DNA of 52,819 nt from Xanthomonas cannabis pv. cannabis (lineage in GTDB: Bacteria; Pseudomonadota; Gammaproteobacteria; Xanthomonadales; Xanthomonadaceae). Where the stretch lies: the NCBI RefSeq assembly GCF_000802365.1, contig NZ_JSZE01000069.1, positions 1-52,819 on the forward strand, written 5' to 3'. Under the pieces are notes generated by a model. The model saw nothing but the letters and a program-made list of their open reading frames with translations, had not been told where the DNA came from and made no database searches. The translations under genes and the position numbers were made by a program. Shown here one piece after another: positions 1-52,819 of the stretch. Numbering within the stretch: position 1 is the stretch's first letter; each line of letters begins with the position of its first letter.

Positions 1-2317
1 CTGCCGCAGTGCGCGGGGCCGGCTTGGCGGCGGTCTTGACGCCAACCGGACGCGATGCGACCGGACGCACGCGGGCCTGCGCGGCGACGGCGGCCGGTTC
101 GTCCAGCTTGAACACCGACACCGCTTCGGCCAGTTGGCCGGCCTGCTCTTCCATCGAGCGGGCGGCCGCGGTGGCTTCCTCCACCAATGCAGCGTTCTGC
201 TGGGTGGTTTCGTCCATCTGGGTGATGGTCTGGTTGACCTGCTCGATGCCGGCCGACTGCTCCTGCGAAGCGGCCGAAATCTCGCCCATGATGTCGGTCA
301 CGCGCTGCACGCTGGCCACGATGTCGGCCATGGTGGCACCGGCCTTGCGCACCAGTGCCGAGCCTTCGGCAACCTTGTGCACGGAATCGTCGATCAGGCC
401 CTTGATCTCCTTGGCCGCACCGGCCGAGCGCTGTGCCAGCGTGCGCACTTCCGAGGCCACCACCGCAAAGCCGCGGCCCTGTTCGCCGGCACGCGCGGCT
501 TCCACGGCGGCATTCAAGGCCAGGATGTTGGTCTGGAACGCAATGCCGTCGATGACGCTGATGATGTCGGCGATCTTCTTGGACGAGGCTTCGATGCCGG
601 ACATGGTGGTGACCACCTGCGACACCACCTCGCCGCCCTGCGAGGCCACACCGGTGGCGCCGATCGCCAGCTGATTGGCCTGGCGGGCGCTTTCGGCGTT
701 CTGCCGGACGGTGGAAGTGAGCTCTTCCATCGAGGCGGCGGTTTCTTCCAGGTTGGCGGCCTGCTGCTCGGTGCGCTGGGACAGGTCGGTGTTGCCGGAG
801 GCGATCTCGCCGGCCGCCGCGTTGATGGCGGTGGACGAAGACTTGATGCGCCCGACGATGTCGGCCAGCTGTTCGGCGGTGGCATTGGCATCGTCACGCA
901 TCTGCGCGAACACGCCGCTGAACTGGCCGTGCATGCGCACGGTGAGGTCGCCGCGCGACAGTGCCGACAGCAGCGACGAAATCTGCTCGATACTGGCGGC
1001 GTTGGCATCCAGCAAGCCGTTGAGCTGCTGCGCCAGCTGCAGGAAGAAGCCCTGCTTGCCGTCGGATTCCACCCGGCCGCTCATGTCGCCGCTGGCGGCG
1101 GCACGCACGATGCGGGCGACTTCTTCTTCGACCTGGACTTCGACGGTGCGGTCGCGCCATTCGCAGACCTCGCCGGTATTCTCGCCGTGCTCGTTCTTGA
1201 TGCCGGTGACCGTCTGCGCCAATACCACTTCGCCGAAGCGCTCTTCGAAGCTGGTGACGCCATCGCGTTCCAGCGCGGCGATGGCCTTGCGCACGGTTGC
1301 ATCCGACAGACCCAGGTAGCTGATGTGCTGGCCGATGACCTTATTGGCATCGAATTCCGGCGAGGCCAGGCGGATGCTGCTCTCGTACTGCGCAACGATC
1401 TTCTTGAACGCGTCGTTGGCATAGATCATGACGCGGTCGGGATCGGTGATGAAGGTGCCGGTGGACGACTTGTCCAGCGCGGTACGGATACGCAGGTTTT
1501 CGTCGGCGATGGTGCGGTCGCGTTCGATGCGCTCCTTCAGATCGCGCTGCATGCGCTGCATGGAACGCATCAGTTCGGCCACTTCATCCTGGCCCTGCAC
1601 ATTGATCTGGCCGTCCAGCTTGCCGCCGGCGATCTCGGTGGCGGTGCTGACCGCACCACGCATGCTGCGCACGATGGCGCGGGCAAACAGGAACGCCAGG
1701 CCCAGGCCGCCGGCAATGCCGATCAGCAACACCAGCAGGGTCAGCGTGACCGAAGTAGCGTGGACCTTTTCGGCCTTGGTCTTGGCAGCCTGTGCCAGCA
1801 GGTTGTCTTCGGCGATCAACGCGGCCAGCGAATCCTTGGCCTTGTTGTGCAGGGTGCGGGTTTCGCCGACAAAGGTGTCGACCGCATCGTCGGGCAGGTT
1901 CAGTTCGACCATCTCGTCGACGCTGGCGTAGGAGGCGGCGGCCTTCTTCCAGTCCGCCACGAAGACGTCAAAGAGTTTTTTCTGCTGCGGGCTTTCGATC
2001 AGGCGCGGGTAGCCCTTGATCGTGGCTTCGATTTCGCCATTGAGGCGCTTGGCGCGGACCTTGGCTTCCTGCTTGACCGCGTCGCTGGCGCGCACGAGGT
2101 TCTGATAAGCCGCATTCCGGTATTCGCCGAGCATGCCGCGCAGATCGCCGGCTTCGCGCACGCTGGACATGGTGTTGCCGGCCAGGTCGCGGGTGACGTT
2201 GTTGAGCGATGCCAGGCCCGCGTAGGCGATGATTCCCTGCACCAGCATGATCAGCAGCACGATGCCGAATGCGAGCATCAGGCGCGGCATCAACTTCAGA
2301 TTATTGATCCATTGCAT
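1..2317 (-). CDS. Methyl-accepting chemotaxis protein 1 (4HB-HAMP-PAS-MA), 3' end outside window
   Basis: Transmembrane chemoreceptor that reports ligand state to CheA through CheW. The reading frame is open from ATG at 2317 to the left edge, so the C-terminus is missing. Visible order: TM1 at about residues 10-30, a helical periplasmic domain of the 4HB type to about 188, TM2 at about 190-212, HAMP, a PAS-like segment (about 275-400, with motif [15 protein letters not shown]), a second HAMP-like linker, then the MA signalling domain. The hairpin tip reads [24 protein letters not shown] stretch lies 8 bases upstream of the ATG. A strong hairpin at 2361-2390 separates it from the exported protein at 2399; I see no separate sigma-28 box directly upstream. 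The visible end is an Ala/Pro/Arg-rich tail, so a CheR-binding pentapeptide may lie beyond the edge. Confidence 0.95.
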
Positions 2318-2360
2318 TGACACGATTCCCCGTAGAAGTCAGTCCGCATAACCCACACAG

Positions 2361-2390
2361 CACATCGCCACGCGTGGGCGTGGCGATGTG
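2361..2390 (-). terminator. Strong hairpin, probable terminator or attenuator after the small exported protein
   Basis: A perfect 13-bp inverted repeat (CACATCGCCACGC and its complement) with loop GTGG. It begins nine bases past the stop codon of the gene at 2399-2782. No T-run follows on the minus strand, so termination may be partial and the downstream MCP may receive read-through. Confidence 0.6.
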
Positions 2391-2398
2391 CGAGGCGA

Positions 2399-2782
2399 TT
2401 ACTTGATGGTGGCGAGCTTCAGGCCGGCCGGGGAGCTGACTTCGATTTCGGCGCGCGAGCTGTCGCGCTGGATCTTGCCGAGGACGCAGACGTCCTTGCC
2501 TTCCAGGGATTCGGGGGCAAAGCTGAACTTGCCGCGGTTGGCGCCATCGATGCGGGCCGAGAAGGTGTGGCGCGGGAACATGCCGCCCATGTACAGGAAG
2601 GTGGGCTCACCTTCCGAGCTCTGCGCGTACTTGGCCTTTTCGACCTTGCCGCACACCATGCCGTCCTTGCCGACGAAGCGGGTGGCCATCTCCGGCGGAA
2701 TCATTTCCTGCGATTGAGCCGACAGCGTGGGAGCAACGATCACGAGAGCAGCAACGGGGAGGAGCGAGAGCAGGAACTTCAT
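2399..2782 (-). CDS. Small exported protein, OB-fold-like, unknown function
   Basis: 127 residues. The N-terminus MKFLLSLLPVAALVIVAPTLSAQ is a clear Sec signal peptide, predicting a periplasmic protein of about 105 residues. The mature part has short beta-rich segments (MVCGKVEKAKY, PTFLYMGGMF, DVCVLGKIQ) with two cysteines, reminiscent of a small OB fold; this is a structural guess, not a family call. Start: the ATG at 2782 is followed directly by the signal peptide and preceded by a GGAGAATCC stretch. A sigma-28-like promoter at 2845-2871 suggests it belongs to the flagellar/chemotaxis regulon. I do not recognise the family. A role in the periplasmic part of chemosensing is inferred only from promoter and position. 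Confidence 0.8.
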   Translation of the reverse strand: MKFLLSLLPVAALVIVAPTLSAQSQEMIPPEMATRFVGKDGMVCGKVEKAKYAQSSEGEPTFLYMGGMFPRHTFSARIDGANRGKFSFAPESLEGKDVCVLGKIQRDSSRAEIEVSSPAGLKLATIK

Positions 2783-2844
2783 GTGGATTCTCCAGAATCG
2801 AAAGTCGAACAGTGACCCGTTTGTTAACACGGGCTTCTATTCAG

Positions 2845-2871
2845 CTATCGGCTAGCTCCGGTTCAACTTGA
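2845..2871 (-). promoter_or_regulatory. Sigma-28 (FliA)-like promoter for the small exported protein
   Basis: On the minus strand TCAA, 15 bases, GCCGATAG. It ends 62 bases before the ATG at 2782. Confidence 0.6.
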
Positions 2872-3113
2872 ATCCAAAAAACGTGAATCGCATCGCACTT
2901 TGATTCGGTCGTGCGTCGCGTGTCGGGACGCTCCTGACACCTGATGGTCGTACAGGACCTCCAGAAACCGCTGCGGCCGTCTGATTGCGTGTGGGCTGAC
3001 GGCGAGCGACGTGCAAACGCACATCGCAGTCACTGCCAGTCACACGCCATCTGACGACCGCGGGCACCGCTACTTCCGTTGCGTCGCTCGGACGCGTCGA
3101 TCGGCAACGCCGA

Positions 3114-3599
3114 TCAGGCGGCTTCTTCGGCCAGCTGCTGCTGACCCAGCTCGGTGCTGTCCAGCAGGGTTTCGATGTCCAGCAGGATCAGCATGCGATC
3201 GTCCTGGGTGCCGATGCCGGAAATGAAGCGGGTGTCTACCGAGGCGCCGAATTCGGGGGTCGGGCGGATCTGGTCGTCGTTGAGCGGGATGACGTCCGAG
3301 ACGCTGTCGACCACGATGCCGACCACGCGGTCTTCGACGTTGAGCACGATCATCACGGTGAAGGCGTCGTAGCGCGCTTCTTTGAGGCGCAGCTTCAGGC
3401 GCAGGTCGATCACCGGCACGATGGTGCCGCGCAGGTTGATTACACCCTTGATGTAATCGGGTGCGTCCGGCAGGCGGGTGACCGAATCGTAGCCGCGGAT
3501 TTCCTGCACTTTCAGGATGTCCACGCCGTAGTGTTCTTCGCCCAGGGCGAAGCTGAGGAATTCACCACCGGTGCCGGTGGCAGTGCTTTTGTCGTTCAT
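3114..3599 (-). CDS. cheW: CheW chemotaxis coupling protein
   Basis: 161-residue single-domain CheW, the cytoplasmic scaffold that joins MCP tips to CheA. Hallmarks are EFLSFALGEEHYGVDILKVQ near residue 14, GVINLRGTIVPVIDL near residue 52 (the receptor/CheA contact strand), GIVVDSVSDVI near residue 94 and an acidic C-terminal helix. Length is normal for CheW. The ATG at 3599 is preceded by CGGAG at good spacing and, further up, by a near-consensus sigma-28 promoter (3667-3693). It is separate from the cheA operon, as in many clusters where CheW sits among receptors. Confidence 0.96.
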   Translation of the reverse strand: MNDKSTATGTGGEFLSFALGEEHYGVDILKVQEIRGYDSVTRLPDAPDYIKGVINLRGTIVPVIDLRLKLRLKEARYDAFTVMIVLNVEDRVVGIVVDSVSDVIPLNDDQIRPTPEFGASVDTRFISGIGTQDDRMLILLDIETLLDSTELGQQQLAEEAA

Positions 3600-3666
3600 G
3601 AAAACTCCGGGCGTTGCGGCTGAGTGTCAGGTTGCGGCACAGGGTTGGAAGAGGGTTGCCATAGCA

Positions 3667-3693
3667 ACATCGGCGCCGCGCTCGGCAACTTTA
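3667..3693 (-). promoter_or_regulatory. Sigma-28-like promoter for cheW
   Basis: Minus strand TAAA, 15 bases, GCCGATGT. The -35 element and the spacing fit the FliA consensus exactly. Confidence 0.7.
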
Positions 3694-3722
3694 GGTGCGT
3701 GCCGGGGACGGTACGGTCGGGT

Positions 3723-4514
3723 TCAGAACACGCCGCTCTTGCGCGCATTGCGCTGGCGGTCGACCCGGAAGATGTAGCGCTGGATGGTTTCATCGGCGCC
3801 GCGCGGCAGGTCGCTGTACTGCATGCCGACCCGGAAGCCTTCGCTGCCGTTGGGCATGGTCTGCTTGTACTGGCTGCAGACCGTGAGCGGCAGCGCGATC
3901 GGCGCGGCATCGGGCAGTTGCAGGGTGCAGTTGCGGTAGGTGCGCTGCAGTTCGAGCAGGGGCATGCCGGCAGTGAGCGAGACGGCCAGGCCGCCGCTGC
4001 TGATGTCGATCACACGCAGCTGCAGGTTGAGGTTGCCTCCCTGCGCGTCATCCTGGCGGATGATGCAGATGGGCGAGTCGGTGATCGGTGTCTCCAGCCG
4101 GTACGACTCGCGACGCTGCAGGTGATACATCACTTCCGGCAGCTCGGCGCGGAAGGCGACGTGGATGTCGCGCTCCAGGCGTTCGGCGTTGTCCAGGCGG
4201 AAACGGATGTTGACCCGTTCCAGCTGGGCGTAGCACAGCAGGTACTTGGCGCCTTCGATGGCGCGATTGGAGGCATCGTTATGGCTGCCGTCCAGGATCA
4301 CGCAGTCGTCGTCCTCATCGATTTCCAGCACGGCGGTGGGCACGGCCATGTCGCGGCCGGCCACGTGCATGGTCACCACGGCGCGTTGGTCCAACAGCTG
4401 GCGCAACAACCCACGGATCTGCCGCTTGTTGCGCAGCAGGTAACGCTCGTCACCTTCGGCGAGGTGATCGGCATCGTGGTCCAGCTCTGACTCTGAGGTA
4501 TCGCCTTGGGACAT
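3723..4514 (-). CDS. ycgR: YcgR-type flagellar brake protein with PilZ domain
   Basis: 263 residues. The N-terminal half is the YcgR PilZN-type beta domain. The C-terminal PilZ domain carries the cyclic-di-GMP motifs R-x3-R (RRESYR, second Arg pair near 135/139) and DxSxxG (DISSGG, 170-175). YcgR proteins bind c-di-GMP and slow or bias the flagellar motor, so this gene links second-messenger level to swimming beside the receptor array. The ATG at 4514 was chosen; an in-frame GTG at 4526 would add four residues, and neither has a convincing ribosome site. A sigma-28-like promoter (4573-4598) lies upstream. Confidence 0.9.
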   Translation of the reverse strand: MSQGDTSESELDHDADHLAEGDERYLLRNKRQIRGLLRQLLDQRAVVTMHVAGRDMAVPTAVLEIDEDDDCVILDGSHNDASNRAIEGAKYLLCYAQLERVNIRFRLDNAERLERDIHVAFRAELPEVMYHLQRRESYRLETPITDSPICIIRQDDAQGGNLNLQLRVIDISSGGLAVSLTAGMPLLELQRTYRNCTLQLPDAAPIALPLTVCSQYKQTMPNGSEGFRVGMQYSDLPRGADETIQRYIFRVDRQRNARKSGVF

Positions 4515-4572
4515 GGGCACAAGCACAGTGGAAGCGGGATGAGGCCCGGAAGGTTGTCCCGGCGTCGCCTTG

Positions 4573-4598
4573 ATATCGGCGGCAAAGTGAAATCTTTA
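4573..4598 (-). promoter_or_regulatory. Sigma-28-like promoter for ycgR
   Basis: Minus strand TAAA, 14 bases, GCCGATAT. With TTAA as the -35 core the spacer is 15. Confidence 0.55.
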
Positions 4599-4623
4599 AG
4601 CGCTGCTGACAAGATGCGTTCGC

Positions 4624-5790
4624 TGAACCACCAGCCAACCGTCTGGCGTGGTGTCCTCGCCGATTGCGGGACCGTGTGGCGGCATGGATGCCGCCACCGA
4701 GCCTCCACGTACGGATTCACGGCGTGTCTCGCGAGCAGTGGGGGCACCGCGCGCTCGACCAGACTTGAAGATCGCCAAGGGTTTGCGAGACGCGCATTTT
4801 AGGCGTCTCGACCTGATCGCTCGCTACGGACGGATCAGGCGCAGAGCGGATGGTCTGCGCCTTTGCTGCAGGGTCCTTGCCCGCCCACCATCGCAGGACA
4901 CGCCGCAAGTACATCCCTGTAGGCTCCGTGGCGGCATCCATGCCGCCAAGGGTCCTGCGACGGTGGGCGGGCAAGGACCAGTCGTGTTGGTCGGTGTGCA
5001 GAGCTATCAGCAGAGCAACCAGCAAACCATGCGATGCGGTGTCTTCGCTCTTCAGTAAAACCGCCAGCCAACTTTCTGGCGTGGTGTCCTCGCCGATTGC
5101 GGGACCGTGTGGCGGCATGGACGCCGCCACCGAGCCTTCACGGACGGATTCACGGCGTGTCCCGCAAGCGGTGAGGGCGCCGCGCCCTCGACCGGACTTG
5201 CGGATCGCCAAGCGCTCGCGAGACTCACCATGCAGTTGTCGCTACCTGATTGCTTGACCCGGGCAGCAAAGGCGAAGAGCGGATGGTCTGCGCCTTTACT
5301 GCAGGGCCCTTGCCCGCCCACCATCGCAGGACACGCCGCAAGTACATCCCTGTAGGCTCCGTGGCGGCATCCATGCCGCCAAGGGTCCTGCGACGGTGGG
5401 CGGGCAAGGACCAGTCGAGATGGTCGGTGTGCAAGGATCTCAACCAGCGCCCAGCAAGCTGGCGATGCGGTGAACTTTGCTTTTCAACAAAACCACCAAC
5501 CAACTGTCTGGCGTGGTGTCCTCGCCGATTGCGGGACCGTGTGGCGGCATGGATGCCGCCACCGAGCCTACAGGGACGTACTTGCGGCGTGTCCCGCGAG
5601 CGGTGAGGGCACCGCGCCCTCGACCGGACTTGAAGACAGCCAAGCGATCGCTACACGCACGATGCAGATGTCGCTACATGATTGCCTGATCCCGGCAGCA
5701 AAGATGCAGAGCGGATGGTCTGCGCCTTTGCTGCAGGATCCCGGCCGGCCCACCATCCCAGGACACGCTGCAAGTACGTCCTTGCAGCAT
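4624..5790. repeat. Tandem ~432-bp repeats built from alternating inverted palindromic elements
   Basis: A 1.2-kb noncoding stretch. The phrase GGGACCGTGTGGCGGCAT recurs with starts offset by 433 and 432 bases (near 4668, 5101, 5533). Between these lie inverted versions (near 4905-4945, 5340-5380, and a decayed one at 5765-5790), so the order is forward, inverted, forward, inverted, forward, inverted fragment. Each inverted unit sits in a larger hairpin: CCTTGCCCGCCCACC near 4876 pairs with GGTGGGCGGGCAAGG near 4963, with the palindrome GGCGGCATCCATGCCGCC inside. Open frames here are short and Arg/Pro-rich and I do not accept them as genes. Confidence 0.85.
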
Positions 5791-5825
5791 GGCGCTCTGC
5801 GCGCGCGTCGTTGTGGCGCCTTGAA

Positions 5826-8498
5826 TCAGCTGTAGGCGTGACGTGCGTTGGCCAGCAGGGTGCTCAGGCGATCTTCCTGTTCGAGCCGGAACACAGCCAC
5901 TGCGTCCACCAGCTGCGCGGCCTGGTCTTCCATCGCGCGTGCGGCTGCCGTTGCTTCTTCCACCAGGGCGGCGTTCTGCTGGGTGGTTTCGTCCATCTGG
6001 GTGACGGTCTGGTTGACCTGGGTGATGCCGGCGGCCTGCTCGCGCGAGGCGCTGGTGATTTCGCCCATGATGTCGGTGACGCGCTGCACCGAGCTCACCA
6101 CTTGCTGCATGGTGCTGCCGGCTTCGGAGGCCAGTGCAGCGCCGTTACCGATGCGGGTCACCGAATCTTCGATCAGGTGCTTGATCTCCTTGGCGGCGCC
6201 GGCCGAACGCTGGGCCAGCGTGCGTACTTCGCTGGCGACCACGGCAAAGCCACGGCCCTGTTCGCCGGCACGGGCGGCTTCCACGGCGGCGTTCAAGGCC
6301 AGGATGTTGGTCTGGAAGGCGATGCCGTCGATGACGCTGATGATCTCGGCGATCTTCTTGGACGAGGTGTCGATGTCGGCCATGGTGCTGACCACGCGGC
6401 CGACCACGTCGCCGCCCTTGGCCGCAACGCCGGCGGCATCCAGCACCAGGCGGTTGGCCTGGTCGGCATTGTCGGCGTTCTGCTTGACGGTGGCGGTGAG
6501 CTCTTCCATCGAGGCGGCGGTTTCTTCCAGCGCAGCAGCCTGCTGTTCGGTGCGGCGCGACAGGTCGCCGTTGCCGGTGGCGATTTCAGTGGCCGCGGAG
6601 TTGATCGCCAGCGACGAGTCCTTGATCCGGCGCACGATGCCGGCCAGCTGGTCGGCGGTGGCATTGGCGTCGTCGCGGATGTTGGCGAACACGCCTTGCA
6701 GGTCGCCGTCCATGCGCGCGGTCAGGTCGCCCTGCGACAGCGAGGAGAGCAACGACGATACGCGCGACAGGCCGTCGGCGTTGTTGTCCAGCAGGGCATT
6801 GAGTTGCTGGGCAAGCAACAGCAGGAAGCCCTGCTTGCCGTCGATGCTGACACGCTCGCTCAGGTCGCCGGCGGCGGCGGCCTGCACGATGCGGGCCACT
6901 TCCTGTTCCACCTGGACTTCCTGGGTGCGGTCGGCCCACTCGACCACAAACCCCATGCGCTCGCCAGCGGCGCCAAGCACGGGGCTGACCACCAGGCGCA
7001 TGGTGCGGCCGCCGACATGGATCTGTGCCACGTGCGTGCTGGTGAGCTGGTCGAGCATGCGCGCCTGATGCTCGGGCTTGCGATGGAACTGGTCGATGCT
7101 GGCATTGATCAGGGCATCGGCGTCGAAGTTGGGCAGGTCGCGGCGCAGCTCGTCCTGCACGCTCTTGAGCATGCGCTGCAGCGGACGATTGACGTAGATG
7201 ATGCGGCGATCGGCATCGGCGATCATCACGTTGGTGCTGACATCGTCCAGCGCGGTACGCACGCGCAGCGCCTCGCTGGCGATCAGGTGGTCGCGTTCCA
7301 GGCGTGCGCACAGGTCGTCGCGCATGGTGCGGGCGCTGAGCAGCAGGCGGCCGAGTTCATCGTGGCGGTCGATCTCGATGGGGTTGTCCAGGCGGCCGGC
7401 GGCAACATCGCCAAGCACGCGTTCCACTGCTGCCAGCGGACGGGTGACCATCTTGCGCGCGGCGATGAACACCACCGCGATGCACAAGGCCAGCACCACC
7501 AGCGAAAACAGCAGCATGCTGCCCAGCAGTTCGTTGAGCGGGCCGTCGATGGCGCTGCGCGGCTGGGTGCCGATCACCGCCCACTGCCAGGGTGCATAAC
7601 GCTGTGCGGTGACTTCGAAGGCCTGGCTGTTGCCCTTGGCATCGCGCAGTTGCAGGTTGGCGCTGGGCTGCTTGCCGTCCAGGACCGACTGCAGCGCGGC
7701 CTGCTGGTCGGCCGACGCCAGCGCCGACAAGGTCGCAGGCGTACCGGGCGGTGCGGCGATGATCTGGCCCTGGCGCTCGCCCGGCGCCATGTCGACGATG
7801 AGGAAATAACCGTCCTGGCCCAGCTTGGTGGTGCTGACCTGCGCCTTCAGCGCGGCCAGGCCCTGGGTGTAGTTGCGCCCGACGAACAGTGCACCGATCA
7901 CCTCGCCGGCGGCGTTGCGCAGCGGCTGGTAATGGGTCATGTACTGCTCGCCGAACAGCTGCGCCTGGCCGGTGAAGGGCTTGCCTTCGGACAGTGCGGC
8001 GTAGGCCTTGCCCTTGCGGTCGAGCAGGGTGCCGATCACGCGCTCGTTCTGCTTGTTGCGCAGAGAGGTGGTGATGCGCACGAAGTCGTCGCCGGTGCGC
8101 GCAAAGATGGTCGCAACGCCGCCGGTGGCCTGCGCAAAGCGGTCCACTGCCTCGAAGTTGAGATTCAGCGCCTGCTTGCCGGCGCGCAGCGACGGGGTGT
8201 TCTGCTCGCCGATGGTGACGGTGCTGGCGCTATCGAGTTCGCGCGCCCCGGTGGGGAGCATGTCATCGAACACGCTGCCCAGGCGCTGGGTGCCTTCGGT
8301 CAGGGTGACGTCGTACATCGCCACCGACTGCTGCATCAACCGGGTACTGGAGCGCAGCTCGGCCTTGACCTGCGATTCGATGTCGCCAGCGGACTGACGG
8401 TAGATGGTAAGGGCCAGCAGGCCCAACGAGATGGCGATGACCAGGGTCAGCAGTGCGGAGAGCCGCGTGCCGACAGAGAGGCGGTTGAAGGAATGCAT
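5826..8498 (-). CDS. Methyl-accepting chemotaxis protein 2 (Cache-HAMP-PAS-MA)
   Basis: 890 residues, the longest receptor here. TM1 at about 12-30 is followed by a roughly 290-residue periplasmic region. Segments such as [27 protein letters not shown] and DGYFLIVD match the Cache_3-Cache_2 type sensor of small organic ligands. TM2 is at about 330-350, then HAMP, a PAS-like domain (about 415-525, with [16 protein letters not shown]), a HAMP-like linker, and MA with tip [17 protein letters not shown]. The C-terminus NARHAYS has no WxxF pentapeptide, so adaptation would rely on other receptors' tethered CheR/CheB. Start ATG at 8498. A sigma-28-like box lies at 8547-8573. Confidence 0.95.
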
Positions 8499-8546
8499 GA
8501 GGAATCGACCTTGCCCGGGGGAGGGCGTTACGGATGCGTGAAGTCG

Positions 8547-8573
8547 ATAGCGGCCGCCTATGCTTGAAATTGA
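8547..8573 (-). promoter_or_regulatory. Sigma-28-like promoter for MCP2
   Basis: Minus strand TCAA, 15 bases, GCCGCTAT. Weaker -10 than the cheW box. Confidence 0.45.
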
Positions 8574-8724
8574 TGTTTTATGCCGAAATCTGCATAAAAC
8601 GGTGCATTGCGTTGGGTTTCCAGTTTATGAAATCGCTTTCAGCACCTTGAGCGTTTCTGGCATTTGTTATGAATGCATGAATATCGGCGCGTCTGGCTCG
8701 GTCAGCGACCGGGTAGGGCACCCC

Positions 8725-8761
8725 AAAAAAAGGGCCGCTCCCCGTCGCCAGGGAAGCGGCC
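8725..8761 (-). terminator. Rho-independent terminator after MCP3
   Basis: On the minus strand GGCCGCT and AGCGGCC arms, with further CCC/GGG pairing, are followed by seven T residues. It lies about 190 bases beyond the MCP3 stop at 8951. The rest of 8499-8950 holds only the MCP2 promoter; I see no gene. Confidence 0.85.
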
Positions 8762-8950
8762 TGCAAGATTCGCAGTTGGCGAATCGAACGCTCTCGAATG
8801 CTGTGTGGTGCGGCGAACGGGTTGCGGAGCTGCTTAATGGCCGGCGGCTGCCGCCCGCTGCCGGCGAGTGGTGCCGCCGTCCCGCGCGGTCAGGCCGGTC
8901 GCCGCACCGTGTCAGGGGAGTGCGCGGCGCACGTCAGGCCGATCAACGGC

Positions 8951-11194
8951 TCAGAACTCCTGCCATTCGCCAATCGTGGTGGTGGCCGCAGCGCCGGCGC
9001 TGCTGCGGGTGGCGGTGGAAGCCAGAACCGGGCGCGGTACGCGACGCGGCACGGCACGTGCGTGGCCAACCGGCGCACTGCGAGCAGCAAGCGGCGGATG
9101 GCTCTCGATCTTGAACACGGCCACCGCTTCGGTCAGTTGCTGCGCCTGGTCTTCCATGGCGCGGGCGGCGGCGGTGGCTTCTTCCACCAGCGCGGCGTTC
9201 TGCTGGGTGGCCTCATCCATCTGGGTGACGGTGAGGTTGACCTGCTCGATGCCGGCCGACTGCTCCTGCGATGCGGCGGAGATCTCGCTCATGATGTCGG
9301 TGACGCGCTGCACCGACGCCACGATCTCGGCCATGGTGCGGCCGGCCTGGTCCACCAGCTGCGAGCCATCGGCCACACGTTGCACGGAGTCGCCGATCAG
9401 GTCCTTGATCTCCTTGGCGGCCGCCGAAGAACGCTGCGCCAAGGTGCGCACTTCCGAGGCCACCACCGCAAACCCACGCCCCTGTTCGCCGGCGCGCGCC
9501 GCTTCCACTGCGGCGTTCAAGGCCAGGATATTGGTCTGGAAGGCAATGCCATCGATGACGGAGATGATGTCTGCGATCTTCTTCGAGGACGCCTGGATGC
9601 CGGCCATGGTGTCGACCACCTTGCCGATCACTTCACCACCTTGCGAAGCCACACTGGCCGCGCCGATGGCCAGCTGGTTGGCCTGCCGAGCGCCCTCGGC
9701 ATTCTGCTTGACGGTCGAGGTGAGCTCCTCCATGGACGCTGCGGTTTCTTCCAGGTTGGCAGCCTGTTGTTCGGTGCGCTGCGACAGGTCGTTGTTGCCG
9801 GCGGCAATTTCGCTGGCAGCGGCATTGATCGACACCGCCGAGGTCTGGATACGCCCGACGATGCCGGCCAGCTGGGTGGCGGTGGCGTTGGCATCGTCGC
9901 GCATCTGCGCGAACACGCCCTTGAAGTCGCCGTCCATGCGCGCGGTGAGGTCGCCGGCGGCAATCGCCTGCAGCATGCCCGACAGCGATTGCAGGCTGCC
10001 GTCGGCGGTGGCCATCAGCTGGTTGAGGCTTTCGACCATGATGCGGAAATCGAACTGGAACTGCGCCGCGTCGCCGCGCGCACTGAAATCGCCATCGGCC
10101 GCGGCCGTTGCCAGCTGTTTGATCTGCTGGTTCATCGCTGCCAGATTGGCTTTGACCTGCGCCATGGTGTCGGTGAGGGTGGCCTTTTCGCCCGGCAGCT
10201 GGTCCATGTCTTCGCTCAGGTCGCCGATGGCGTAGCGGCCCATGATCTGCGCAAGGCGCGTGGTGACCTGGATGTGGCTGTCGACCAGGGTGTTGGTGTC
10301 GCCGGCCATGCGGCCGAAGTCGCCTGGGAACACGCCGGCATCCATGCGGAAACTGATCTGGCCGGCATCGTGGCGCTTGGCCATGTCCAGCTGGGCGGTG
10401 ATGAGGTTGCGCACCTGCGATTGCATGGCGTCCATGGCCTGCAGCAGGCGGCCGGTCTCGTCGCGGGCATCGGTGTGCACGGCGTTGTCCAGCTTGCCGC
10501 GGGCAATGGCTTCGGCGGCGCCGGTGGCGCGGTTCAACGGGCCGGTGAGGCTGCGGGTGATCAACAGGCCCAGGGTGCCGCTGAGCAGCAGCACCAGCAG
10601 CGAACCGCCGACCAGCAGCTTGCGCGAATCGTCCATCGATTGCAGCGCCACGGCCGCGGCTTCGGCGGCGAGCTTGTCCTGCAGTGCGATGTTGTCGCCG
10701 ATCTTGTCCTGCCATTGCTGCAGCGCCGGTGCGGCCTGGGTGAGCAGCAGCGGCAGCGCTTCATCGCTGTGGCCGGACATCACCAGGTCGATCACCTTGT
10801 TGTTCAACTCCCGCACCGGACCGGTAAGCTGGTCGATATCTTCGCGGATGGCCTTGCCCTGCTCGGACGAGGGCAGCGCGTACAGCGCCTGCCTGGCCTT
10901 GGCGTAGTCGGCCCGTGCGGTCTTGATCTTCTCGATGAATCGCAGGTTGTCTGCGTCGCTGGTCGGCAGCACCACATTGCGCAGCTCGGCGGCGATGACG
11001 TAATTGGCATTCATCATGTCGTTGGACAGACGAATCTTGGTCATGTTCTGGTGCACCAGCGCATCGACCAGCCCGCGCGCCGAGCTCAGGCCGCGATAGC
11101 CGATGAAGGCGATGAAGCCGGACAGCAGGATCAATACGGTGAAGGCGCCGGCCAGACGTGGCCCGACATTGAAGCGCTGCAGAAAAGAACTCAT
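8951..11194 (-). CDS. Methyl-accepting chemotaxis protein 3 (4HB, poly-HAMP, MA, WxxF tail)
   Basis: 747 residues. TM1 at about 13-32, a four-helix-bundle periplasmic domain to about 190 (with [18 protein letters not shown]), TM2 at about 191-213, then HAMP and a chain of HAMP-like units ([45 protein letters not shown]), then the MA domain. The last five residues are EWQEF, matching the aromatic-x-x-Phe CheR/CheB tether at the end of high-abundance receptors (NWETF in E. coli). ATG at 11194 begins the receptor-like [14 protein letters not shown]; upstream in-frame codons lack receptor character. The sensor closely resembles that of MCP6, suggesting duplication. Confidence 0.95.
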
Positions 11195-11282
11195 GGGGTC
11201 GCTCGACTCGAAGGTGGGTTGCGTGGCTGGCGGCGGACGACGCGCTGCGGTGCGCTCGTGTCCGCTTGCAGCGCGCCCAGTG

Positions 11283-11309
11283 GTAACGGCGCGGCAATCG
11301 GCGAATTGA
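11283..11309 (-). promoter_or_regulatory. Sigma-28-like promoter for MCP3
   Basis: Minus strand TCAA, 15 bases, GCCGTTAC, about 90 bases before the ATG at 11194. The remainder of the 11195-11903 gap holds the hairpin at 11755-11792 and no gene that I can support. Confidence 0.5.
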
Positions 11310-11754
11310 GCGGGATGCACACTGCCGGTACAGCGCTGGATCACGCAGGTGAGGGGCGCGTGCGGATGTGTTGTCGCTGTGGTTGAACTGTGCCGAATTG
11401 TTGGCCGGCAGCGCCTGAATTCACCCATTCTGCGTGCCCTACGCGCGCCGCTGCAGTGCGGCCCAACTGCGCTTTCACCTGGCATGCACGGCGTGGGTGG
11501 GCAACGCGAGGCTGCCATGACGATAGCGACGGCGATGCTTGGACGATCTCATGGCATTCAGCACTGCTCGCCTCGATCGCGCCGCCTCTTCGAAGGGCGC
11601 CTTGCGCGTCGCGCTTGCGTTGCCGACGACCGCGATACGCCCAGCGGGTGGAATATCCACGAACGCGCGGATGCAATGCCGCTTGGTCGACGCGCAGGAC
11701 CACTGCATTGCGATCCGGGTGGTCGCAGCCGCGGTGTCTGTGTGGACCAGAGAA

Positions 11755-11792
11755 GACACAAGGCCGGCCCGTCACCGGGCCAGCCTTGTGTC
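11755..11792 (-). terminator. Long hairpin, probable terminator after MCP4
   Basis: GACACAAGG pairs with CCTTGTGTC (9 bp), extended by GGCCC/GGGCC around the loop GTCACC. It lies about 110 bases past the MCP4 stop. No clear T-run follows. Confidence 0.55.
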
Positions 11793-11903
11793 GATGTCGT
11801 GCGATGTTCAGCGCTGATCGCGGTGCGTGCGACTCCGACAGCGCGCACTGCCGTCAGCGGCAGTGTCACCCATGCTCAAGGCGTGCGGTGCATCGCGGGG
11901 AGC

Positions 11904-14162
11904 TCAGAACTCCTGCCAGTCACCGAGATCGGCGGTCGATGTCGCGGCATGGGCGGAGCCGCGTTGCCGGGCGGCGACGGTGCCGGGACCGGCAATCGGG
12001 CGCGCTGCGGGGCGCGCATTGGCCGGTGCATTGGCAATGGCCGACAGCCGCCGCGCCACCGGTGCGGTGTTGGCCACCTTGAACACGGCCACCGCTTCGG
12101 TGAGCTGTTGTGCCTGCTCCTCCATGGCGCGCGCGGCGGCGGTGGCTTCTTCCACCAGCGCGGCATTCTGCTGGGTGGTTTCGTCCATCTGGGTCACGGT
12201 CTGGTTGACCTGCTCGATCCCGGCGTACTGCTCCTGCGAGGCCGAGGAAATTTCGCCCATGATGTTGGTGACGCGCTGCACGCTGGCAACGATGTCGGCC
12301 ATGGTGGTGCCGGCCTGGTCGACCAGGGTGGCGCCTTGCGCGACCTTGTCCACCGAGTCGTCGATCAGGTGCTTGATTTCCTTTGCCGCACTGGCCGAGC
12401 GCTGGGCGAGGGTGCGCACCTCGGAGGCGACCACCGCAAAGCCACGGCCCTGCTCACCGGCACGTGCCGCTTCCACTGCGGCATTCAGTGCCAGGATGTT
12501 GGTCTGGAAGGCGATGCCGTCGATGACGCTGATGATCTCGGCGATCTTCCTGGACGAGGCCTGGATATCGGACATGGTGGTGACCACGTTGGCCACCACT
12601 TCGCCGCCTTGCGAGGCGACCGCAGCGGCGCCGATGGCGAGCTGGTTGGCCTGGCTGGCGTGTTCGGCATTCTGCTTGACGGTGGAGGTGAGTTCTTCCA
12701 TCGAGGCAGCGGTTTCTTCCAGGTTGGCCGCCTGTTGCTCGGTGCGTTGCGACAGATCCTGGTTGCCGGTGGCGATTTCGCCGGAGGCCAGGCCGATCGC
12801 ACCGGCCGCTTCCTGGATGCGGCCGACGATGTTGGCCAGCTGTTCGGCGGTGGCGTTGGCGTCGTCGCGCATTTGCGCGAACACACCCTGATACTGGCCG
12901 CTCATGCGTGCGGTCAGGTCGCCGGCGGCGATCGATTGCAGCAGGCCCGAGAGCGACTGCAGGTTGCCGTCGGCGGTGGCCATCAGGTGGTTGAGGCTTT
13001 CGACCATGAGGCGGAAGTCGTGCTGGAACTGCTCGGCATTGCCGCGTGCGCTGAAGTCGCCATTGGCCGCCGCCTGGGCCAGGTGCTTGATCTCGTGATT
13101 CATCGTGGACAGGTTGTGCTTGACCTGATTCATCGCGGTGGTGATCGCGGCCTTTTCGCCGGGCAATTGCGGCATGTCTTCGCTCAGATCGCCGATGGCA
13201 TAGCGTTCCACCAGGTGAATGGTCTGCATCTTGACCTTGATGTGCGCGGCGACCAGCTCGTTGGTGTCGTTGGCCATGCGTCCGAAGTCGCCCGGGAACG
13301 CGCCGGCATCCATGCGGAAGCTGATCTGGCCTTCGTCGTGACGCTTGGCCATGTCCAGCTGCGCGGTGATCAGGTTGCGCACCTGGTCCTGCATCTTGTC
13401 CATGGCCTGCAACAGGCGGCCGGTTTCGTCGTTGGCCTGGGTGCGCACATCGTTATCGAGGCTGCCGTTGGCAATGGCCTCGGCGGCGCGCGTGGCCTGG
13501 GTCAGCGGACGCACCAGGCTGCGGGTGATCGCCCAACCCAGCAGGCCGCTGATCAACACCACCGCCAGGCCGCCGCCGATGAGCATCGCACGGCCGCGTG
13601 CCATGGCCGTGGTGGCGGCTTCATAGGCTTCGGTAGCGCGACGGCGCTGCAACGCCGCGTAGTCGGCCAGTGCGTCCTGCCACTGCTCGGTGGCCGGCGC
13701 AGCTTTCTGCAGCAGCAGTGCCAGTGCTTCGTCGGGCTTGCCGCTCAAGCCCAGCGCCGCGACCTGCGCATTGACCTTGTTGGCCGCCTCGCTGGCCTGA
13801 TCGATCTTCTGTCGCAGGGCCGTGGCCTCCGGCGATGCAGAAAACAGGTACAGCGTGCGGCGGCTGTCTTCATAGGCAGCGAGCTTGTCCTTGATGATGC
13901 CGGCAAAGCGCAGGTTGTCCGCCTCGGAGGTGGGCAACACGATGTTGCGCAGTTGCACGGCAACCGCCGAGCTGGCGTTGGTCATGTCCTGCAGGTGCTG
14001 CATGATCGTGATGTTGCGGTTGACCACGGTGTCGATGCGCTCGCGTGCTTGCGCCACGGTGTACAGCCCGGTGGCGACCAGACCGCAGGACAGCAGGATC
14101 AGCGTGCCGAAGGCGAAGGTGAGGCGCTTGCCGACGTTATACCGTTGTAGAAGAGCGATCAT
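11904..14162 (-). CDS. Methyl-accepting chemotaxis protein 4 (4HB, poly-HAMP, MA, WxxF tail)
   Basis: 752 residues. [18 protein letters not shown] leads into TM1. The periplasmic helical domain runs to about 190 and shares [13 protein letters not shown] with MCP3 and MCP6. TM2 is followed by HAMP and a HAMP chain (GRYAIGD replaced by [32 protein letters not shown]), then MA with the invariant tip. The C-terminus GDWQEF is a CheR/CheB tether. ATG at 14162 chosen because the conserved receptor N-terminus starts there. A sigma-28-like box is at 14332-14358, with a long leader of about 170 bases that is not coding. Confidence 0.95.
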
Positions 14163-14331
14163 GTTGAAATCTCGGGGCAATGGGCGGGAAGGGGGAATGC
14201 GCATCGGCCAGGTCGCGTGGATCACGATGTCGAGCCGGGCCGTGGCAGGCAGGCATCCAGCCCTCCATCGATGCCGGTGAGAGGTGTCACGCGGCAATCG
14301 GTTGCGGGGCAGGTCTGCATGCTTGTGTTCG

Positions 14332-14358
14332 GTAACGGCGACCGCTGCGGCGCCTGAA
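14332..14358 (-). promoter_or_regulatory. Possible sigma-28-like promoter for MCP4
   Basis: Minus strand TTCA, 15 bases, GCCGTTAC. The -35 departs from consensus and the box is far from the ATG, so this is the weakest of the series. Confidence 0.35.
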
Positions 14359-14541
14359 CTCGCTTGCGCGGCCGTGTACGGGCAGCCGTCACCGAGGTGA
14401 TGCGGGCGTGCACGCGAGGGCTGGAAAGGCCGATATCTGGATGACCGCCAAGCGTTACGCGCGCGGGCAATTCACCGCTCGATCACGCGTCGGGCGTGAT
14501 GGGTGTGTGCAGGCAGGTGTGGTGCCGGGTGGATGCACCGG

Positions 14542-14574
14542 CGAGGCGAGGGTGAGGCGAGGGTGAGGCGAGGG
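14542..14574. repeat. Short tandem repeat, 11 bp x 3
   Basis: GAGGCGAGGGT repeated three times exactly, in the 14163-14809 gap between MCP4 and MCP5. I see no gene in that gap. Confidence 0.85.
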
Positions 14575-14809
14575 TGGCGGCGCGCCGGAGGCACCGGTGA
14601 GGTATGCGGCGCGCTGGCGCAATTCCTGAAGGGCGCGGCATCGGGGCCATCGTGGTGCGCGATGGCGGCCGCAGGCGCGCTGCCTGCGTGCCGACCAACA
14701 TCACGTCCACGGCAGCCGGTGCCATGGTCAGGCGGCGGTGTCTTCGGTCAACGCATGGGTCGCAGGGGCCGGGCCATCGACGGATGCCGTGGCCCGCGCC
14801 CTGCCGTTT

Positions 14810-17281
14810 TCAGGCCGCCTGCCCCAGGCGCGCCGGTGCGGCCGCGTGCAGCTGGAACACCGAGACCGCATCACGCAGTTGCTGCGCCTGTTCTTCCATC
14901 GAGCGTGCCGCGGCGGTGGCTTCTTCCACCAGCGCTGCGTTCTGTTGGGTGGCCTGGTCCATCTGCGCGATGGTCTGGCCAACCTGATCGATGCCTTGCG
15001 ACTGCTGCTGCGAGGCCTCGCTGATCTCCTGCATGATCGTGGTGACGTTACGCACCGAGTCGACGATGTCCTGCATGGTGCGGCCGGCCTGGCCGACCAG
15101 CTGATTGCCGTGGTCCACCCGGCTGACCGAGTCGTCGATCAGCCGCTTGATTTCCTTCGCTGCACCGGCAGAACGCTGGGCGAGGGTGCGCACTTCCGAG
15201 GCCACCACGGCGAAGCCGCGTCCCTGTTCACCGGCACGCGCCGCTTCCACGGCGGCATTCAATGCCAGGATGTTGGTCTGGAACGCGATGCCGTCGATGA
15301 CGCCGATGATGTCGGCGATCTTCTTGGAGGCCGCCTGGATGCCGGCCATGGTGCCGACCACCTGGCCAACCACCTCGCCCCCCTGCGATGCCACCGAGGC
15401 GGCGCCGACCACCAGCTGATTGGCGCGGCGGGCATGCTCGGCGTTGTTGCGCACGGTGGAGGTGAGCTCCTCCATCGAGGCGGCGGTTTCTTCCAGGTTG
15501 GCGGCCTGTTGCTCGGTACGCTGCGAAAGATCCTGATTGCCCGACGCGATCTCGCTGGCGGCCTCGTTGATGGCGTCGGTGGAGCGCTGGATGCGCCCGA
15601 CGATATCGGCCAGCTGGGTCACCGTGGCATTGGCATCGTCGCGCATGCGTGCGAACACGCCATGGAAATCGCCGTGCATGCGGGTGGTGAGGTCGCCGGC
15701 GGCAATCGCCTGCAGCACCGTGGAAAGCGACTGCAGATTGGCATCGGCCGTGGCCATCAGCTGATTGAGGCTGTCGACCATGGCGCGGAAATCGTACTGG
15801 AAGCGCTGCGCGTCGCCGCGCACGCTGAAATCGCCGTTGGCGGCGGCCTGCGCCAGCAGACTGATCTCGCTGTTCATTGCCGAGAGATTGCGCTTGACCG
15901 TGTCCATGGTGTCGGTGAGCACGGCCTTTTCGCCAGGCAGGCGGTCCATGTCCTGACTCAGGTCACCGATGGCGTAGCGCGACATGATCTGCGCCAGCTG
16001 CAGCTTCACCGCGACATGCGAGCCGACCAGCGCATTGGTGTCGTGCACCATGGTGGCGTAGGCGCCGGGGAAGCTGTCGGCCTGCATGCGGTAGCTGATC
16101 TGGCCCGCGTCATGGCGCTGCGCCATCTCGCTCTGTGCCGCCAGCACGCGTTGCAGCTGCTCCTGCATCCTGCGCATGTTGTCGAGCAGCTGGCCGGTCT
16201 CGTCGTGGCTGGGCGCCACGATGCGCTCGTCCAGGTCGCCGCGCGCGATGTTGGCCGCCACTGCCGCAGCGCGGCCCACGTTCCGGGTGAGCCGGGACAA
16301 TGTGTACCAGCACAGCGTGGCGATCAGCAGCGCAAGCAGCGACAGCCCGGCGATGGCCTGCCACATGGCATTGCGCGCATCCGCCAGGTGCCGCTGGGAC
16401 TGCCGCTGCAAGGCCTGCAGCGAAGTGCTGCTGAGATCCTGCATGGCCTGGCCAAGTGCATCGAGCGCAGCATTCCATTGCGTGTCGGCCTGGGTATCGC
16501 TGCCGTCCAGCGCGGTGGCCAGCGCCGTCAGTGCTGCAGTGGCGCGCGTGGCTTCGGTGCGGGCGGCATCGGCCAGGGCGGGGTCGGGCTGTTCCAGCAG
16601 GCCCATCGCCTTGTTCAGCTCATGGCGGAAGCGCACATGGTGCCGCTGAAGCTGGTTGAGCTGCTCGCGCAGCATGGCGCGGCTGTCGCCGGCCTGCGAT
16701 GGATCGCTGGCCGCATCCAGGCGGGTCAGCGCTTCGGTGGCATCGGGGCTGTAGATCAGCGTGGCCACCACCAGGTGGTAGCTTTCGATATACGGGGTGT
16801 AGACCAGCTGGCTGTCGTCGCGCAAGGCGTCGAGCGCAGCGAAGGCCTGTTCGCTCACGCCGGCATAGGCGTTGGCGTCGGCACTGGCGAGAGGGCGTTG
16901 TTGCAGCGCCAGCAGTTGTTTCTGGCTGCGTTCGAAGCCGGGCATTGCCGCAGTGACCACAAGCAGTTGCTGCAGGTCGCGTTCGGCCCGGCTGGACGCC
17001 GCGCTGGCGGCGCTGCCGCTGTCGACATGGGCCGCATGCAGGTCGGTGATCAGGCCCAGCATCTGTCCGAGTGGGCCGTAGCTGCGTAATTCGTTGCTGC
17101 TGATGGTGACGCTTTCATTGAGCTTGCCGCTGTACAGCAGCACCGGAATGATCAGCCCCACCAGCGCCAGCACACCGATCGCGCCGAGTTTTCTGGCGAT
17201 GGCCAGATCATCCCAGCGCCTGGTCCAGCGGCGCGGGGAAGGGGGATGGGGCTGCGGCAACTGCGCGGGCGAAGTGGTCAT
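14810..17281 (-). CDS. Methyl-accepting chemotaxis protein 5, long helical sensor domain
   Basis: 823 residues. TM1 is at about 32-52 after a Pro/Arg-rich cytoplasmic start. The periplasmic region (about 53-305) is roughly 100 residues longer than the 4HB sensors of its neighbours and almost all helical, with the segment [20 protein letters not shown] near 161-180; this could be a helical-bimodular-like sensor. TM2 at about 306-328, then HAMP, the HAMP chain and MA. The C-terminus ends [12 protein letters not shown] without a WxxF tether. The ATG at 17281 has a sigma-28-like box just 27 bases upstream. The MA domain is nearly the same as in the other receptors ([12 protein letters not shown] rather than [12 protein letters not shown]), while the sensor is unrelated in sequence. 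Confidence 0.94.
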
Positions 17282-17307
17282 CGATGCGTCTCATGGGCGT
17301 ACGCTGG

Positions 17308-17335
17308 GTATCGGCCGATACCAGTTATGCCTTGA
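17308..17335 (-). promoter_or_regulatory. Sigma-28-like promoter for MCP5
   Basis: Minus strand TCAA, 16 bases, GCCGATAC. It sits immediately beside the terminator hairpin of MCP6, leaving a leader of about 20 bases. Confidence 0.6.
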
Positions 17336-17336
17336 G

Positions 17337-17360
17337 CCGGTCGGCATCGCTGCCGACCGG
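17337..17360 (-). terminator. Perfect hairpin between MCP6 stop and MCP5 promoter
   Basis: CCGGTCGGCA and its exact complement around loop TCGC, 29 bases past the MCP6 stop. No T-run. Confidence 0.55.
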
Positions 17361-17388
17361 AACCGTTCAGCCAGTCCTGCTCGCTTGC

Positions 17389-19647
17389 TCAGAACTCCTG
17401 CCAGCTGGTGTCGTTACTGGACGCGGTGACCACCGCGCGCGGCTTGGAGGCAGCAGGGCGCCCGGCCACGGCAACCGGCGCCTTGAGCACGGCACTCACC
17501 GCCGGCCGCGACGGGACCGCACGCACCGGCGACGGCGGCGCCGATGCATGGCCGGCGTCAGTCTTGAAGACCGCCACGGCCTCGGTCAGCCCGACCGCCT
17601 GTTCTTCCAGTGCACGCGCCGCGGCGGTGGCTTCTTCCACCAGAGCGGCGTTTTGCTGGGTGGTTTCGTCCATCTGGGTGACGGTCTGGTTGACCTGTTC
17701 GATGCCCGAAGACTGCTCCTGCGAGGCGGCGGAGATCTCGCCCATGATGTCGGTGACGCGCTGCACGCTGGAGACGATCTCGCCCATGGTCTTGCCGGCG
17801 TCGTGCACCAGCACCGAGCCGTCGGCCACGCGCTGCACCGAGTCGTCGATGAGGTCCTTGATCTCCTTGGCCGCGCCCGAGGAGCGCTGCGCCAGGGTGC
17901 GCACTTCCGAGGCCACCACCGCAAAGCCGCGGCCCTGTTCGCCGGCGCGCGCGGCTTCCACCGCCGCGTTCAAGGCCAGGATGTTGGTCTGGAACGCGAT
18001 GCCGTCGATGACCGAGATGATGTCGGCGATCTTCCTGGACGAGGCTTCGATGCCGCTCATGGTCTCGACCACCTTGCTGACGATCTCGCCACCCTGAGAG
18101 GCCACGCCGGCCGCACCAATCGCCAGCTGGTTGGCCTGGCGCGCGCTTTCGGCATTCTGTTTGACGGTGGAGGTGAGCTCTTCCATCGAGGCGGCGGTCT
18201 CTTCCAGATTGGCGGCCTGCTGCTCGGTGCGCTGCGACAGGTCCTGGTTGCCGGCGGCGATTTCGCTGGCGGCACCCTTGATCGAGATGGCCGACGCCTT
18301 GATGCCGGTGACGATCTCGGCCAGCTGCACGGCGGTGGCATTGGCATCGTCGCGCATCTGCGCAAACACCCCGTGGAAGTCGCCGCTCATGCGCGCGGTC
18401 AGGTCGCCTGCGGCAATGGACTGCAACAGACCGGATAGCGACTGCAGGTTGCCGTCGGCGGTGGACATCAAGGTGTTGAGGCTTTCCACCATGACCCGGA
18501 AATCGTACTGGAAGCGCTCGGCATCGCCGCGTGCGCTAAAGTCGCCATTGGCCGCGGCCTGCGCCAGGTGCTTGATCTGGGTGTTCATCGCGCCCAGGTT
18601 GAGTTTGACCTGCGCCATGGTCTCGGTGAGCACGGCCTTCTCGCCGGGCAGCTTGTCCATGTCTTCGCTGAGGTCGCCAATGGCATAGCGGCCCATGATC
18701 TGCGCCAGCTTCATCTTCACCGCGATGTGCGAGGCCACCAGGTTGTTGGTGTCGCTGGCCATGCGGCCGTATTCGCCGGGGAACGCATCGGCATCGATGC
18801 GGAAGCTGATCTGGCCTTCGTCGTGGCGGCGGGCCATGTCGGTCTGCGCGGCCAGCAGGTTGCGCAGCTGCTGCTGCATCTTGTGCATGGCCTTGAGCAG
18901 GCGGCCGGTTTCGTCGTTGAACTTCGTATCGACGTCGTTGTCCAGCTTGCCGCCGGCAATCGATTCGGCTGCGCGGGTGGCGCGGCTCAACGGTGCGGTG
19001 AGGCTGCGGGTGATCAACAGGCCCAGGGTGCCGCTCAGCAGCACCACCAGCAGCGTGCCGCCGATCAGCAGCTTGCGCGAGTCGTCCATCGACTTCAACG
19101 CAACACCCGATGCGTCGGCAGCCATCTTGTCCTGCAGTGCGATGTTCTCGGCGATCTTGTCCTGCCAGCCCTGCATGGCCGGCGCGGCCTTGGTGAGCAG
19201 CAAGGGCAGGGCTTCGTCGCTATGGCCGGTCATCACCAGGTCCATCACCTTGTCGTTCAAGACCTTGACCTCGGCACGGCGCGCATCGATCTGGGCGCGC
19301 AACACCTTGCCCTGGTCCGAGGGCGGCATGGCATACAGCGCTTCGCGCGCCTTGTTGTAATCGGCACGTGCCGACTGGATGATGGCGATGAACTGGCGAT
19401 TCTCTTCATCGGTGGTGGGCAGCACCACATTGCGCAGCTGCATGCCGATAATGAAATTGGCATTGATCATGTCGTTGGACAGCCGGATCTTCACCATATT
19501 CTGGTGCACGATGTCGTCGACCAGGGCGCGTGCCGATGAGAGGCCGCGATAACCGATGAAGGCAATCAGGCCGGACAGCACGATCAGCACGGCAAATGCC
19601 GCCGCCAGGCGCGGGCCTACGTTGTACCGCTGGAGTAATGCAGTCAT
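17389..19647 (-). CDS. Methyl-accepting chemotaxis protein 6 (4HB, poly-HAMP, MA, WxxF tail)
   Basis: 752 residues, the closest relative of MCP3: [18 protein letters not shown], then [20 protein letters not shown], and a helical periplasmic domain with [18 protein letters not shown] and [11 protein letters not shown]2 at about 190-213, HAMP, HAMP chain ([32 protein letters not shown]), MA. The tail ends TSWQEF, a CheR/CheB tether. The ATG at 19647 is preceded by AGGA seven bases away and by a sigma-28-like promoter at 19728-19755. Confidence 0.95.
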
Positions 19648-19727
19648 GACAAGGTCCTGGAAGGCTCGAGATGAAAGGAGCGACCCGGTGACGCCACCTT
19701 CTGCTGCGTGACATGTCGCTAAGACGA

Positions 19728-19755
19728 ATAACGGCGGCATTGTGCAAAGACTTTA
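19728..19755 (-). promoter_or_regulatory. Sigma-28-like promoter for MCP6
   Basis: Minus strand TAAA, 16 bases, GCCGTTAT, in a locally AT-rich intergenic stretch (19740-19950). Confidence 0.6.
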
Positions 19756-19952
19756 TACCTGGGTGATGGAAAATATATAAACCAGGTTGGTGTCGTGAAA
19801 TGGATTCAAGGATGTGTCCGTTCCATATATCGGTTGAGTGGGAAAGTGACTGGCGAGCTCTGCAGTTAATTTAATACAGTAATTGAATGTGCTCGATATA
19901 AAAGTATTGGATTGATTGACTGCCGTGTCTGCTTTGCTGCGTGTGTAGCCAA

Positions 19953-19981
19953 TAAAAAAGCCGCGCTCCTGCGAGCGCGGC
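19953..19981 (-). terminator. Rho-independent terminator after MCP7
   Basis: Minus strand GCCGCGCT, loop, AGCGCGGC followed by six T. It starts 30 bases past the MCP7 stop at 20011. Confidence 0.9.
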
Positions 19982-20010
19982 TTTGATGAAACTCGCATTG
20001 AAACTGGGGC

Positions 20011-22263
20011 TTAGAATTCCGCCCAATCCGACTCGCTGGACGGCGCCGCTGCAACCGCGCTACGCGCTGCAGGACGGGCCGCACGCGTTGCGACCGGCGC
20101 GCTGACCGCCGCCGGTCGCTTGGCGGTGATGGGGCGCACCACCGGCGCGGCGCGGGTCACCGCTTCCAGCTCGGCCGACAGGCGGAACAAGGCCACCGCT
20201 TCGGTGAGCTGCTGTGCCTGTTCTTCCATCGAGCGCGCGGCGGCGGTGGCTTCTTCCACCAGCGCGGCGTTCTGCTGGGTGGCCTCGTCCATGTGGGTCA
20301 CGGTCTGGTTGACCTGCTCGATGCCGGCCGACTGTTCCTGCGAGGCGGCGGAGATCTCGCTCATGATGTCGGTGACGCGCTGCACCGAGGAGACGATCTC
20401 GCTCATGGTGCTGCCGGCCTGGTTCACCAGTGCCGAGCCTTCGGCCACCTTGCTCACCGAGTCGTCGATCAGGCTCTTGATTTCCTTGGCGGCACCGGCC
20501 GAACGCTGCGCCAGCGTGCGCACTTCCGAAGCCACGACCGCAAAACCGCGGCCCTGTTCGCCGGCACGCGCCGCTTCCACGGCCGCATTCAAGGCCAGGA
20601 TGTTGGTCTGGAAGGCGATGCCGTCGATGACGCTGATGATCTCGGCGATCTTCTTGGACGAGGTTTCGATGCCGGACATGGTGGTGACCACCTGGCCGAC
20701 CACGCTGCCGCCGTGCGATGCCACCCCTGCCGCACCGATCGCCAGCTGGTTGGCCTGACGCGCGTGTTCGGCATTTTGTTTGACGGTGGAGGTGAGCTCC
20801 TCCATCGAGGCAGCGGTTTCTTCCAGGTTGGCGGCCTGTTGTTCGGTCCGCTGCGACAGATCCTGATTGCCCGCGGCGATTTCGCCGGCCGCCGTGTTGA
20901 TGGCCAGGGTGGAGTGCTTGATGCGGCCCACGATGTCGGTCAGGCGTTGCACGGTGGCGTTGGCATCGTCACGCAGACGCGCGAACACCCCATGGAATTC
21001 GCCGTCCATGCGTGCGGTCAGGTCGCCATCGGCCACCGCGCCCAGCAGCTGCGACAGCTTGCCCAGGTTGCGATCGCTGACTTCCATCATCGAGTTCAGA
21101 TCCGCCACCATCACCGCGAAGTCGTACTTGAAGCGTGCCGCATCGCCGCGGGCGCTGAAGTCGCCAGCCGCGGCCGCCTGCGCCAGCTGCTTGATCTCGG
21201 TGTTGATCGACAACAGGCTGGCCTTGGCCGCATCCATCGCTTCGTGCAGGATCGCGCGGCTGGCCGGCAGACGGCGGGCGTCCTGGGTCAGGTCGCCTTG
21301 TGCGTACTGGTTGAGGATGCGCACCGAGTCGGTGATGGCATCCAGATGTTCGAAGATCATGGTGTTGATGCCGCCAGCCAGCGTGCCGTACACGCCGGGG
21401 AAATCTTCCGGCATGCGGTGGGTGATGTCTTCGGCCGCATGCAGGTGCGACATGCGCGCGGTCTCGTCGGAGAAGCGGCGCAGCATCAGGGTCATGCCGC
21501 CGGTGGCGTCCAGCATCTGGCCGATTTCATCCTTGCTGGTCTTGCCGATCTGCACGCTGAGATCGCCCCGCGACACTGCCTGGATGGCGCCCAGCGCCCT
21601 GGACAGCGGGTTGGTGATGCTGCGTGCAATCAACCAGCCAAAGGTCACCGACAGGGCCGCCATCAGCAAGGTGCCGATCAGCAGCACCGCACTGGTCAGC
21701 TTGAACGAGGCGCTGCTGGCCGCAACCATGTTGGCCAGTGCAGTGGACTGCTCGGCGTACATCTTGTCGATGGTCTGGAACAGCACCTTGCGGATGTCGC
21801 CGGACTGCTTGTTCGCCAGGATGGCGGCGGCGTAGTCGGGCTGCTTGTACAGCGCACGCAGTGTCTTGTTGGCCTCGAAGTAACTTGCGCTTTCCTTGGC
21901 CAGCTTGTCGTAGCCGGCCTTCAGCGGCGAGCCGGCATCGACCTTGGCCCCCAGTGCCTTCTGTGTCTGGAGGTAGCTGGCCTGGATCTCGTCCATGCGG
22001 GTGAGAAAGTAGGCGTAGCGCTCGGGATTATCCAGATTGACGAACTGGCCCGACTCGTAGATGCGGAATTCGCCACCGAAGGCGCGCAGTTCCGACAGCC
22101 TGCTCAGCACCGGCACGACATTTTCATTGATCAGCACGGCCTGCTGCTGCATTTGCTTCATGCGCGAGAAGCCCAACCCACCCAGCAGGGCGGTGAGCAC
22201 GGCACTCAGGCAGAACGCAAACATCAGTTTGCGGCGGATGGGCCAATCGTTGAACTTGTTCAT
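20011..22263 (-). CDS. Methyl-accepting chemotaxis protein 7 (4HB, poly-HAMP, MA, WxxF tail)
   Basis: 750 residues. [19 protein letters not shown]1 at about 15-33, then a classical Tar-like 4HB_MCP domain ([31 protein letters not shown]) to about 190, TM2, HAMP ([18 protein letters not shown]), a second cytoplasmic helical unit ([15 protein letters not shown]), further HAMP-like units and MA. The C-terminus SDWAEF is a variant CheR/CheB tether. Two adjacent ATGs occur (22266 and 22263); GGAG lies 3 and 6 bases away, so the second is preferred. The cytoplasmic part resembles MCP9 more than MCP3/4/6. Confidence 0.95.
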
Positions 22264-22304
22264 CATGTACTCCGGGCGATGCAAGGCGATGTGTGTCCTG
22301 CACG

Positions 22305-22331
22305 CTAACGGCCCGGGGCCCGGATTCTTTA
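22305..22331 (-). promoter_or_regulatory. Sigma-28-like promoter for MCP7
   Basis: Minus strand TAAA, 15 bases, GCCGTTAG, the same core as the box before STAS-cheY-cheA. Confidence 0.7.
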
Positions 22332-22469
22332 CTTTGCAAGGATGAACGCGGCGTGTTCGGCGACGCGCCGCGTGGCGATCTGCGGTGAAGCGCGCCACGG
22401 AAGACACGGTCCGGCGTCTAACCATGCCGTGTGCGGCAGGTCATCGTGACGTATCACACGCCCAGCTAC

Positions 22470-22489
22470 CGCGCCCGTGACCGGGCGCG
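22470..22489 (-). terminator. Hairpin after MCP8
   Basis: CGCGCCCG and its complement around loop TGAC, 12 bases past the MCP8 stop. No T-run. Confidence 0.5.
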
Positions 22490-22500
22490 ACCGCAGCGGT

Positions 22501-25208
22501 TCAGGCCGGTGTGCGCGATGGCCTGGCAGGGAGGGCGGCGACGGCGGTGAGCGTGGGCCTGCCGGTGGATGCGATGGCTGGGGCCGTATCGGCAAGCGTG
22601 AAGCGCGACACCGCCTGCGCGAGCTGGCCGGCCTGTTCTTCCATCGCACGCGCGGCGGCGGTGGCTTCTTCCACCAGTGCGGCGTTCTGCTGGGTGGCTT
22701 CATCCATCTGGGTGACAGTGAGGTTGACCTGTTCGATGCCTGCGGACTGCTCCTGCGAGGCGGCGGAGATCTCGCCCATGATGTCGGTGACGCGTTGCAC
22801 GCTGGCCACGATGTCGGCCATGGTCTTGCCGGCCTGGTCCACCAGCGCCGAGCCTTCGGACACCTTGCTCACCGAATCGTCGATCAGGTGCTTGATCTCC
22901 TTGGCGGCACCGGCAGAGCGCTGCGCCAGCGTGCGCACCTCCGAGGCCACTACCGCAAAACCGCGCCCCTGTTCGCCGGCGCGCGCGGCTTCCACCGCCG
23001 CGTTCAGGGCCAGGATGTTGTCTGGAAGGCGATGCCGTCGATCACGCTGATGATCTCGGCGATCTTCTTCGAAGAGACCTCGATCCCGGACATGGTGGTG
23101 ACCACCTGCGCCACCACCGCGCCGCCATGCGCGGCGACGTCGGCCGCGCCGATGGCCAGTTGGTTGGCCTGGCGCGCGTGTTCGGCGTTCTGCCTGACGG
23201 TGGAGGTGAGTTCCTCCATCGAGGCAGCGGTTTCTTCCAGGTTGGCGGCCTGTTGCTCGGTACGTTGCGACAGGTCGCTGTTGCCGGCGGCGATCTCGCT
23301 GGCTGCGGCATTGATCTGCGTGGCCGAGGTCTGGATTCCGGAGACGATGCCGGTAAGCTGCGCCACCGTGGCATTGGCATCGTCCCGCATGCGTGCGAAG
23401 ACGCCGGCAAACTGCCCATCCATGCGCACGCTGAGGTCGCCTTCGGCCAGTGCGCTGAGCAGGCTGGAAATACGCTCCAGCCCCTGCGAGGTGGTTTCCA
23501 GCAAGCCGTTGAGCTGACGGCCGAATTCCAGATAGAAGCCGTGCTTGTCGTCCAGCGCCAGGCGCTGGCCGAAGTCGCCCATCAAGGCAGACTGCACCAG
23601 AGTGGCCACTTCTTTTTGCGTACTCACTTCGGCGCTGACGTTGCGCCACAACAGCATGCTGCCGCTGCGATGGCCGTCCGGCGCGTACAGCGGGGTCATG
23701 GTCAGGTCCAGGGTCACCGGGCCGAAGGTGTAACGCTCGGACACGGTGGTCTGCAGTTGCTGCAATCGCTGCGTGCGCCCCCTGCCGTCGGCGTCGGTGC
23801 CGAACACGTATTCCAGCGGCTTGCCGACCACCGCATCCGCACTGAAACCGGCCTGGCCCTTGGCATGGAAGGCCGGTTCGCCTTGCTTGAACGAGGTGTG
23901 CAGCGCTTCGGTGATGAACACCGCGTTGTGGTGCTCGTCGGCCAGCAGCACTTCCATCTCGGAGTGCTCCAGCGCGGTGCGGATGCGCAGGTTTTCGTTG
24001 GCGACGGCGGTGTCGCGCTCGATGCGCGCGCGCAAATCGTTCTGCATGCGCTGCATCGCACCCATCAGCCGGCCCACTTCATCCTGGCGCTGCACGGCGA
24101 TCTGGTTGTCGAGCGTGCCGGAGGCGATTGCATCGGCCACGCCCACCGCCGACTCCAGCGGACGCACCACCTGGCGACGCAACAGCAGGAACAGCGCACC
24201 GCTGAGCACCACCGCCGAACCCAGCCCCACCAGCAGGATCGTCCACAGCAGGCGATGCGCCTGCTGCATGATGGCCGCGTAGGGCACCACCACGCCCAGC
24301 GCGAAACGTTCCTGCGCCTTGCCGATCTGCAGCGGCACATAGGCACTGACCATGCCGGCCGCGTCGGGGGTGAAATCGACCGAATCCTTGCCAGCCGTGA
24401 TGGCCTCCAGCATGGTGCGGTGCCGTGCATCGGTCAGCGGTTTGCCGATGCGCGTGCTGTCGCGCGAGGACAGCACCACGCCGGCCGGCGACAGCAGCTC
24501 CACATACCCGCTGTCCATCGGGCGCAGGGCGCCCAGGCGCTGTTGCAACGCTGCCAGTGCCACGTCCACCGTCACTGCGCCCAGGTAGGTACCGTCCTGC
24601 AGGATGGGCGTGGACAAGGTGGTCATCAGCACGGTCTTGCCGCCGATCTTGTAATCGTACGGTTCGGCCACGGTCTGCCGCAGCAGGGCGCGCGGCTTGA
24701 GATTCCAGTCACCCAGGCCGGGAGTTTCGTAGTCGGTGAGCGGCTCACGCACCAGGGTGTGGCCGTCGCGTCCCCAGTAGGTCATGAAACGGCCGGTGGC
24801 GTCGTGGCCCTGGGCATTGGCGAAGGCGCTGTCCTTGCCATCGAAGGCCTGCGCTTCCCACAAGGTGCCCATGCCCACCCATTCGGGATGGTCCTGTAAT
24901 TGATCGTGCACCACCGCGGCGGCGGTGTCGCGGCTGATGCCACCGTTGGCGCGCTGCACCAGCAAGGTGGTGGCCAGGGATTGACCAGTGGTCAGCGCCT
25001 GACCCAGTTCGCTGCCGATCTGCTCGGCCTGGTAGCGCGCAGCGTTCTGCATCGTGGCCTGCGCCGATGTACTCAATGCGCCGCTGCTCTGCCAGTAGGT
25101 GATGGCCGCGGTCAGCCCGAAGCACAACGACGCAATGACCGCAGTGCCGAACATCAGGCGATACGCCAGGCGTCCGCCGAAACGTGAGTGCGTGGAAAGC
25201 GAAGTCAT
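22501..25208 (-). pseudogene. Methyl-accepting chemotaxis protein 8 (dCache-HAMP-PAS-MA), frameshifted in the signalling tip
   Basis: ATG at 25208 opens MTSLSTHSRFGGRLAYR, TM1, a double-Cache periplasmic domain (about 40-320; VGMGTLWEAQAFDGKDSAF, AEPYDYKIGGKTVLMTTLS, YLGAVTVDVAL), TM2 at about 330-352, HAMP, a PAS-like region (about 430-590) and MA. At 23019-23021 the DNA reads GATGTTGTCTGG where the sister genes read GATGTTGGTCTGG: one G is missing. The frame stops just after IAFQT; the rest ([12 protein letters not shown] to the end) continues in another frame to 22501. The lesion hits the CheA/CheW contact tip, so the product could not signal. A sequencing error cannot be excluded. No WxxF tail and no clear sigma-28 box upstream. 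The distal part is nearly identical to MCP10. Confidence 0.9.
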
Positions 25209-25404
25209 GGGTGTGGCCGCGGAGAAGGGAGAAGGCCCCGCCGGGGCGGGGAATCTACAGGCGAAGCAGGCAGCGCACCTGCTGTTCGACCGCCGGGCAG
25301 GTGCGGCTGCGATCAGAACCCCGCATGGCGCCTGCGCCGGCTGCCATCCGGGCGCGCAGTGCGCACCCACTGGAGCTCACGCGCACGACATTCGTCGGCC
25401 GCGG

Positions 25405-27582
25405 CTAGTAGGTGGCCAGCGCCACGCGCTTGGGTGCGCGCGCACCCACGTTGCCGTGGGAGCTGGCCGTTGTCGCCACCACCCGGAAGATCGACACCGC
25501 ATCGTCCAGTTGCTGCGCCTGCTGCTGCATCGCATTGGCCGCGGCGGTGGCTTCTTCCACCAGGGCGGCGTTCTGCTGGGTGCTCTCATCCATCTGGGTG
25601 ACGGTGAGATTGACCTGCTCGATGCCGGCGGACTGTTCCTGCGAAGCGGCCGAAATCTCGCTCATGATGTCGGTGACGCGTTGCACCGAGGACACGATCT
25701 CGGCCATGGTCTTGCCGGCCTGGTCCACCAGCGCCGAGCCCTGCGCGACCTTGCCGACCGAATCGTCGATCAGGTGCTTGATCTCCTTGGCCGCACCGGC
25801 AGAGCGTTGCGCCAGGGTGCGCACTTCCGAGGCCACCACCGCAAACCCACGCCCCTGTTCGCCGGCGCGTGCCGCTTCCACCGCGGCGTTGAGCGCCAGG
25901 ATATTGGTCTGGAACGCAATGCCGTCGATGACGCTGATGATCTCGGCGATCTTCTTCGAAGAATGTTCGATGCCGGACATGGTCTCCACCACCTGGCTCA
26001 CCACCTGGCCGCCCTGCGAGGCCACGCCGGCGGCACCGATCGCCAGCTGGTTGGCCTGGCGCGCGCTTTCGGCATTCTGCTTGACGGTGGAGGTGAGTTC
26101 TTCCATCGAGGCGGCGGTTTCTTCGAGGTTGGCGGCCTGCTGCTCGGTGCGCTGGGACAGGTCGTTGTTGCCGGCAGCGATCTCGCTGGCCGAGCCGGTG
26201 ATGGAGGCGGCCGCCTGCTGGATGCGCCCGACGATGCCGGCCAGCTGGGTGGCGGTGGTGTTGGCATCGTCACGCATGCGCGCAAACACGCCGTGGAACT
26301 CGCCGTCCATGCGTGCGGTCAGGTCGCCCTCGGCCAGCGCGGTCAGCAGCTCGGACAGCTTGCCTAGATTGCGGTCGCTGACCTCCATCATGGCGTTGAG
26401 GTCGTTGATCATGCGCGCCGAATCATGCTTGAAGCGAGCGGCATCGCCACGTTGGCTGAAATCGCCGTTGGCGGCGGCCTGCGCCAGGCGCTTGATCTCG
26501 TTATTGATCGCCAGCAGGCTGGCCTTGGCCGCATCCATGGCTTCGTGCAGCACCGCACGCGTACCCGGCAGGCGCGCGGCGTCGCGCGAGAGGTCGCCCT
26601 GCGCGTATTCGTTGAGGATGCCGATGGCATCGACGATGGCATCCAGGTGCTCGAAGATCATGGTGTTGATGCCGCCCGCCAGTTCGCCGTAGACGCCCGG
26701 GAAGTCGGTCGGCATGCGGTGGGTAACGTCGTCGCCGGCGTGCATGTGCATCATCACCTTGGTCTGCGCGGAGAAGCGCTCCAGGGTGTGCACCATGTCG
26801 TCGGTGGCCTTGAGCATCTGGCCGATTTCGTCGTTGCCGTGGTCGGCTGTGCGCACGCTTAGATCACCGCGCGCCACGCCCTTGATCGCTGCCAGGGCGC
26901 GCGAGACCGGCTCCAGGATCGAGTTGCCGATCATCCAGCCCACCAGCAGGTTGAGCAGCACCAGTACGGCACCGGCCAGCGTCACGATGCCGGTGAAGGC
27001 CAGCGCCTGCGACTGGGTGTCGTCGAGGTAGACACCGGTGCCGATTACCCAGCCCCACGGCTTGTACAGCGCCGCGTAGGAGGTCTTCTGCACCGGGTCC
27101 TTCTGCCCGGGCTTGGCCCAGGTGTAATCGACATAGCCGCCGCCGGCCTGCGCGGCGGTCACGAACGCGGGAAAGATGCGCTTGCCGTCGGGGCTGAGCA
27201 CGTCGTTGAGCGGCTTGCCATTAAGATCCGGCCGGGTAGGGTGCATCAGCATCACCGGCGCCTGGTCGGTGACATAGATGTAATCCACACCACCGCGTGC
27301 GCGCATGGTCGACAAGGTGTGCAACGCGGCCTTCTTGGCGGCGTCCACGTCCATCTCGCCCTTTTGCGCGCGCTCGGCGTAGCCATTGACCACCGCGATC
27401 GCCATCTCGATCTGGCTCTTGAGGCCATCGCGACGGGTGTCGGTGAGATCCACGTACTGCATGCGTGCCGCGATCACGGCCAGGATGATGATGCCCACCG
27501 CAACCAGCGCCGTCTGGGCGAGGAATTTGCGCTTGAGCGGCACGTTGGCCAACGTCTTTGCGAGCGAGCTCTTGAACGTCAT
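25405..27582 (-). CDS. Methyl-accepting chemotaxis protein 9 (single-Cache sensor)
   Basis: 725 residues. TM1 at about 22-42; the periplasmic domain (about 45-190) is of the sCache_2 type, with [39 protein letters not shown] and the signature [16 protein letters not shown]2 at about 195-217, then HAMP ([15 protein letters not shown]), a unit like that of MCP7 ([16 protein letters not shown]), HAMP-like repeats and MA. The C-terminus [11 protein letters not shown] has no WxxF tether. ATG at 27582 chosen; the upstream in-frame extension contains no receptor sequence. A weak sigma-28-like box is at 27624-27650. sCache_2 domains commonly bind small carboxylates, but the ligand cannot be read from sequence. 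Confidence 0.95.
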
Positions 27583-27623
27583 GACAGGTATCCAGCGAGA
27601 GGATTGTGACCGGGATAAGTCGA

Positions 27624-27650
27624 ATAGCGACCCATTGGGAAAAATGTTGA
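27624..27650 (-). promoter_or_regulatory. Possible sigma-28-like promoter for MCP9
   Basis: Minus strand TCAA, 15 bases, GTCGCTAT. Two -10 mismatches. The rest of 27583-27892 contains a 12-bp duplication near 27769-27792 and no gene. Confidence 0.4.
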
Positions 27651-27892
27651 GCACCGCTTGACGCTGTTTGTGCTAACGAGGTGCACAGCCGATTTCAGCG
27701 CCATCCGGGCGCTTGAGCGTTCAACCGACGTGATGCCCCGCGCCGATGCACGCGCTCACGCGCGGCACACCGCACATCGCACCGCACATCGCACACGTCG
27801 CTCTGCAGGACAGAGCGCATGGCATGCGCAGCGTGGGGGCTGGCAGACAGCGGTGCAGGGTGAGCGGCCGCCTGGCCGCACACCGGGCGAGC

Positions 27893-28426
27893 TCAGTGCC
27901 GCGGCGACGCGCCGACGGGGCTGATCGAGGCCTGCAGGTTCTGCAGTTCGGTCCACAGCAGCTGGCGGGTGTCGCCGGCATGGCCCAGCGCCAGCGCCTG
28001 GGCGTCGTGCAGATCGCCGTCATGCAGGGCGCGATTGGCCTGGCGGTGCTGCGCCAGATACTGGCCCAGCTGCTGCTGCACCACTGCAAACTGGCGCGCC
28101 TGTTCGCCCTGCGGCGCGCTGGCCTGGAAATAGCCCGCATGACGTGCGATGCGTTGGCGCAGATTGCCCAGACGCTCGTCGTAGGCCTGCACGCGCGCCG
28201 GGTCCTGCGCTGCGGCCAGCTGGGCACGCTGATCGTTGCGCAGCTGCACCAGGTCCACGGCAAGCGACTGCAGTGCGCTGACCGGCACGTTGTCGAGCAA
28301 GACGGACACCGGGGCGGCCGGCGCGGCGAAGGAGGGTGGCAACGACACGCCCGCGGCCAGCACGGCAACGGCAAACACGGCGCCCAGCACGTTGCGGGCA
28401 GAGCGGATGGGATTGGCGGTGTGCAT
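27893..28426 (-). CDS. Exported solitary four-helix-bundle (MCP sensor-like) protein
   Basis: 177 residues. The N-terminus (about 10-35) is a hydrophobic signal or anchor ending near SFAAPAA; there is no second membrane segment and no HAMP or MA domain. The mature part is helical and lines up by eye with the periplasmic domain of MCP10: DPARVQAYDERLGNLRQR against [18 protein letters not shown], then ANRALHDGDLHDAQAL against [18 protein letters not shown]. It therefore looks like a receptor ligand-binding domain freed from its receptor. ATG at 28426 has GAAGGA about nine bases upstream and a good sigma-28-like promoter (28477-28503). Possible roles are a periplasmic ligand buffer, a partner or a modulator of the adjacent receptors; all are inference. 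Confidence 0.8.
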   Translation of the reverse strand: MHTANPIRSARNVLGAVFAVAVLAAGVSLPPSFAAPAAPVSVLLDNVPVSALQSLAVDLVQLRNDQRAQLAAAQDPARVQAYDERLGNLRQRIARHAGYFQASAPQGEQARQFAVVQQQLGQYLAQHRQANRALHDGDLHDAQALALGHAGDTRQLLWTELQNLQASISPVGASPRH

Positions 28427-28476
28427 GCGGGACGTCCTTCAACGATGCGCGGGCGATGCGGCCCTCAGTGCCATGT

Positions 28477-28503
28477 GTATCGGCCGCAGACGCGTGTGCT
28501 TGA
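28477..28503 (-). promoter_or_regulatory. Sigma-28-like promoter for the solitary sensor-domain protein
   Basis: Minus strand TCAA, 15 bases, GCCGATAC, identical in both core boxes to the motC promoter at 37833-37859. Confidence 0.65.
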
Positions 28504-28590
28504 TCACCTTTCGACCAACGGCACTGCAGCGTGGTGAATTGGTGCCCTGGTGAAGTGCGCGGCGATGGGGTCCTGTGTCCGGATAGCAGA

Positions 28591-28613
28591 ACGCCCCGGG
28601 GTGGCCGGGGCGT
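28591..28613 (-). terminator. Hairpin after MCP10
   Basis: ACGCCCCGG and CCGGGGCGT around loop GGTGG, about 110 bases past the MCP10 stop. Between it and the gene (28670-28710) lies a Xanthomonas-type ACCCCAACCCCTCTC repeat element. Confidence 0.6.
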
Positions 28614-28723
28614 TTCGACGGATCTTGAAGCGCCGGGTTGTGCGCTGTCTGGCGCTGTTGCGTCGGGCCGTACCCGCACCCCAACCCCTCTCTCGGGGGG
28701 AGATCGGTTCAGCAGCCCTGAAC

Positions 28724-31000
28724 TTAAAACTCGCGCCAGCTCGCATCGTTATCGGCAGCGACTGCCAAGGCCGGCCGCTGCGCCGCGGCGGATCTGGCTG
28801 CAGGCCTGGCTGTCGCAGATCCGGGCTGCCGGGGAGCGACCGTCGAAGCGACGCCTGCCAGGTGTTGCGGGGCAGGGCGGTGCGTCGCCGCCGGCTGCGT
28901 TGCGCCGGGATGGATCTTGAAGATCGACACGGCATCGGCCAGCTGGCCGGCCTGTTCCTCCATCGCCCGCGCGGCCGCCGTGGCTTCTTCCACCAGAGCG
29001 GCATTCTGCTGGGTGGCTTCATCCATCTGGGTCACGGTGAGGTTGACCTGCTCGATCCCGGACGATTGCTCCTGCGAGGCGGCGGAGATCTCGCCCATGA
29101 TGTCGGTGACGCGTTGCACGCTGGCCACGATGTCGGCCATGGTCTTGCCGGCCTGGTCCACCAGCGCCGAGCCTTCGGACACCTTGCTCACCGAGTCGTC
29201 GATCAGGTGCTTGATCTCCTTCGCGGCACCGGCGCTGCGCTGCGCCAGCGTGCGCACCTCCGAAGCCACCACCGCAAACCCACGCCCCTGTTCGCCGGCA
29301 CGCGCGGCTTCCACCGCCGCGTTCAACGCCAGGATGTTGGTCTGGAACGCGATGCCGTCGATCACGCTGATGATCTCGGCGATCTTCTTCGAAGAGACTT
29401 CGATCCCGGACATGGTGGTCACCACCTGCGCCACCACGCTGCCGCCCTGCGAGGCGACCGACGCCGCGCCGATCGCCAACTGGTTCGCCTGGCGTGCATG
29501 CTCGGCATTCTGTTTGACAGTGGAGGTGAGCTCTTCCATCGAGGCGGCGGTTTCTTCCAGGCTGGCCGCCTGCTGCTCGGTGCGCTGCGACAGATCCTGG
29601 TTGCCGGCGGCGATTTCGCTGGCGGCGGTATTGATCGAGGTGGTGGCGTGCTGGATGCGCCCGACGATGCCCGACAGCTGCTCGGTGGTGGCATTGGCGT
29701 CATCGCGCATCTGCGCGAACACGCCATGGAACTGGCCGTGCATGCGTTCGCTCAGATCGCCGGCGGCAATGGCCTGCAGCACCTTGGACAGCGAGGCCAG
29801 GTTGGCGTCGGCGGTGGCCATCAGCTGGTTGAGGCTGTCCACCATGGCGTGGAAGTCGTACTGGAAGCGCTGCGCATCGCCGCGCACGCTGAAATCGCCG
29901 TTGGCGGCGGCCTGCGCCAGCGTCTTGATCTCGCGGTTCATCGCCGAAAGATTGGCCTTGACGGTATCCATGGTGTCGCTGAGCACGGCCTTTTCACCGG
30001 GCAGGCGCTGCATGTCCTGGCTCAGGTCACCGATGGCGTAGCGCGACATGATCTGCGCCAGACTGGTCTGCAGGGTCACGTGCGCGCCGACCAGGTTGTT
30101 GGTGTCGTGCACCATCGTGCCGAAATCGCCGGGAAATGCCTGCGGATCCATGCGGTAGCTGATCTGCCCGGCGTCATGGCGTTGCGCCATGTCCGACTGG
30201 GCGGCCAGCACGGCCTGCAACTGCTGCTGCATGCCCTGCATGCTGTGCAGCAATTGCCCGGCTTCGTCGCGGCTATCGACCTGGATGACGTTATCCAGCT
30301 TGCCCTGGGCGATGGCACCGGCCACGCGGGTCGCACGGCCGAGCGGGCCGGCGATGCTGCGGGCGATGAACCAGCCCGCGAACGCGGCCAGCAGCACCGC
30401 CAGGATCATCGCTGCAACCATCACCTGTACCGAGCGTCGATAGGCTGCTTCGGCCTGATCGATCTCGTTGGTCATGTGTGCGGTATTGAACTTGGTGAGC
30501 TCCACCAGCTTGGCAAACAGCTCGCGCCGCGCCGGACGCGATTGCTCGTCGGACACGGTATTGGCGGTCACCAGATCGCCGGCGCGCACTGCGGCGCTGA
30601 GCGCGGCGTTGGCCTTGTAATAGTCGGCCAGGGTCAGCTTGACCGCCTCGTACAACTCGGTCTCCTTGCCCGGCGTGGTGGTCTTGGCATAGGCGCTCTG
30701 CGCGGCGTCCACATCGGCACGCGCCTTGTCCATGCGTTCGAAATAATTCTGCACCGCCTTCGGGTCGTCGGCGTGCGCCAGCTGGGCCAGCTCGTAGGTG
30801 CGGAATTCGCCAAGCAGCGCGCGCATTTCGCTCAGCTGCTGCACTGCCGGCGCCCACACGTTGCCGATCTCGCGCAACAGGTGCGCGCTCGACTGCATGC
30901 GCGCAAGCGCAAACACGCCCAGGCTCAGGGTGATCAATGCGGTAAAGGAAAACGCCACGGCCAGCTTGCGGGCAACGGCAAGATTGCGGAACCAGTTCAT
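28724..31000 (-). CDS. Methyl-accepting chemotaxis protein 10 (4HB, poly-HAMP, MA, WxxF tail)
   Basis: 758 residues. [17 protein letters not shown] leads into TM1 (about 15-33). The 4HB sensor (about 40-190) contains [16 protein letters not shown] and [19 protein letters not shown]2 at about 192-213; HAMP and the HAMP chain ([32 protein letters not shown], shared with MCP5); MA. The tail ends ASWREF, a variant CheR/CheB tether. ATG at 31000 begins the conserved receptor N-terminus. No clear sigma-28 box is visible in the 31001-31142 gap. Confidence 0.95.
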
Positions 31001-31142
31001 AGTGGTCTTCTCGTGTTGCAGAGAACGACTGGCCTCGTGGGCGCCGTCACTAGGCGGGCCAAAGACGATGGCGGAGTCGAAAGATCCGGACAAAGGGCCA
31101 GAATCTCCGTCGGTCGTGTCGGGCCGGACGGGTGTCACTGAT

Positions 31143-31166
31143 GCCGGCAGTCCCCATACTGCCGGC
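31143..31166 (-). terminator. Hairpin terminator after cheA
   Basis: GCCGGCAGT and ACTGCCGGC around loop CCCCAT, about 80 bases beyond the cheA stop at 31244. No T-run. Confidence 0.6.
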
Positions 31167-31243
31167 GATCGCTCCGGGTCCGGCCGCTTGGCGGTCGTCT
31201 CGTGGAGCCTTGCATTGCGGCGTCCCTGCCGCAAGGTGGTGCG

Positions 31244-33256
31244 TTATGCGGCCTGCGGTACCTTCAGCGAGCGCACCAGCCCACCAATGTCTACGATCAG
31301 CGAGACCCGGCCATCGCCCAGGATGGTGGCGCCGGACACGCCCGGGATGCGGCGGTAGTTGTTCTCGATGTTCTTGACCACCACCTGTTGCTGGCCGAGC
31401 AGTTCGTCCACTTCCAGCGCGATCTTCTGGCCATCGCCTTCGACCACCACCACCAGCGGTTCCTGCGAGGACTGCTGCCCGCCGAAGCCGTAGTAATCGG
31501 TGAGCGACAGGATCGGCAGGTATTCGCCGCGCACCCGCAGCACCCGGCCGTCGCCGGCCATTGAGCGGATGTCTTCGGCGGCCGGCTGCAGGGCTTCGAG
31601 CACATAGGCCAGCGGCAGGATCAGGGTTTCGCCAGCCACCGACACGGTCATGCCGTCCAGGATGGCCAGGGTCAGCGGCAGACGGATCAGCACGCGGGTG
31701 CCGCTGCCGGCATTGCTTTCCAGCTGCACTTCGCCGCCCAGGCCCTGGATGTTGCGGCGGACCACGTCCATGCCCACGCCACGCCCGGACAGGTCGGTGA
31801 CCGCATCGGCGGTGGAGAAGCCGGGTGCGAAGATCAGGTCCCACACCTGCGAATCGGTCGGGTTGTCCGGCACGGCAATGCCGCGTTCGGCGGCTTTTTC
31901 CAGGATCTTGGCGCGGTTGAGGCCACGGCCGTCGTCGCTGACCTCGATCACGATGTGGCCGCCCTGATGCGAGGCCGCCAGCGTGATGGTGCCGGTCTCG
32001 TCCTTGCCGGAGGCGCGACGCGCATCGGGCATTTCCAGACCGTGGTCGATCGAGTTGCGCACCAGGTGGACGAGCGGGTCGGCGATCTTTTCGATCAGGC
32101 CCTTGTCCAGTTCCGTGCCTTCGCCGATCGTGCGCAGGCGCACCTGCTTGCCGAGACGGCTGGACAGGTCGCGCACCAGCCGCGGGAAGCGACGGAACAC
32201 CGCATCGACGGGCAGCATGCGCACGCCGATGACCGCTTCCTGCAGGTCACGAGTATTGCGTTCGAGCAGGTCCAGGCCGGCAAACAGACGCTCGGCATGC
32301 GCCGGGTCCAGGCCGGTGGAGACCTGCTTGAGCATGGCCTGGGTGATGACGAGTTCGCCGACCAGGTTGATCAGCGCGTCGACCTTGTCGACGCTGACGC
32401 GGATCGAGCTTTCCGCTTCGGCAGCCGCGGCCTTGGCCGGCGTTGCGGCAGCAGCGGCCACCGGCTCGGCGGCAGCGGCCGGAGCCGCTGGAGCTGCGGC
32501 GGCCACCGGTGCGGCCGGTGCGTCCACTGCCAGGCTTGGCGGCGGGCCGGGCACCGCCATCGGGCGGATGTCCAGTTCGCAGTCGTCCACGACCCAGGCA
32601 AAGGTGTCTTCGATCTTGCTGCGCGGGATCTTGCCGATCAGGCCCAGATCCCATGCCAGATAGGCTTCCAGCGGGTCGATGTTTTCAAAGCCGGGCATGC
32701 GCTCCAGGCGTGCGGCGATCTGCAGCGGGCCCAGATGCTCCAGCTCGCGGATGATGCGCAACGGGTCGTTGCCGCTCATGAACAGCGACGGCGCCGGGGT
32801 GAAGCCGATGTGCCAGGCTTCGGGCTCTTCTTCCTTCGGCTTGGCAACCGCGGCGGCTGCCGGGGCTTCGCCGGCCAGCACCGCGTTCAGGCGCGTGTGC
32901 ACGGCCTTGACCGCGGCCGGGTCGGCCGGCGTGCCGTGTTCGGCTTCGCGCAGCAGGGCGCGCAGCACGTCGACCGAGCCGAGCATGGCATCGACCGCAT
33001 TGGGTTCGAGCTGGCGCTTGTTGGAGCGCAACTCGTCCAGCAGCGTCTCCAGCACGTGGGTCAGGCCGGCCACGGCCTCGAACCCGAACGTGGCAGCGCC
33101 GCCCTTGATGGAGTGCGCGGCACGGAACACCGAGTTGATGATTTCCGGGTCGCGGTTGCCCTCTTCAAGGGACAGCAGCCCGGCCTCCATCGCATCGAGC
33201 CCTTCGCGGCTTTCCTCGAAAAAGGTGGCGTGGAAACGTTGCAGGTCCATGCTCAT
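31244..33256 (-). CDS. cheA: Chemotaxis histidine kinase CheA
   Basis: 670 residues. P1 Hpt domain with the phospho-acceptor His48 in AAHSIKGGAATFGFE. A middle domain (about 148-245, FTPAPSLFMSGNDPLRIIREL) takes the P2 position of CheY-binding domains in this CheA class, then an Ala/Pro-rich linker (about 255-300). P3 dimerisation (DALINLVGELVITQAML), P4 kinase with N box LVRNSIDHGLE, G1 DDGRGL, F box FAPGFSTA and G2 GRGVGMDVV, then the P5 CheW-like regulatory domain. It autophosphorylates under receptor control and passes phosphate to CheY, its upstream neighbour. ATGs at 33256 and 33250 are both possible. It is the last gene of the STAS-cheY-cheA unit, 33 bases from cheY. Confidence 0.97.
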   Translation of the reverse strand: MSMDLQRFHATFFEESREGLDAMEAGLLSLEEGNRDPEIINSVFRAAHSIKGGAATFGFEAVAGLTHVLETLLDELRSNKRQLEPNAVDAMLGSVDVLRALLREAEHGTPADPAAVKAVHTRLNAVLAGEAPAAAAVAKPKEEEPEAWHIGFTPAPSLFMSGNDPLRIIRELEHLGPLQIAARLERMPGFENIDPLEAYLAWDLGLIGKIPRSKIEDTFAWVVDDCELDIRPMAVPGPPPSLAVDAPAAPVAAAAPAAPAAAAEPVAAAAATPAKAAAAEAESSIRVSVDKVDALINLVGELVITQAMLKQVSTGLDPAHAERLFAGLDLLERNTRDLQEAVIGVRMLPVDAVFRRFPRLVRDLSSRLGKQVRLRTIGEGTELDKGLIEKIADPLVHLVRNSIDHGLEMPDARRASGKDETGTITLAASHQGGHIVIEVSDDGRGLNRAKILEKAAERGIAVPDNPTDSQVWDLIFAPGFSTADAVTDLSGRGVGMDVVRRNIQGLGGEVQLESNAGSGTRVLIRLPLTLAILDGMTVSVAGETLILPLAYVLEALQPAAEDIRSMAGDGRVLRVRGEYLPILSLTDYYGFGGQQSSQEPLVVVVEGDGQKIALEVDELLGQQQVVVKNIENNYRRIPGVSGATILGDGRVSLIVDIGGLVRSLKVPQAA

Positions 33257-33289
33257 GGGCGTGAAATCCGAAAGTGAAGCGAAAAGGAA

Positions 33290-33655
33290 TTAACCCAGAA
33301 CCTTCTGGACGGTGGCGATCAGCTGTTCCGGATTGAACGGCTTGACCAGCCAGCCGGTGGCCCCGGCCGCCTTGCCTTCGGACTTCTTGTCGGCCGCCGA
33401 CTCGGTGGTGAGCATCAGCATCGGGGTGAACTTGTAGTCCGGCAGCTGGCGCAGCTCGCGAATCAGCGAGATGCCGTCCATGTTGGGCATGTTGACGTCG
33501 GTGACCACCGCATTGAAGCGCTGGCCTTTCGCGCGGCCCAGCGCAACGGCGCCGTCTTCGGCTTCTTCGACGGCAAAGCCGGCAGAGGTGAGGGCGAAAG
33601 AGACCATCTGGCGCATCGACGCCGAATCGTCCACCACCAAGATACGTGCGCTCAT
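33290..33655 (-). CDS. cheY: Chemotaxis response regulator CheY
   Basis: 121 residues, a stand-alone receiver domain. The acidic pair follows ARILVVDDSAS, the phospho-acceptor Asp53 lies in VVTDVNMPNMDG, the switch Thr in MLTTESA, and the invariant Lys in LVKPFNPEQ. Phosphorylated by CheA, CheY binds the flagellar switch. The ATG overlaps the stop of the upstream STAS gene by four bases (translational coupling), and cheA follows closely. The KSEGKAAGATGW segment is typical of the CheY encoded beside CheA in beta/gamma clusters. Confidence 0.96.
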   Translation of the reverse strand: MSARILVVDDSASMRQMVSFALTSAGFAVEEAEDGAVALGRAKGQRFNAVVTDVNMPNMDGISLIRELRQLPDYKFTPMLMLTTESAADKKSEGKAAGATGWLVKPFNPEQLIATVQKVLG

Positions 33656-33960
33656 GCGGCGTTCTCCACAGATTTCAGGTTGTCATTGGATGCGGAAAGC
33701 CCCAGTGCGTCGGTGACGCCGAGCAGACGTGCCGCATCTCTAAAAGTGTCGTTGCAGCCATCGAACTCGGTGTGCAGACCGGCCTGGCGGCGGCTCTGCA
33801 CAAAGGCGCAGAGCAACTGCACGCTGGCGGTGTGGATACGCCGGACTTCACCGGCATCAAGCACCAGGTCGCCGTCCTGGGTAAGGAATCCGGCAAGCTT
33901 CTGCTTGAGGTCGGCGCTGGTCTCGATGCCGAGATCCTCACCCAATGTCACTGTGCTCAT
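33652..33960 (-). CDS. STAS-domain protein in the chemotaxis operon
   Basis: 102 residues, a single STAS fold as in SpoIIAA-like proteins: MSTVTLGEDLGIETSADLKQ, DGDLVLDAGEVRRIHTASVQ and a C-terminal helix LLGVTDALGLS. The phospho-site loop reads IHTASVQLL, so a Ser or Thr equivalent to that of anti-sigma antagonists is present. Its partner is not visible; no anti-sigma kinase is encoded here. The gene overlaps cheY by four bases, starts the STAS-cheY-cheA unit, and has CGGAG five bases before its ATG and a sigma-28 box at 33991-34017. A role in tuning CheA/CheY is inferred from the operon. Confidence 0.9.
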   Translation of the reverse strand: MSTVTLGEDLGIETSADLKQKLAGFLTQDGDLVLDAGEVRRIHTASVQLLCAFVQSRRQAGLHTEFDGCNDTFRDAARLLGVTDALGLSASNDNLKSVENAA

Positions 33961-33990
33961 TGTTGCTCCGAACGGATGGTTCTATGCGTA

Positions 33991-34017
33991 CTAACGGCGG
34001 AAGGCGGAAAAGCTTTA
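33991..34017 (-). promoter_or_regulatory. Sigma-28-like promoter for STAS-cheY-cheA
   Basis: Minus strand TAAA, 15 bases, GCCGTTAG, located in the 97-base gap after the parP-like gene, 30 bases before the STAS ATG. Confidence 0.7.
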
Positions 34018-34057
34018 ACGGTGAATCGGCAACACGCCAGATTGTGCAAGCTGCGTA

Positions 34058-35323
34058 TCAATGCAGCAGGTGCGTGGCATCGAGCAGGATCATCGGCTGA
34101 TGACCCAGGCGCGCGACACCGCGGAACAGGTTGTTGGAAATGCGGCACAGGCGGGCGTTGTCCGGCGGCTCGATCTGCTGATCGGTCAGGCTGGTGACAT
34201 CTTCCACGGCCGACACACGCAGGCCCATGGTTTCGCCGTTTTCTTCCAGCACCACCACACGCGTTTGCAGGTCCATGTCGATCGGCGTCGAGCCCAAATG
34301 GATGCCCAGGTCGATCACCGGCACCACCTGGCCACGCAGGTTCATGATGCCGAGCATTGCGCTGGCGGTGCCGCGCAACGGCAGCAGCGGCACCGGCAGC
34401 ACCACTTCCTGCACCTTGAGCAATTCCAGCGCGTAGGTCTGCTCGCCGCAGCGCAGGCGCAGCCAGCGCGTACTGCGTTCGCTGGCGCGCCGCTCGGCCT
34501 GGATGTGCTCGGCCTGGCCGGGCGCCAGCAGCGCCTGCAGGCCTTGCGGGTAGATCGGCGGCGGCGGTGCGCGGTGCGGTGCCTGCATCGGTGCCGGTGC
34601 AGGCCGCGCCGGTGCCGGCGGGGTAGGTGCGGCATCGGCAAAGGCCGGGTCGGCATCCATCTCCGACAGCAGATCGGCCGCCAGCAGGTCGGCGCCGGAG
34701 GCCGCCGTGGCGAAGGCCGGGTCGGCATCCATTTCGGCCATCAGGTCGGCCGTGCTCATGAACGGGCTGGGTGCAGCGGTGGCAAAGGCCGGATCAGCAT
34801 CCATTTCGGCGAGGAAGTCGGCAGCAATGTCCGCGGCGCTGGGCGCGGCGACCACCGGCGGCCCGAAGGCCGGGTCGGCATCCATTTCGGCGAGGAAATC
34901 GGCAGCGATGTCCGCGGCGCTGGGTGCGGCGACCACCGGCGGCCCGAAGGCCGGGTCGGCATCCATTTCGGCCAGGAAATCGGCAGCGATGTCTGCGGCG
35001 CTGGGCGCGGCGACCACCGGCGGCCCGAAGGCCGGGTCGGCATCCATTTCGGCGAGGAAATCGGCCGCGATCGCGTCGGCGCTCAGTACCGCGGCAATCG
35101 CGTTGGATGTCGCCGCTTCCGACACAGCGGCGGCTTCGGGAGCCGCGGCAGCCTTCACCGGCGGCTCGGCCAGCGCGAGGTCTGCGTCCGCAGGCGCCGG
35201 AGTTTCGCTGGCAGCAGGGGCGGCAGTGGCCGCAGCAACCGGGGCGGGGATCTCGACGCCGGCGTCGTGCAACAGGCCTTCCAGATAATCGTCCAGCTCA
35301 CCGTTGGCGGTGTGGTTGCTCAT
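34058..35323 (-). CDS. parP: ParP-like protein: EMDADPAF repeats plus C-terminal CheW-like domain
   Basis: 421 residues. The C-terminal third (about 275-420) is a CheW-like/AIF domain (WLRLRCGEQTYALELLKVQE, GIMNLRGQVVPVIDLGIHLG). The N-terminal 270 residues are Ala/Pro-rich and contain six copies of EMDADPAF, three in exact-length 81-bp repeats (about 34840-35080). In Vibrio and Pseudomonas, ParP sits beside ParC, docks to CheA through the CheW-like domain and retains arrays at the cell pole. Here it overlaps the ParA/ParC gene by four bases, which supports the assignment. What the acidic repeats bind is unknown. Start ATG at 35323 inside the parC stop. Confidence 0.85.
   Translation of the reverse strand: MSNHTANGELDDYLEGLLHDAGVEIPAPVAAATAAPAASETPAPADADLALAEPPVKAAAAPEAAAVSEAATSNAIAAVLSADAIAADFLAEMDADPAFGPPVVAAPSAADIAADFLAEMDADPAFGPPVVAAPSAADIAADFLAEMDADPAFGPPVVAAPSAADIAADFLAEMDADPAFATAAPSPFMSTADLMAEMDADPAFATAASGADLLAADLLSEMDADPAFADAAPTPPAPARPAPAPMQAPHRAPPPPIYPQGLQALLAPGQAEHIQAERRASERSTRWLRLRCGEQTYALELLKVQEVVLPVPLLPLRGTASAMLGIMNLRGQVVPVIDLGIHLGSTPIDMDLQTRVVVLEENGETMGLRVSAVEDVTSLTDQQIEPPDNARLCRISNNLFRGVARLGHQPMILLDATHLLH
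34840..35080. repeat. Three 81-bp tandem repeats inside the parP-like gene
   Basis: CGGGTCGGCATCCATTTCGG recurs at starts 34871, 34952 and 35033. Each unit encodes 27 residues built on DFLAEMDADPAF. Three shorter, diverged EMDADPAF units follow downstream in the protein. Confidence 0.9.
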
Positions 35324-36102
35324 GCGGCTTGCTCCATACGCATCGCGTCATCGGCCAGCACCCATTCCAGCGCGCGGCGATAGGCGGACAGGCCGCGGCC
35401 CTGGTAGTCGCCGCCGGTGGCGGGGACAGTCAGTGCGGCGGCATTGCAGATTCGGGTATCCACCGGCACCGCGTCTTCCCAGACGACGGCGCCGTAGGTG
35501 TCCTGCATCTCCTTGAGTGTCTCGGTGCCGGCGCGGGTGCGACGGTCGAACAGGGTCGGCAGGATCGACACCGGCAACTCGCGGCGGCGCGAACGCTGCA
35601 CCATGTCGGCAGTCCGCACCATGCTGGCCAGGCCATGCAGCGCGAGCGGCTCGGCCTGGGTCGGCACCACCACGCGGTCGCAGGCGGCCAATGCGTTGAT
35701 CATCAGCAGCCCGAGCGTGGGCGGGCAGTCGAGCAGGATGTAATCGTGCTGGCCGGCATGGCGGGTCATGGCGTTCTGCAATGCCAGGCCCAGGCCGGGC
35801 TGGTTGGCGCTGCGGCGTTCCAGGGTGGCCAGTGCGGCCTGGGCACAGACATACGACAGACCGGGGATGCTGCTTTCGTGCGCCAGGCTGGCCAGATCGC
35901 TGGGCGGGGTGCCGAACAGGTCCAGCACTCCGCGCGGCGGCGGGTCGATCGCCACGCCGAACGCGCGGGTGAGCGAGGAGTGCGGATCGAGGTCGATCAA
36001 CAATACCCGGTGGCCGAGCGCGGCCAGGCCGCGACCCAATGCCAGCGTCGTGGTGGTCTTGCCGACGCCGCCCTTTTGGTTGGCGATTGCCCAGATACGC
36101 AT
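35320..36102 (-). CDS. parC: ParA/MinD-family ATPase, ParC of the chemotaxis cluster
   Basis: 260 residues. Deviant Walker A motif ANQKGGVGKTTTTLALG at the N-terminus, A' motif LLIDLDPHSSLT, Walker B-like YILLDCPPTLG, and the helix LPTLFDRRTRAG. This is the ParA-like ATPase of Pseudomonas/Vibrio che clusters (ParC) that places chemoreceptor arrays at the cell pole, rather than the chromosomal ParA: there is no parB next to it and its neighbours are motD and the CheW-like parP. One base separates it from the motD stop and it overlaps parP by four bases, so the group is translationally coupled. Confidence 0.92.
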   Translation of the reverse strand: MRIWAIANQKGGVGKTTTTLALGRGLAALGHRVLLIDLDPHSSLTRAFGVAIDPPPRGVLDLFGTPPSDLASLAHESSIPGLSYVCAQAALATLERRSANQPGLGLALQNAMTRHAGQHDYILLDCPPTLGLLMINALAACDRVVVPTQAEPLALHGLASMVRTADMVQRSRRRELPVSILPTLFDRRTRAGTETLKEMQDTYGAVVWEDAVPVDTRICNAAALTVPATGGDYQGRGLSAYRRALEWVLADDAMRMEQAA

Positions 36103-36103
36103 C

Positions 36104-37078
36104 TCACTGCACTCCTTGAATTACGGCGGGGACGGAACTTGTGCCGCTTTCGGTGGTGACGGCCGTTTGGCCGCCGTCAGACTTGGGTAGCTTTGGCGCC
36201 CCGGCGGCGGTCGCATTTAATTGCGATGGCGGATCGGGTGCGAGTGAGCCAGCTGAGTCAGCGAGGATGATCAACACCACACGCCGGTTCGCATTCCGTC
36301 CCGCCTCAGTGCTGTTATCGGCACGTGCGCGGAATTCTCCATAGCCCACCATCGCCAATCGTTGCGGGGCGACGCCGTCGTCGGCAAACAGGTGCACCAC
36401 GCTGGCGGCGCGCGCGGCCGACAGCTCCCAGTTGGAGGGGAACTGTGCGGTGGCGATCGGCTGGTTGTCGGTATACCCCTCCACGCGCACGCCATTGGGC
36501 GCATCGCGCAGCACCGCGGCCAGCGCCGACAGGGTGCCGCGGGCGCTGCCGGCCAGCGAGGCCGAGCCGGTGCCGAACAGGATGTCGCTGTTGATCTCCA
36601 CCTCGATCCACAGGTCGTTGCGGCGGATGGTGATGAGTTGCTTGTCGATCAGCGGCGCCAGCGTCTTGCCCAGTTGCTGGGCCACCGCATCCATCTGGCG
36701 TTGCGCACGCGCCAGCTGCGCCTGGTTGCGCAACGACACTGGCATGCGCATCTGCGCGGCCATGGACGGCAGCAGGGTGGGGTCGGTGGGACCGTTGGAG
36801 GCGGCCATCGGCGCGCCGGCCTTGATCACCGACGGCCGGTCGTAATCGGCGCCCAGGCTCTGGGTCTTGCCCAGCTGGACCGGGCTGGCATTCTTGGACG
36901 AGCCACCGAAGGCGCTGGTCAGTGCCTGCGCCATGACCTTGTATTTGCCTTCGTTGAGCGAGGAGATGGCGTACATCACCACGAAAAACGCCAGCAACAG
37001 CGTCATCAGATCGGCATACGGAATCGCCCACGCTTCGTGGTTGCCATGTTCTTCGTGGTGTTTGCGACGACGGGCCAT
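36104..37078 (-). CDS. motD: Flagellar stator protein MotD (MotB family)
   Basis: 324 residues. One N-terminal transmembrane helix with the proton-carrying Asp in the MotB motif (AWAIPYADLMTLLLAFFVVM, Asp23), the plug/linker region, then an OmpA-like peptidoglycan-binding domain (VEGYTDNQPIATAQFPSNWE, ARAASVVHLFADDG, NRRVVLIIL). The Ser/Thr/Pro-rich tail is unusually long. Together with MotC it forms an inner-membrane stator anchored to the cell wall that drives flagellar rotation. The gene lies six bases past motC and one base before parC, the same order (motC, motD, parC, parP) as in Pseudomonas. Confidence 0.95.
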   Translation of the reverse strand: MARRRKHHEEHGNHEAWAIPYADLMTLLLAFFVVMYAISSLNEGKYKVMAQALTSAFGGSSKNASPVQLGKTQSLGADYDRPSVIKAGAPMAASNGPTDPTLLPSMAAQMRMPVSLRNQAQLARAQRQMDAVAQQLGKTLAPLIDKQLITIRRNDLWIEVEINSDILFGTGSASLAGSARGTLSALAAVLRDAPNGVRVEGYTDNQPIATAQFPSNWELSAARAASVVHLFADDGVAPQRLAMVGYGEFRARADNSTEAGRNANRRVVLIILADSAGSLAPDPPSQLNATAAGAPKLPKSDGGQTAVTTESGTSSVPAVIQGVQ

Positions 37079-37084
37079 AATGCG

Positions 37085-37825
37085 CTAATGCAAGTAGCCT
37101 GCCAATTTCGACTCGATGTTGCGCGGGTTCTCGCCCTGGGCGATCGCAATCAGCCCTTCGATCGCCATTTCGCGTTCGTTGGTGCTGCAATGGATCACGC
37201 TCTTGAGCTTGGCCGCCACCGGCAGGAACAGCAGGTTGGCCGAGGCGATGCCGTAGATGGTGGCAGTGAAGGCCGCGGCGATGCCGTGGCCGAGCATGGC
37301 CGGGTCGGCCAGGTTCTTCATCACCGCCATCAGCCCGAGCACCGCGCCGATGATGCCCAGGGTGGGGGCGTAGATGCCCATGCCCTCGAACACCTTGGCC
37401 GCGGCAAGATCCTGACGCTCCTGATTGTCCACTTCGATCTCGAGCATGTGCCGCATGGCTTCGGGCTCCACGCCATCGACCAGCATCTGCAGCCCCTTGC
37501 GCAGGAAGGCGTCGCTCTGGCGCGGCAGCTGGTCTTCCAGGCCCAGCAGGCCCTGGCGACGCGCGATGTTGCTCCATTCCACGATCCGCGCGACAAGCTG
37601 CGGCCGGTCGCTGGCCGGCGGCTGCACCACCCAGCGCAGAATCTTGAACGCGCGCCGGAAAACTGCCGGCGAGGTGTGCAGCAGGATTGCCGCCACGGTG
37701 CCAACGATCACGATCACGAAGGCAGCAGGCGACCACAGCGACGAAATGCCGGCGCCCTTCAATACGCTGCCACCGACGATCGCCACGATCGCCAGCACCA
37801 GTCCGATGATGCTCAATCTGTCCAT
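37085..37825 (-). CDS. motC: Flagellar stator protein MotC (MotA family)
   Basis: 246 residues. Four transmembrane segments: MDRLSIIGLVLAIVAIVGG, SPAAFVIVIVGTVAAILL, then after a cytoplasmic loop with the charged RQGLLGLEDQLP region, GIYAPTLGIIGAVLGLM and a final TIYGIASANLLFLPVA. The MotA_ExbB core PTLGIIGAVLGL is intact. It conducts protons with MotD. ATG at 37825 is the natural start. The sigma-28 -10 box ends only seven bases before it, so the transcript may be leaderless. It heads motC-motD-parC-parP. Confidence 0.95.
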   Translation of the reverse strand: MDRLSIIGLVLAIVAIVGGSVLKGAGISSLWSPAAFVIVIVGTVAAILLHTSPAVFRRAFKILRWVVQPPASDRPQLVARIVEWSNIARRQGLLGLEDQLPRQSDAFLRKGLQMLVDGVEPEAMRHMLEIEVDNQERQDLAAAKVFEGMGIYAPTLGIIGAVLGLMAVMKNLADPAMLGHGIAAAFTATIYGIASANLLFLPVAAKLKSVIHCSTNEREMAIEGLIAIAQGENPRNIESKLAGYLH

Positions 37826-37832
37826 GCATGGG

Positions 37833-37859
37833 GTATCGGCCCAAGCGCGGCGGACTTGA
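37833..37859 (-). promoter_or_regulatory. Sigma-28-like promoter for motC-motD-parC-parP
   Basis: Minus strand TCAA, 15 bases, GCCGATAC, then seven bases to the motC ATG. Confidence 0.65.
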
Positions 37860-38050
37860 TAGATGCGCCGGGTTGGGGCGCCAGAAAGTTGTCGTTCCGG
37901 GGTATGGGTCTGCAATTGCCGGCTTCGCGGGCGGTGTGCACGGCCGGGGATCGGTTCCCGGTCGGGAAAGGTCTCAACGAACTCAGTGATACCCAGCGTT
38001 AGCCCTGCTTTAGGAGAGCAGAGCAAACGCACCGCCTGCGCGGGGTTGAG

Positions 38051-38072
38051 CCCCTCTCCTGCGGGAGAGGGG
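38051..38072. repeat. Xanthomonas-type palindromic intergenic repeat
   Basis: CCCCTCTCC and GGAGAGGGG around TGCG, followed by TTGGGATGAGGGTA. The inverse of this element occurs at about 28670-28710. The 37826-38659 noncoding region (834 bases) otherwise holds the motC promoter and the imperfect dyad near 38498-38521. Confidence 0.7.
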
Positions 38073-38497
38073 TTGGGATGAGGGTACGTCCAGGCGCAGC
38101 TTTCGGTCGCCGGCTTCGATGAGAAGTGCGAGCGCTGCCGACAGACGTCTCTTCGGCTGCCCAAACATGCTTTATGACTCGCCATCACGGCACATCCCTG
38201 GGAGCCGAGCGGCGTGTGGTGGGCCGTGTTCTGGCGTGCGCCAACACGCATGTCGGCCGTGTCTCGCGTTGAGCTCGGTTGCGAATGAAGGGAAGAGTAC
38301 AGTCGCTTCGATAAACCGCTTGCGTCTGGTTGCGGGCGAGGCGTTTTGCTGTCCGTGAGCGCGTTGCTGCAGGCAGGCTGTACCGTGCACCGCTCAGGCG
38401 TGGCAAGCCTTTCGCACATCGTGGATGCCCCACGACGCCGCGGGCCTGCTGCGCGGCAGAATGCGTAGCTGCATGGGCTGTGATACTTAGTTTCCCA

Positions 38498-38521
38498 TTG
38501 CATTAGAACGATCTAATTGCA
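38498..38521. promoter_or_regulatory. Imperfect inverted repeat, possible operator upstream of the TonB receptor
   Basis: TTGCATTAGA, four bases, TCTAATTGCA, in an AT-richer patch about 140 bases before the receptor ATG. A regulator site is plausible but unproven. Confidence 0.3.
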
Positions 38522-38659
38522 TCTGCACGATAGCGGACGCAAGAGGAGGGGGCCGGGTCGCTGCAACGGCGCGGTTATTTCAGTGTCACTTCGCGCGGCG
38601 TTCTTGTCCGATCGTTGGATCGACAGGAATCCGCCGAAGCCGATCACTATTGGGAGAGC

Positions 38660-41600
38660 ATGATCGACATGAACTGCATGCCATTCGCACGCAACCGCAG
38701 CACGCTGTCCGCCGGTATCGCCATCGTCTTGTTCGCGAGCGCCGCCTCTACCACCGCTGCCGCCCAGCAGGCCGACGCCACGCCGGCGCCCACCGGCCAG
38801 ACCGAGGTGCAGGCCACGGACCTGGATGCGGTGACGGTGACCGGCTACCGCTACGCGATCGAAAAAAGCCTGGAGCAGAAGCGCAACGCCAACGCCGTGG
38901 TCGATGTGATCACCGCCGAGGACGTGGGCAAGTTCCCCGACAAGAACGTGGCCGATGCGCTGCAGCGCGTGCCCGGCGTGGTCATCAGCCGCGACGGCGG
39001 CGAGGGCAAGAACGTCAGTGTGCGCGGCCTGTCATCGGAGCTGGTGCTGACCGAATTGAACGGCAACTACATCGCCACCGCCGAATCCAACGGCGACCCG
39101 ACGCGCTCGTTCAACTACACGCTGCTGCCGTCGAACCTGCTGGGCAGCGCGGAGCTGTACAAGACCCCGGAAGCACGCATCGACGAAGGCGGCATCGGCG
39201 GCACGGTGATCCTGCAGACGCGGCGCCCGCTGGAACTGGAGCCACATTCCGGCTTCGTCTCGGCCGAGGGCACCTGGTCGGATACCAGCAAGAAGACCGA
39301 CGGCCAGTTCTCCGGTTCGTACTCGTGGCACGACAAGGACAACCGCTTCGGTGTCTTCGTTGGCTACACGCAGCAGAAGCGCACCGCGCGCACGCTCAAT
39401 GCCAGTACCGAGAGCTGGCAGTGGTACGGCCGCGACGAAGTCGGCCCGGCGGTCGACGTCAACGGCAATCCGTCGGACTTCAACGCCAACTGGTGGGGCG
39501 GTACCGGTTTCTGGAACCAGGACGGCAATTACTCCACCGGTTTCATGATGCCGACGGCGGTCAGTCTGGAGGCCAAACGCGAGGAGCGCGAGCGCAAGGG
39601 TGGGCAACTGACCTTGCAGTTCAAGCCGACCGACGACCTGACCCTGACCGCGAACTACTTCCGCTTCGACCTGTCGCAAGACTCGCAGACCAATACCATC
39701 AAGATTCCCGAGTGGAACATTGCCCGCTATAACGGCGACGGCAACTGGCGCGGCGGCCGTCTGCTCGACGGCCTGCAGTTCGATCCCAGCGGCACGATTG
39801 TCACTGGCGCCGCCTACAGCCTGCGTCCGGGCAAGACCTACTATTGCAGCGAGGCGCAGGCCGCCGCGGCCGGCCTGCCGCCGGGCGGCTGGGGCTCGGA
39901 TGATTGCACCGTGCCGACGCCGCAGATCACCGGCAGCTACAACATCGAGAAATCGCAGTCGCAGACGGTGGACCTGGGCGGCGAATGGCGTGGCGAGCAG
40001 GTGGACGTGGCGTTCAAGGTCGGCCGCACCTGGGCCAAGGGCGGGCCGGAGCTGCAGTTCTCCCTGCCGATCAAGCCGCGCCTGCAGAACGCCGATGGCA
40101 GCTGGAGCAATGGCAACTTCGCCAGCGCCTGGGACCTGACCGGCACGCCGTCCATGACATTCTCGCCGCAGCTGATGCAGAACCTGCGCGACGGCATCCT
40201 GCAGGTCGACCTGGGCTCGACCGGCTCGTCCTGGACCCGTAACACCAATCAGCAGCAGTACGCGCAGATCGATACCACCTGGCATTTCGATGGCGAGGTC
40301 GTCGACTCGCTGCAGTTCGGCCTCAAGCGTCGCGACGGCGGCATCCACCGCAGTACCGGCAACAACTACTGGGTGTGCCCGGGCACCGACCCGGGCGACT
40401 ACGACAACCGCTACTGGAACGGGCGCTGCAATGCCATCGCCACCCAGTTCTCGCCGGGCCTGTTGTTCGCGCAGGACAACCTGGCCGGTGGCGTCAACGC
40501 CAGCGCGTTCCCGGCGATCAACTTCCCGGGTTACATCGGCTACTTGAACCAGACCTACGGCGCGATGCAGACCCGCAGCGAAGACAACTTCGTCTACAAC
40601 GTCGACGAGGAAATCTATTCCACCTACCTGCAACTCAACTTCCACACCGAGCGGCTGCGTGGCAACGTCGGCGTGCGGGTGGCGCGCACCGGCCAGCGTG
40701 CCGATTCCACCGACAAGGTGACCGCCTACAACGACTACTTCTTCGATGGCGCCGACGGCAATCCGCTGGCCTGCCAGCAGGGCGCCGCCATGCCCGGCGG
40801 CGCCCCGGCCGACACCTATTGCGGGACCGAAGGCTACTGGCGTTTGTCCGACAGCGTGCAACGCACCGAGTCGTTCGTGGTCAGCGGGCTGGACCGCAAC
40901 TACACCGACGTGCTGCCGAGTTTCAACCTGGCCTACGACCTGACCGAGAACCTACTGCTGCGCGCGGCAGCCGCCAAGGTGATCGCACGTCCCAGCTACA
41001 ACGACATCGCCGCGCCCGGCAGCCTGGAGTTTTACAGTCCCGAGTACGTGGCCGACCGGCGCCTGACCGGCGGTGCCAGCGAGCAGGGCTGGTACGGCTC
41101 GGGCAGCAACAAGAACCTGGAGCCGTACAAGGCCAACCAGTTCGACCTGGGGCTGGAATGGTATTTCCAGCCGGGCTCGGTGGCAGGTGTGGGACTGTTC
41201 CGCAAGAACGTGGAGAACTTTGCGGTCGACGTCATCAGCGACGTGAACATGATGGTCGACGGGCAACCGGTCACCGTGCAGAACTACAGCACCCAGGCCG
41301 GCGGCCAGGACGCGGTCTCGCAGGGTGTGGAGCTCTACGCGCAGCACACGCTGCCATTCGGTCTTGGTGTGCAGTTCAACTACACCTACAACGATGCCAG
41401 CAAGGCCGCGGTGCGGCTGGAGGACGGCACCGAGGTCGGCAAGACCTCCATGCCGGGCAGCGCCAAGAACCAGACCAACCTCACCGTGTTCTACGAGACC
41501 GACAGCCTGCTGCTGCGCGCCTCGTACAACCGTCGCGGCGAGCTTGTGCAAGGCCTGGTCAACGGGTTGAACGTCTTTGAGGAGCCGTACTACCAGATCG

Positions 41601-41770
41601 ATATCAACGCGGCCTACAACATCACCCCGGCGCTCAGCCTCACCGCCTCGGTGCTGAACCTGACCAAGCAGGAGTCCCGCTCGCACCTGGGCGAAGACAC
41701 CCGCGCCCGCTTCTACACCGGCGGCTACGCAGGCCGGCTGGCGTACCTGGGGCTGACCTACAAGTTCTAG
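38660..41770 (+). CDS. TonB-dependent outer-membrane receptor
   Basis: 1036 residues. A signal peptide ends near SAASTTAAAQQ; a TonB box-like stretch DLDAVTVTGYR precedes the plug domain (about 50-185: VGKFPDKNVADALQRVPGVV, VSVRGLSSELVLTELNG, RIDEGGIGGTVILQT). The rest is the 22-strand barrel, ending in GLTYKF with the terminal Phe required for outer-membrane insertion. This length and plug wording fit the large Xanthomonas/Caulobacter class of receptors often used for plant-derived sugars or iron chelates; the substrate cannot be read from sequence. ATG at 38660 has GGGAGAG just upstream; ATGs at 38669 and 38678 are alternatives. No regulator or transporter genes lie next to it. Confidence 0.96.
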   Translation: MIDMNCMPFARNRSTLSAGIAIVLFASAASTTAAAQQADATPAPTGQTEVQATDLDAVTVTGYRYAIEKSLEQKRNANAVVDVITAEDVGKFPDKNVADALQRVPGVVISRDGGEGKNVSVRGLSSELVLTELNGNYIATAESNGDPTRSFNYTLLPSNLLGSAELYKTPEARIDEGGIGGTVILQTRRPLELEPHSGFVSAEGTWSDTSKKTDGQFSGSYSWHDKDNRFGVFVGYTQQKRTARTLNASTESWQWYGRDEVGPAVDVNGNPSDFNANWWGGTGFWNQDGNYSTGFMMPTAVSLEAKREERERKGGQLTLQFKPTDDLTLTANYFRFDLSQDSQTNTIKIPEWNIARYNGDGNWRGGRLLDGLQFDPSGTIVTGAAYSLRPGKTYYCSEAQAAAAGLPPGGWGSDDCTVPTPQITGSYNIEKSQSQTVDLGGEWRGEQVDVAFKVGRTWAKGGPELQFSLPIKPRLQNADGSWSNGNFASAWDLTGTPSMTFSPQLMQNLRDGILQVDLGSTGSSWTRNTNQQQYAQIDTTWHFDGEVVDSLQFGLKRRDGGIHRSTGNNYWVCPGTDPGDYDNRYWNGRCNAIATQFSPGLLFAQDNLAGGVNASAFPAINFPGYIGYLNQTYGAMQTRSEDNFVYNVDEEIYSTYLQLNFHTERLRGNVGVRVARTGQRADSTDKVTAYNDYFFDGADGNPLACQQGAAMPGGAPADTYCGTEGYWRLSDSVQRTESFVVSGLDRNYTDVLPSFNLAYDLTENLLLRAAAAKVIARPSYNDIAAPGSLEFYSPEYVADRRLTGGASEQGWYGSGSNKNLEPYKANQFDLGLEWYFQPGSVAGVGLFRKNVENFAVDVISDVNMMVDGQPVTVQNYSTQAGGQDAVSQGVELYAQHTLPFGLGVQFNYTYNDASKAAVRLEDGTEVGKTSMPGSAKNQTNLTVFYETDSLLLRASYNRRGELVQGLVNGLNVFEEPYYQIDINAAYNITPALSLTASVLNLTKQESRSHLGEDTRARFYTGGYAGRLAYLGLTYKF

Positions 41771-41790
41771 CTCCAGCGTGTCGCGCCCAT

Positions 41791-41869
41791 GCCTGCCACG
41801 TGGCGGTGTGGGCGCGATGGTTCGGTGACGGCCGGGCTGTAGTGGAAGTGAACCTGGAACCGTTATTTC
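41791..41869 (-). repeat. ~75-bp flanking repeat, left copy
   Basis: Reads (as complement) GAAATAACGGTTCCAGGTTC through to the CCGCCACGTGGC end. It is an imperfect inverted partner of 44964-45040. Its inner end ACCGTTATTTCG is partly duplicated at 41872-41883. It starts 20 bases after the TonB receptor stop. Confidence 0.75.
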
Positions 41870-44800
41870 GGACCGTTATTTCGCTCGCAGCAAGTTGCAT
41901 AGACTCTTTCCGGGATGATTGCCGAGGGCGCAAGAGTCCTATCGCACCGTCGAGAGCTAAGCGGGCACTACAGTATTTGGTGATTGGATTCTTTTTATTC
42001 CCCGCTTACTATCGGTCCTTAGTCGAAGGGGGCGGGGCGGGAGTGAGTCAATACTTATTGAACTTTGCAAAACACAATTTAGAAGGTAAGTCAGAGGCTT
42101 ACCTAATTTTGTTGTGGTGCCTGTATAAAGGGTACAGCAAAACAGGTAGATATTCCGATCAAATCAAAAGCTACCTTTCGAGAAACAGCGATAAAATATT
42201 TGATGGAAGCAGTAAGGGGTTATTTAGCGAGCGTATAGCCCGTAACGCTGCTAGGTTCAAGAAAGTTCTCGATGGCAGGGCTGAACTGGACTGGGTTGCC
42301 CCATCTGGCCTAAGTGCCTTGGCGGAAATGAATGTAAAAAATTTTCGAGGATTTGGGGAGTTGAGTGCCGACGATAGGGGGACGTTTATAAGATTTGGTA
42401 AAGTAAAGAATATCTTTTATGCTCCTAATGGAGGTGGCAAAACTTCTCTTTGCGAAGCGATAGAGTTCGGGACGACTGGGGCTATCAAAGAGGCAGATCG
42501 ACGCAAAACGAAGTTGAAAGACTATATTGCAAGGGGCAGTAAGAAGCAGTCTGTTTTTGTGCGCGATAAGCATGGGGTCGATATAGTAAAAAGCCAATCT
42601 TGGTCTGCTTGCTTTGTAGATCGTAATCGTTTGCAGGAGTTCTCGCTCCTGGGCTCTAAAGACACAGGAAGCAACGAAAGCGATGTAGTGGCAACGCTCT
42701 TCGGTCTTGAGGAGCTACAAGACGTCATTTCAAAGTTCGTCCGACCAGCTAGTTTCGATCTCCTGGGATTTCTAAAGTCAGGCAACTATGAGCAGCTAGC
42801 TCGGGCACGTGAGGAACATGATCGGCTTAAGGGGCTGAGATCTTCTGCGATCCAATCCATGGCGTTGGATACTCAGAATGTCCTGAGACTTTTAGGTATT
42901 CCTAAAGGTGAGGTTGCTGCAATCCGGCTTCGATATTTAAGGCTCTTAGAGTTGCACGACATGAAGATTCGAGTTGCTGAGCGACTCAAGGTGGCAGCCA
43001 AGCCGCTCGTCTTCAGTAAATCTGCTATCCATCGAGTGATAAGTATAGGGGCGAGGCTGAAATCAAGGCTTGAGAAGATCGATGGGGAGTTCGCAAAACT
43101 TTCATCAGCTATCAACTACCAGGCGCTTTTCGAAGCGATTAAGGCAATGGGGGAAGGTGATGAGCGCCCTGACTATTGTCCCGCGTGTTGCACTCCCCTG
43201 GACAAAGTCTCAAGGGATCCGTTCCTGCGTGCTAGAAATGAACTTGGCTCCATTGAAAGGTTAACGGATTTAAAGCGATCCAAGCACGCGTTAGAGCTTA
43301 AGACGATTGCATTGGCAGCACGGATTGCTACTTGGTACCAGGATTTTCTTGACAATGAGAAGGCAGGAATAGAATTCAAGGGAGACATAGCGGAGTTTGT
43401 TGAGAGCGTCAGCGTGTTTCATATTTCTGCTGATCGAGTTGGCGGGGCCACATCTCTATTGAGCACTATTGCCTCAAATTTGGCGGGGCAAGAAAGTGCC
43501 GTGGATGAATACGTGGGCCACTGCCGAGAAGCATTTGACAGGTACAGCAGCAGCGATGAGAGGGTTCGGAAACTTCTGGGCGACGTGAAAAAAATCTCGC
43601 ACAAGCTCGACGAGATTAAAAGTATTTTTTCGAATAAGAAGCAATGTCAAAGCTCATACAAGATTGCTGGTCGCGGCATTCAGGATATTTTAGCTAAGAT
43701 CAAAAGGCTGCAAGAGCTGACCAGTCGAGATAGCGCTTATAACGATTTGATTAGGCAGACGCAGGTGGAATACTCAAATCTGCACTCAGATCTTGCCGCT
43801 TTCAAAGTATCTATAGAAAAAGCCAGAATTTCAGGGATTGAAGAGAAGGCAGCGCATTACTACAAGGAAATTAATGCGCACGACGACGAGCATGAGCAGA
43901 TACTTGGTATCAGTTTTTCAGGTGTGAACGGTGGTTATAGAATCAATATCAAAGGCCAGGACTCTCTAGTTGCCGATGCTTTTGCCACGCTAAGTGAGGG
44001 TCATTTGAGAGTGCTTGGGCTATCTTTGCTTCTTGCGATGGCTCAGAAGAATAATTTGCCCCTCATTGTATTTGATGACGTGGTGAACGCCATTGATACT
44101 GAGCATAGGGCAAATATCATTCATCTTTTCTTTAATGATCCGTACTTGAAGAAAATTCAGATGGTAGTTACGACGCATGACAGACTCTTCTGGGAGCGAT
44201 TTTGCATGGTATCTGAAAGTAGTACTCATGCAGACCAAAGCTGTAGCAGAATATTAACGTGTACTAATCATGGAATCGTGTCTTTTGACTATGCAGGCGG
44301 CTTTAAGGCCAAGATAGAGAATGCGTTAGAAGTTTACGACATCAGACAGGCTCTGCTCTACTGCAGAATTTGGTTCGAAACAATGGTTGTCCAGTTCTGT
44401 TTAGATAATAAAATACAGGTTACCGCGACTTTTACTCCCCGGCAGCGGCATAAAGCTAATTTACTGCAAATAAGTCTTGAGAAAACCTTCAGCCTCGTTG
44501 AGGATTACATATCCTATGATTTTTCTAATTATCATGCCATTAAACGCGACCTGATAAATTGGGGGGCGCAAAATCAGGAGCATCATGCATTTGATGAATT
44601 CAGCTTTAATTTTGTGCATTCTAAGACAAGTCGCGAAGTTTTGGCCATTTATGAAGCAATTGATCGTTTCGAATGTCAACTCTTCCCACTTCAGCGAAAG
44701 GAGTACTGCTTAAGCTCGCTTGTCCTTGCTGAAAGCAAGATCGATCGGCTTGAGACAAAGACCGCAGGATTAACGCAGGCCCCGGAGGCGGTGAAGGCTA

Positions 44801-44949
44801 AATATGCTATGGAAATCGAGCGGCTGAAAGCTTTAGCTGCACTTAAGAAGGATCAGATAAATTATATTGAATTCTGTTTACGTCAGAGGCGACCCTCAAA
44901 GGAAGCACAGTCAGAGTCGGCCGATGAAAGAGAGACTGCGGACCAGTAG
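41800..44949 (+). CDS. SMC/Rad50-like ATPase with CxxC hook and extra C-terminal domain (defence-type, RloC-like?)
   Basis: Longest frame 1049 residues. Walker A APNGGGKTS (208-216), coiled-coil-rich middle with a CPAC hook at 460-463, ABC signature LSEGHLR (731-737), Walker B LIVFDDV (755-761) and H-loop TTHD (791-794). The split ATPase with a cysteine hook fits the Rad50/RloC class. After the ATPase comes a helical domain (about 830-1000) with R856-x3-E860 and His928/929, spaced somewhat like the Arg-Glu-His triad of PrrC/RloC anticodon nucleases; this match is tentative. Codon use is clearly AT-richer than its surroundings. The true start is uncertain: the frame opens at a GTG inside the flanking repeat, no in-frame ATG precedes 42328, and GTG at 42043 follows purine-rich sequence. 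Confidence 0.75.
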   Translation: MAVWARWFGDGRAVVEVNLEPLFRTVISLAASCIDSFRDDCRGRKSPIAPSRAKRALQYLVIGFFLFPAYYRSLVEGGGAGVSQYLLNFAKHNLEGKSEAYLILLWCLYKGYSKTGRYSDQIKSYLSRNSDKIFDGSSKGLFSERIARNAARFKKVLDGRAELDWVAPSGLSALAEMNVKNFRGFGELSADDRGTFIRFGKVKNIFYAPNGGGKTSLCEAIEFGTTGAIKEADRRKTKLKDYIARGSKKQSVFVRDKHGVDIVKSQSWSACFVDRNRLQEFSLLGSKDTGSNESDVVATLFGLEELQDVISKFVRPASFDLLGFLKSGNYEQLARAREEHDRLKGLRSSAIQSMALDTQNVLRLLGIPKGEVAAIRLRYLRLLELHDMKIRVAERLKVAAKPLVFSKSAIHRVISIGARLKSRLEKIDGEFAKLSSAINYQALFEAIKAMGEGDERPDYCPACCTPLDKVSRDPFLRARNELGSIERLTDLKRSKHALELKTIALAARIATWYQDFLDNEKAGIEFKGDIAEFVESVSVFHISADRVGGATSLLSTIASNLAGQESAVDEYVGHCREAFDRYSSSDERVRKLLGDVKKISHKLDEIKSIFSNKKQCQSSYKIAGRGIQDILAKIKRLQELTSRDSAYNDLIRQTQVEYSNLHSDLAAFKVSIEKARISGIEEKAAHYYKEINAHDDEHEQILGISFSGVNGGYRINIKGQDSLVADAFATLSEGHLRVLGLSLLLAMAQKNNLPLIVFDDVVNAIDTEHRANIIHLFFNDPYLKKIQMVVTTHDRLFWERFCMVSESSTHADQSCSRILTCTNHGIVSFDYAGGFKAKIENALEVYDIRQALLYCRIWFETMVVQFCLDNKIQVTATFTPRQRHKANLLQISLEKTFSLVEDYISYDFSNYHAIKRDLINWGAQNQEHHAFDEFSFNFVHSKTSREVLAIYEAIDRFECQLFPLQRKEYCLSSLVLAESKIDRLETKTAGLTQAPEAVKAKYAMEIERLKALAALKKDQINYIEFCLRQRRPSKEAQSESADERETADQ

Positions 44950-44963
44950 GGGGGGCTAGCCTT

Positions 44964-45040
44964 GAAATAACGGTTCCAGGTTCATTTCATTGCAGCCCAG
45001 CCGTCGCCAAACAATCGCGCCCATACCGCCACGCGGCCTG
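44964..45040 (+). repeat. ~75-bp flanking repeat, right copy
   Basis: Begins GAAATAACGGTTCCAGGTTC 14 bases past the ATPase stop and runs to the CCGCCACGCGGC end. Its complement matches the left copy over most positions, so the two form long inverted ends around the ATPase gene. Confidence 0.75.
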
Positions 45041-45075
45041 CCGGGCCTGGACGAGGTGTCGGACTTGAGGTGCAA

Positions 45076-45906
45076 CTAGCTGCCCGATTCGTCTTCGCGC
45101 ATGGGTGGGTCGGAAAGCATCATCACGTCAGCGCCGATATGCGCACGAACGTATGCCTTGCAGTTGGGGCAGACGGTTGGCTTGAGAAGCTTGTCAGGGG
45201 CGAAGGGAACCATGGCCGTGCATTTGCAGAGAAGGCCGACGGCCAGAATCTTTTCGATCCGATGCTCTGGATCGTTCTTGATTGCGATGTAGCTGGCGTT
45301 GCACTTGGTGCTAGGACAGAAGATTGCCTTGTCACCGGCTTGTTCTGCGGGCCCCAAGATCAACACTTGGCCGCACGAACACTTACTGGTGGCGATGTCT
45401 TTGGCTGCCGCTATCAAGGTTGAGTTCGCTACATCTTCCAGCTCGGAAATCCAAAGCTGGAGCTTTTCCACCCTAGGGGGCTTCGTGCGCCTGTCCTTCT
45501 GGAGGTGGAGGTAGCTGCCCAGCGTGTTGTAGTAGGTGCGGAACTTTGACCAAGGGATGCGCTTTGCTTCGCCTATGGGCAAGAACTCTTGATCGCCAAA
45601 CAACTTTTTCAAGTCGCTGGTTTCGAAGTTGAGGTCGTCTGGAAGCGGTGAAACGGAGATGGAAAAGCTCGCCGTTTGATCGGAGTGTGGGTCGAATTGC
45701 GCCAGCATCCGGATGATCTGGTCAGGTCGCCACTCGCGGGTAAGCTCCGCCGAAACCTCTTCTCCATATGCCGCCAAGTTCTGGTAGGCCACGGACTCGA
45801 AGCAGAATCGGAGTTCAAGCGCTGCATAGAGCAGTGAATGCTCGTTGCCGGTTGCGATAAGTTCTCTTGCCCGGGCCAGCGGGTCGGTGATGTTGTAGAG
45901 GGCCAT
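45076..45906 (-). CDS. HEPN-like / zinc-ribbon protein of unknown function
   Basis: 276 residues. The N-terminal half is helical, LARARELIATGNEHSLLYAA then LELRFCFESVAYQNL, with the small-residue, Arg and Glu pattern of HEPN-type helical bundles. The C-terminal half carries cysteine pairs typical of one or two zinc ribbons: KCSCGQV, FCPSTKC, LCKC and VCPNC. ATG at 45906 chosen; a TTG one codon upstream is possible. It faces the ATPase gene, just outside the right flanking repeat, so it could be an independent accessory gene. No known catalytic motif (such as R-x4-6-H) is clear. Function unknown. Confidence 0.75.
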   Translation of the reverse strand: MALYNITDPLARARELIATGNEHSLLYAALELRFCFESVAYQNLAAYGEEVSAELTREWRPDQIIRMLAQFDPHSDQTASFSISVSPLPDDLNFETSDLKKLFGDQEFLPIGEAKRIPWSKFRTYYNTLGSYLHLQKDRRTKPPRVEKLQLWISELEDVANSTLIAAAKDIATSKCSCGQVLILGPAEQAGDKAIFCPSTKCNASYIAIKNDPEHRIEKILAVGLLCKCTAMVPFAPDKLLKPTVCPNCKAYVRAHIGADVMMLSDPPMREDESGS

Positions 45907-46153
45907 CAAGGTAGGCTACTGGGGTTGGGGAGGCGCGTCATCACCGGCCTAATGCGTTGTGCTGCTGGGCTGTGGAAGGACCGTGATGGCGTCAGGTGCA
46001 CTTATCAGACGACGGCGCTCGGCTTGCGTGGCCCGTATGGAACTGCGCCAGCGGCGCACACACCCGCGCGAGACCCGCAAGCGTGTATTGACACGCCAGA
46101 CCGCGTACTTGCAATCTAGGCCCAAGGAGCGTCGAAACTCCTCACGTAGCGGT

Positions 46154-46183
46154 ACCCACCTCCGTCAAACCGGTGGGTTTTTT
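46154..46183 (+). terminator. Rho-independent terminator-like hairpin upstream of the C4-like RNA
   Basis: ACCCACC, 11 bases, GGTGGGT followed by a T-run. It lies in the 45907-46349 stretch, whose other content is the structured RNA candidate; small basic open frames before 46140 are not convincing genes. Confidence 0.6.
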
Positions 46184-46223
46184 GTGCCTGCATCCTGCAG
46201 GTACAAGCCGACGCAATGCCTGC

Positions 46224-46298
46224 GTCGGGAGGGCGGCTAATACAACACCCGCAAGGGGAATATGCCCGCCGGCTACGTGCGGTTTCGAACCTCCCGAC
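46224..46298 (+). ncRNA. C4-antisense-RNA-like structured element
   Basis: GTCGGGAGG pairs perfectly with CCTCCCGAC 57 bases later, enclosing a CCC-GCAA-GGG hairpin with a GNRA tetraloop and the stretch AATATGCCCGCCGGCTACGTG. By memory this matches the C4 antisense RNA of phages P1/P4 and relatives, which controls a downstream phage gene by antisense pairing. Here it sits 51 bases before the small gene at 46350, the position expected for such control. A covariance-model search would decide. Confidence 0.5.
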
Positions 46299-46349
46299 AT
46301 CCCGTCGCCGTTGGCGGCGGTTCTTGGGTTGTTCCAGGAGGGCGTTGCC

Positions 46350-46619
46350 ATGTCTACCGCACCATCCATGCCGGCATCTGTGCCGGTTGATCTGTTGCCA
46401 GCTTCCGCTCACCGCCTGCGGTGGGATCTGGGCGATGTGCTGCGCAGGCTCGATGCAAGCACAGCTATTGAGCAGGCGAGAGACCATACCGCGCATCCGC
46501 TGAGTCGCCAGCTCGGTGTATTGCCGCACACCTCGCGCCGCCTGTCGGCACGCAGAGCTGTGCCATTGCAGCAGTACGTCGCTGCAACCATCACCCGCCA
46601 TCACCCGGAGGCGCCATGA
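46350..46619 (+). CDS. Small phage-like protein downstream of the C4-like RNA
   Basis: 89 residues starting MSTAPSMPASVPVDLLP, with no known domain that I recognise. The start is firm: AGGAGG lies at ideal spacing before the ATG. The frame overlaps the SymE-like gene by four bases (ATGA), so the two are coupled. Genes after C4 RNAs are often small phage regulatory proteins (Ash/Icd-like), which is a possibility here. Confidence 0.7.
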   Translation: MSTAPSMPASVPVDLLPASAHRLRWDLGDVLRRLDASTAIEQARDHTAHPLSRQLGVLPHTSRRLSARRAVPLQQYVAATITRHHPEAP

Positions 46620-47032
46620 CACGCCGCCGCCCACCCAAGGCATCTGCCAACGCACGGCCCACCCGCACGCGTGCGCGCTCCGCGCCACCCAAGCGGGTGC
46701 AGTGGGTCGTTGTGGAACCCGACCGCACCAAGCTGCCACCGATGCTGCCACCCGACCCGGACGCCTCCCCGCAAGGTCCCGGCACGCTGCGCGCACCCCG
46801 CCGCGCCCGCCGCCCGCGCCAATGCACAGTCAGCTACACCCATTACCCCGGCGCCCACGACCACGCGGGCGACCAGCACGTGCCCCACGTCCGCCTCAGC
46901 GGCCTATGGCTGGAACAACTGGGCTTTGCCATCGGCACCAAGCTGCGCATCACCGCCAGCGCGGGGCAGTTGTTGATGGAGGTGTTACCGCCAGCGGAGG
47001 TGCCGGCCAGGGCGCGCAGCGTGCGGCGATGA
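46616..47032 (+). CDS. SymE-like toxin-family protein
   Basis: 138 residues. A long Arg/Pro-rich N-terminus (about 1-85) precedes a SymE fold (about 88-125) with HVRLSGLWLEQLGFAIGTK and LRITASAGQLLMEVLP, which match the SpoVT/AbrB-like SymE toxin family of type I toxin-antitoxin systems. No SymR-like antisense RNA could be established. The basic extension would suit nucleic-acid binding. The start codon overlaps the previous stop. A degenerate copy of its 3' half recurs at 49288-49488, and a shorter scrap at 50197-50248. Confidence 0.75.
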   Translation: MTRRRPPKASANARPTRTRARSAPPKRVQWVVVEPDRTKLPPMLPPDPDASPQGPGTLRAPRRARRPRQCTVSYTHYPGAHDHAGDQHVPHVRLSGLWLEQLGFAIGTKLRITASAGQLLMEVLPPAEVPARARSVRR

Positions 47033-47118
47033 TGCGGCGGCTGCCAGAAGCCTTGCGATTGACCTCGGTGCCGGATGCCACTAGCGTCGCAGCCACACCA
47101 GCGCACAACGGACGCTTC

Positions 47119-47757
47119 ATGATCGCGCGCCCCCTCTACGCCTTGCTCGCCACCCTCGCTCTGGGCGCATGCGCCCACACGTCGGCCACCCCAGCCGCGG
47201 CAACCGTCACGGAGACATCTGCCATGCGTTCCTCATCCGAATCCGCAGTCACTCCCGCTGGCAGTGAACCCAGTGGGCCAATACGAACGGCAGAGGATGC
47301 GCTCACCCGCATGCTTGCATTGATTCAAGCTATTGATGGACTGGACGATCTGACACCTGACTACCTGCAGTCCAAAATGGGGGTTCCGGTGACGCGTGCG
47401 GCAGCTGATCCCAAGCGTTATGGCGCCAGTGCTCCGCTTACCAGTGAGTGGGGTTACAGCTTTGGCATGGACCAGACGCCTACTGCGGGGCGTTGGTTCG
47501 AGTTCACTTTTATTCCGGCGCAAGCGGGTGCTTCCCCGTCCATGGCGGAGATCTGCGGGATCGATTTCGATACGTTTACCAAGAAGCTGGAAAACGCCGG
47601 GTTTGTACGTCAACGCAACATGGTGGAAGACGGGCGATGGATGAGTGACTTCTTCAGCCGGCCAGGCATGCGCGTGGAGGTGTTTCCACGAGGTGAGGCT
47701 GATGCACCGCAGGAGCGGGTGGAGCACCACTGTGTTGAATGGATCTACATTCGTTAA
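47119..47757 (+). CDS. Lipoprotein 1, putative immunity protein for effector 1
   Basis: 212 residues. Lipoprotein signal MIARPLYALLATLALGAC with lipobox LGAC (Cys18), then a Thr/Ala-rich linker and a globular domain with WFEFTFIP, EICGIDFDTF and the conserved block VEDGRWMSDFFSRPGMRVEV. Export with lipidation places it in the periplasm, where immunity proteins of the Xanthomonas type IV bacterium-killing system protect against self-delivered toxins. The ATG at 47119 has only a weak ribosome site. The effector ATG follows 14 bases after the stop, so the two are one unit. The domain family itself is unknown to me. Confidence 0.85.
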   Translation: MIARPLYALLATLALGACAHTSATPAAATVTETSAMRSSSESAVTPAGSEPSGPIRTAEDALTRMLALIQAIDGLDDLTPDYLQSKMGVPVTRAAADPKRYGASAPLTSEWGYSFGMDQTPTAGRWFEFTFIPAQAGASPSMAEICGIDFDTFTKKLENAGFVRQRNMVEDGRWMSDFFSRPGMRVEVFPRGEADAPQERVEHHCVEWIYIR

Positions 47758-47771
47758 TCCAAGGAACGGTC

Positions 47772-49250
47772 ATGCCTTTGAGTCCACAGGCGCAAGCCAT
47801 TGTTGATGACTTCGGCCGCCAGCCAGGTGTCACCCCGGAACATGTCACCAATCTGCAGGGTGTGCTAGCCGCATCGCCCGTTTTGCTTGACCAATTCAAT
47901 GATGCGGTTGCCAAGCAGCGCGTACTCAGTCTAAAGCCGCTGACTGATCCGAATGCAGGCGGAACGTTCACGCCAGGTGAGCATTCCATCCGGCTACCGC
48001 TGTCCAGGCTTTCCAATGGGCCTGGCGGAAAGTTGCTTGATTCCGGTGACATGACGTTTGTGCTGGGGCATGAACTACAGCACGCCATGTACAGCCCAAC
48101 CGCAGCTGCTTCCCGTAAGGCGTTCGAAACCGCGGCGGTGCAGATAGCCAAGACCACGCACGATTATTCGGACGCAGCGGAGAAGGTTTTATCAAGCAAC
48201 CGTGTAGATGAAGCAAGCGCAGAAATTGCAGGCTGGAATGCAACCGTCAGCAGGGTAAAGCAAGCGAAGCCGGATGCCTCCCTGGAAGATATCTTTCGGG
48301 AAGCACCCGGCCGTATGCACGACTTCATTGATCGAACCGGCGGAATGCCGCAATTCAATTACGCGCTCAAGTCCAACCTTACCTTGAACGCAGATATGAC
48401 GATGCCCGTCACTCCTGCCAACGTTGAGGCGATGGGTGCAAACTTCTTCGACAAGGATGCCAAGGGCACTCGCATCGGCCATACGGGTCAGTCCGACTAC
48501 GCCAATCACTACGGCCCGTGGGTAGTTGGAACAGCTGCCATCTACGAGCGCCACTACAACAAGCAAAAGCCCGGAGAGCCAGAACAGCCGATGATTCTGG
48601 ATATGCGACGTCTGGGATTGAAAGAAGAAATACTCGAGCGCAATGGTATTGACCTGGGCAGCAATACGCGCCCGATGCCTTACCTGGATAGCAGCACCCA
48701 GCCCCCGACGCCGGGCTTGTTCCAGCACAGCAAGAACACGCATCTGCATGTCTCGCCGATCTCTGCACAAGAGCTGGAGCAGGAGCTCCGTGCGCGTGAA
48801 TCCCCATCGCAAGGAACGTCACTTCACCTTCTTCCGTCAGATCCAGGCCATGCGGATCACGCGCTATACCAGCAGATCAGAGGCGGGGTGCAAAAGCTCG
48901 ATAGCGCACATGGCAGGCAGTGGGATGCATCGAGCGAGCGCATGACCGCCAGCCTGCTTGCGCTGGCAAAAGAGGAAGGGTTGTCGCGGGTGGATCATGT
49001 GGTGCTCAACAACCCAACGGCTCAGCTGGCGGGCGGGGAGAAGGTCTTCATCGTTCAGGGCGCCCTCAACGACCCGGCTCACCAGCGTGCCCATATGTCG
49101 ACCATGGACGCCGTGCAGACACCAGAGACCCAGTCGTTCGATCGCCTGCAGGCAATCAACCAGACTCAGGCTCAGGCGCGCGAACAGCAGCAGGCGCTGG
49201 AGCAGTCCCAGCAAGCCGTTACCCAGGCCGGTCCGTCGATGACGCGTTGA
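47772..49250 (+). CDS. XVIPCD-type T4SS effector 1 with zincin (HELQH) domain
   Basis: 492 residues. The toxin half has the zinc-protease motif HELQH at 100-104 (VLGHELQHAMYSP), and a possible third ligand in RVDEASAEIAGW (Glu147 or Glu151). A middle region (about 230-300) is shared with effector 2 (HTGQSDYANHYGPWVVGTAA). The C-terminal 120 residues are a typical XVIPCD: HADHALYQQI, EEGLSRVDHVVLNNP, GEKVFIVQGALNDPAHQRAH, TQSFDRLQAINQ and a Gln-rich tail, the signal that recruits cargo to VirD4. The ATG at 47772 follows AAGGA at good spacing. It probably kills neighbours by cutting a periplasmic target; protease substrate unknown. The T4SS itself is not in the window. Confidence 0.88.
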   Translation: MPLSPQAQAIVDDFGRQPGVTPEHVTNLQGVLAASPVLLDQFNDAVAKQRVLSLKPLTDPNAGGTFTPGEHSIRLPLSRLSNGPGGKLLDSGDMTFVLGHELQHAMYSPTAAASRKAFETAAVQIAKTTHDYSDAAEKVLSSNRVDEASAEIAGWNATVSRVKQAKPDASLEDIFREAPGRMHDFIDRTGGMPQFNYALKSNLTLNADMTMPVTPANVEAMGANFFDKDAKGTRIGHTGQSDYANHYGPWVVGTAAIYERHYNKQKPGEPEQPMILDMRRLGLKEEILERNGIDLGSNTRPMPYLDSSTQPPTPGLFQHSKNTHLHVSPISAQELEQELRARESPSQGTSLHLLPSDPGHADHALYQQIRGGVQKLDSAHGRQWDASSERMTASLLALAKEEGLSRVDHVVLNNPTAQLAGGEKVFIVQGALNDPAHQRAHMSTMDAVQTPETQSFDRLQAINQTQAQAREQQQALEQSQQAVTQAGPSMTR

Positions 49251-49287
49251 GGTTCAACAAAGCGGGGTGAAGCCCACACGCCAAGCG

Positions 49288-49488
49288 CGCCAATCCGCCG
49301 TCAGCTACCTCATTGCCGCGGGCGCCGGCGACCAGCACGTGCCCCATGTCCGCCTCAGCGGCCTATGGCTGGAACAACTGGGCTTCGCCATCGGCACCAA
49401 GCTGCGCATCACCGCCAGCGCGGGGCAGCTGCTGATGATGTGTTGCCGCCGGCGGAGGCGCCGGCCAGGGCGCGTAGCGTGCGGCGAT
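49288..49488 (+). pseudogene. Degenerate SymE-like remnant
   Basis: Matches the 3' half of the SymE gene (HVRLSGLWLEQLGFAIGTK is intact at about 49345-49400). Near 49431 GCAGCTGCTGATGATGTG replaces GCAGTTGTTGATGGAGGTG, shifting the frame so the EVLPP tail is lost. The N-terminal half is absent. It belongs to the duplicated block 46869-47118 / 49329-49576 that carried lipoprotein 2 to this position. Confidence 0.75.
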
Positions 49489-49576
49489 GATGCGGCGGTT
49501 GCCAGAAGCCCTGCGATTGACCTCGGTGCCGGATGCCACTAGCGTCGCAGCCACACCAGCGCACAACGGACGCTTC

Positions 49577-50248
49577 ATGATCGCGCGCCCCCTCTACGCC
49601 TTGCTCGCCATCCTGGCTCTGGGAGCTTGCGCCCACGCGGCCGGCGGCGCAGCTCCGGCAACCGTCACGGAGACATCCGCCCTGAGTTCATCCAGCCCTG
49701 CCACTGTGCCGCCTGACAAGCCCACTGCGGAGAATTTGCTTGGACAGCTGCTTGCCTTGATCGAGGGCAGCCAGACCATCTACGACTTCACTCCCGAGCG
49801 TCTGAATTCGGCGATGGGGCAGGTGGTTCAGTTCGTGAAAGACGATGAACGCCGATACCGCGCCTTTGGCCGGCTCACCAAAGAGTGGAGTTACGGCTTT
49901 GGTGTCGATGAAACCAAGCTCGATGGACGCTGGTTCGAATTCCGTTTTGATCGCAATGTGGCTGGCGCATCGCCCCCGATGACCGAGATCTGCGGCCTGG
50001 ACTTCGACCGCTTTACCCAGCAGCTGGAAAGAATGGGATTCACGCGCGAGCGCAACATCGTCGAGGACGGTCGCTGGATGAGTGATTTCTTTAGCCGCCC
50101 AGGGATGCGTGTAGAGGTCTTCCCACGAGGCGAGGCTGCGGAACCGCAAGAGTTGGTGGCGCACAAATGCGTCGAGTGGGTCTACATCCGAAGGGAGGTG
50201 TTGCCGCCGGTGGAGATGCCGGCCAAGGTGCGCAGCGTGCGGCGATGA
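49577..50248 (+). CDS. Lipoprotein 2, putative immunity protein, with fused SymE-derived tail
   Basis: 223 residues. Lipoprotein signal MIARPLYALLAILALGAC with Cys18; domain similar to lipoproteins 1 and 3 (WFEFRFDRN, EICGLDFDRF, VEDGRWMSDFFSRPGMRVEV). After the usual end VEWVYIR there is no stop: the frame runs on into REVLPPVEMPAKVRSVRR, the out-of-place SymE C-terminus. It has no effector directly after it, only lipoprotein 3. It may be an orphan immunity protein that widens protection. Confidence 0.82.
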   Translation: MIARPLYALLAILALGACAHAAGGAAPATVTETSALSSSSPATVPPDKPTAENLLGQLLALIEGSQTIYDFTPERLNSAMGQVVQFVKDDERRYRAFGRLTKEWSYGFGVDETKLDGRWFEFRFDRNVAGASPPMTEICGLDFDRFTQQLERMGFTRERNIVEDGRWMSDFFSRPGMRVEVFPRGEAAEPQELVAHKCVEWVYIRREVLPPVEMPAKVRSVRR

Positions 50249-50328
50249 GGGTGCCAGAGACCTTGCGATTGACGTCGGTGCCCGATGCCACTAGCGTCGC
50301 AGCCACACCAGCGCACAACGGACGCTTC

Positions 50329-50958
50329 ATGATCGCGCGCCCCCTCTACGCCTTGCTCGCCATCTTCGCCCTGGGCGCATGCGCCCACACAGCAGCCACC
50401 CCAGCCCCGGCAACCGTCACGGAGACATCTGCCATGAGTTCCTCAGCCGATCGCGTACCTGCAGATCCTTCCAAAGGTGGACCACGTACCGCGCAGGAAG
50501 CATTGGAGCGGGTACTGGAGCTGATTCGCACAAGCACCAGTATTGAATCGTTCACTGCCGACCATGTGTCTCGAGCAATGGGCCAGTCGGTACAGCATCG
50601 CGATGATGGTTCCGGGCGGTTCGGTGCCAGCGGAGTGCTGACCCGAAACTGGAACTACGGGTTTGGTGTCAACAAAACCGAAGTAAAGGGAGCATGGTTC
50701 GAGTTCCTGTTCCTGCCTAATCCGCCAGAAGCGTCTCCGACTATGTCGGATATCTGCCAGATCGACTTCGAGGCATTTGCGGCGCACCTCGAGAAAATGG
50801 GTTTTTCGCGGCAGCGCAATCTTGTCGAAGATGGGCGATGGATGAGCGATATTTTTCAACGCCCAGGGATGCGCGTGGAGCTCTTCCCGCGTGGCGAGGC
50901 TGACGAACCTTTGGCGCGCACCACTCATCAGTGCATAGAGTGGGTTCAAATTCGCTAG
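50329..50958 (+). CDS. Lipoprotein 3, putative immunity protein for effector 2
   Basis: 209 residues. Signal MIARPLYALLAIFALGAC, then the same fold as lipoproteins 1-2 with WFEFLFLPN, DICQIDFEAF and VEDGRWMSDIFQRPGMRVEL, ending IEWVQIR. The stop is 14 bases before the effector 2 ATG, with AAGGAG in between, exactly the spacing seen for pair 1. This mirrored layout supports an immunity-effector reading. Confidence 0.85.
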   Translation: MIARPLYALLAIFALGACAHTAATPAPATVTETSAMSSSADRVPADPSKGGPRTAQEALERVLELIRTSTSIESFTADHVSRAMGQSVQHRDDGSGRFGASGVLTRNWNYGFGVNKTEVKGAWFEFLFLPNPPEASPTMSDICQIDFEAFAAHLEKMGFSRQRNLVEDGRWMSDIFQRPGMRVELFPRGEADEPLARTTHQCIEWVQIR

Positions 50959-50972
50959 TCCAAGGAGCGGAC

Positions 50973-52440
50973 ATGTTGAGTCAAGAAGCAAGTGCAGTGG
51001 TGGCGTCATTTGGTCAGCAACCAGGTGTCACACGTGAGCATCTGGACAACTTCAACCGGGTCCTGAACGATTCGCCCGAGTTGACCCGCCAGATCAACGA
51101 GGCGGTGCAAAAAAAAGGTGCTGAAAGGCTTCGCGCCGTTAAACGATCCGCATGCGGGAGGCACCTATGATCCACGCGATCAGAAAATTCATCTGCCGCT
51201 TGCAGCGCTGGTGAATGATGCCAACGGCAAGCATGCAGCAGCAGGCGATTTGACCTTCGTCATGGGACATGAAATTCAGCATAGCCTTTACAGCCCCACT
51301 GCTGCGCTTGCGCGGGAACAGTTCAAAACAGAGGCAATAAAAATTGCCCGTAGCACGCATGATTACACTGCTGCTGGCGAGAAGGTGCTGGCCAGTAATC
51401 GTACGGACGAAGCAACGGCCGAAATAGCCGGATGGAACGCTATCGTGAGCGCGGTCAAGAGTCGTAATCCTAATCCTACGCTTGAAGATGTGTACCTGTT
51501 TGCGGATGGTCGGGCCAGAGATTTCGTCACGCGCAGCGGTTATCCAAGCGTCTATACGCCCAAGGCAAACCTGACGTTCAATAGCGACCTGACGTTGTCG
51601 CCCACGGCGGATAATGTCGAGGCAATGGGAGCGAATTACTTCGACAAGTCGGTCAAGGACACCCGTATCGGTCATGCGGGCCAGTCCGACTACGTCAACC
51701 ATTACGGTCCTTGGGTGGTCGGCACAGCCGCCATCTACGAGCGACACTACAACAAGTCAAAGCCCGGCGAGCCGGAGCAGCCAATGATCCTGGACATGCA
51801 ACGCCTGGGATTCAATGAAGAAATTTTGGAGCACAACGGCATTGACCTGGGCAGCGACACCCGTCCCATGCCATACCTGGACAGTAGTAAGCAGCCGCCA
51901 ACCCCTGGGCTCTTCCAGCACAGCAAGGACACTCACCTGCACGTCTCGCCGATTTCTGCTCAGGCGCTGGAGCAGGAGCTGCGAGAGCGCGACCCACAAT
52001 CGCCACGGTCCCCGGCGCAGACGCCTTCACAGCCAGGCCACCCAGACCACGCGCTTTACCAGCAGATCAAGGGTGGCGTGACGCAGCTAGACGCCCTGCA
52101 TGGCAGGGAGTGGGATGCATCAAGCCAGCGCATGACCGCCAGCCTGCTTGCGCTGGCAAAAGAGGAAGGATTGTCGCGGGTGGACCATGTGGTGCTCAAT
52201 AACCCAACACCGCAGCTAGCCGCCGGCGAAAAGGTCTTCGTCGTCCAGGGCGCCCTCAACGATCCGGCACACCAGCGCGCACACATGCCGACCGTGGACG
52301 CCGTGCAGACACCAGAGACCCAGTCGTTCGATCGCCTGCAGGCAATCAACCAGACTCAGGCCCAGGCGCGCGAACAGCAGCAGGCGCTGGAGCAGCCCCA
52401 GCAAGCCGTCAGCCAGGCTGGTCCGTCGATGACGCGCTGA
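50973..52440 (+). pseudogene. XVIPCD-type T4SS effector 2 with zincin (HEIQH) domain, interrupted at an A8 tract
   Basis: ATG at 50973 begins MLSQEASAVVASFGQQPG, like the N-terminus of effector 1. At 51109-51116 an A8 run throws the frame into a 65-residue dead end (stop at 51168-51170). Removing one A would join it to the frame ...KKVLKGFAPLNDPHAGGT and give about 488 residues, close to the 492 of effector 1. The downstream part is intact: HEIQH zinc motif (VMGHEIQHSLYSP), the GQSDYVNHYGPWVVGTAA block and a full XVIPCD with Gln-rich tail. Either a recent pseudogene, a phase-variable/slippage site, or a homopolymer sequencing error. Confidence 0.85.
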
Positions 52441-52467
52441 GTGTTTCGCAACGAGATAACGGGGGCC

Positions 52468-52480
52468 AAATAACGGTTCC
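52468..52480 (+). repeat. 13-bp fragment of the ~75-bp flanking repeat
   Basis: AAATAACGGTTCC, identical to the outer end of the right copy (44965-44977) and complementary to 41856-41868. Confidence 0.6.
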
Positions 52481-52617
52481 CAAATAGGACAATAAGGGAG
52501 AGGCGTTGGCCGGACTGCTGCAGCGCTGGCAATCCATCGCTTTCTCCCGCGCGGTTGAGGTCGTGCGCTGCATCTAGGGACAACGCGAGACCGCTGCCCC
52601 CATCCGCCCTCCGGGCA

Positions 52618-52641
52618 CCTTCCCCCGCAAGCGGGGGAAGG
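52618..52641. repeat. Palindromic intergenic repeat / hairpin after effector 2
   Basis: CCTTCCCCCGC and its exact complement around AA. It could also terminate effector 2 transcription. I see no gene between 52441 and the window end. Confidence 0.65.
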
Positions 52642-52673
52642 AGAAACGCTCGCGGGAAAAAGGGGGAACCCGC

Positions 52674-52752
52674 AAATGACGGTTCCAGCTTCAAGTCCAC
52701 GGCAGCCTAGCCGTCGCTAAACCATCGCGTCCATGCCTGCGCGCGTGGCGGC
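52674..52752 (+). repeat. ~75-bp flanking repeat, third copy
   Basis: AAATGACGGTTCCAGCTTC, then CAGCCTAGCCGTCGCTAAACC to CGCGTGGCGGC, in the same orientation and of the same family as 44964-45040. Confidence 0.7.
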
Positions 52753-52780
52753 ATAGATCGGCAGCGATGCTGGTAGTGGA

Positions 52781-52813
52781 ACGACAACGGCCGCAGTACG
52801 CAGCCGTTGTCGT
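52781..52813. terminator. Hairpin near the right edge
   Basis: ACGACAACGGC and GCCGTTGTCGT, 11 bp perfect, loop 11. Purpose unclear without the sequence to the right. Confidence 0.45.
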
Positions 52814-52819
52814 TAGATC

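Follow-up and report, generated by a model that had tools for sequence, protein, structure and literature searches.

Effectors of bacterium-killing T4SSs that carry an HExxH motif have already been described. XAC0096 of X. citri is a putative HExxH metallopeptidase with an adjacent gene for an immunity protein, XAC0097, and in the published accounts the pair has the same make-up as the one reported here, namely an HExxH effector ending in an XVIPCD and a neighbouring immunity gene (PMC6759196, PMC10933484, PMC6536674); this likeness rests on description, X. citri lying outside the 80 named loci compared. XAC2609, 7r6s (S. maltophilia) and Smlt3024 share the export domain with our effector 1, both by profile and by fold, whereas their N-terminal domains differ. 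The NCBIfam model built for Smlt3024 picks up effector 1 through the XVIPCD alone (residues 366-492 in the numbering of the 503-residue frame) and, at 131.5 bits, stays below its cut-off of 800. The atypical T4Es Le1637 and XAC2247 are presented as T4SS-toxin homologues without an XVIPCD and with the antidote adjacent, and Le1637 is reported to have played no role in the killing of three prey strains (PMC10989847).

The window, which is the whole 52,819-nucleotide stretch of Xanthomonas cannabis pv. cannabis DNA that was analysed, contains a region best explained, with good confidence, as the decayed remains of effector/immunity cassettes in tandem, serving a bacterium-killing (X-type) T4SS. 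One effector gene is whole (effector 1), one is broken (effector 2) and one is gone (behind lipoprotein 2); the lipoprotein and effector genes of the array and their motifs lie on the forward strand. These effectors and lipoproteins make up a bactericidal T4SS effector/immunity family, and its kind is already in print as an 'HExxH' X-Tfe. The sequence-only reading of this region, which named no described member with such an HExxH domain, has to give way on this point to XAC0096, as far as published descriptions allow the two to be likened. New here are an internal start in the lipoprotein genes, conserved along with a Shine-Dalgarno site, and a short Q-rich tail that replaces the XVIPCD in ten relatives and may be a second export signal. 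We consider it likely that the array works through XVIPCD-loaded gluzincin effectors, lipoprotein antidotes encoded upstream, a cytosolic form of the antidote and turnover of whole cassettes. The analysis thereby delimits a class of zinc enzymes among the weapons of bacterium-killing T4SSs, together with a matched lipoprotein family.

Effector 1 and its predicted zinc domain

Effector 1 (47772-49250) encodes 492 aa from the ATG at 47772, in a frame that is open from 47739, and starts 14 bases past the stop of lipoprotein 1 at 47757. It ends in a C-terminal XVIPCD of ~120 residues with a Q-rich end (48837-49154), identified by PF20410 (E 9.4e-34, 116.5 bits against a cut-off of 24.9) and by fold matches to 7mu9 and 7r6s. 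The same genome holds VirB2, B4, B8, B9, B10, B11, an SLT protein and VirD4 on one contig (G000:C1), in agreement with the earlier proposal of a T4SS cargo; the X-type, whose hallmark is a large VirB7, is a probable assignment based on the genes just listed. The XVIPCD would load effector 1 onto this T4SS, which would then inject it into a Gram-negative neighbour.

The HELQH motif occurs once in the protein, at residues 100-104 (48069-48083). H100 and H104 are predicted zinc ligands, E101 is the putative general base and E147 (codon 48210-48212), which sits in helix 133-165 of the predicted model, is the likely third ligand, a role assigned from the model helices. All four residues are unchanged across the alignment of effector 1 with 59 relatives (60/60), and effector 1 has a dN/dS of 0.08-0.17 against six orthologues, so that the conservation of the site exceeds chance expectation at the sequence level. 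Effector 1 has the HExxH plus a predicted third-ligand Glu, as gluzincins require, its modelled N-domain resembles gluzincins, and the fold matches listed for this domain are gluzincin-type or related zincins; a zincin-like N-domain, as proposed in the sequence-only reading, is supported. At the sequence level, effector 1 lacks a significant match to the gluzincins (M1, M13 and kin) and has an N-terminal region of its own (~residues 1-90), partly repeated in longer relatives. Its N-domain has no Pfam or NCBIfam family match, and none of the named peptidase families M48, M13 and M91 exceeds its curated cut-off. The best scores below cut-off were M91 (E 0.0089, n=2), M48 (0.03, n=2) and M13 (0.049, n=1) in a set of 16 members (A1), and M13 (E 0.0013, n=1) and M91 (0.0068, n=1) in a set of 60 (A2). 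Among PDB sequences the N-domain profile found weak matches only (3c37, E 0.65), and effector 1 found no match among plasmid records.

The N-terminal gluzincin-type domain would cut a peptide bond of some target. It is possible, if rather unlikely, that peptidoglycan and not protein is what the domain cuts, as a peptidase or amidase, so that the target would be the cell wall. Most X. citri X-Tfes are predicted, in the account of PMC6536674, to be periplasmic and to act on peptidoglycan or lipids. The cognate protein is a lipoprotein with two invariant cysteines, which would suit such a target, as would the source of the HExxH label used in a review: the paper cited for that label reportedly deals with peptidoglycan amidases. 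Against this, none of the matches listed for the N-domain was recognised as M15, M23 or LAS-type, although the fold leaves the substrate unsettled, and Pfam detects no peptidoglycan-binding domain in effector 1.

Lipoproteins as candidate immunity proteins

All three lipoproteins of the window have the lipobox LGAC, in line with the signal peptide and lipobox expected of X-Tfis whose effectors act in the envelope. Lipoprotein 1 (47119-47757, 212 aa, MIARPLYALLATLALGAC) is of type A, as is effector 1, and is the candidate immunity protein of the first cassette. A profile of the family, which does not require a lipobox, places a lipoprotein of this family directly upstream of 78/81 related effectors; scans for lipobox patterns upstream of the same 81 effectors gave 38/81 with a narrow pattern and 52/81 with a second one. 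The upstream, same-strand position by which X-Tfis are recognised is thus seen in the first pair of the window and in 78/81 relatives. Across 66 aligned lipoproteins C146 and C205 are invariant, and a Cys occupies the lipobox column in 63. Lipoprotein type matches effector type in 16/16 Xanthomonas pairs, three of which are the reference pairs. Among the matches listed for the lipoprotein fold nothing stood above background, and the absence of a family there excludes nothing. Close linkage and type matching thus support the earlier proposal of a lipoprotein immunity partner, while its neutralising action is our inference: the lipoprotein would bind and block effector 1 in the producing cell.

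Within lipoprotein 1, a Shine-Dalgarno-like GGAG (47211-47214) precedes an in-frame ATG (47224-47226), a candidate start for a cytosolic form. An internal in-frame start with a Shine-Dalgarno site is present in 52/66 aligned lipoprotein genes, compared with 15/281 control Mets, and is conserved across genera, which suggests that a cytosolic form of the antidote is also made. This shorter form, probably translated from the internal start of the same gene, would keep the effector inactive until it is exported. Alternative starts have been suggested for X. citri immunity lipoproteins generally (PMC6536674), and the conserved internal start turns such two-site immunity proteins into a prediction that can be tested family-wide.

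The internal start can also be read as a sign that the target is cytosolic, with the cytosolic form as the main antidote and the lipoprotein form guarding only against incoming or leaked effector. We regard this as doubtful. The conservation of the start and its Shine-Dalgarno site in 52 of the 66 genes and across genera is in its favour, and so is the pattern of loss in a set of 38 distinct Xanthomonas lipoprotein genes, in which three rows were read by eye: the start codon (n=3) or the Shine-Dalgarno site (n=1) is lost in 4/17 genes without a sizeable effector and in 0/21 with one (Fisher p 0.032, a value that ignores shared descent). However, the lipobox Cys is kept in 63/66, and as alternative starts are, in the account of PMC6536674, general among X. 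citri immunity lipoproteins, they may do no more than prevent effector activity ahead of export.

It is very unlikely that the lipoprotein acts as a secretion chaperone or as a regulator instead of conferring immunity. Linkage and covariation alone do not demonstrate neutralisation, but lipoprotein genes outlast their effectors: in 17/38 distinct Xanthomonas genes, lipoprotein 2 of the window included, the effector is lost or truncated, and persistence of the lipoprotein without an effector fits immunity better than chaperoning.

Decay and proposed turnover of the cassettes

Lipoprotein 2 (49577-50248), of type B, has no effector behind it and a CTG at the position of the internal ATG. Lipoprotein 3 (50329-50958), a candidate immunity protein of type C, has its internal ATG at 50434 and shares 95-96% identity with the lipoproteins in two type-C pairs that are whole (L058, L059). 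The ATG of effector 2 (50973) again lies 14 bases past the lipoprotein. The sequence-only reading described two HExxH and XVIPCD proteins, each 14 bases behind a lipobox protein; this is correct for effector 1, whereas the reading frame of effector 2 is interrupted. Its ATG opens only 65 codons before an in-frame stop (50973-51170), and its frame is broken near 51.11 kb, so that the HEIQH (51268-51282) and XVIPCD (52030-52344; PF20410 E 6.4e-34), both present as claimed, lie in the different frame of a C-terminal piece (51118-52440).

Programmed frameshifting or transcript slippage that keeps effector 2 alive is most improbable: the downstream piece still has a dN/dS of 0.12-0.17 against five whole copies and a frame change in the same stretch is also seen in the copies from X. 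codiaei and X. pisi, but recent breaks would also leave a low dN/dS, several genomes hold whole type-C copies, and the window and X. pisi copies are out of phase with each other, which suggests independent breaks and not one conserved recoding site.

On the preferred reading, the cassettes would turn over by recombination, with the leader and signal peptide as the conserved left end and the XVIPCD as the conserved right end; effectors would be lost or broken first and lipoproteins would remain as spare immunity. Such a cassette structure would allow an effector and its antidote to be exchanged together.

Lipoprotein 2 (49577-50248), which brings the lipoproteins of this family in the window to three, and SymE-like sequences had escaped the sequence-only reading. 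SymE-like sequence lies ahead of the first two lipoproteins, as an ORF of 138 aa that is the 5' neighbour of the first cassette (46616-47032; PF08845, E 1e-16) and as fragments at 49279-49487. SymE-like matches that span at least 130 of the 138 residues occur in 14/80 fetched loci, all from Xanthomonas. Lipoprotein 2 is extended by 18 residues at its C-terminus, and this extension is similar to the last part of the SymE-like ORF.

A short Q-rich tail in place of the XVIPCD

By profile, 13/60 aligned effectors lack the XVIPCD: ten have a short tail, two appear by eye to have a diverged XVIPCD (L108, L134) and one is truncated (L098). The short tail comprises ~65-80 residues, with a small module like MLAA..GD..R....... 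P.GRE followed by a Q-rich end that often finishes in GPVM or similar. A profile seeded with nine of these ten relatives also found the tail on Tle1-like phospholipases, lipases, phage-type lysozymes, GH19/M23 peptidoglycan hydrolases and a calpain-like protease. The short-tail relatives resemble Le1637 and XAC2247 in lacking the XVIPCD and in having the antidote adjacent; the descriptions of Le1637 and XAC2247 in PMC10989847 mention no C-terminal tail.

We give an even chance to the idea that bactericidal T4SSs use this shorter C-terminal signal for export in place of the XVIPCD. Five genomes that have VirB4 and lack any PF20410 match carry the tail, and in Dyella nitratireducens one tail effector lies beside virB genes, behind a lipobox-like protein of its own. 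Against an export role, a Variovorax genome with the tail (G042) has no VirB4 match and three tail genomes also have an XVIPCD. If the tail is an export signal, searches for effectors by XVIPCD only would miss part of the arsenal, and some T4SS genomes without an XVIPCD protein would still hold effectors. The genome of the window itself encodes one short-tail protein.

A terminal GPxM was considered as the essence of both tail types and set aside: it is found in 14/47 effectors with an XVIPCD, 7/13 without and 40/2234 background ORFs, and is thus enriched yet not general.

Array composition, pairing and distribution

At 47.1-52.4 kb in the window, three genes encode lipoproteins of a single family and two encode effectors of a second family. 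Both genes of the first pair are whole, with effector 1 (47772-49250) located 14 bases behind lipoprotein 1 (47119-47757). No effector follows lipoprotein 2 (49577-50248), whose last 18 codons look like the end of the SymE-like ORF. The ATG of effector 2 lies 14 bases behind lipoprotein 3 (50329-50958). This ATG frame is shut after 65 codons, and the C-terminal part of effector 2, with HEIQH and the XVIPCD (51118-52440), is out of frame with it. The window thus has one complete pair, a second pair whose effector is broken, and a lipoprotein that stands alone. In terms of the three Xanthomonas subtypes of the pair, type A is whole, type B is represented by its lipoprotein only and type C has a broken effector. 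A search of the whole source genome, a 4.76 Mb draft, at E 0.001 found no lipoprotein copies beyond these three; the same genome has 12 XVIPCD matches, including both window copies.

Judged from its sequence, the lipoprotein 1/effector 1 pair is a predicted X-Tfe/X-Tfi pair, i.e., a bactericidal T4SS effector and its immunity protein; we infer the function of the effector/lipoprotein pair throughout. The HExxH X-Tfe class is not new, because XAC0096 of X. citri has already been printed as such. What is added here is a delimited family, a lipoprotein family that matches it, and the broad occurrence of the internal start.

Among 35 genus genomes, the N-terminal domain of the effector was matched in 32 and the lipoprotein in 29. 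A single scan of the species-genome collection yielded 112 relatives, of which 80 were retained, from Xanthomonas, Luteimonas, Dyella, Luteibacter, Lysobacter, Stenotrophomonas, Vulcaniibacterium, Rhodanobacter, Frateuria, Pseudoxanthomonas, Variovorax and kin. Some relatives (L033, L105, L125 and similar) are long, about 560-700 aa, with the first ~90 family residues duplicated before the zinc domain.

An iterated profile, seeded with the three window lipoproteins, places a family member immediately upstream of 78 of the 81 effector ORFs. The three exceptions are L075 (contig end), L104 (overlapping lipoprotein ORF) and L119 (without lipoprotein). A strict lipobox pattern alone gives 52/81. 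Extra lipoprotein copies or fragments are frequent, with 22 non-adjacent profile matches. Effector and lipoprotein distances correlate with r 0.91 (n = 78 pairs), a figure inflated by shared ancestry. Effector type equals lipoprotein type in 16/16 Xanthomonas pairs, which were selected for a whole effector and lipoprotein and include the three reference pairs. C146 and C205 are invariant in all 66 aligned lipoproteins and the lipobox Cys is kept in 63, as expected for a periplasm-folding protein.

Cassette form and neighbouring sequence

The types were compared at the DNA level in 100-base steps, with A and C taken from the window and B from X. melonis. Between types, the leader and signal peptide share 78-100% identity, the remaining lipoprotein and the zinc domain 41-84%, and the linker and XVIPCD 65-100%. 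Such conserved ends flanking a variable core would allow effector and antidote to be exchanged as one. Of the 80 loci, 14 have SymE-like sequence covering at least 130 of 138 residues; all of these are from Xanthomonas, and the sequence perhaps provides recombination homology or a promoter. Several Xanthomonas loci have it ahead of the cassette; in the window, a SymE-like ORF (46616-47032) and a SymE fragment (49279-49487) stand before the first two lipoproteins.

A short distance upstream of the SymE-like ORF lies sRNA-Xcc1 (46224-46306; Rfam RF02221, 79.3 bits). At the array's edge stands a 1049-aa SMC/AAA ATPase (41800-44949) of low GC (43-47% in bulk), which partially matches Lamassu LmuB (E 1e-18) as well as further defence ATPases. 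A 277-aa ORF on the minus strand (45076-45909) has CxxC-like pairs and no match in Pfam, NCBIfam or PADLOC.

Type-C effectors are frame-broken in one common stretch in the window, X. codiaei and X. pisi. Two more genomes retain just the ~45 first residues, and the type-C effector is whole in other genomes. The breaks look separate, since the X. pisi copy has a different phase from the window copy. Frameshifted X-Tfe remnants are also noted in X. citri (PMC6536674).

Internal start in the lipoprotein genes

An in-frame ATG with a Shine-Dalgarno-like site 4-15 nt before it is present in 52/66 lipoprotein genes, mostly 12-21 codons past the lipobox Cys and often coded within KExxAM (47224 and 50434 in the window; relatives in A3, the lipoprotein alignment). 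Of the Met codons lower in the same genes, 15/281 have such a site. This arrangement suggests that the candidate immunity lipoprotein genes may also yield a cytosolic form. Alternative starts have been proposed for X. citri immunity lipoproteins (PMC6536674); their retention across many genera is added here.

The internal start is changed or lost in some lone copies, including window lipoprotein 2. Loss was found in 4/17 genes without a sizeable effector versus 0/21 with one (Fisher p 0.032, uncorrected for relatedness). In this comparison, three rows missed by the pattern were classed by eye, broken effectors were classed as present, and two rows with 270 open residues were classed as lone because just an effector remnant remains there. 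A preference of loss for lone copies is suggestive only.

A short Q-rich tail as candidate export signal

Among the 60 aligned effectors (effector 1 and 59 relatives), the XVIPCD is present in 47 with our own profile and in 46 by Pfam at E 0.01. Ten without it carry a short C-terminal tail (L112, L118, L120, L122, L127, L129, L140, L085, L095 and L126); other short-tail entries are L164-L202, L217:13714-15291 and L219:1906-3219. A profile built from nine of the ten tail effectors and run on their nine genomes gave 27 matches, namely the nine seeds and 18 other ORFs. No curated model covers the tail in Pfam (16 of the 18 other ORFs, four of these seeds and eight of 12 ORFs from the order survey below) or NCBIfam (eight proteins). 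No literature match for the tail as export signal was found by title or opening in a search of largely open-access papers, and it is absent from the consulted parts of PMC6536674, PMC6759196, PMC10933484, PMC10432156 and PMC10989847.

In all 18 other ORFs the tail ends at most 19 residues from the C-terminus. Nine of the 16 scanned have a toxin-type enzyme domain above the Pfam cut-off: Tle1-like phospholipase (two), Lipase_3 (two), phage lysozyme (two), GH19 with M23 and peptidoglycan-binding (one), M23 with peptidoglycan-binding (one) and calpain (one). VirB4 without a PF20410 match is seen in five of the nine genomes; another three have both and the last has neither. A tail-bearing Tle1-like effector of Dyella nitratireducens is encoded downstream of virB8-B9-B10-B4 and follows, after 17 bases, a protein with the lipobox-like sequence ITGC. 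The genome of Lysobacteraceae NML93-0793 has an M23-type tail protein ~6 kb from virB4. The tail may be an alternative or accessory signal, a candidate for T4SS export. The tail module precedes the XVIPCD in 2/60 aligned effectors.

In the order survey, at least 10 of 200 genomes have a tail match at 1e-5 (27 candidates scored per genome). Eleven of the 12 ORFs end in the tail and one has an XVIPCD after it; Tle1-like proteins make up five of the eight that were scanned. One of the 12 belongs to the source genome of the window and adjoins a protein with a lipobox-like LCAC.
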